Source: Clostridiales bacterium (GTDB lineage: Bacteria > Bacillota > Clostridia > Christensenellales > Aristaeellaceae). From it: 32,973 bases of DNA. Made by a program: the position numbers and the translations under genes. A model generated the notes under the pieces. It was not told the DNA's origin. It was given only the letters and a program-made list of their open reading frames with translations, and did not search any database. The DNA is taken from NCBI GenBank assembly GCA_015056265.1, contig SVGR01000013.1, positions 1 to 32,973 of the forward strand, read 5' to 3'. Shown in pieces: positions 1 to 32,973 of the stretch; within the stretch, counting starts at the first letter, position 1; every line of letters begins with the position of its first letter.

Positions 1-2435
1 GACATATGCAGCGTTCTGGGAATGGGCGTAGCGGACAGGGTAAGCACGTCCACCTGCTTTTTCAGATTCTTGATGGCTTCCTTATGGGCCACACCGAAGC
101 GCTGCTCTTCATCCACGATCAGCAAACCCAGATCCTTGAAATTCACATCCTTGGAAAGCAGCCGATGTGTGCCAACCAGAATGTCTACTTTGCCCAGGGC
201 CACTTTCTGCAGCGTTTCTTTTTGTGCTTTCGGGCTGCGGAACCGGGAAAGCACATCAATTTCCACCGGGAAATCCTTGAAGCGCTTCAGCATGGTGTAG
301 TAATGCTGTTGGGCCAGGATGGTGGTGGGGGCCAGGAACGCCACCTGCTTTCCGCCCATGACAGCCTTCATGGCGGCCCGGAGGGCTACTTCCGTCTTGC
401 CGTAGCCCACATCCCCGCATACCAGCCGGTCCATATTATTGGCGGCTTCCATATCCCGCTTGATATCCTGCACCGCCTTGTCCTGATCGGGGGTCAGTTC
501 ATAGGGGAAGGAATCCTCAAACTGCCGCTGCCAGGGGGTATCCTCACAGAAGGGGAAGCCGGGGTTATTCTGCCGGGCGGCATAAAGCGCCACCAGATCA
601 AAGGCCAGCTTCTTCAGCCCTGCCTTTACCTTCTTTTTCTGCCGATCCCAGTCATTGCCGCTTAAGGAATTGAGGGGCGGCGGATTATCCTGACCGCCGA
701 TGAATTTCTGCACCCGGTCGAATTGATCGGTGGGCACATAGAGCTTATCTGCGCCCTTATACTGAATCAGCAGGTAATCCCGATAGGTACCCTCGCTCTG
801 AAGGCGCACCGTGCCGCAGAAAATGCCCACGCCGTGGGCTTCGTGGACGACATAGTCCCCTTCCTTCAGATCGGTGAAGGCCTCGATCTTTTCCCCGGCG
901 GATTTGCGCACCCGGGTTTTGCGGTAGCCGGCGCCGAAAATATCGCTGTCGGCAATGACCGCAAGTTTGCACTCCGCCATCACAAAGCCCCGGGCCAGGG
1001 TGAGGGGGCAAATAACAGCGTTTCCGGCAGCCATGGCGGGGGCTTCCTCCCAGGCGGGGGCGGGGCATTCCAGTTCAGAAAGGGCGGTCTGCAGCCGTTT
1101 GCTTCTGGCTTCGCCGCCGGCCATCAGCAGAATCAGATAGCCTTCCTTTTTCCAGGTTTCCAGATCGGTTTTGATTTCCTTGAACCGGGAAATGTACCTG
1201 GGGGCTGCAAGGCCGGGAAAGCGGGTGATCTTCGTGGGCTTCAGTTCCCCCATGCCCCGGAGCAGATCCTGCATCAGATACAGCTGTTCATTGCAAATCG
1301 CCTGGGAAATCTCCTCCCAGGGGCGCAGCAGATTCCCCTGCTCCGGCACGGCCTCCTGCCGCTCCAGAGACAGTTTAAAATCCTCCCCGAAGCCGTCCAT
1401 TCTGTCCTCGCACCGGGATTTGATGCGGTCGGGCTCCTCCAGCAGGATGATGGGATGCTGCATATATTCCCAAATCCAGGCGCAGGGAGCGTTCACCGCC
1501 CCGGCCCAGAGGGAAAGATTGGCGGGCTGCAGCCCCCGCTCCAATTGATCGGCGTCCTGCAAAAGCCTTGCCACCCCGGTATCATAGACCCGGTAGCTGA
1601 GACGCCCCAGTTCCTTTTTATCCTGGATTTCTTCCGTCTTTTCCTCTTCCTCCTCCGGCAAGGGGGGCAAATCGGAAGAAAGAGGGCTGTCGGGCAGGCG
1701 ATTCATCTGTTCCCTGATCAGCCTGCGCATCAGCGGGGCATATTCTTCATCCAGCAGCCATTCCACTGCTGGATAAAATACAGCTTCCTCCATGCCGTCC
1801 AGGCTGCGCTGACTGATGGGATCAAAGAAGCGGATGGAATCCACCTCGTCATCCCAGAATTCAATGCGGGTAGCGCCGGATTCTGCCGGGGAAAAAGCGT
1901 CCACGATGGCGCCCCGCAGGGCGCACTGGCCCTTGCCCTCCACCATATCCACCCGTTCATAGCCCATTTTCACCAGGCGTTCAATCAGCTCCTTGGGCTC
2001 CATCCGGCTGCCCACCGCCAATTGTACGGCGTATTTTTCATAATCCTTTGGCAGCATCATCCGGCTCATCAGCGCATCCGCCGGGGCGCAGAGCACCTGT
2101 ACCTGGCCCTGACGCACCTTCTGGAGCACATTCAGCCGCTGAAAAGCATTTTCCCGGCTGGCCACGCCCCTCGTAAAATGAATATCCGGTGAGGGCAGCA
2201 GCGCCGCGCCTCCGTTCAGCCAGGCAGCGCAGTCATCGGCGGCGGCCATAGCGGCGGCATCGGAGGGGGCAATGTAGAGAATGGGCCGACCAGTTTTTTG
2301 GGCCAGAGCGGCAGCGAAAAAAGGCCTCTGTCCTTCGGCCATTTCGTACAGGGCATGGATACCCTTTTCTTTTGTCTCAAACGCCTCCCGGATCGATGGG
2401 GAGGCGCTTAAAAAATCCAATAGTTTATTCAGCAT
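1..2435 (-). CDS. mfd: Transcription-repair coupling factor Mfd (C-terminal part cut off by window edge)
   Basis: Minus-strand reading from ATG at 2435 (MLNKLLDFLSASPSIREAFETKEKGIHALYEMAEGQRPFF...). Contains Walker A CGDVGYGKTEVALRA (~370-420) and DEEQ-box LLIVDEEQRFGVAHK (~80-130), typical of Mfd/RecG helicases. Runs off the left edge, so it is absent from the ORF track. Confidence 0.95.
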   Translation of the reverse strand, partial: MLNKLLDFLSASPSIREAFETKEKGIHALYEMAEGQRPFFAAALAQKTGRPILYIAPSDAAAMAAADDCAAWLNGGAALLPSPDIHFTRGVASRENAFQRLNVLQKVRQGQVQVLCAPADALMSRMMLPKDYEKYAVQLAVGSRMEPKELIERLVKMGYERVDMVEGKGQCALRGAIVDAFSPAESGATRIEFWDDEVDSIRFFDPISQRSLDGMEEAVFYPAVEWLLDEEYAPLMRRLIREQMNRLPDSPLSSDLPPLPEEEEEKTEEIQDKKELGRLSYRVYDTGVARLLQDADQLERGLQPANLSLWAGAVNAPCAWIWEYMQHPIILLEEPDRIKSRCEDRMDGFGEDFKLSLERQEAVPEQGNLLRPWEEISQAICNEQLYLMQDLLRGMGELKPTKITRFPGLAAPRYISRFKEIKTDLETWKKEGYLILLMAGGEARSKRLQTALSELECPAPAWEEAPAMAAGNAVICPLTLARGFVMAECKLAVIADSDIFGAGYRKTRVRKSAGEKIEAFTDLKEGDYVVHEAHGVGIFCGTVRLQSEGTYRDYLLIQYKGADKLYVPTDQFDRVQKFIGGQDNPPPLNSLSGNDWDRQKKKVKAGLKKLAFDLVALYAARQNNPGFPFCEDTPWQRQFEDSFPYELTPDQDKAVQDIKRDMEAANNMDRLVCGDVGYGKTEVALRAAMKAVMGGKQVAFLAPTTILAQQHYYTMLKRFKDFPVEIDVLSRFRSPKAQKETLQKVALGKVDILVGTHRLLSKDVNFKDLGLLIVDEEQRFGVAHKEAIKNLKKQVDVLTLSATPIPRTLHM

Positions 2436-3000
2436 GGCGTTTGTTATAGCGGTTCATGGCAAGGTCGATACCGTGCTCCGCCCAGCACAGCGCCGCATCC
2501 GCGGCCAGCATATAGGCGTCAAAGGCGATTTTCCGGGCTGCTTCATCGGCATATTTGCTTAAGACCCAATCCGCCAAATCCCATTCCGGGGGCGGTGCTC
2601 CCACCCCCACCCTGACCCTTGGGAAATCCCCGGTGCCGGTGCACTGGACGATGTGGCGAAGGCCGTTATGGGTGCCGGGGCCGCCCTTGGAGCGAAGCCG
2701 CACCTGCCCAAAGGGCAGATCAATATCATCCACAATGAGCAGCATATCCTTGGGCTCTGCCTTATACCAGGAAAGGGCGTCGGATACGGTAAGGCCGCTT
2801 AAGTTCATAAAGGTCTGGGGCTTGATCAGCACGATTTTTTCGCCGCCCAGAATTCCTTCTCCAATGGTGGCCCGGCATTTCAGCTTCTTCACCGGGATGT
2901 TCAGCTTCTGGGACAGAATATCGATCACGTCAAAGCCTACATTGTGCCGCGTATGGCTGTATTTTTCGCCCGGATTGCCCAGGCCCACGATGATACGCAT
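2425..3000 (-). CDS. pth: Peptidyl-tRNA hydrolase
   Basis: MRIIVGLGNPGEKYSHTRHNVGFDVID...KPQTFMNLSGL...DDIDLPFGQVRLRSKGGPGTHNGLRHI: canonical Pth motifs. Start chosen at the internal Met (3000) of the ORF. Overlaps the mfd start by 11 bp. Confidence 0.97.
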   Translation of the reverse strand: MRIIVGLGNPGEKYSHTRHNVGFDVIDILSQKLNIPVKKLKCRATIGEGILGGEKIVLIKPQTFMNLSGLTVSDALSWYKAEPKDMLLIVDDIDLPFGQVRLRSKGGPGTHNGLRHIVQCTGTGDFPRVRVGVGAPPPEWDLADWVLSKYADEAARKIAFDAYMLAADAALCWAEHGIDLAMNRYNKRHAE

Positions 3001-3047
3001 ATTAACTCCTCGATAAGACAATAAAGCATAACAAACTTACCGGATGC

Positions 3048-3221
3048 ATCGAAGGGTGGTTAACCCTTCGATTATAATCCGCAGGGGTGGCTTTGCCGCC
3101 CCGAGGAGCGGTCATACCGCTTCCTTTATCATTTTCTGGCCGCGCTGCTTTGCAGCGCAAGAAAATGATGCAACCGTAAAAATGAATATTTCATTTTTAC
3201 GGAAGGCATCGAATCGATGCC
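3048..3221. repeat. Cluster of six consecutive inverted repeats (hairpins), mostly with 3-nt loops
   Basis: ATCGAAGGGT-ggtta-ACCCTTCGAT (3048-3072); GGGGTGGC-ttt-GCCGCCCC (3084-3102); GAGCGGT-cat-ACCGCTT (about 3106-3122); ATCATTTTCT..GCGCTGC-ttt-GCAGCGC.AGAAAATGAT (3128-3169); CCGTAAAAATGAA-tat-TTCATTTTTACGG (3174-3202); GGCATCG-aat-CGATGCC (3205-3221). Confidence 0.9.
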
Positions 3222-3223
3222 GT

Positions 3224-4036
3224 TTATTTGATCCAATCAGCAGGGCGGATGGTGAGGGGGGATCCATCCCGCATATCAGAAAGCAACATCAGCGCCTTTT
3301 CGCCCTCGATGGCACGATGCTTGGGATTTTCCAGCGCCAGCACAAAGCAGATGCCCGCCACCGTCACATTGAATTCCTTCATCAATTCGATCATGCCCCG
3401 GGCCGTGCCGCCGCCCCGCATGAAGTCATCCACGATCAGGGCCTTCTGGCCTTCCTTCACGGCCCGGCGGGAGAGGGCCATGGATTCAATATTACCGCTG
3501 CCGGAAACATAAGAAATATTCACGGCGCTGCCCTCATATACCTTGGTGGCGCGCCTTGCGATCACCAGGGGCACCCGAAGGGCCTGGGCGGTCATCAGGG
3601 CAACGGGAATGCCCTTGGTTTCCATGGTCAGCACGAAATCCACATTGGCGTCATAGTATTGCCCGGCAATCAGATTGCCCATTCCCTGCACCAATTCGGG
3701 CGTGGCCAGAATATCGGAAAAATACAGGTAGCCGCCGGGCAGCACCCGTTCTTTTTCCATCAGCTTTTCACAGATGCCCTGAATGAACTCCCGACCGTTG
3801 GATTTGAGATCCATGGGACGGTAGCGCACGCCGCCGGCTGCCCCGGTCACCGTTTCCAGCTTGCCCAAACCGAAATGCTGCATGGTATCCTGCAGGATGG
3901 CCACATCCTCACTGACAGTAGATTTGGCCGTGGAAAACAGCTCGCAGAAATAGGACAGGGTAAAGATATGATTGGGAGAAGCGGTCAGGATCTGGGTCAT
4001 GGCCGCCAGTCTTTCGTTGCGCTTGATCTTATCCAT
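3224..4036 (-). CDS. purR: PurR-type purine operon repressor (Bacillus-type, PRTase-like)
   Basis: MDKIKRNERLAAMTQILTASPNHIFTLSYFCELFSTAKSTVSEDV (winged helix), then a PRTase domain with ALIVDDFMRGGGTARGMIELM. Confidence 0.95.
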   Translation of the reverse strand: MDKIKRNERLAAMTQILTASPNHIFTLSYFCELFSTAKSTVSEDVAILQDTMQHFGLGKLETVTGAAGGVRYRPMDLKSNGREFIQGICEKLMEKERVLPGGYLYFSDILATPELVQGMGNLIAGQYYDANVDFVLTMETKGIPVALMTAQALRVPLVIARRATKVYEGSAVNISYVSGSGNIESMALSRRAVKEGQKALIVDDFMRGGGTARGMIELMKEFNVTVAGICFVLALENPKHRAIEGEKALMLLSDMRDGSPLTIRPADWIK

Positions 4037-4093
4037 GGTTCATTCATCCTCCTGTTATCCGACGCAGTGCGCCAGTACAGGATTATATCACAA

Positions 4094-4138
4094 ATTTGCG
4101 AATATTGCTATAGGGAAAATAAAAAAATGTTCGGATTT
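4094..4138. promoter_or_regulatory. Candidate inverted PurBox pair upstream of purR
   Basis: Reverse complement of 4126-4138 is AAATCCGAACATT, a full match to AWWWCCGAACWWT. Plus strand 4094-4106 ATTTGCGAATATT matches 11 of 13 in the opposite orientation. Confidence 0.6.
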
Positions 4139-4153
4139 AGTTGTATTTTTTTG

Positions 4154-4834
4154 TTAATCAAACAAGATGATACCAAATTTCCGCATGAATAATCCATCTG
4201 CGCTGTCGCCAGGGGGCAAATCCAATGCCTTCCGGGCGGCAATCACCGCTCTCCGGGTGGCAGGGCCAAACACTCCATCCGCAGTGCCCGCCAGGAATCC
4301 CTTCTGGATCAGCCGCCTTTGCAGCTGCATCACATCCGCTCCCCGATCGCCCTCCTTCAGCGTGCGCAGGACGGAAAGGAAGGGGCCCGACGCACCCCCG
4401 TCGATCACTACTTTCGTGCCCCGAGGAATCATCCGATACAGCTTCTCTGCATCCTTTACCGTCATCCGGATGCAGCCGTGGCTGGCATGGGAGCCAATGG
4501 AGGCCGGACGATTGGTGCCATGGATTCCGTAATCCCCCCAGGGCACATCCAGCCCCAGGAAACGGGTGCCGAATCCGGAGAGGGATGTTTCGAACTTCCG
4601 GTTCACATGAAAAACCCCCACCGGGGAGGGTGTCTCCCGTGCCCCGGCAGCAATGGGGAAGCGGGCAATTTCCCGGCCGTTTTCATATACTGTCAGCCGC
4701 AGCAATTCCAAATCCACCCAGATCAACATCCCCGGCGGCCCGCCGGATGCATTTCTTTCCGCCGGCTTTGGACACAATGCCATGATCAGGCACAAAAGTG
4801 CCAGCCCCAGCGCCCGCCAGCCCCATCTATTCAT
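4154..4834 (-). CDS. L,D-transpeptidase (YkuD) with C-terminal peptidoglycan-binding domain
   Basis: N-terminal signal/TM; HGTNRPASIGSHASHGCIRMTVKDAEKLY is the YkuD HGT..S.GCIRM motif; C-terminal GDRGADVMQLQRRLIQKGFLAGTADGVFGPATRRAV is PG_binding_1. Confidence 0.92.
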   Translation of the reverse strand: MNRWGWRALGLALLCLIMALCPKPAERNASGGPPGMLIWVDLELLRLTVYENGREIARFPIAAGARETPSPVGVFHVNRKFETSLSGFGTRFLGLDVPWGDYGIHGTNRPASIGSHASHGCIRMTVKDAEKLYRMIPRGTKVVIDGGASGPFLSVLRTLKEGDRGADVMQLQRRLIQKGFLAGTADGVFGPATRRAVIAARKALDLPPGDSADGLFMRKFGIILFD

Positions 4835-4887
4835 CCCATCCCCTCCCCTATACCCTATGCGGCCGTCAAGCGGGGCATGCAGACCAT

Positions 4888-4913
4888 AATAAAAGCCCCC
4901 GGCGCCGGGGAAA
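4888..4913 (-). terminator. Rho-independent terminator downstream of the kinase-like gene
   Basis: Minus strand CCCCGGCGCCGGGGGCTTTTATT: GC palindrome followed by T-run. Confidence 0.65.
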
Positions 4914-4940
4914 CTCCCCTACCGGAGGCAAGCTTGCTAT

Positions 4941-5819
4941 TCAATATATCCCCTCGTCCCCCAGGGGCGTAAGGCCCACTGTGCCGCGCCATTCCTGCAA
5001 AAAGGCGCGAAGAGAGGGGTAGCGCTTTTCCCGCTTTTCCTGGGTGGCACGCCGGGCCACATCATACAGGGCCGGAGGGCCCACCCAATCCCGGCGGCTG
5101 CGGTAATGATTTTCCCCATAGAATTCAAAGGCCAAGGCGCCCATGGCAAATACCGTGGTGCTTTCATCCAGGGGAGCGCCCAGGGTATATTCCTCGGGCG
5201 ACAAAAATCGGGAAGAACCAGGCATCCGTCCCCGGTCATTGACAGCGGGCTTTTTGCGGTACAGATCAATATCGCACACCACCGCCCGGCAGCGAGAAAA
5301 ATCAATGAGCACATTTCCGTCCCAGAAATCCACGGCGATATACCCTGCCTCCGCCAACTGAGCATGCAAATCAAATACGCCGTCCAGCATCTTCAGGGAT
5401 TTTTGCCAGGGCAATCCCTGCACCTGCTGCAGCACCCGGCCATCCGGAGGGAAGGGCCGGAGGGCAGCCATATCCTCCCAGGCAAAAATAGCGGCATACC
5501 CCTCCGCCGTGGGCCCGTGGCCCCGAAGACGGGTAAGGGCAGGATGTGCATGCTGATAAAGAGGCATGGCCTTCTTCAGTGTTTCCACCGCAACCTCCGG
5601 TCTGCCGGTATAGCGGGCCGTCCTTGCCCCGGCATATTTGATAAAGAGCTTACCGTAAGGCCCGTCCACCCCGAAGCACAGATTGCCGGAGGTTTGCTGA
5701 TCGAACACATAAAACACCTTGCCGTAGGGCTGCAGCCAGGAAAGCTCCGGCTGCTTCCGGGCGGTATAACTGATCCCATCAACGGAAAAAATCAGGTCCT
5801 GGTCACGTTCTTGATCCAT
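4941..5819 (-). CDS. Protein-kinase-like fold protein (divergent catalytic loop)
   Basis: AVDFWDGNVLIDFSRCRAVVCDIDLYRKKP resembles the catalytic loop (D....N) plus metal-binding Asp of kinase/APH folds. Start at internal Met MDQERDQDL preferred; the ORF extends to 5855. Confidence 0.65.
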   Translation of the reverse strand: MDQERDQDLIFSVDGISYTARKQPELSWLQPYGKVFYVFDQQTSGNLCFGVDGPYGKLFIKYAGARTARYTGRPEVAVETLKKAMPLYQHAHPALTRLRGHGPTAEGYAAIFAWEDMAALRPFPPDGRVLQQVQGLPWQKSLKMLDGVFDLHAQLAEAGYIAVDFWDGNVLIDFSRCRAVVCDIDLYRKKPAVNDRGRMPGSSRFLSPEEYTLGAPLDESTTVFAMGALAFEFYGENHYRSRRDWVGPPALYDVARRATQEKREKRYPSLRAFLQEWRGTVGLTPLGDEGIY

Positions 5820-7159
5820 CTTTTCCCCCTCAGGCGAATAAACGCGATGATCCATTTAAAGCATTGATCGATACGGGTGCACAGGAAAACAATCGGCAAC
5901 GGCCAATGGAATACGAATGCGCCAAGATACGTAAGGGGCAGCACCACCAGCCAGCCGCAGATCAGATCCACCTTCATCACAAACTGATTATCCCCTGCCC
6001 CCCGATTGATGCCCACAAAGCAGGAAGCATGATAGGAAGTGCCCATCAGCGTAAGCGCGCCGATAAAGATCATCTGGCCGGAAAGCGTTTCCACCGCCTT
6101 CGTCTGCCCATAAAGACCGATGAAGGGAAAACGGAGGGCCATTACAATCAGCGCCATTCCCACGCCGATGACGGCAAACATCACCTGGATGGTGCGGCTG
6201 TATCTGCGCACCTTTTCCATATCCCCTTCGCCCACGGCCTTTCCCACCAGCACACAGGCGCCGCCGGCCAGGGCAAAGGTGAACATGGTGCCCAGATTCA
6301 TCATCGTATCGGTCAGATTCATGGCGTTCATCATTTCCCCGCCCAAATGACCGATGGCCGCCATCTTCAGCAGCCCCACCAGCGCCCACTGGGCATCGGT
6401 AAAGCCCACCGGAGCGCCAAAGCGCAGATAATCCCGCCAGGCCCACTTCTCCTGGCACAAAAGATCCAGGGGACGGATGGCAACGGCCCTCTGCACCCGA
6501 AAGCAATACACCCACACCACCGCCGCTTCGATAATCCGGGCGATAACAGTGGCCAGTGCAGCCCCTTCTACCCCCATCCGGGGCAGGCCCAGATGGCCGT
6601 AAATTAGCAGATAATTGAGGGCCACATTGGATAGCAGACTGACCACCGTGGCATACAGGGTCACCCTCACTACCTCCACGCCCCGCAGGGCGCTGGATAA
6701 GGCCGTGGATATTCCCAGCGGCACATAGGCCAGGCAGCTGATCATCAGATAGGATTGGGCCACGGCGGTCAGCTCCCCCTGACCGGCATCCAGTACCAGG
6801 GAGAGAATGGCCCTGGGAAAGAGCAACACCACCGCAGAAAACAATAGCCCCAGCCCTGTACAGGCCAAAAAGCCCACGGAAAACACCCTTTTCAGGGCGT
6901 TCTGATCCTTTTTTCCCCAATACTGGGCAATCAGCACCACCGCCCCGCTGCCAAGACCGGTGAGGGCAGCCGTAACAAATGTGCTGACTGCATTGGCCTG
7001 GGATACCGGCCCCAGGGCATTTTCCGAAAAACGGGATACCATCACATTATCCGCCATCAGCACCAGCAGCGAAAGCAAGGAGCGAAGGGCAGTAGGCAGA
7101 GACAAGCGCACCATGGCGCGGTAAAACCCCCGGTCCCTCTCAAAAAAAGTTTTCCCCAT
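5792..7159 (-). CDS. MATE family efflux transporter
   Basis: 455-aa polytopic protein, FFERDRGFYRAMVRLSLPTALRSLLSLLVLMADNVMVSRF...; MATE-type N-terminus and internal repeat architecture. Confidence 0.92.
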   Translation of the reverse strand: MGKTFFERDRGFYRAMVRLSLPTALRSLLSLLVLMADNVMVSRFSENALGPVSQANAVSTFVTAALTGLGSGAVVLIAQYWGKKDQNALKRVFSVGFLACTGLGLLFSAVVLLFPRAILSLVLDAGQGELTAVAQSYLMISCLAYVPLGISTALSSALRGVEVVRVTLYATVVSLLSNVALNYLLIYGHLGLPRMGVEGAALATVIARIIEAAVVWVYCFRVQRAVAIRPLDLLCQEKWAWRDYLRFGAPVGFTDAQWALVGLLKMAAIGHLGGEMMNAMNLTDTMMNLGTMFTFALAGGACVLVGKAVGEGDMEKVRRYSRTIQVMFAVIGVGMALIVMALRFPFIGLYGQTKAVETLSGQMIFIGALTLMGTSYHASCFVGINRGAGDNQFVMKVDLICGWLVVLPLTYLGAFVFHWPLPIVFLCTRIDQCFKWIIAFIRLRGKRWIKNVTRT

Positions 7160-7259
7160 CTTTCCCGCTCCTTTTTGCTTTTTCTTCCTTCCATTATACC
7201 GGAAAAGGGCCGGAAAGCAAAGCGGAAAAGAGAAAGATGAGGAAATTTTGCCTGCGGTT

Positions 7260-8660
7260 TTACCAGTTCAAATAATCCGGCTTGGTATACCCCTGACCGT
7301 AGGGTTCGCTGTCGATCATCACCAGGATGGCGTCCCGGCAGCCTTCCACCATGATCTTTTGGTTTTCAGGGGCTCTATCAACCATCTGTGCATCAGCGCT
7401 GGTATAAAACCACAGCCCTTCGTTTTCGGCCAGTTTCTCGCCCTGGCTATCGATGATTTTTGTGGGATCCAGGCCCATTTCCTTCAGCTGATCCTGCGTA
7501 TAAAATGCCCAGGTGGCCTCGGGCAGGGTATCCTCCCACTTGCAGGCGGCTATATCTCCATCCTTGGATTTGCCGGCATCATACACTTCCACCGTGTAAG
7601 CGTGAATATTCAGCCGGCCATAGGCATAATCAATCAATTCTGCACTGGTGGGATAATCCTCATAGGAGGATTTGGTGTAAAATCCCCGGCCGGTGGTCTG
7701 CTGGAAAGCAGCGGCCATCTTTTCAGCGGTATCCTTCATGAACAGAATATCATCACTGTCCACCGCCGGATCATAGGGCCGATAGCACCAGGGATAGAGC
7801 ACACACTGAATGCCGGTGTGCAGCGTAACCAGAGCGTCCACTTCCTTATTCAGAAGGAAATTCTGTACCGCTTTCACCTCCGGCTCAGAAGCAGGGGCAG
7901 GGCCGGCGCTGGCAAAGGAATTGGCGCCGATTACCCCGGTCTTCCTGGTCTCGATATCATAGCGATTCCATTGATAATCAAAGGTGCGGTTCAAATCAAT
8001 TCCGCTGTTACGGGGATCATCCCCCAGGATACCGTTGCCATCCCAATCGGGGCTTTCCATACCGAAGGAGGGCGTGCGCCAGGAAATGACAGGCTTTTCA
8101 TCCGCCGTTCCCCGATACAAAGCGGCAATGTAACCATCCCCATCCAGATCCGTATAGGGATCTGAGAAGGGAACGCCGTTGCCGTTCAAATCCCGGGGAC
8201 GCATATTCTGGCGGGTGTTATAGACAGAGGATTGCACATACCCATCGGGATTGATCACGGGAATTACATACACAATGTAGTTGTCCAAAATGGCCTGCAC
8301 CCGGGGCGTAGCCGCCTCTTCCAGCATCCACCAGGCGAAATACATGGCGCTGGAGGCAGATTCCCGCTCTCCCCCGTGGATATTGGCCATCACGGCAATG
8401 CCGGTTTTATCTGCCTGGGAGGCAGGATTGGTAATTTCCAGGCACCAGATAGCCCGTTCCTGATAACTGGCGCCGATGGGGTATAGAGCCGTGATCCGGG
8501 GATTTTCCTGCGCCATCTGCTTGAGCTGGCCTTCCAGTTCATTAAAAGTGTACCGGATGCTCCAATCGATCTGCCCTTCTGCCCCGGCACAGCCCACCAG
8601 TATGCACAGCGACAGCGCGGCCACCAGCATTCGCCTCATCATCATACGCATCTTCTTCAT
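7260..8660 (-). CDS. Secreted/lipoprotein M14 zinc carboxypeptidase
   Basis: Signal with LVGCAGAEG; NIHGGERES (HxxE zinc ligands), INPDGY, DLNRTFDYQW, TLHTGIQCVLYPW (third ligand His), YTVEVYD (catalytic Glu). Confidence 0.93.
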   Translation of the reverse strand: MKKMRMMMRRMLVAALSLCILVGCAGAEGQIDWSIRYTFNELEGQLKQMAQENPRITALYPIGASYQERAIWCLEITNPASQADKTGIAVMANIHGGERESASSAMYFAWWMLEEAATPRVQAILDNYIVYVIPVINPDGYVQSSVYNTRQNMRPRDLNGNGVPFSDPYTDLDGDGYIAALYRGTADEKPVISWRTPSFGMESPDWDGNGILGDDPRNSGIDLNRTFDYQWNRYDIETRKTGVIGANSFASAGPAPASEPEVKAVQNFLLNKEVDALVTLHTGIQCVLYPWCYRPYDPAVDSDDILFMKDTAEKMAAAFQQTTGRGFYTKSSYEDYPTSAELIDYAYGRLNIHAYTVEVYDAGKSKDGDIAACKWEDTLPEATWAFYTQDQLKEMGLDPTKIIDSQGEKLAENEGLWFYTSADAQMVDRAPENQKIMVEGCRDAILVMIDSEPYGQGYTKPDYLNW

Positions 8661-8789
8661 AGCTCCTTTACTTTCTCATTTTATCGCTTTAGCACGTTAG
8701 CACATTGATATATTAGCATATTCTTTTTTCATTTGCAACCCCCATTTTTCTGTTTTTTTCATCGGATTTATAAAAAATCCGCCGTATCG

Positions 8790-8829
8790 ATAAAAAAACC
8801 ATGGTCTCTGCCAATAACAAAGACCATGG
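8790..8829 (-). terminator. Terminator downstream of the PRK06851-like gene
   Basis: CCATGGTCT-N13-AGACCATGG hairpin, followed on the minus strand by TTTTTTTA. Confidence 0.7.
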
Positions 8830-8904
8830 AATTATCATCTTTTCATCCGGCCGAAAACGCCCGGCTTTTACCGCAAAGGCCTTTTACCCGACCGGATCCA
8901 TTCA

Positions 8905-9927
8905 TCAATGCGGCAGCCCCTCCATAAACTCCTGGCGGATGGCGTTCAGCCGGCCGTAATCCATGGCGTCCATATAATACCGCTCCAGCCGGTCATGCAG
9001 CGCCTTGGCTTCCGCCAGGGCCTCCACCGCCTGATTGAATGTCAGATCATACACTGCCCGGTCAAAGGCAAGACGGGGCGCTTCCCGATGCAGCAGATGG
9101 CCGTCCATTTCCGGGGCGAAGGCCGGGGCATCCGTAATCACCGCGGTGGTGAATACCGCGCTTCCCGCCGCCACATGGGCCACCTCCTCCCCATCCAGCG
9201 GATCGTGATACACACAGCGCTGCAGCCGCCCTCTTCTGGCTCCCTCCAGCACCGGCGCAAGCAACCCATGCACATTCATTCCCCAAGGCACATCCAGGCA
9301 ATAAACCGTGCCGGTCAGGGCATCATCCATTTTCTGCAGCATCCCATGGCAAGTGATAGCCTGGGCGAAAAGATGGCTTTCCTCCCCTTCCGGGCCGCCG
9401 GGCAGCAGGGAGAGCAGCTCATTCTCCAGGCTGCGCCGGGCTTTGGGGGAAAGGGCCGCTTCATACACCGCCGCCGCATCCTCCCGCATGGCATGAGCGC
9501 CCCGAAGATACCGGTGGGCCCTTCCGTAGTAGCGGGTCATCTCTTGTGCAATTTCCTCCAGTTGCTGCCGCTGGGCTGCCAATTGCTTTTCATTCAGGCA
9601 TACGCCCAGATTCAGAATGCCATCCCCCGCTCCCGGAAGCTTTGGATCTACCACATGGGGGGCGGTGCCATCCATCACCATATAATCCGCCTCCCGGGAA
9701 TAGACAGCATCCAGACTTTCGGGATCACCGGAGCAGTGATAATAACTGACCTGGTGACCCAGGGCCTCAAAATGCTTTCCCACCTCCCCCATCAGGGTGC
9801 TTTTGCCCACGCCGGGTCCGCCCTTGATCAGCGTGCACCATCCCGCCCGATCCCGCAGTTGATCAAAAAAGCCTCGAAAACCGGCCCGGGTGTTGCTACC
9901 GGCGAAAAAATGCCTGCTCTGTGCCAT
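8905..9927 (-). CDS. PRK06851-like P-loop ATPase of unknown function
   Basis: RHFFAGSNTRAGFRGFFDQL...LIKGGPGVGKSTLMGEVGKHFEALGHQVSYYHCSGDPESLDAV...MDGTAPHVVDPKLPGA. ATG at 9927 preceded by AGGAGG. Confidence 0.85.
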   Translation of the reverse strand: MAQSRHFFAGSNTRAGFRGFFDQLRDRAGWCTLIKGGPGVGKSTLMGEVGKHFEALGHQVSYYHCSGDPESLDAVYSREADYMVMDGTAPHVVDPKLPGAGDGILNLGVCLNEKQLAAQRQQLEEIAQEMTRYYGRAHRYLRGAHAMREDAAAVYEAALSPKARRSLENELLSLLPGGPEGEESHLFAQAITCHGMLQKMDDALTGTVYCLDVPWGMNVHGLLAPVLEGARRGRLQRCVYHDPLDGEEVAHVAAGSAVFTTAVITDAPAFAPEMDGHLLHREAPRLAFDRAVYDLTFNQAVEALAEAKALHDRLERYYMDAMDYGRLNAIRQEFMEGLPH

Positions 9928-10002
9928 AATCATCCTCCTTGATGTGTTGCTGGATTCATTGCACAGTATGCATACCGCCCCGTATTTATCCCTCCCGCGC
10001 AA

Positions 10003-10029
10003 CAAAAAAACCGGCACCCATTGTGCCGG
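10003..10029 (-). terminator. Terminator downstream of the sortase gene
   Basis: Minus strand CCGGCAC-AATGG-GTGCCGG-TTTTTTTG. Confidence 0.88.
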
Positions 10030-10050
10030 CCTTTGAAAATCCGTATGGAA

Positions 10051-11025
10051 TCATTTATTCCAATTGTTGGCCACCTGGCGCCGCAAAGCGTCTATACTCT
10101 CTCCATCCCGGATGCGCCGGGCGATGAGTACCCTACGCTCGGTGCTATCATCCACGCAAGTCACCAGCAGCAGCAATTGATCCTGGGGCTGTACATCCAC
10201 ATGATTCATGTATACCGATTGCTTCATCAGCTGATCCATGGCCTCCTGCCGCCAAGCGATGGTGGAGGAAGAAAGCCGGGCCAGATCCACATATTTGCGA
10301 TTGCCCCGGATGGTGCTGATGGTGCCCACTCCCAGGATCACATACTGCCCGTCCTCATAGACGGTATCGAAGGTGATGAATGGATTGGTGTGATAATAAT
10401 TGGCATTCTCATAATTGCGCAGGAAGCCAAACATTTCCCCCGTCTTCATATTGTGCCCGTAAAGGATCATAGTATAGGGACGGGTTTTCAGATTGCAGGT
10501 TTCCTCCAGGAAAATGGCGCCGTTCACATTATGCCGGCCCTGATAATCCCGGCGGAGATAATATTCATTATCCCGCTGCACCACGGCTTGATCGATAATG
10601 CCGGGAATGGTGATCCAGCCCATGATATCCTTATTCTGATTGCGGATATTTTTAAACCGGCTGCGGATAATGGCTCGTTCATTGGTGGGATAACGAAGAG
10701 CGGGCAGCAGCAGCTGATCATGCACCGCCTGCACCTGCTTACTGATGGTGGGCTGGGGGGAGGCGGCAGGAACGGCGGTGGGCGTAGGCATTTGAGAGGA
10801 ATCAGGGGCCTGGGTTTCATCGGCCTGATAATACAACGCCTGTAACTGGGCATTGCCCTGGCGGGTGGAAAAATAATCGGAGAGATAGGAAATCAATTTC
10901 CATGCGCTGAAAAGAAGAACGGCCGCCAGCACTGCCGCCAAAACAAGCACCCACCGGCCCTTTTTCGGTCGGGAAGGAACATAATAATTGCGGGCACGGT
11001 TTCCTCTGGACAGCCGTCTCTTCAT
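10051..11025 (-). CDS. Class B sortase
   Basis: N-terminal TM; ILYGHNMKTGEMFGFL (catalytic His) and LLLLVTCVDDSTERRVLIARR (TxxTC-type Cys and Arg). Sortase B architecture. Confidence 0.93.
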   Translation of the reverse strand: MKRRLSRGNRARNYYVPSRPKKGRWVLVLAAVLAAVLLFSAWKLISYLSDYFSTRQGNAQLQALYYQADETQAPDSSQMPTPTAVPAASPQPTISKQVQAVHDQLLLPALRYPTNERAIIRSRFKNIRNQNKDIMGWITIPGIIDQAVVQRDNEYYLRRDYQGRHNVNGAIFLEETCNLKTRPYTMILYGHNMKTGEMFGFLRNYENANYYHTNPFITFDTVYEDGQYVILGVGTISTIRGNRKYVDLARLSSSTIAWRQEAMDQLMKQSVYMNHVDVQPQDQLLLLVTCVDDSTERRVLIARRIRDGESIDALRRQVANNWNK

Positions 11026-11087
11026 GCTTGATTCCTCATTATCCTGCGCGCTTCAGGCCAGGCGCTCTGCTGTTTTTGCCTGGTTTC

Positions 11088-12203
11088 TTATTGACCGGGG
11101 TTCTGACCCCGGCGGCGGGGCGGCGGGGCCTGCTGATAATCCTGCTGGGGATAGCTCTGCTGGGGCTGCTGGGCATAGCCCTGCTGATAGCCCTGCTGCG
11201 GCTGCGCATACTGCTGGGGCTGCTGGGCGTAGCCCTGCTGCTGATAGCCCTGCTGCGGCTGCGCATACTGCTGGGGCTGCTGGGCATAGCCCTGCTGCTG
11301 ATAGCCCTGCTGCGGCTGCACATACTGCTGGGCATAGCCCTGCTGCTGATAGCCCTGCTGCGACGGGGCATACTGCTGGGGCTGCTGGGCATAGCCCTGC
11401 TGCTGATAACCCTGCTGCGACGGGGCGTACTGCTGGGGCTGCTGGGCATAGCCCTGCTGCTGGGGGTACTGCTGATAGCCCTGCGGATACCCTTGCTGCT
11501 GATAATCATAGCCCTGCTGGGGATAGCCATAGCCCTGCGGATACTGCTGGTATCCCTGCTGAGGATAGGTATTCTGCGCAAAAGCATCGGCCTTGGGCTC
11601 TTTGAACAGGGGCTTTTTGATCAGCTTCATGCTCAGATCATTGATCTTTCTCTGCAGAGGGCTGAGGGGCTTGGGCTGCTGGGGCTGCTCTCCCTTTTTG
11701 CCGTTGGTCATCTTATCGGTATAGAAAACAAAGCCGATCATCAGGGCGCTGACCAGGATGGCCACATAGATGCCGGGGGGATTCTGGATATATTCCGCCA
11801 CATGGCCCAGCGCCGGCACGGAAAAGACAACCTTACCAATCAGGTTGTTCTTGCCCACCAGTTCACTGTCCGTATGATCATTGGCATCGCCCTTGGTGCG
11901 GAACTGATATTCGTTGGGATTGGTTTCGCTGGGCACCTTTTCCACGATACGGTGGGTGGCCACGGTCTTGCCGCCATTCATGCGGAAGGTGATAACGTCA
12001 TTGACCTCCAGGCTGTTGTGATCCACTTTTTTTACATAGATCAGTGAACCCACTTTATAGGTGGGCTCCATGGAGCCGCTGAGCACCCCGTATACCTGCA
12101 CCCCAAAGATCCGGATCCCGGAAATGAAGAATGCAAACAAAATGGCCACAACGACCATCAAGGTGGTGATCGTCTTGAGCATCTTTTTCTTACTCTCGTT
12201 CAA
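11088..12203 (-). CDS. SipW-like (ER/archaeal-type) signal peptidase I with long Q/Y/G-rich C-terminal tail
   Basis: [32 protein letters not shown] (His in place of Lys), [14 protein letters not shown], two TM segments, then [17 protein letters not shown] repeats. Start assigned to TTG at 12203 (or ATG at 12182); the longer ORF N-terminus lacks support. Confidence 0.9.
11130..11575 (-). repeat. In-frame ~57-bp tandem repeat encoding [[19 protein letters not shown]]-like 19-aa units
   Basis: Visible period such as ctgctggggctgctgggcatagccctgctgctgatagccctgctgcg...; about five near-complete units plus degenerate flanks. Confidence 0.9.
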
Positions 12204-12299
12204 TCTTTTTCCCGCCTTCCATCCCCTGATAAAAGGGGCGTCAATCCATACCGGAGGGATTTCCATGCAATACAAAAAATACCCCTGTCGGCATCTACC

Positions 12300-12328
12300 A
12301 TTATACAGGGTTCCCGGGTTAAGTTCAA
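12300..12328 (-). promoter_or_regulatory. Predicted sigma-A promoter for signal peptidase/sortase genes
   Basis: Minus strand TTGAAC-N17-TATAAT. Confidence 0.65.
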
Positions 12329-12444
12329 TTATTTTTTTGTGGTTTTGGCTGTCATTTTCTGTTTTTTTCCCGGATGATATTATATTTTTCATTGAAAACT
12401 GAAAAACATTTGTAAATTTTCCCTTGTTTTTCACATCTCCGCCA

Positions 12445-12473
12445 TTGTCAATTCCGCTCACTCGCAGTATACT
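12445..12473 (+). promoter_or_regulatory. Predicted sigma-A promoter for purC
   Basis: TTGTCA-N17-TATACT, about 47 bp upstream of the purC ATG. Confidence 0.7.
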
Positions 12474-12519
12474 GTCTGTGTAGGTGCCTCAAATCATCAT
12501 GAAATGGAGCGGACGAACC

Positions 12520-13209
12520 ATGGAAAATCTGAAGCTGGTCTATACCGGAAAAACCAAGAATGTTTACGCCCTGGAAAACGGCAATTTCCTTCTGAAGTTC
12601 AAGGATGACTGCACCGGCAAGGACGGCGTTTTTGATCCCGGTGAAAATGCCGTGGGCCTGACCATCGAAGGCGTGGGCGATGTAAACCTGCGTATGTCCA
12701 TCTATTTCTTTGAAAAGATCAATGCCGCCGGCATCTATACCCATTATGTCAGCGCCGATCTGGAAAACACCACCATGGAAGTGAAGGCTGCCAAGCCCTT
12801 CGGCCATGGCCTGGAAGTGATCTGCCGTCACAAGGCCGTAGGCAGCTTTATCCGCCGCTACGGCGCATATATCGAATCCGGCGCCGATCTGCCCGCCTAT
12901 GTGGAAATGACCTTCAAGGATGATGAAAAGGGCGATCCCCTGGTGACCAAGGACGCCCTGGTGGCCCTGAATGTGATGACCGACGAACAATACGATACCA
13001 TCAAGGAAATGACCCAGAAGATCACCCAGATCGTGGCCGATGATCTGAAGGAAAAGGGCCTGATCCTTTATGATATCAAATTCGAATACGGCTATAACGC
13101 AGACGGCAAGGTGATGCTCATCGATGAAATCGCCTCCGGCAATATGCGGGTTTATAAGGATGGGGAATATATCGATCCCATGACCCTCAGTAAGCTGTTC
13201 TTTGCCTGA
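12520..13209 (+). CDS. purC: Phosphoribosylaminoimidazolesuccinocarboxamide synthase
   Basis: [36 protein letters not shown]...[14 protein letters not shown]...[36 protein letters not shown] synthetase motifs. Confidence 0.96.
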
Positions 13210-13327
13210 TATCCGCCCTTTTTACAAAAAAGACTGCACCAAACCCTACCGAAAGCAATAAAGGCCGTCCTCCATAAACGTGATGGAAGGAAAGGCGTTA
13301 TCCTTCACTTTGCGCCAAAGTAATATC

Positions 13328-13365
13328 GAAACAGCAAGCCCGACAAGGCTTGCTGTTTCTTTTTC
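13328..13365 (+). terminator. Rho-independent terminator, 13-bp perfect stem
   Basis: GAAACAGCAAGCC-cgacaa-GGCTTGCTGTTTC-TTTTTC. Confidence 0.85.
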
Positions 13366-13413
13366 TGCGTGATAGAATAAACGCGATAAACTTGAATTTG
13401 ATGAGGTGAGAAT

Positions 13414-14130
13414 ATGGCAATGTGGAATCCATGGAGAGGTTGCAAAAAGTGCAGCGATGGCTGTCTCTATTGCTATATCCACAAGGGCGACGCAAAGCGC
13501 GGAATTGATACGAATATTATCGAAAAGACAAAGGATTTTGCAAAACCCGTCGAACGCCTAAAAAACAGCAATTACAAAATGAAATCCGGCATTGTCTATA
13601 CCTGCTTTTCTACCGATTTTCTGATTGAGGAAGCGGATGCGTGGCGTCCCGAATGCTGGCAGATGATAAAAGAGCGAGAGGATTGCACGTTTCTCTTTCT
13701 CACAAAGCGAATCGACAGATTTATGGACTGTATTCCCGACAATTGGGGCGACGGTTATGAAAACGTTGTCGTTTGTTGCACAGTCGAGAACCAAAAGAAC
13801 GCAGATTATAAGCTCGGTATATTTTCAAAGCTCCCAATCAAGCATAAATGTATCACGGCTCAGCCACTTATAGAAGCCATTGACATAGAACGGTATCTTG
13901 ACGGCATCGAGCTTGTGGTTGTCGGCGGTGAATCAGATACGAATGCAAGACCGCTTGATTACGATTGGGTGATTGATATCAGAAAGCAGTGCATGAGGAA
14001 AAACGTGTCGTTTGAATTCAGACAGTGCGGAACGCATTTCATCAAGGGCGGCAAGGAGTATAAATTGCAGACGAAGGATTTGTGTGCTCAGGCAAGAAAA
14101 GAGGATATCGACTTTAAGCGCAATAGTTGA
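13414..14130 (+). CDS. DUF5131 / phage Gp37-Gp68-like family protein (radical-SAM-like Cys cluster)
   Basis: MAMWNPWRGCKKCSDGCLYCYIHKG...FLTKRIDRF...VVVGGESDTNARPLDYDWVIDIRKQC: WNPwxGC.k.S.GC..CYa-type N-terminus and GGES..ARP motif. RBS AGGTGA upstream. Confidence 0.85.
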   Translation: MAMWNPWRGCKKCSDGCLYCYIHKGDAKRGIDTNIIEKTKDFAKPVERLKNSNYKMKSGIVYTCFSTDFLIEEADAWRPECWQMIKEREDCTFLFLTKRIDRFMDCIPDNWGDGYENVVVCCTVENQKNADYKLGIFSKLPIKHKCITAQPLIEAIDIERYLDGIELVVVGGESDTNARPLDYDWVIDIRKQCMRKNVSFEFRQCGTHFIKGGKEYKLQTKDLCAQARKEDIDFKRNS

Positions 14131-14275
14131 TTAATTCCAATGTGACGGAGATGCATAGGAACACCGATGTAATCAACAAATTCCAATTTGGTGAGCAGCC
14201 AAAAGCATACCATTTCAAAAGGGCGCAAGTATACGCTCTGTACCAGTGGATTGCGCCATTTTACCGCATAAGGAA

Positions 14276-14315
14276 ACGAGCACCCAGTACGTCACCGGAT
14301 GCTCGTCTTTTTTTG
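14276..14315 (+). terminator. Probable terminator downstream of the DUF5131 gene
   Basis: ACGAGCA...TGCTCGT stem followed by CTTTTTTTG. Confidence 0.65.
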
Positions 14316-14344
14316 TTGATAGATAAAATGTTCCTTAGCAGCTC

Positions 14345-14947
14345 TCATTTCAGCTGCTTCATCCGCCTCTCCAGCACATCCGGGGCAGCAACAGAATAGC
14401 CAAAAAAGCCCAGTGCCTCGCCCAGGCCATAATAGGCCCCATGATTATAGGCCACCAGATGCGCCCGATTATAATCAATCCGGCCCGTTTCATCCATCAG
14501 ATCCTTCCGCACGCCCATCTTTTCGATTAGGCCCAGGAACAGATCATGGCTGCCCAATTCCTGAACGGACTGCACCCTGCAGGCCAAATAAATGGGGCAT
14601 TCGGCAATAGCAGGGGCGGTGAACCCCTCCACGGGCAGGGCGGTCATATGGCAGGCAGCAAATTTATCCTCATCCCGGCCGGATTTTACGCCGCAGTAGT
14701 CGGTGGCCTTCAGGTTATCCTCTCCGCAGAGATTGATGATAAACTCTCCCGTCTCCTTGACGATGGCGTGGGAATATCTTTCCTTGCGGATGGAGATGGA
14801 AACCATGGGCGGCTCGGAACACACCGTGCCCACCCAGGCCAGGGTAATGGCATTGGGCTTTTCCCCGGGCCGCTGACAGGATACCATCACCGCAGGCACG
14901 GGGGCCAGCAGGGTGCCGGGCTTAAGGGAAAGGAATTGATTTTCCAT
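14345..14947 (-). CDS. Flavin reductase family protein
   Basis: PVPAVMVSCQRPGEKPNAITLAWVGTVCSEPPMVSISIRKERYSHAIVKETGEFIINL: flavin reductase-like (FMN-binding split barrel) signature. Confidence 0.92.
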   Translation of the reverse strand: MENQFLSLKPGTLLAPVPAVMVSCQRPGEKPNAITLAWVGTVCSEPPMVSISIRKERYSHAIVKETGEFIINLCGEDNLKATDYCGVKSGRDEDKFAACHMTALPVEGFTAPAIAECPIYLACRVQSVQELGSHDLFLGLIEKMGVRKDLMDETGRIDYNRAHLVAYNHGAYYGLGEALGFFGYSVAAPDVLERRMKQLK

Positions 14948-14962
14948 AAATGCTCCTCCTCA

Positions 14963-16180
14963 TCAGGGTCTCATAGCCGCCGCTGCCCCCGCGATCATAC
15001 CGGAGGCAAAAGCAAACTGCAGATTGAATCCGCCGCAATCCCCATCCACATCCAGGATTTCCCCCGCAGCATAAAGGCCGGGGGCCAGCCGGGATTGGAA
15101 TGTATCGGAAAAGAATTCTTTCGTTTCGATGCCGCCTCTGGTCACCTGGGCATATTCCATGCCCCGAGTGCCAATGACAGGCACCGGATAGGAGGCCAGC
15201 AGCCGGGCAAGTTCAGGCAGCGCTTTTCCCTTCAGCTTTTCCGCCAGCAGCCGGGGCGCCAGGCCCCGAAGCAGCGCCTCTCCCTGAAGGGTATGCCCCC
15301 GTTTTTCCAGAAATGCCCGCATGATCGGAACATTTTTTTCCGGGTTTTCCGGCGGAATACGATCATAAATCCGGGGAATCAGCCCCAGCATGGGGCAGAA
15401 ATCCAGATACAGAACGGGTTTTTTCCCTTTTTCCAGCAGCATTCCCGCATCTGCAGAAAGCTGCATGGCACAGACGCCGCTGATCCCGTAATCGGTAAAC
15501 AACACCTCTCCTTGGGCGGCGCTGACAGGATTTTTGCCGTCGCAAAGGGTAAGCCGGGCAGGCAGCCGCAGCCCGGAAAGGCCCTTTACCGCCTGCTTAT
15601 CGGCATTGAGCTGAGTAAGGGCAGGACGGGGCTCTACCAGATGATGGCCCAGGTCCGTCAGCAAAGCATACGCTTTCCCATCGTGGCCCAGCTTTCCCCC
15701 TGCCATGCCGCCGCAGGCAATCACCAGGGAATGGGCGTCAAAGGCGCCCTTTGGGGTATGGGCCCGCCAATCCTTTCCTATCTTCTCCAGCTTCGTTACC
15801 AACGCCTCGCAGAAGACAGGAATTTTTCTTTCTTCCATTTCACCCCGCAGCACATCCAACACCGCCGCGGCCTGGCCGCAGCCGGGATAGATACGGCCCT
15901 CATCTTCCTCAACCGTAACAAGGCCCCATGCCTGAAAGCTGGCAAGTATTTTTTCCACAGGGCAGCGGGAAAGCGCCTCTTTTGCAAGGGCCTTCCCCCC
16001 ATAATACCGGCCGGGGCCGCTATTGGCCAGATTGCACCGGCCGTTGCCGCTGGCCAGGATTTTCCTTCCCACCCGGGGAGCCGCTTCCAGCAGCGCTACG
16101 CTTTTTCCTTTTTCGGATGCGGAAAGCGCGGCGGTCAATCCCGCCGCGCCTCCGCCGATGATCAATACATCGTATTTCAT
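14963..16180 (-). CDS. BaiN/HI0933-like NAD(P)/FAD-dependent oxidoreductase
   Basis: MKYDVLIIGGGAAGLTAALSASEKGKSVALLEAAPRVGRKILASGNGRCNLAN ... GEILDVDGDCGGFNLQFAFASGMIAG. Confidence 0.93.
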   Translation of the reverse strand: MKYDVLIIGGGAAGLTAALSASEKGKSVALLEAAPRVGRKILASGNGRCNLANSGPGRYYGGKALAKEALSRCPVEKILASFQAWGLVTVEEDEGRIYPGCGQAAAVLDVLRGEMEERKIPVFCEALVTKLEKIGKDWRAHTPKGAFDAHSLVIACGGMAGGKLGHDGKAYALLTDLGHHLVEPRPALTQLNADKQAVKGLSGLRLPARLTLCDGKNPVSAAQGEVLFTDYGISGVCAMQLSADAGMLLEKGKKPVLYLDFCPMLGLIPRIYDRIPPENPEKNVPIMRAFLEKRGHTLQGEALLRGLAPRLLAEKLKGKALPELARLLASYPVPVIGTRGMEYAQVTRGGIETKEFFSDTFQSRLAPGLYAAGEILDVDGDCGGFNLQFAFASGMIAGAAAAMRP

Positions 16181-16186
16181 TGTTGA

Positions 16187-19100
16187 TTACTTGGTTCCGC
16201 TCTGGGAGTGGCTGTAGGCATACTGGATAGCCTCCTGATGGCCGAACCAGCCGTTGATGGCTGCAGAGGTATCGACATGGGCGGGGCTATCCTTGCTGCC
16301 GTGGGTCATACTGTTCACAAAGTGGATACAGAACTGGCCGGTGTAGCCGTTATCGGGGATTCGGTCGCCACCGGGGTTATGGGGAATGCCGTACATGGAG
16401 GCCGCGAAGGTGCGCCCGCCGATGGTCACCCACAGGGGACGGCGGCGATAAGACTGCAGTTCCTGCTCACGGTCGTCGATTTCCTGAGGCGTGCTGACGC
16501 CGTAAATGCGGCAGATGGCTGCGGTATCTTCCGTGGTCTTGGGCTCACAGTCAGCGTGGTTATCGCCGTAGAGCCGCTGAGCGCGGAAGGAGATACCGGT
16601 GTAAACGTCGGTGACGATGGCAACGGTGCCCACGCTGTAGATACTCTGGATGCCGCCCTTGAACCAATCGATCTTTTCTACGGGGTAGAGCACGGGGGTC
16701 ACAGTGCCGCCGGTGTAGGTGCCTTCGGGCACGGTGCCGAAGAGGGCATGCTGGGTATTTTCACCGGCGATGCCGTCCACGGTGAGCTTGCCGTGGGCAC
16801 GCTGGAAAGCGATAACCGCCTGACGGGTGCTCTCGTAATAGGTGCCGGTCACTTCGCTGGCGGCCAGATAGCCCTTTTCGACCAGCTTCTGCTGCAGCTT
16901 GGTCACCGCATCACCGGTGGACAGCAGCGTTAGCGTGGTGTAGGAGGCTTCGGGAGCGGAATCGGGATTGCCGGTCATATTGTACATGGCCTTTTCATCC
17001 TCGGTGAGGATACGCACGCAGTCGCCGCGCATCCAGCCGGTAACACCGCCGTACTTGACCTTGAACCAGTTATAGGTGCCCTGTTCATCCACCACATTCA
17101 GCCGGTAATCCTTCAGATAGGTCACCTTGGTGCCGGGGGTGTAAACCAGGCTCAGCTCAGCGCCCTTCATGGTGGCGGCGCCGCGGATCTTTACCCGCTC
17201 CACGGTGGTCAGGCCCATATCACTGAGGGTGGACAGATCAGGCAGGGGAGTGGGCGTGGGGGTGGCCAGGCCGGGATTGGCGGCCATATAATCGGCATAT
17301 TCCGCATTGGTCAGCACCCGGACGTAATCGCCATGGAGATAGCCGGTCTTGCCCTCATGCTGGATTTCATACCAGGTGATGGAAGTGCCGTTGGAATTCT
17401 TCACTTCGTTCTTGCCGTAGAACTTGGTCACAGTGCCCAGACGCAGCTGACCCAGGGTGCCGGCCTTGGTGCTTTCATCCGCACGCACCCACAGCTTGTC
17501 GCCGGTGGTGATGATGTAATCACTGTTGCCAGGCTTGGGAGTAGCGGGGCCGGGGGTGGGAGAGGGGCATACGCCGTACTGATTGTAATAATCCAACTGC
17601 CACTGGGCCAGTTCGAACACCATATCGCCGCGGATATAGCCCCGGGTGCCGTCATTGAGCTGAACAGGATACCAGGAATAGCTGCTGCCGTAGGGAGTCA
17701 CCTTAGCGCCGGTGAGGGGCAGCACGGTACCCTTGGCATACACCTTGCCGCAGGTGGCGGACTGGGTATCGGTGTCCGAACGCACCCAGACAGAGCTCAT
17801 CACCGTGGCCACATAGCCGGTGATGGCGGCATCAGGGCCGGGGGTAACGGCGGGAGCAGGCGTGGCGATAATGGCATTGCCGTAGGCATCGCATTCCACA
17901 GCCATGGAAGCCAGCACGAAGCCATAGGTGCCCAGCTTGGCAGAGTAGATATCATACCACTTTTCGCTGCCGTTCATCTTGACGCCCAGGCAGGGCAGGA
18001 TGGTGCCCTTATCCAGCTGACCGTAAGAAGTGCCCCAGGGATTATTGCGTACATTCACGCCGCCCTTGATCAGCTTGATATAGGTCTGGGTAGAAACGGA
18101 AGGATCATTGGTAGCGGAAGGACCGGAGGGCACAGGCGTGGCGATCACAGGATTGCCGGCGTTATCGCACTGCACATAGCAGTCGGAGCGCACATAACCA
18201 GTGATGCCATTGATGGGGCTGGTCACCTTGATCCAGCCATCGCTGTCGGGACCTTCGGTATAGCGCAGCACCAGGCCCAGGGGCAGCTTATCCTGATCCT
18301 TGGGGGTGAGGGAGGTGCCGCCGGGGGTTCTGCGGATATTGACGGAAGTCTTGATGATCTTGGCCCAGCCGGTGCCGGTGTAGGGAGGCGCAGGGCTGGG
18401 GGTCACGGTGGGAGCGGGGGCGGAGGGCAGGGTGAAATTACCCAGTTCGTCCTTGGTCAGCACCCGCAGAGCGGTGGCTTCCACATAGCCGAACACGCCG
18501 TTATATTCGATATAATACCAATCGCTGACAGAGGAGCCGGCAGGGCGCTTGATGATATTGACCACGGTATTGGACAGCAGGGCGGTAACAGCTTCGCCGT
18601 TGGGCTCCCGGCGGACGTTGATACCGTTGATGATGATCACGGCATAATTACTGTCCGTTTCGGGCACGGTGGAGCCGGCATTGCCGCCGGAAACCAGGTT
18701 GAGGTAATCACCGTGGATATAACCGGTATGGGAGGCGTTGGGATTGGCAGGAGTGCCACCCTTGACCTGGTACCACAGGGTATTGGTGGTTTCATCCCAA
18801 TCGGCGCGGAGCACCTGCACCATCCAGTTATAGGGCAAAATGTACCAGTAGCCGGCTTCAGTGCTGGAATCCTTGCGGAAGAACACCCGATCGGTATTGG
18901 TGCGGCCGTAGGTATTATCGTCATACACCACGGATCCTTCGGGCCGGGGAATGGCGGTGGAGCCGGGGGCAGGGGTGGGGGCGGGGGTAGAAGCGGGGGC
19001 GCTCACTTCGTTGCCCAGTTCGTCACAATATACGAAGCAGTCGGAACGCACATAGCCTTCCATGCCATGGTAGGACACCTTCGCCCAGGTATACTGCTTG

Positions 19101-20218
19101 GAATTGGTATCCAGAGCGGTATAGCCCAGCACCAGGCCCTTGGGCATCTTATCGTAATAGTTGAGCACGTTGCCGGCAGGGGACTGACGCAGGAACACAT
19201 CATCCTCAATCAGGCGGATATAGCCGATATAGACGCCGGGCACGGGGGTGGGGGCAGCGGTGGCGCCGGGAGCGACAACTTCATTGCCCAGTTCATCACA
19301 TTCCACGAAGCAATCGGAACGGATATAGCCCACATAGCTGCCGTAGGTCACCTTCACCCAGCGGTAATTACCGATGCGGCCGGCGTCTTCAGTATAGCCG
19401 ATCACCAGGCCCTGGGGCAGACGATCGTTATCGTTGATAACGGTGCCGCCGGGAGATACGCGCACGGCCACCTTATCCAGCGTCAGCTTCACATAGCCGA
19501 TCACAGTGGAAGAAGCGGGGGGCGTGGTCTGCTGACTGCCGCCTTCTTCGGGCAGGGGCTGGCCGTACACGTCGGTCTTGATATAGCAGTCGGATCGCAC
19601 ATAGCCTGCCATGCCGTTATAGACCACCTGCACCCAGTCATAGCCCAGATATCCTTTGGTTTCGGAATAATAAGTAAGCACCAGGCCCTGGGGCAACTTG
19701 TCCGCGTTCTTTTCGGTGAGCACGGTGCCGGCGGGGGTGGCCCGCAGATTCACCAGATCATCGATAAGACGAACAAAGCCAAGGCCGGCACCCAAATCAG
19801 GGGCGCCGCCGCCTTCGCCTTCACCGGGCTGAGAAGAGCCGGCAGGAACGTAGGGTTGCACAGGGTTGGCAAGCCAGGCGGATTGTTCTTCCGTCGTCAT
19901 CAGCTGCATAAAATCCCCGCGGATATAGCCGGTTTCCCCGTTTGCAGGGTTCTTGGCCTGATACCACAGGTGGCCGCCATAGCTGGTCTGGCCCAGAATC
20001 TGCAGCACCCAGCCTTCATCCAGCCGATCCACATAATTGGAAGAGCCGGGCGCAGGCCGGAAATTGACCACACGATCCTTGGTGTCATTATTGATCACCA
20101 GATAACCGTACTGATCAACGGCTTCCCCTGCAAGAGCAGAGAAAGGCGCCATGGGCAGTACCATCGCTACCAGCAATACCAGCGCCAGCAGCCGGGCAGA
20201 CATACTACGTTTCTTCAT
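16187..20218 (-). CDS. Large secreted SH3-repeat protein with peptidoglycan-binding domain and unassigned C-terminal domain
   Basis: Signal peptide MKKRSMSARLLALVLLVAMVLPMAPFSALAGE; about 11 SH3_3-like repeats (VNLRATPAGTVL...W..V.Y.G..GYVRSDC) with Pro/Thr/Ala linkers; PG_binding_1 segment TKLQQKLVEKGYLAASEVTGTYYESTRQAVIAFQRAHGKLTVDGIAGENTQHALFG; C-terminal ~170 aa ending in GQFCIHFVNSMTHGSKD. Confidence 0.9.
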   Translation of the reverse strand: MKKRSMSARLLALVLLVAMVLPMAPFSALAGEAVDQYGYLVINNDTKDRVVNFRPAPGSSNYVDRLDEGWVLQILGQTSYGGHLWYQAKNPANGETGYIRGDFMQLMTTEEQSAWLANPVQPYVPAGSSQPGEGEGGGAPDLGAGLGFVRLIDDLVNLRATPAGTVLTEKNADKLPQGLVLTYYSETKGYLGYDWVQVVYNGMAGYVRSDCYIKTDVYGQPLPEEGGSQQTTPPASSTVIGYVKLTLDKVAVRVSPGGTVINDNDRLPQGLVIGYTEDAGRIGNYRWVKVTYGSYVGYIRSDCFVECDELGNEVVAPGATAAPTPVPGVYIGYIRLIEDDVFLRQSPAGNVLNYYDKMPKGLVLGYTALDTNSKQYTWAKVSYHGMEGYVRSDCFVYCDELGNEVSAPASTPAPTPAPGSTAIPRPEGSVVYDDNTYGRTNTDRVFFRKDSSTEAGYWYILPYNWMVQVLRADWDETTNTLWYQVKGGTPANPNASHTGYIHGDYLNLVSGGNAGSTVPETDSNYAVIIINGINVRREPNGEAVTALLSNTVVNIIKRPAGSSVSDWYYIEYNGVFGYVEATALRVLTKDELGNFTLPSAPAPTVTPSPAPPYTGTGWAKIIKTSVNIRRTPGGTSLTPKDQDKLPLGLVLRYTEGPDSDGWIKVTSPINGITGYVRSDCYVQCDNAGNPVIATPVPSGPSATNDPSVSTQTYIKLIKGGVNVRNNPWGTSYGQLDKGTILPCLGVKMNGSEKWYDIYSAKLGTYGFVLASMAVECDAYGNAIIATPAPAVTPGPDAAITGYVATVMSSVWVRSDTDTQSATCGKVYAKGTVLPLTGAKVTPYGSSYSWYPVQLNDGTRGYIRGDMVFELAQWQLDYYNQYGVCPSPTPGPATPKPGNSDYIITTGDKLWVRADESTKAGTLGQLRLGTVTKFYGKNEVKNSNGTSITWYEIQHEGKTGYLHGDYVRVLTNAEYADYMAANPGLATPTPTPLPDLSTLSDMGLTTVERVKIRGAATMKGAELSLVYTPGTKVTYLKDYRLNVVDEQGTYNWFKVKYGGVTGWMRGDCVRILTEDEKAMYNMTGNPDSAPEASYTTLTLLSTGDAVTKLQQKLVEKGYLAASEVTGTYYESTRQAVIAFQRAHGKLTVDGIAGENTQHALFGTVPEGTYTGGTVTPVLYPVEKIDWFKGGIQSIYSVGTVAIVTDVYTGISFRAQRLYGDNHADCEPKTTEDTAAICRIYGVSTPQEIDDREQELQSYRRRPLWVTIGGRTFAASMYGIPHNPGGDRIPDNGYTGQFCIHFVNSMTHGSKDSPAHVDTSAAINGWFGHQEAIQYAYSHSQSGTK

Positions 20219-20393
20219 AACCGTACACCCCATCCAATTTTTCATTGGCAGCGCAGGCGTATCCCGCGCCAAATTTTTGGACACAAAAAGAATCATAAAT
20301 TCCCTCTCATGCATTGTATTACATTTTTGTTACGAGGTCAAGTGTTTTTATTAAAAAATTTGCATGTTTTGTTGATTTATGCGTTTCATTTGC

Positions 20394-20422
20394 TTTACGG
20401 AAGAAAAAACTTGTGATATACT
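20394..20422 (+). promoter_or_regulatory. Predicted promoter for pyrimidine-nucleoside phosphorylase
   Basis: TTTACG-N17-TATACT upstream of an RBS (GGGAGG) and ATG at 20466. Confidence 0.55.
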
Positions 20423-20465
20423 ATGGTCGGATTCTTCTGATTCTTATTTTTCGGGAGGCAAATAA

Positions 20466-21788
20466 ATGGAAATCCTCTCCCTGATTGAAGCAAAAAAGCA
20501 GGGCAAAGCCCTCACCAGGGAACAAATCCGCTATTTCGCCAAAGGCGCCGCGGATAATTCCATCCCGGATTATCAGCTGGCCGCCCTGCTGATGGCTATT
20601 CGCCTAAAGGGCATGGACGCCCGGGAAACCGCCGATCTGACCATGGAAATGGCTGCATCCGGGCATATGCTTTCCCCGGATGTGGGGGGCGTGCCGGTGG
20701 ATAAGCATTCCACCGGGGGCGTGGGCGATACCACCACGCTGATCCTGGCCCCGCTGGTTGCGGCCTGCGGCGGCAAAGTGCTGAAGATGAGCGGCCGTGG
20801 CTTGGGCCATACCGGCGGCACAGTAGATAAAATGGAAAGCATTGCCGGCATGAAGGTGGAATTGCCGGAGGATGAATTTGTAGATATCGTGCGCCGCACC
20901 GGCTGCGCCGTGGTGGGGCAAAGCGCCCATCTGGCCCCGGCTGATAAAACCCTCTACGCCCTGCGGGATGTGACGGGCACGGTGGATTCCATTCCTCTGA
21001 TTGCCTCCAGTATTCTATCCAAGAAATTCGCCGCCGGCGCTCACGCCATTGTATTGGATGTAAAATGCGGCACCGGTGCCTTGATGCCCACCCTGGACAG
21101 CGCCATTGAGCTGGCCAAAACCATGGCGGATATCGGCGCCCATGCGGGCCGCCGGATCATCGCCGTGGTATCCGGCATGGATGAGCCCCTGGGCAGCCAT
21201 GTGGGCAATGCCCTGGAGGTAAAAGAAGCCATCGATGTGCTCGCCGGCAGAACATCAGGGCCCCTCAAGGATGTGGCGCTGTATCTGGGCAGCCAGATGC
21301 TGGTGGCCGCCGGGGTGCAGCCCGATGAAAAGGCCGCCCTGACCGCCTTGGAAGAAGCGCTGAACAGCGGGCGCGGCCTGGAAAAATTAAAGGAAATGAT
21401 TATTGCCCAGGGAGGCGACGGCCGGGTATGCGATGATACCGGTTTGCTCCCCGCCGCCCCCGTCATCCGCAAAGTATCCGCTCCCTGCGACGGATATCTG
21501 GAAAAGGTAGACGGGGTTGCCCTGGGCCTGGCCGCCCAGCAGATGGGAGCAGGCCGCATCCGCAAAGGCGACGCCATCGATCCCGCCGTAGGCTTTGTGA
21601 TGGAAATCCGCATGGGCGATCATGTGCAGGCAGGCGATCCCATCTGCACCCTCCACGCCCGAACGGAAGAAAGCGCCCTCCAGGCGGAAGCACGCATTCT
21701 GAACGCCCTTACCTTCTCCCCCGCCCCCACCGCCCCGGCCCGGCTGCTCCATGCACTGGTCACCGCTCAGGGCGTTGAACACCTGTAA
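20466..21788 (+). CDS. deoA: Pyrimidine-nucleoside (thymidine) phosphorylase
   Basis: VDKHSTGGVGDTTTLILAPLVAACGGKVLKMSGRGLGHTGGTVDKMESI plus DVKCGTGALM and the C-terminal domain; family signature clear. The Firmicutes name may be pdp. Confidence 0.95.
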   Translation: MEILSLIEAKKQGKALTREQIRYFAKGAADNSIPDYQLAALLMAIRLKGMDARETADLTMEMAASGHMLSPDVGGVPVDKHSTGGVGDTTTLILAPLVAACGGKVLKMSGRGLGHTGGTVDKMESIAGMKVELPEDEFVDIVRRTGCAVVGQSAHLAPADKTLYALRDVTGTVDSIPLIASSILSKKFAAGAHAIVLDVKCGTGALMPTLDSAIELAKTMADIGAHAGRRIIAVVSGMDEPLGSHVGNALEVKEAIDVLAGRTSGPLKDVALYLGSQMLVAAGVQPDEKAALTALEEALNSGRGLEKLKEMIIAQGGDGRVCDDTGLLPAAPVIRKVSAPCDGYLEKVDGVALGLAAQQMGAGRIRKGDAIDPAVGFVMEIRMGDHVQAGDPICTLHARTEESALQAEARILNALTFSPAPTAPARLLHALVTAQGVEHL

Positions 21789-21823
21789 TCCCCCTCATCC
21801 CACAGTCAAAGGAGATTGAATCC

Positions 21824-22981
21824 ATGAAAAAGCTGATTTCCCTGCTGCTTTCCCTGCTGATGATCACCGGCGCCGCCTTGGCACAGCCCCTGGCGGAAGA
21901 AGCGGCCCTGCTCACCTATGAAGAACTGGAAATCTACCTGGCAGACCTGGCCGGACGCATGTCCCAGACCGCCGATATCGTCTATCTGGAGGAGGGCGAA
22001 GGGGTGACCCTGGCCATCACCGATGAGGGCACGCTGCGCATCGCCGATCAGACCCTGGCCGCAAATACCGCCGTACTGGGCGTGGTGCTCAATGCCACCG
22101 CCGCCTGCCCCCGGGGCCTGAAGGTTGGCGATTCTCTGGAGCAGCTGCTGGCCATCTATCCTAACGATAACCCCACCCTGCTGGGCAATCGCAGCGACGC
22201 CGCTCTCTACATCGCCGGCGAAAAACCGGAAGCCACCGTGGGCTGGCTGCTGCGGGATGGGCAGCGCGTCTCCCAGGTGACCCACTGCGTCTACCACTGG
22301 GGCGCCGACGGGGTTATCTCCTGCGGAGTCAGCTATCAGATCGTCAATGATACCATCATGGGCATTGCCGTTTTCGGCATGGACCAGGTGATCACGGAAG
22401 AACAAGCCATGATCGAAATCCAGGATACCGTAACGCTGCAGGAAGCCGATAACTATTTCGCCTATCCCAAGAGCATGGACGGCGCCGCCCTGGCCCCCTT
22501 CGATCGGGAAGATCTGGCCTTTGCCGGCATGGATTTCCTGGATCTCACCCCCGAAATGGCCACCCAAGCCCTGGGCAGCTCCCCCGTGGATGAATGGAGC
22601 CAGGACAGCAACGGCCAGTATGTACGCCTGAAGCAGTGGGACGGCATTTCCATCCTCTTCCGCTACAGCGAAAACAAGCAGTTTATCCAGGTGGATACCA
22701 TGATGGTGAACGGCGATACCCTGGAAGGACCCCGGGGTGTACGCGTTGGCGACAGCATGGACAGCGTGATGTACCGTTTCCGCCACAGCCAGGGCGGCAG
22801 TGTGGATAACGGCATCCTGCTCTACGGCGACGGGGAAAACAGCCCTTACGCCATCCTCTCCTACGGCGCAACGACCGCCTCCATCACCTATTTCCAGACC
22901 CCCGTGGAAGGCCGCACGATCATCTGGCTGCTCACCTTCGTTGACGGCGAACTGCGGACTATGCACTTCACTCACCTGTAA
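21824..22981 (+). CDS. Secreted protein of unknown function with internal duplication
   Basis: Signal peptide MKKLISLLLSLLMITGAALAQ; two related segments, PRGLKVGDSLEQLLAIYP and PRGVRVGDSMDSVMYRFR; RBS AAAGGAG. Confidence 0.8.
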   Translation: MKKLISLLLSLLMITGAALAQPLAEEAALLTYEELEIYLADLAGRMSQTADIVYLEEGEGVTLAITDEGTLRIADQTLAANTAVLGVVLNATAACPRGLKVGDSLEQLLAIYPNDNPTLLGNRSDAALYIAGEKPEATVGWLLRDGQRVSQVTHCVYHWGADGVISCGVSYQIVNDTIMGIAVFGMDQVITEEQAMIEIQDTVTLQEADNYFAYPKSMDGAALAPFDREDLAFAGMDFLDLTPEMATQALGSSPVDEWSQDSNGQYVRLKQWDGISILFRYSENKQFIQVDTMMVNGDTLEGPRGVRVGDSMDSVMYRFRHSQGGSVDNGILLYGDGENSPYAILSYGATTASITYFQTPVEGRTIIWLLTFVDGELRTMHFTHL

Positions 22982-22999
22982 AAATCCCGTTATCTTTCA

Positions 23000-23040
23000 G
23001 GCCGTTCCGGTTTATGCCGGGGCGGCTTGTCTATTTTTGG
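23000..23040 (+). terminator. Likely terminator downstream of the 21824-22981 gene
   Basis: GGCCGTTCCGG-tttat-GCCGGGGCGGC (G-T pairs) followed by a T-rich stretch. Confidence 0.5.
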
Positions 23041-23068
23041 CTTTTCCTGGCATACAAGGCCGGAATCA

Positions 23069-23097
23069 TTGACATTGACGATCATTTCCTATATAAT
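23069..23097 (+). promoter_or_regulatory. Perfect-consensus sigma-A promoter
   Basis: TTGACA-N17-TATAAT, 52 bp upstream of the ATG at 23149. Confidence 0.85.
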
Positions 23098-23148
23098 AAC
23101 AGAATGTAGAAATCTACTTTGAAGCCCGTTACGGAGGCGTATTTTTTC

Positions 23149-25956
23149 ATGAGAATTGATCTTACCTGCCCGGTAGAATTATGGCACTGCCGGTTGCCTT
23201 CCACAGAAGATCCCCTGCTGACCATGCAGATATATAACCTTTCGGATAAGGATGTGGCCAGCATTCAGATCTGCGCCCTTTGCTATCTGGACAGCGGAGA
23301 GCAATATGCCCGCCATGTGGAAAGGGTGCAGGGGCTGGATGCTCCCGCCCGCCATGCCTTTGAAATGGCTGTACCCCTGGAAGAGGGCGTGAAAGCACAC
23401 GATCTGGAGGTCATCATTGAAAAGGTCTGGTTTGATGATGGCACCGTTTGGCGCCGGGGCGCCGCTTCCCCGGTGGAATTCCGCCCCTCCTCCCCGCTGA
23501 AGGGGGAACAGCTGCAGGTGATGCAGGAATTGGCCGGCAGGGATGCCGCCGCTTTCCCCAGCGATCAGGGAAACGTATGGGTATGCGTGTGCGGCCGTGC
23601 CAATGCCGCCAAAGAGGAAGCATGCCGCCGCTGCCGCAGGGATAAGCATGCCATCTTCACCCAGCTCAATGAAGCGGCTATTGAAACGGTCATTCTCAAG
23701 CGGAACAACGAAAAAGAAGAAAAAGAAAAAATCGCCCAGGAAGAAAGACGGAAGCTCCACGCCGCCAATGAGGCCCGGCGCAAGCGCAAGCGCCGCCGCC
23801 GCCGTATTCTCATTTCCGTCAGCGTGACGGTGGTGGTGCTGGCCGCCCTGGCCTACGGCGTCTATTTCCACGGCATCCCCTATTATCATTATTATCAGGC
23901 CACCCGTGCCCTGGAAAATCAGCAGTTTGATTCCGCCAAGGAGCAATTCCTGGCCCTGGAGGATTATAAGGACAGCGCCGATATGGCCCTGGAATGCGAT
24001 TACCGGGCCGCCATGAACGCCCTGAACAACGGCACCTATACCTCTCTCACCCAGGCCCAGAAGGAATTCGAAGCCCTGGGCGATTACAGTGACAGCCGGC
24101 AAAAGGCCCTGGAGGCCCGCTATATTCACGCAGAAAAGCTGTTCAATGCCAAAAACTGGCCGGAAGCCATTGCCATGTACGATCTGATCCCCGCCTACGG
24201 GGACGCACGGCTCAAGCGCAACCAGGCTGAATACGAATGGGCAGGGCAGTTATTTGCCGACGGCGCCTATGAGGATGCTCGTGAAAAATACCTGGCCCTG
24301 GGCGAATATCAGGATTCTCCCACCCTGGCCGTCGAATGTATCTACCAGCCCGCTATGCAGGCCATGGAGCGGGGGGACGCCCTGCTGGCCATCGATTACT
24401 TCCGGCAGCTGGATAATTACAACGATTCCGCCATGCAGCTGCAGATGGCCTATTATGCCGCAGCTGAGCAGTTTTTTTCCGCTCAGGATTTCGATACCGC
24501 CGCTGAATACTTCCTGCTGGCCGGGGATTATGCCGATGCCTACCGCCGGGCCACCGGCTGTCTGTATGAGCCGGCAGTGCTGGCCATGGAAGAAGGCGAA
24601 TATGAAAAAGCCGCCAGCATGCTGGAAAAAATCCTGGGCTATCAGGATTCGGAAGCCCTGCTGGCAGAATGCCGCTATCAGGTGGGCGAAGCACTGATGA
24701 ATCAGGGCGCCTATGAAGAAGCGCTGGTATGGCTCCATCAGGCCGAGCACCTGGAAAAAGCCCAAGAGGCAATCCAGGAATGCACCTACCGTCCCGCCGT
24801 GGCCCTGGCGGAAGAAGGCCGGAATGATGAGGCCCTGTCCCTGTTCCAGACCATTCCCGATTACAAATACGCCGCCGATTACATCAATCAGATCCAGTAC
24901 GCCAAGGCCCATGCCGCCCTGGATGAGGAAAACTATACCGCTGCCGCCGCCCTCTTTGCTTCCCTGGGTGAATACCGGGAAAGCCAGGCAGGGCTGAAGC
25001 AGGCCCGGTATCATCAGGCCGTCCTGCTCATCGATCATGGGGATTATGAAGACGCCATCGTTATGCTGGGCGAACTGGGCGAATTCCAGGACAGCGCCGA
25101 TCAGATCAAGCGGGCCCAATATCTGCTGGCCCTGGATCTGAAGGTGCAGTTCCGCTTCGAAGATGCCCGCACCATTTTCTCCGCCCTGGGAAATTATCAG
25201 GATTCCATCGCCCAGTATCAGGGCTGCGTATACGAATTGGCCAAGCGCCAGATGGAAGCCGGCAATTTGGAAACCGCTGCCGAAATGTTTGGTACGGTGA
25301 AATTCTATCAGGACGCCTCCACCCTCCAGCAGCAATGCGCCTATCAGGCCGCTACGGAGGCCCTGGAATCGGGGGATCTGGCCGGCGCCGCCCAGCTCTT
25401 TGACCAAGCAGGCAATTACATGAACGCCGCCCACATGGCGGAAAGCTGCTTCGATCAGTACTATGCCGAATCCTACCAGATCGCCAAAGACGCCTTGGCC
25501 GCCAAGGATTACAAAACCGCAGCTGAAACCCTGGCCCCCCTGTCCCGGGATTATCTTTCCGAAAAGTATGCGGATATTCCCGAAATGTATCGGCAGGCCG
25601 CCTACTACTACGCCAACGCTCTCTATGCCGATAAGAAGCCCTTTGAAGCGCTGGTCTACTACAAGCAGATCACCGATTATCTTGACGTATCCTCCAAGCG
25701 GCTGGATAAGGTGGTTTACCGGATCATGGGCAAGTGGGAAAGCACCAAGGGTACCGTGATGGAATTCCGGGAGAACGGCACCTGCACCATCGACGGCCAC
25801 GATTATTACTACTACGCCAGCGTATACTCCCTGGAAATCGGGGACAGCCCCGACACCCTCAAGTATACCTACAACATCGTTTCCAATAATAAAAATAATT
25901 TGACCCTGCGTCACGAAAAGACCAATATCCTCTATCGGATGCAGCGGGTGGAATAA
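23149..25956 (+). CDS. Zinc-finger, single-TM, TPR/Sel1-like repeat protein with C-terminal beta domain
   Basis: VWVCVCGRANAAKEEACRRCRRDKH (C-x-C...C-x2-C), KRRRRRILISVSVTVVVLAALAYGVYFHG TM, then over a dozen repeats of type 'A...F..LG.Y.DS', then YRIMGKWESTKGTVMEFRENGTCTIDG... Start at internal Met with upstream GGAGG. Confidence 0.88.
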   Translation: MRIDLTCPVELWHCRLPSTEDPLLTMQIYNLSDKDVASIQICALCYLDSGEQYARHVERVQGLDAPARHAFEMAVPLEEGVKAHDLEVIIEKVWFDDGTVWRRGAASPVEFRPSSPLKGEQLQVMQELAGRDAAAFPSDQGNVWVCVCGRANAAKEEACRRCRRDKHAIFTQLNEAAIETVILKRNNEKEEKEKIAQEERRKLHAANEARRKRKRRRRRILISVSVTVVVLAALAYGVYFHGIPYYHYYQATRALENQQFDSAKEQFLALEDYKDSADMALECDYRAAMNALNNGTYTSLTQAQKEFEALGDYSDSRQKALEARYIHAEKLFNAKNWPEAIAMYDLIPAYGDARLKRNQAEYEWAGQLFADGAYEDAREKYLALGEYQDSPTLAVECIYQPAMQAMERGDALLAIDYFRQLDNYNDSAMQLQMAYYAAAEQFFSAQDFDTAAEYFLLAGDYADAYRRATGCLYEPAVLAMEEGEYEKAASMLEKILGYQDSEALLAECRYQVGEALMNQGAYEEALVWLHQAEHLEKAQEAIQECTYRPAVALAEEGRNDEALSLFQTIPDYKYAADYINQIQYAKAHAALDEENYTAAAALFASLGEYRESQAGLKQARYHQAVLLIDHGDYEDAIVMLGELGEFQDSADQIKRAQYLLALDLKVQFRFEDARTIFSALGNYQDSIAQYQGCVYELAKRQMEAGNLETAAEMFGTVKFYQDASTLQQQCAYQAATEALESGDLAGAAQLFDQAGNYMNAAHMAESCFDQYYAESYQIAKDALAAKDYKTAAETLAPLSRDYLSEKYADIPEMYRQAAYYYANALYADKKPFEALVYYKQITDYLDVSSKRLDKVVYRIMGKWESTKGTVMEFRENGTCTIDGHDYYYYASVYSLEIGDSPDTLKYTYNIVSNNKNNLTLRHEKTNILYRMQRVE

Positions 25957-25962
25957 TTGCCC

Positions 25963-27162
25963 ATGCAAAAAGTGATCACCCACCTAAAAACCTATCAGGA
26001 AGCGCCCAATAGCCATCTGGTGGATGTACTGGATGGGTTTAGGGCGCTTTGCGTGTTGCTGGTGGGATGGTTCCATATCTGGCAGCAGGGATGGCTCGCC
26101 CCCTCCTTTACCCTGTTTGGCCAGTATATCAGCCTGGATTTCCTTCTGCGCTCCGGGTATATCTGGGTAGATGGGCTGCTGCTGATTTCCGGTTTCCTTC
26201 TGTATCTGCCCTACACCCTGGGAAAAGACAGCCCTGCCATCTTGCCCTTCTATAAGAAGCGGCTGATCCGCATCCTGCCCTCCTATCTTTTGTGTATCAT
26301 TCCCCTGTTCATCCAAGCCCTGGTAAACGGCGCCTATCCCTCTGCCGGCCATGCCGTCCAGGATCTGCTTTCTCATCTCACCTTCACCCACAATCTTTTC
26401 CCCTACAGCTATCACAATACGCCCCTCAACGGCGCACTGTGGACCTTGGGGGTGGAGATGCAATTCTATCTGATCTTCCCCTTCCTTGCCCGGGCTTTCC
26501 GCAAGCACGGCCTGATCACCTATCTGGCCATGACCGGCGCCGCCTTTGCCTTCCGTGCCTTCTCTGCCGGGCAAGGGGATACCAGCATGTATTTCAATCA
26601 GCTGCCCGCATTCCTGGACGTTTATGCCAACGGCTTCATGGCCGCATCCGTCTTTAGCCTGGTGAAAAAGAAGATGGGCAAGGAAAACTGGGATTGGAGG
26701 GTGAAGGCGTTCTTTACCGCCCTGTTCTTCCTGTGCATCTGTCATCTGGTGTTATTGGCCAAGGAACAGGCGGCGGAAAATGGCTATGAAAGCATCCGCC
26801 GGGGCCAGATGAACCGGCGCTTCGTCCAATCCGCCGTGCTTGCCTGTGCAGTGCTGTGCGCCTGCTTTTCCCTGTCCGGCCTGCGGTTTTTGATGGGCAA
26901 TCCCTTAATGCGCTTCTTCTCCGCCATCTCCTTCCAATTTTATATCTACCATCAGATGCTGGCAGTGAACCTGAAAACCTGGGGCTTCCCGCCCAGCGAT
27001 ATGGCCTCCCCATGGATGGGGGATTACCGCTGGCAGCTGAATTATACCCTGTGCTGTTTCATCGGCGCCATCATCCTGGCCTCCCTGATCACATTCCTGT
27101 TTGAACGCCCCATCGCCCGCCGGCTGCGGCGGAATATCAAAGAGAAAAACAATATACCCTAA
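25963..27162 (+). CDS. Acyltransferase family 3 (OafA/YrhL-like) integral membrane protein
   Basis: LDGFRALCVLLVGWFHIWQQG ... LRSGYIWVDGLLLISGFLLYLPY ... YKKRLIRILPSYLLCIIPLF; polytopic; starts 6 bp after the preceding stop. Confidence 0.88.
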   Translation: MQKVITHLKTYQEAPNSHLVDVLDGFRALCVLLVGWFHIWQQGWLAPSFTLFGQYISLDFLLRSGYIWVDGLLLISGFLLYLPYTLGKDSPAILPFYKKRLIRILPSYLLCIIPLFIQALVNGAYPSAGHAVQDLLSHLTFTHNLFPYSYHNTPLNGALWTLGVEMQFYLIFPFLARAFRKHGLITYLAMTGAAFAFRAFSAGQGDTSMYFNQLPAFLDVYANGFMAASVFSLVKKKMGKENWDWRVKAFFTALFFLCICHLVLLAKEQAAENGYESIRRGQMNRRFVQSAVLACAVLCACFSLSGLRFLMGNPLMRFFSAISFQFYIYHQMLAVNLKTWGFPPSDMASPWMGDYRWQLNYTLCCFIGAIILASLITFLFERPIARRLRRNIKEKNNIP

Positions 27163-27175
27163 GGAGGAAATCCCC

Positions 27176-28291
27176 ATGAAAGATCCCCGTATGCTGAAAT
27201 TGGCCCACAATCTGATCAATTATTCCTGTAAGCTGCAAAAGGGCGAAAAAGTGCTGATCGAAGCCACCGGCATTCCCGAAGAATTTGTCTGCGCCCTGGT
27301 GGAGGAGGCTTATCTTGCCGGCGGTATTCCCCTGGTGCAGATCAATCAACCCAAGGTTCAGCGGGCGCTGCTGCGGGGCTGCTGCGAAGAGCAGCTTTCC
27401 CTCATGGCCAAATATGATTCCCTGCGCATGAAGGATTGCCAGGCCTATATCGGCGTTCGCGGTGGGGACAACGCTTTTGAACAGAGCGACGTCCCCGGTG
27501 AAAAGAAGGTCCTCTACGGCCTTACTTACGGCGAAAAGGTGCATTCCCAGATCCGGGTTCCCCATACCAAGTGGGTGGTGCTGCGCTATCCCCTGCCCGC
27601 CATGGCCCAGCAGGCCAATATGAGCACCGACGCCTTTGAAGATTTCTATTTTGACGTATGCAATATGGATTACGGCAAGATGGATAAGGCCATGGACGCC
27701 CTGGTAAAACGCATGGAAAGCACCGATCAGGTGCATATCCTGGGCGAGGGCACCGATCTTACCTTCTCCATCAAGGGCATGCCCGCCATCAAGTGCGCAG
27801 GCGAACTCAACATCCCCGACGGCGAAGTATTCACCGCCCCCGTGAAGGACAGCGTCAACGGCGTCATCACCTACACCGCTCCCTCCCTTTATCAGGGAAT
27901 CCGTCACGAAAATGTGAAGCTCACCTTCAAGGACGGAAAAATCATTGATCAGACCGGCAGCCATCCCGAAGCGCTCAAAGCCGTTTTCGATACCGATGAA
28001 GGCGCCCGGTATGTGGGCGAATTCGCCATCGGCGTCAATCCTTTCATCAATCATGCCATGCTGGATACCCTCTTTGACGAAAAGATCGCCGGTTCCTTCC
28101 ATTTCACCCCCGGCGCCTGCTATGACGAATGCCCCAACGGCAATAAATCCGCCATCCACTGGGATCTGGTCTGCATCCAGACCGCGGCCTTCGGCGGCGG
28201 CGAAATGTATTTTGACGGCGAACTCATCCGCAAAGACGGCCTGTTCGTGCCCGAAGATCTGCACTGCCTGAACCCTGAAAACCTGAAATAA
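27176..28291 (+). CDS. M29 family aminopeptidase (thermophilic metalloprotease family)
   Basis: KLAHNLINYSCKLQKGEKVLIEATG ... ILGEGTDLTFSIKG ... NIPDGEVFTAPVKDSVNG ... GEFAIGVNPFI: M29 pattern. RBS AAGGAGG. Confidence 0.93.
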   Translation: MKDPRMLKLAHNLINYSCKLQKGEKVLIEATGIPEEFVCALVEEAYLAGGIPLVQINQPKVQRALLRGCCEEQLSLMAKYDSLRMKDCQAYIGVRGGDNAFEQSDVPGEKKVLYGLTYGEKVHSQIRVPHTKWVVLRYPLPAMAQQANMSTDAFEDFYFDVCNMDYGKMDKAMDALVKRMESTDQVHILGEGTDLTFSIKGMPAIKCAGELNIPDGEVFTAPVKDSVNGVITYTAPSLYQGIRHENVKLTFKDGKIIDQTGSHPEALKAVFDTDEGARYVGEFAIGVNPFINHAMLDTLFDEKIAGSFHFTPGACYDECPNGNKSAIHWDLVCIQTAAFGGGEMYFDGELIRKDGLFVPEDLHCLNPENLK

Positions 28292-28300
28292 TCCGTTATG

Positions 28301-28326
28301 CCGCCTGCCCTTCCGCAGGCGGTTTT
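28301..28326 (+). terminator. Terminator downstream of aminopeptidase
   Basis: CCGCCTGC-ccttcc-GCAGGCGG-TTTT. Confidence 0.75.
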
Positions 28327-28355
28327 CCCATTTGGATCCAAAGGAGATCTATAGA

Positions 28356-29681
28356 ATGAAGAAATGGCTGGCATTCCTGCTTGCAATGATGCTTCTTTTT
28401 CCCTCCGCAGCGCTTGCTGAAGAACGCTTTCAAGATCATATTTTGCTTCAGCAAATGGGTCGCAGCTCCTGCCGCACCCTTACGGGCGATATCACGCTGT
28501 ATGTGATATTTGCGGAAACGCCCAATGCGCCCTGGGATCATTCTGCGCAGTCGACTGCGCTGGAAACGCTGGATCAGGCCTGCCTGCTTCTGGAGCAAGC
28601 TGCCGCTGCATACGGCAAGCGCTTGGATCTGGCCTATTCCTGCCATACCGCTCCATCGCTTCCGGAGACAGATGAAGAAAATCTGGGGGTTTGGTTGGAT
28701 CTGGCGCTGAAAAAGGCGGATTTGCCGGCAACCGGGGCTGCCTCCCCTTATGTGCAGCAGCACAGTCCCATTCTTGTGCTTTTCAATAAGGCCGGGCGTA
28801 ATTTTGCCATGGCCAATGGAGAAGATAATTTTTGCGAATTCCTGTTTCTCCATAAGGATTTTGTTGAAAGCAGCGTAATGCATGAGCTGATGCATCTCTA
28901 CGGCGCCAGAGATTTCTATTATCACCAAACCTATCAAGAAGCGGCCGAAAACATTTTCCACGAAAGCATAATGCTTTCCTATAATAACACTACCATCGAT
29001 TCGCTTACCGCCTACTGCATTGGCTGGACCGATTCCCTGGACGATTCCGCCGTACGCTTCCTGGAAAGCACCGCCCATGTGACGGAAGAAGATTTCAATG
29101 CCGCCCTGGAAGAGGCCTCCTTTACCGGCCATGCCACCCAGGAATATACCCAATATACCTATACCGGGGATTGGGTGATGGGCCAATGGCAGGGGGAGGG
29201 CGTGCAGCAATGGCACAGCGGCGCCCGCTATGAAGGGGAATTTGTTCAGGGCAAGCGTCACGGCCAGGGCGTCCTTCGCTTTTCCGATGGTGAAATCTAT
29301 AAAGGGCAATTTGCAGCCAACAATCAGCAGGGCTATGGGGTGATGATCTGGAATGATCTGGGGCTTTATGCCGGCAATTGGGAAACAGGCGAAGCCATCG
29401 GCCCAGGCACCTGCATCACCAGTGACGGTACCATCCTTTCCGGCAGTATGGAAGGATATTCCCTCCAGGGCCAGGGCATTCAAATCTGGCCTGACGGCAG
29501 TGTATACAAAGGTGATTTCGTGGATGGTCAACGCACCGGCAAGGGCGTATTCATCTGGGCCGACGGCAGCATCTACACCGGCGAATTTGTCGATGGCGCC
29601 CTGAACGGCTATGGCGTCTACATCAGTGCTGATGGATACAAAATGGAAGGCCAATGGGTGAATAATGCGCTGCAGCCGTAA
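28356..29681 (+). CDS. Secreted metzincin-like metalloprotease with C-terminal MORN repeats
   Basis: Signal MKKWLAFLLAMMLLFPSAALAE; HELMHLYGARD (HExxHxxGxxD) followed by a SIM Met-turn (HESIMLSY); then ~6-7 MORN units (YEGEFVQGKRHGQGVLRFSDGEIYKGQF...). RBS AAGGAG. Confidence 0.88.
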   Translation: MKKWLAFLLAMMLLFPSAALAEERFQDHILLQQMGRSSCRTLTGDITLYVIFAETPNAPWDHSAQSTALETLDQACLLLEQAAAAYGKRLDLAYSCHTAPSLPETDEENLGVWLDLALKKADLPATGAASPYVQQHSPILVLFNKAGRNFAMANGEDNFCEFLFLHKDFVESSVMHELMHLYGARDFYYHQTYQEAAENIFHESIMLSYNNTTIDSLTAYCIGWTDSLDDSAVRFLESTAHVTEEDFNAALEEASFTGHATQEYTQYTYTGDWVMGQWQGEGVQQWHSGARYEGEFVQGKRHGQGVLRFSDGEIYKGQFAANNQQGYGVMIWNDLGLYAGNWETGEAIGPGTCITSDGTILSGSMEGYSLQGQGIQIWPDGSVYKGDFVDGQRTGKGVFIWADGSIYTGEFVDGALNGYGVYISADGYKMEGQWVNNALQP

Positions 29682-29710
29682 GCAATCGCCCCCTCAAGCA
29701 TATATAAATA

Positions 29711-29740
29711 ACGCCTGCATACAAGCAGGCGTTTTGTTTT
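29711..29740 (+). terminator. Terminator downstream of the metzincin-MORN gene
   Basis: ACGCCTGC-atacaa-GCAGGCGT-TTTGTTTT. Confidence 0.88.
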
Positions 29741-29755
29741 CCCATTTGATGGGCT

Positions 29756-30103
29756 TCACCCCTTCTGTACCCAGGCGTTCCAGGTATCCTCATCGGCGCC
29801 CAGGGTCACCTGTTCACCGTTGCGGACGATGGGCGTGCGCAAAAATTCCGGATGCTCCGCAAGGCATTCCAGCACATACTTTTCATCATCATTATGCGCC
29901 ACGGGATGGGACAGAGCCTTTGGATTCTGCCGATCCACCAGATTCAGCGCCCCCAGCCGCCGGGCAAATAAAGCCAGTTCCCGCTGGCCCAATTTATGCT
30001 TTTTCAGATCCAGCAGTTGATAATTAATTCGCCGTTCCTTAAAAAAACGTTCGGCCTTCTGGGTATCGAAATTCTTTTTCAGGGCATAGATCTGGATATT
30101 CAT
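29756..30103 (-). CDS. ArsC/Spx-family (arsenate reductase-like) protein lacking the usual N-terminal Cys
   Basis: MNIQIYALKKNFDTQKAERFFKERRINYQLLDLKKHKLGQRELALFARRLG ... HPEFLRTPIVRNGEQVTLGADEDTW: ArsC-family thioredoxin-like fold. ATGA overlap with upstream rsfS. Confidence 0.85.
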   Translation of the reverse strand: MNIQIYALKKNFDTQKAERFFKERRINYQLLDLKKHKLGQRELALFARRLGALNLVDRQNPKALSHPVAHNDDEKYVLECLAEHPEFLRTPIVRNGEQVTLGADEDTWNAWVQKG

Positions 30104-30465
30104 GCCTTTTCCTCATCCATGAAGGGCAGCTGCATGCGATTCTGGCCATCCTCCCAGAGCCGTTCCAGATGATAGAACTGGCGATCCTCCGGGTGGAAAA
30201 TGTGTACCAGCACCGTGCCGTAATCCAGAACGATCCACCGTCCCTCCCCCGTGCCTTCCCGGGCGCGGAGAGAAATGCCTTCCATGGCCAGGGCCTCATC
30301 CACATCATCCGCCAGGGCCTTTACCTGCAGGGTGGATCGGCCGGTGGCAATCACCATATAATCGGTGATGACCGTCAGATGGCCCACATGCAGCACAGTG
30401 ATATCCAATGCCTTTTTATTATACAGAATTTGGGCGATTTTTTGCGCCAGGGTCGCGTGATCCAT
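30100..30465 (-). CDS. rsfS: Ribosome silencing factor RsfS
   Basis: AQKIAQILYNKKALDITVLHVGHLTVITDYMVIATGRSTLQVKALADDVDEAL...GRWIVLDYGTVLVHIFHPEDRQFYHLERLW. Met at 30465 with upstream AAAGGAGG. Confidence 0.96.
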   Translation of the reverse strand: MDHATLAQKIAQILYNKKALDITVLHVGHLTVITDYMVIATGRSTLQVKALADDVDEALAMEGISLRAREGTGEGRWIVLDYGTVLVHIFHPEDRQFYHLERLWEDGQNRMQLPFMDEEKA

Positions 30466-30499
30466 CCAATAACCTCCTTTTATAATATATATTATTCTC

Positions 30500-31651
30500 T
30501 CATTGGTCCATATCATTCGTCAGCCGGGCCGATAATTCCTCCGCCGTTCGCTGAGCGGAAGGAAAAAAAGGACGATTGGTTTTTTTCAAAAATTCGTGGG
30601 TCAATTGCAAGGATTTAAGGGCCGCTGCCGCAAGGGATTCATTCGACAGGCGGCGGATTTCCTCCAGCCCGCAATAATCCTCCCGATTTTCCTCGGTGGC
30701 ATCCGCCACAAATATGCACAGTTCCAATTCGCTCATCCCCGGACGGCCGATGGTATGATGGCGGATGGCCTGGAGCACATCCTCATCCCGTACCCCGAAC
30801 CGATGCCGGGCCACATGGGCGCCCACGGGCCCATGCATCATGGCCCCGGAAGAAAGCATCTGCTTATCCTTGATCAGATGATATTGCTCTGCAATCTGGG
30901 CCATCACCGGTACGGGCATGCCTTTGGCGCAATCGTGAAGCAGCCCTGCCAGGGCCGCCTTCTGGACGGGCAGTCCATGGAGCGCCGCCAGCCGCACCGC
31001 TTCCTTGCGCACCCCCAATGTATGCTTAAAACGTCGGGGATTCATCATTCCCTTCAGCTTGGGCAAATGATCAGGCTGGTATAGCCCTCGCTCCGCCATA
31101 TAGCACTGCACCGAAAGGGGCAGCCCCGGTGCATCCTCATACCGGGCAGCAGCGGCACGAATCAATGTGGAGGACCAGGGCGGACATTCCGTCGGCAGCA
31201 TCCGCACACGCCCGCCGGCAGCCTGCACCTTTTCCATGGCCTCCCGGGTGGATACGCCGCTGCGGGGAAAGCATAGGATTTCACACCGGGCAAACAGCTT
31301 GTCCGCATCCCGCCAATAGGGCAGAGAGGGCAATTTATCCGCCCCCAGAATCAGGCTGAAGCAGGCATCCGGAAATTCCTTGGAAAGATACGGAAGGGTA
31401 TCCGCCGTGTAACGAACCGACGGTTGCATCCCCGCTTCGGATAAACTGATCCGCGTTTCTCCTTCCAGGGCCAGCCGGCACATATTCAAACGATCCTCAG
31501 CAGAGGCATCCGTTTCCCGATGGGCAGGACGGGCCATGGGCAAAATCACTGCTTCATCCAACCCGGCCAGCGATAAAGCCTGGCGGACCAGATACAGGTG
31601 TCCCTCATGAATGGGGTCAAATGTGCCCCCCAATACGCCCACTTTCCGCAA
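30500..31651 (-). CDS. nadD: Fused nicotinate-nucleotide adenylyltransferase (NadD) - YqeK HD-domain hydrolase
   Basis: MRKVGVLGGTFDPIHEGHLYLVRQAL ... STLIRAAAARYEDAPGLPLSVQCYMAERGLY (NadD), then PRRFKHTLGVRKEAVRLAALHG...AGLLHDCAKGMP...HGPVGAHVAR (YqeK HD). TTG start at 31651. Confidence 0.93.
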   Translation of the reverse strand: MRKVGVLGGTFDPIHEGHLYLVRQALSLAGLDEAVILPMARPAHRETDASAEDRLNMCRLALEGETRISLSEAGMQPSVRYTADTLPYLSKEFPDACFSLILGADKLPSLPYWRDADKLFARCEILCFPRSGVSTREAMEKVQAAGGRVRMLPTECPPWSSTLIRAAAARYEDAPGLPLSVQCYMAERGLYQPDHLPKLKGMMNPRRFKHTLGVRKEAVRLAALHGLPVQKAALAGLLHDCAKGMPVPVMAQIAEQYHLIKDKQMLSSGAMMHGPVGAHVARHRFGVRDEDVLQAIRHHTIGRPGMSELELCIFVADATEENREDYCGLEEIRRLSNESLAAAALKSLQLTHEFLKKTNRPFFPSAQRTAEELSARLTNDMDQ

Positions 31652-31719
31652 TGTAACTCATCTCCTGATGATAGTATACCGCATTTTGGGCATTCTGAAA
31701 AGAGGGGGAGGGAAGAAGA

Positions 31720-32550
31720 TTGCAGGAATATTTGCATGCAAGCCGTCTGAAAGGACTGGTGGATGGACTGGGGCTGCATTTAATCATCCTGATCGCATCC
31801 ATTCTGTGGTTTATCCTGCTATGGGGGCTGGGGCTGCCCGCCCTTTCGGCCGGCTGTGCGCTGTATGGGCTGATGACCCTGTGCATCCGGCAGATGCGTG
31901 CCCGGCAGCTGAAACGCAGGGAACGGCAGCTGCGCATCCGCATCGGCGGGGAAATGGCACTGGAACGATTGCTCACCGCCCCCCCGGCCCGGGCGCATTT
32001 TGAACTGACGCTGCTGCTTTCCCTGCGTTATCCCATGATGCTGCTGCAATCCGGGGAATCGGGCGTGCTTTGCTCCCGGAAGGGGGAGCGGCTGCTCATC
32101 GCCTTTCAACAATTGCCCGGCAGCAGCCAGGTAACGGCAGAGCATGTGCTTCCCCTGCAAAGGCAGGCAGCCGCCCTGAAGGCGCAAAAAGCGGTGCTTT
32201 GCGCTCCCTGTCCGCTCCATTCTTCCGCCCGGGAGCAGGCGGCATCGCCGCTGCCGGTAACGCTTTTATCACGGGAGCAGTTAATCACCCTGCTGGGGGA
32301 GGCCAATCCAGCCACCGACGATCAATTGGCTGCCCTGGGCCAGCGAAAGCGTGACCGGGCGCCGGCAAGCAAGTGGCTGCGAATTATTCTGGATCCCCAG
32401 CGCGCGCCCCGATGCCTGGCCTATGGGGCATTGCTGCTGGTGATGTATGCGGTCACCGGAATGATGATCTATTTGCCGCCGGGGCTGCTGCTGGTGGGCA
32501 TTGCCGCTGCCGGCCGCATCCGAAAAAAGGAGCGGAAGGAATTGATTTGA
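31720..32550 (+). CDS. Membrane protein with possible degenerate Mrr/NERD-like nuclease-fold soluble domain
   Basis: Two N-terminal TM helices, soluble region GVLCSRKGERLLIAFQQLPGSSQVTAEHVLPLQRQAAALKAQKAVLCAPCPLHSSAREQAA..., C-terminal TM pair. TTG start at 31720 after a purine-rich RBS-like stretch. Confidence 0.6.
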   Translation: MQEYLHASRLKGLVDGLGLHLIILIASILWFILLWGLGLPALSAGCALYGLMTLCIRQMRARQLKRRERQLRIRIGGEMALERLLTAPPARAHFELTLLLSLRYPMMLLQSGESGVLCSRKGERLLIAFQQLPGSSQVTAEHVLPLQRQAAALKAQKAVLCAPCPLHSSAREQAASPLPVTLLSREQLITLLGEANPATDDQLAALGQRKRDRAPASKWLRIILDPQRAPRCLAYGALLLVMYAVTGMMIYLPPGLLLVGIAAAGRIRKKERKELI

Positions 32551-32602
32551 TCAATGTGGATGAGGGAACGATTACGCCGCATTGATAAGCAATAAGGAGT
32601 AT

Positions 32603-32935
32603 TGCGGGGCTCTGCGCCCCGCGCCCCCACCAGGGGCATCGCCCCTGGACCCGACTTCGGACTGGGAGAAACTTGATCGACATACAATTTCCCGATGGGG
32701 CAAAAGGGAAACGCTGCGGAGCTCTGCGCCCCGCGCCCCACCAGGGGCATCGCCCCTGGACCCGACTTCGGACTGGGAGAAACTTGATCGACATACAATT
32801 TCCCGATGGGGCAAAAGGGAAACGCTGCGGGGCTCTGCGCCCCGCACCCCCACCAGGGGCATCGCCCCTGGACCCGTCCTCGGACGGAGAAAACTTAATT
32901 AACTAACAACTTCCCGATGAGGCAAGAAGAACGGA
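32603..32935. repeat. Three tandem copies of a 111-112 bp GC-rich hairpin-containing unit
   Basis: Units begin TGCGGGGCTCTGCGCCCCGC at 32603, 32715 and 32826; each carries CCAGGGGC-atc-GCCCCTGG. Third copy diverges in its 3' half. Confidence 0.93.
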
Positions 32936-32973
32936 AACGACGACCGTTAGCTCCACGGGCAGGGCGGCCTCCT

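Follow-up and report, generated by a model that had tools for sequence, protein, structure and literature searches.

Background

SipW of Bacillus subtilis, encoded in tapA-sipW-tasA, is an ER-type signal peptidase dedicated to the SipW-type signal peptides of matrix proteins (PMC4551309, PMC12445088). A SipW-type peptidase is also encoded in the srtB / sipW-bsaABCRSD locus of Clostridium perfringens, where a sortase gene adjoins the peptidase gene and the substrates form polymers (PMC7395162).

Here we describe a related enzyme from a window of 32,973 nucleotides, i.e. the whole stretch of contig SVGR01000013.1 that was analysed, from the draft genome of a Clostridiales bacterium (GCA_015056265.1). 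Like B. subtilis SipW it is an ER-type signal peptidase with a Ser/His active site, and it ends in a low-complexity tail of ~160 residues, mainly Q, Y, G, P and A. We know of no long Q/Y tail in B. subtilis SipW. The available portion of PMC7395162 makes no mention of a Q/Y tail in the C. perfringens enzyme, and a search of the literature outside subscription journals found no signal peptidases with such tails. The window's genome differs from B. subtilis in having numerous substrates, which are encoded at dispersed sites and in many cases are large. The locus is similar to that of C. perfringens in that a sortase gene adjoins the gene of the SipW-type peptidase, and unlike it in that the substrates are encoded outside the sipW operon.

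Gene structure and signal peptidase core

The features of the locus are collected in Table 1. The frame encodes 371 aa when read from the TTG and 364 aa from the in-frame ATG at 12182. A GGCGGG-type ribosome-binding site lies 5' of the TTG, and GTG or TTG is found at the equivalent position in many orthologues. The signal peptidase gene reported in the initial annotation is real and its coordinates are right, on the minus strand. A DNA-repeat artefact or a frame error was ruled out, as each of the 20 orthologues described below keeps the frame open and the codons vary among them. The long antisense open reading frame at 11028-12047 is a mere mirror of the repeats.

Table 1. Features of the sipW locus in the window; residue numbers count from the ATG at 12182, and membrane sidedness is predicted.
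Feature	Coordinates	Strand	Remarks
SipW-type signal peptidase gene	11088..12203	-	TTG at 12203 to TAA stop ending at 11088
TM1, residues 2-25	12108..12179	-	AF2 helix 2-25; hydropathy peak 2.6
Extracellular catalytic domain	11775..12107	-	Ser37 12072-12074, His77 11952-11954, Asp99 11886-11888, Asp105 11868-11870
TM2, residues 137-160	11703..11774	-	AF2 helix; brings the chain back to the cytosol
Short cytosolic helix, residues 175-188	11619..11660	-	AF2 helix, pLDDT about 90
Disordered Q/Y/G/P/A tail, residues 206-364	11091..11567	-	pLDDT mostly < 50
Basic C-terminal tip, 12 residues	11091..11126	-	Arg cluster ends most orthologous tails
Sortase, class B-like	10051..11025	-	62 bp downstream of sipW, same strand

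The first ~160 residues of the product form an ER/archaeal-type signal peptidase, with profile scores of 96.7 bits for TIGR02228 (cut-off 51.85) and 28.4 bits for PF10502 (cut-off 22.9). The equivalog profile of Bacillus SipW, NF046067, scores 95.6 bits, under its cut-off of 190 bits, and we therefore call the enzyme SipW-type rather than SipW. The core motifs, SGSMEPT with Ser37, THRIV with His77 in place of Lys, and GDANDHTD with Asp99 and Asp105, hold up across an alignment of 28 relatives: no substitution of Ser37, His77 or Asp105 occurs, and Asp99 is nearly invariant. The catalytic Ser is paired with His rather than Lys, together with Asp, as in the ER/archaeal type. Foldseek gave 7p2q and 7p2p as the top matches (E 5e-7 and 2e-6), a SEC11-like fold, and hmmsearch against the PDB reached E 4e-13, with human SEC11C/SEC11A being the best by both fold and profile. 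The genome has a second and stronger signal peptidase match (L001), which is taken as an ordinary signal peptidase I.

Elsewhere in the window we observed a probably secreted protein of 1375 aa at 16187-20314 (minus strand), apparently made up of many SH3-like repeats and a peptidoglycan-binding-like region; a DUF5131 protein at 13414-14130 (plus strand), which also matches radical SAM mobile pair protein A weakly; and, close to the end of the contig, a 111-bp tandem repeat at 32603-32925 (2.9 copies, 92%), which can be read through in several frames.

Membrane topology

Hydropathy and the AlphaFold2 (AF2) model concur on the order of TM1, a beta catalytic domain, TM2, a short helix and the tail. 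Besides being modelled as a helix, TM2 contains an unbroken stretch of 18-20 hydrophobic residues in every one of the 20 tailed orthologues, with net positive charge mostly after it. In human SEC11 the equivalent C-terminal (CTS) helix of ~20 residues has been traced across the membrane (PMC13385932). The window enzyme is thus like SEC11A/SEC11C in fold, profile and C-terminal TM helix. It is unlike them in being a single-polypeptide bacterial enzyme without SPC subunits, and the SEC11 chains, of about 200 aa, have no such low-complexity tail. Because TM2 is found in all orthologues and the CTS helix offers a precedent, the tail is most likely cytosolic. This is a strong prediction, and both the second TM and the cytoplasmic tail that the initial annotation had proposed agree with it.

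A segment like helix 175-188 is present in most tailed orthologues. It is amphipathic in the window protein (moment 0.65), and several orthologues have a low moment or none, so that an amphipathic membrane-surface helix kept in all of them was not upheld.

Composition of the tail

Past the end of TM2, Q accounts for 37% of the residues, Y for 14%, P for 13% and G for 10%; charges are few, and an aromatic residue occurs on average every 5.3 residues. The underlying DNA is a tandem array with a 57-bp unit (5.6 copies; TRF score 458, 88% match), accompanied by degenerate repeats. Its Gln codons are CAG and CAA in the ratio 70:2, and such near-pure CAG (70/72) fits a recent repeat expansion in the window gene. 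Among the other proteins of the same genome, no matching Q/Y tail was found.

The description of the tail as prion-like stands in part. The tail is Q/N-rich (45% Q+N) and disordered, with a negative FoldIndex throughout in addition to the low pLDDT. A strict prion label is weak: the PAPA-type score, which comes from our re-implementation and is indicative only, is 0.043, just under the threshold of 0.05, and varies from -0.13 to 0.08 among the orthologues, and prolines are many. The latter make amyloid-type behaviour unlikely as a conserved property. Q/Y/G-rich, prion-like domains that form condensates occur in proteins such as FUS and Sup35. The window tail is like these domains in its disorder, high Q, evenly spaced tyrosines and few charges. 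It is unlike them in its much higher proline content, in an indicative PAPA-type score below the threshold and in being tethered to a bacterial membrane enzyme, and its assembly is hypothetical. Disorder with spaced aromatics is the conserved property of the tails, and a sticker-and-spacer description fits better than the prion label.

Conservation and origin of the tail

We surveyed 308 genomes of the same family and found 20 tailed orthologues in 19 of them. A scan of genome contigs gave matches with an alignment as the query and none with a single sequence. Their cores are 53-70% identical to that of the window protein and form one clade in a maximum-likelihood core tree (support 100/99). 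The clade consists of MAGs, many of them of ruminant-gut origin (goat, sheep and deer in the named records). The tail after TM2 is long in all 20 orthologues, and Q+Y+G+P make up 52-75% of it in 19 of them, so its presence in close orthologues is confirmed and its make-up is not due to chance. The repeat units vary among the tails, e.g. GYAQQSGYAQQ, YPQGYAQQQ, PPMNPGYPPQQQ and YPQQMQQ.

Among the best 80 GTDB loci, the 14 that belong to the tailed clade all have a long tail. Only two of the other 66 (L128 and L143) reach at least 50% Q+Y+G+P, with Q/P-rich tails that are almost without Tyr, and most of the 66 have short Lys/Glu-rich tails. In relatives from the same order but from other families, the tails measure 9-95 residues and never exceed 30% Q+Y+G+P. 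By these sequence comparisons, the tail arose once within the family. A second SipW-type clade in the family is untailed (L072, L073, L075, L076, L078, L080 and L081); in several of its members a charged segment is inserted ahead of the GDAN motif, and the genomes of the clade have only small SipW-type substrates.

Depending on the orthologue, CAA makes up between 0 and at least a third of the Gln codons. Since CAG and CAA are mixed in many of them, the make-up of the tail outlives the DNA repeat, which favours selection on the protein, short of proof. We infer, with fairly strong confidence, that the tail is under selection; its make-up persisted although the individual letters did not, and a role of some kind is therefore probable. 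Of the rivals to the export-site reading given below, a tolerated, drifting repeat is the strongest. According to this explanation a CAG-rich array expanded once in an ancestor and has since drifted in length and unit as a near-neutral tail, tolerated because it is placed past the last functional part. The tandem array with its recent-looking copies is consistent with drift, and so is the tail length beyond residue 200, which ranges from 97 to 243 aa. The same is true of one orthologue (L070/L095 in G223), which lost the Q/Y make-up (Q+Y+G+P 29%) and kept a long tail, with an RRRR cluster near the end; the genome of this orthologue has a single TIGR04088 match, a small protein. Drift is harder to reconcile with a make-up kept in 19 of the 20 tails despite the divergence of the cores and synonymous change, with the Arg-rich tip retained in most, and with the short, charged tails of relatives outside the clade. 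We regard near-neutral drift as somewhat doubtful and selection on the tail as the preferred reading.

Candidate substrates and the neighbouring sortase

The enzyme is probably dedicated to surface or matrix proteins, as predicted from the analogous enzymes of B. subtilis and C. perfringens. The window's genome encodes 14 proteins with SipW-type signal peptides (TIGR04088 matches over the cut-off). Such matches are present in 18 of the 19 tailed-enzyme genomes versus 12 of the 289 others (Fisher p 2.7e-20, with kinship ignored), and eight of these 12 carry an untailed SipW-type paralogue. The one tailed-enzyme genome without a match (G002) encodes an adjoining FctA-domain protein with a SipW-like N-terminal signal peptide. 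In 18 of the 20 tailed loci sipW lies near SipW-type substrate genes, and among the neighbours tested are proteins of the camelysin type (PF12389), adhesive proteins with a pectate-lyase-like domain (PF20585) and FctA pilins (PF12892). A link of the enzyme to surface fibres or adhesins, of the kind suggested at the outset for pili, is plausible as sipW stands beside camelysin/TasA-like and adhesin genes in these loci; the PF12389 and PF20585 domains indicate relatedness only. In the window and in a sister species (G001), sipW is located between purC and the sortase gene, apart from substrate genes. The TIGR04088 search found no SipW-type substrate genes on the window contig.

The open frames of the substrates have a median of 532 aa in the tailed genomes, with up to 11 of at least 400 aa, versus a median of 242 aa and none above 347 aa in genomes with an untailed paralogue only. 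This comparison is close to a single contrast between two clades, with p-values that ignore relatedness, and the link between tail and substrate size is suggestive. Substrates of about 450-800 aa are encoded at L045:2133-3665, L051:3154-4644 and related loci, and in some of them a camelysin-like head is followed by an adhesive domain of the pectate-lyase-like kind. SipW-dependent adhesins thus apparently form a large class in the family.

The initial annotation had also raised the possibility that the peptidase clusters together with the sortase encoded next to it. This sortase scores 32.7 bits for PF04203 (cut-off 26.6) and 131.2 bits for the class B profile TIGR03064, under the cut-off of 153.75, and it is the only PF04203 match in the 78%-complete draft genome. 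Two FctA-like pilin proteins of the window's genome (L206:1330-1965 and L207:1270-1962, on contigs C106 and C122 of G000) combine a SipW-like signal peptide with a sorting signal of the PPDTGD...K/R type. On paper they need both SipW and sortase, which makes a shared pathway plausible. A sorting signal at the end is found in none of the 14 TIGR04088 substrates (0/14). Sortases of this kind are found in 215 of the 308 family genomes, mostly far from sipW; the adjacency is common only to the sister species, and the two genes are within 6.4 kb in one more genome. A tight sipW-sortase unit as a general rule is ruled out. In C. perfringens, srtB beside sipW was dispensable for BsaA polymers and also for the pellicle (PMC7395162).

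Possible roles of the tail

The tail is not needed for catalysis, as SipW is functional in both B. subtilis and C. perfringens and nearly all relatives from outside the clade are short-tailed. We tentatively favour a putative membrane-tethered multivalent tail that concentrates the SipW-type peptidase at export sites. The enzyme would remove the signal peptides from preproteins of the camelysin/TasA-like and adhesin kinds on their emergence from Sec. Its catalytic domain would be outside, and TM2 would return the chain to the cytosol, where the short helix would lead into the disordered tail. With its evenly spaced tyrosines and basic tip, the tail might act as a multivalent sticker-and-spacer chain, in weak multivalent contact with its own kind, with the export machinery or with both, and the enzyme would thus be concentrated where many, often large, substrates exit the Sec channel. 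The large substrates of the tailed genomes are in line with this, and so is the single small TIGR04088 match in G223, where the tail lost its Q/Y make-up. Clustering is our best guess at the function of the tail, with weak to moderate confidence. Localised secretion or processing has precedents in the ExPortal and in SpsB at the septum (review PMC12445088). It is doubtful that a putative condensate-forming tail goes as far as to build a dedicated cytosolic-side export/processing patch for large SipW-dependent adhesins.

Instead of binding itself, the tail might dock to a specific partner through Pro/Tyr/Arg motifs and the short helix, and the Sec translocase, SecA, the ribosome, nucleic acid or a cytoskeletal element could be proposed as such a partner. 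The helix-like segment, the 'RQGYVPGQ'-like start of the tail in many orthologues and the basic C-terminal tip would suit docking, which we consider unlikely given that no short motif is common to all 20 tails and that the units differ between genera. It is very unlikely that the tail is a signalling device, reporting the state of enzyme or substrate to matrix gene expression: its cytosolic position would allow this, the dispersed substrate genes of the window's genome would need co-ordination and B. subtilis SipW was reportedly described as bifunctional by Terra et al. in 2012, but no evident regulator adjoins the gene within the window. That TM2 does not span the membrane and an extracellular tail binds the cell wall or matrix, as a basic Q/P/Y-rich sequence could conceivably do with wall polymers, is extremely improbable in view of the strong TM2 in all 20 orthologues, the positive charge mostly just after it and the SEC11 CTS helix that crosses the membrane (PMC13385932).

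If the tail does concentrate the peptidase at export sites, a low-complexity domain would organise part of the bacterial Sec pathway, and the finding bears on whether low-complexity domains organise bacterial protein export. The clade offers a natural series for this, in which a well-understood enzyme occurs in tailed, untailed and degraded-tail versions with recognisable substrates. Candidate SipW-dependent adhesins of ruminant-gut Clostridia are marked out by it as well.
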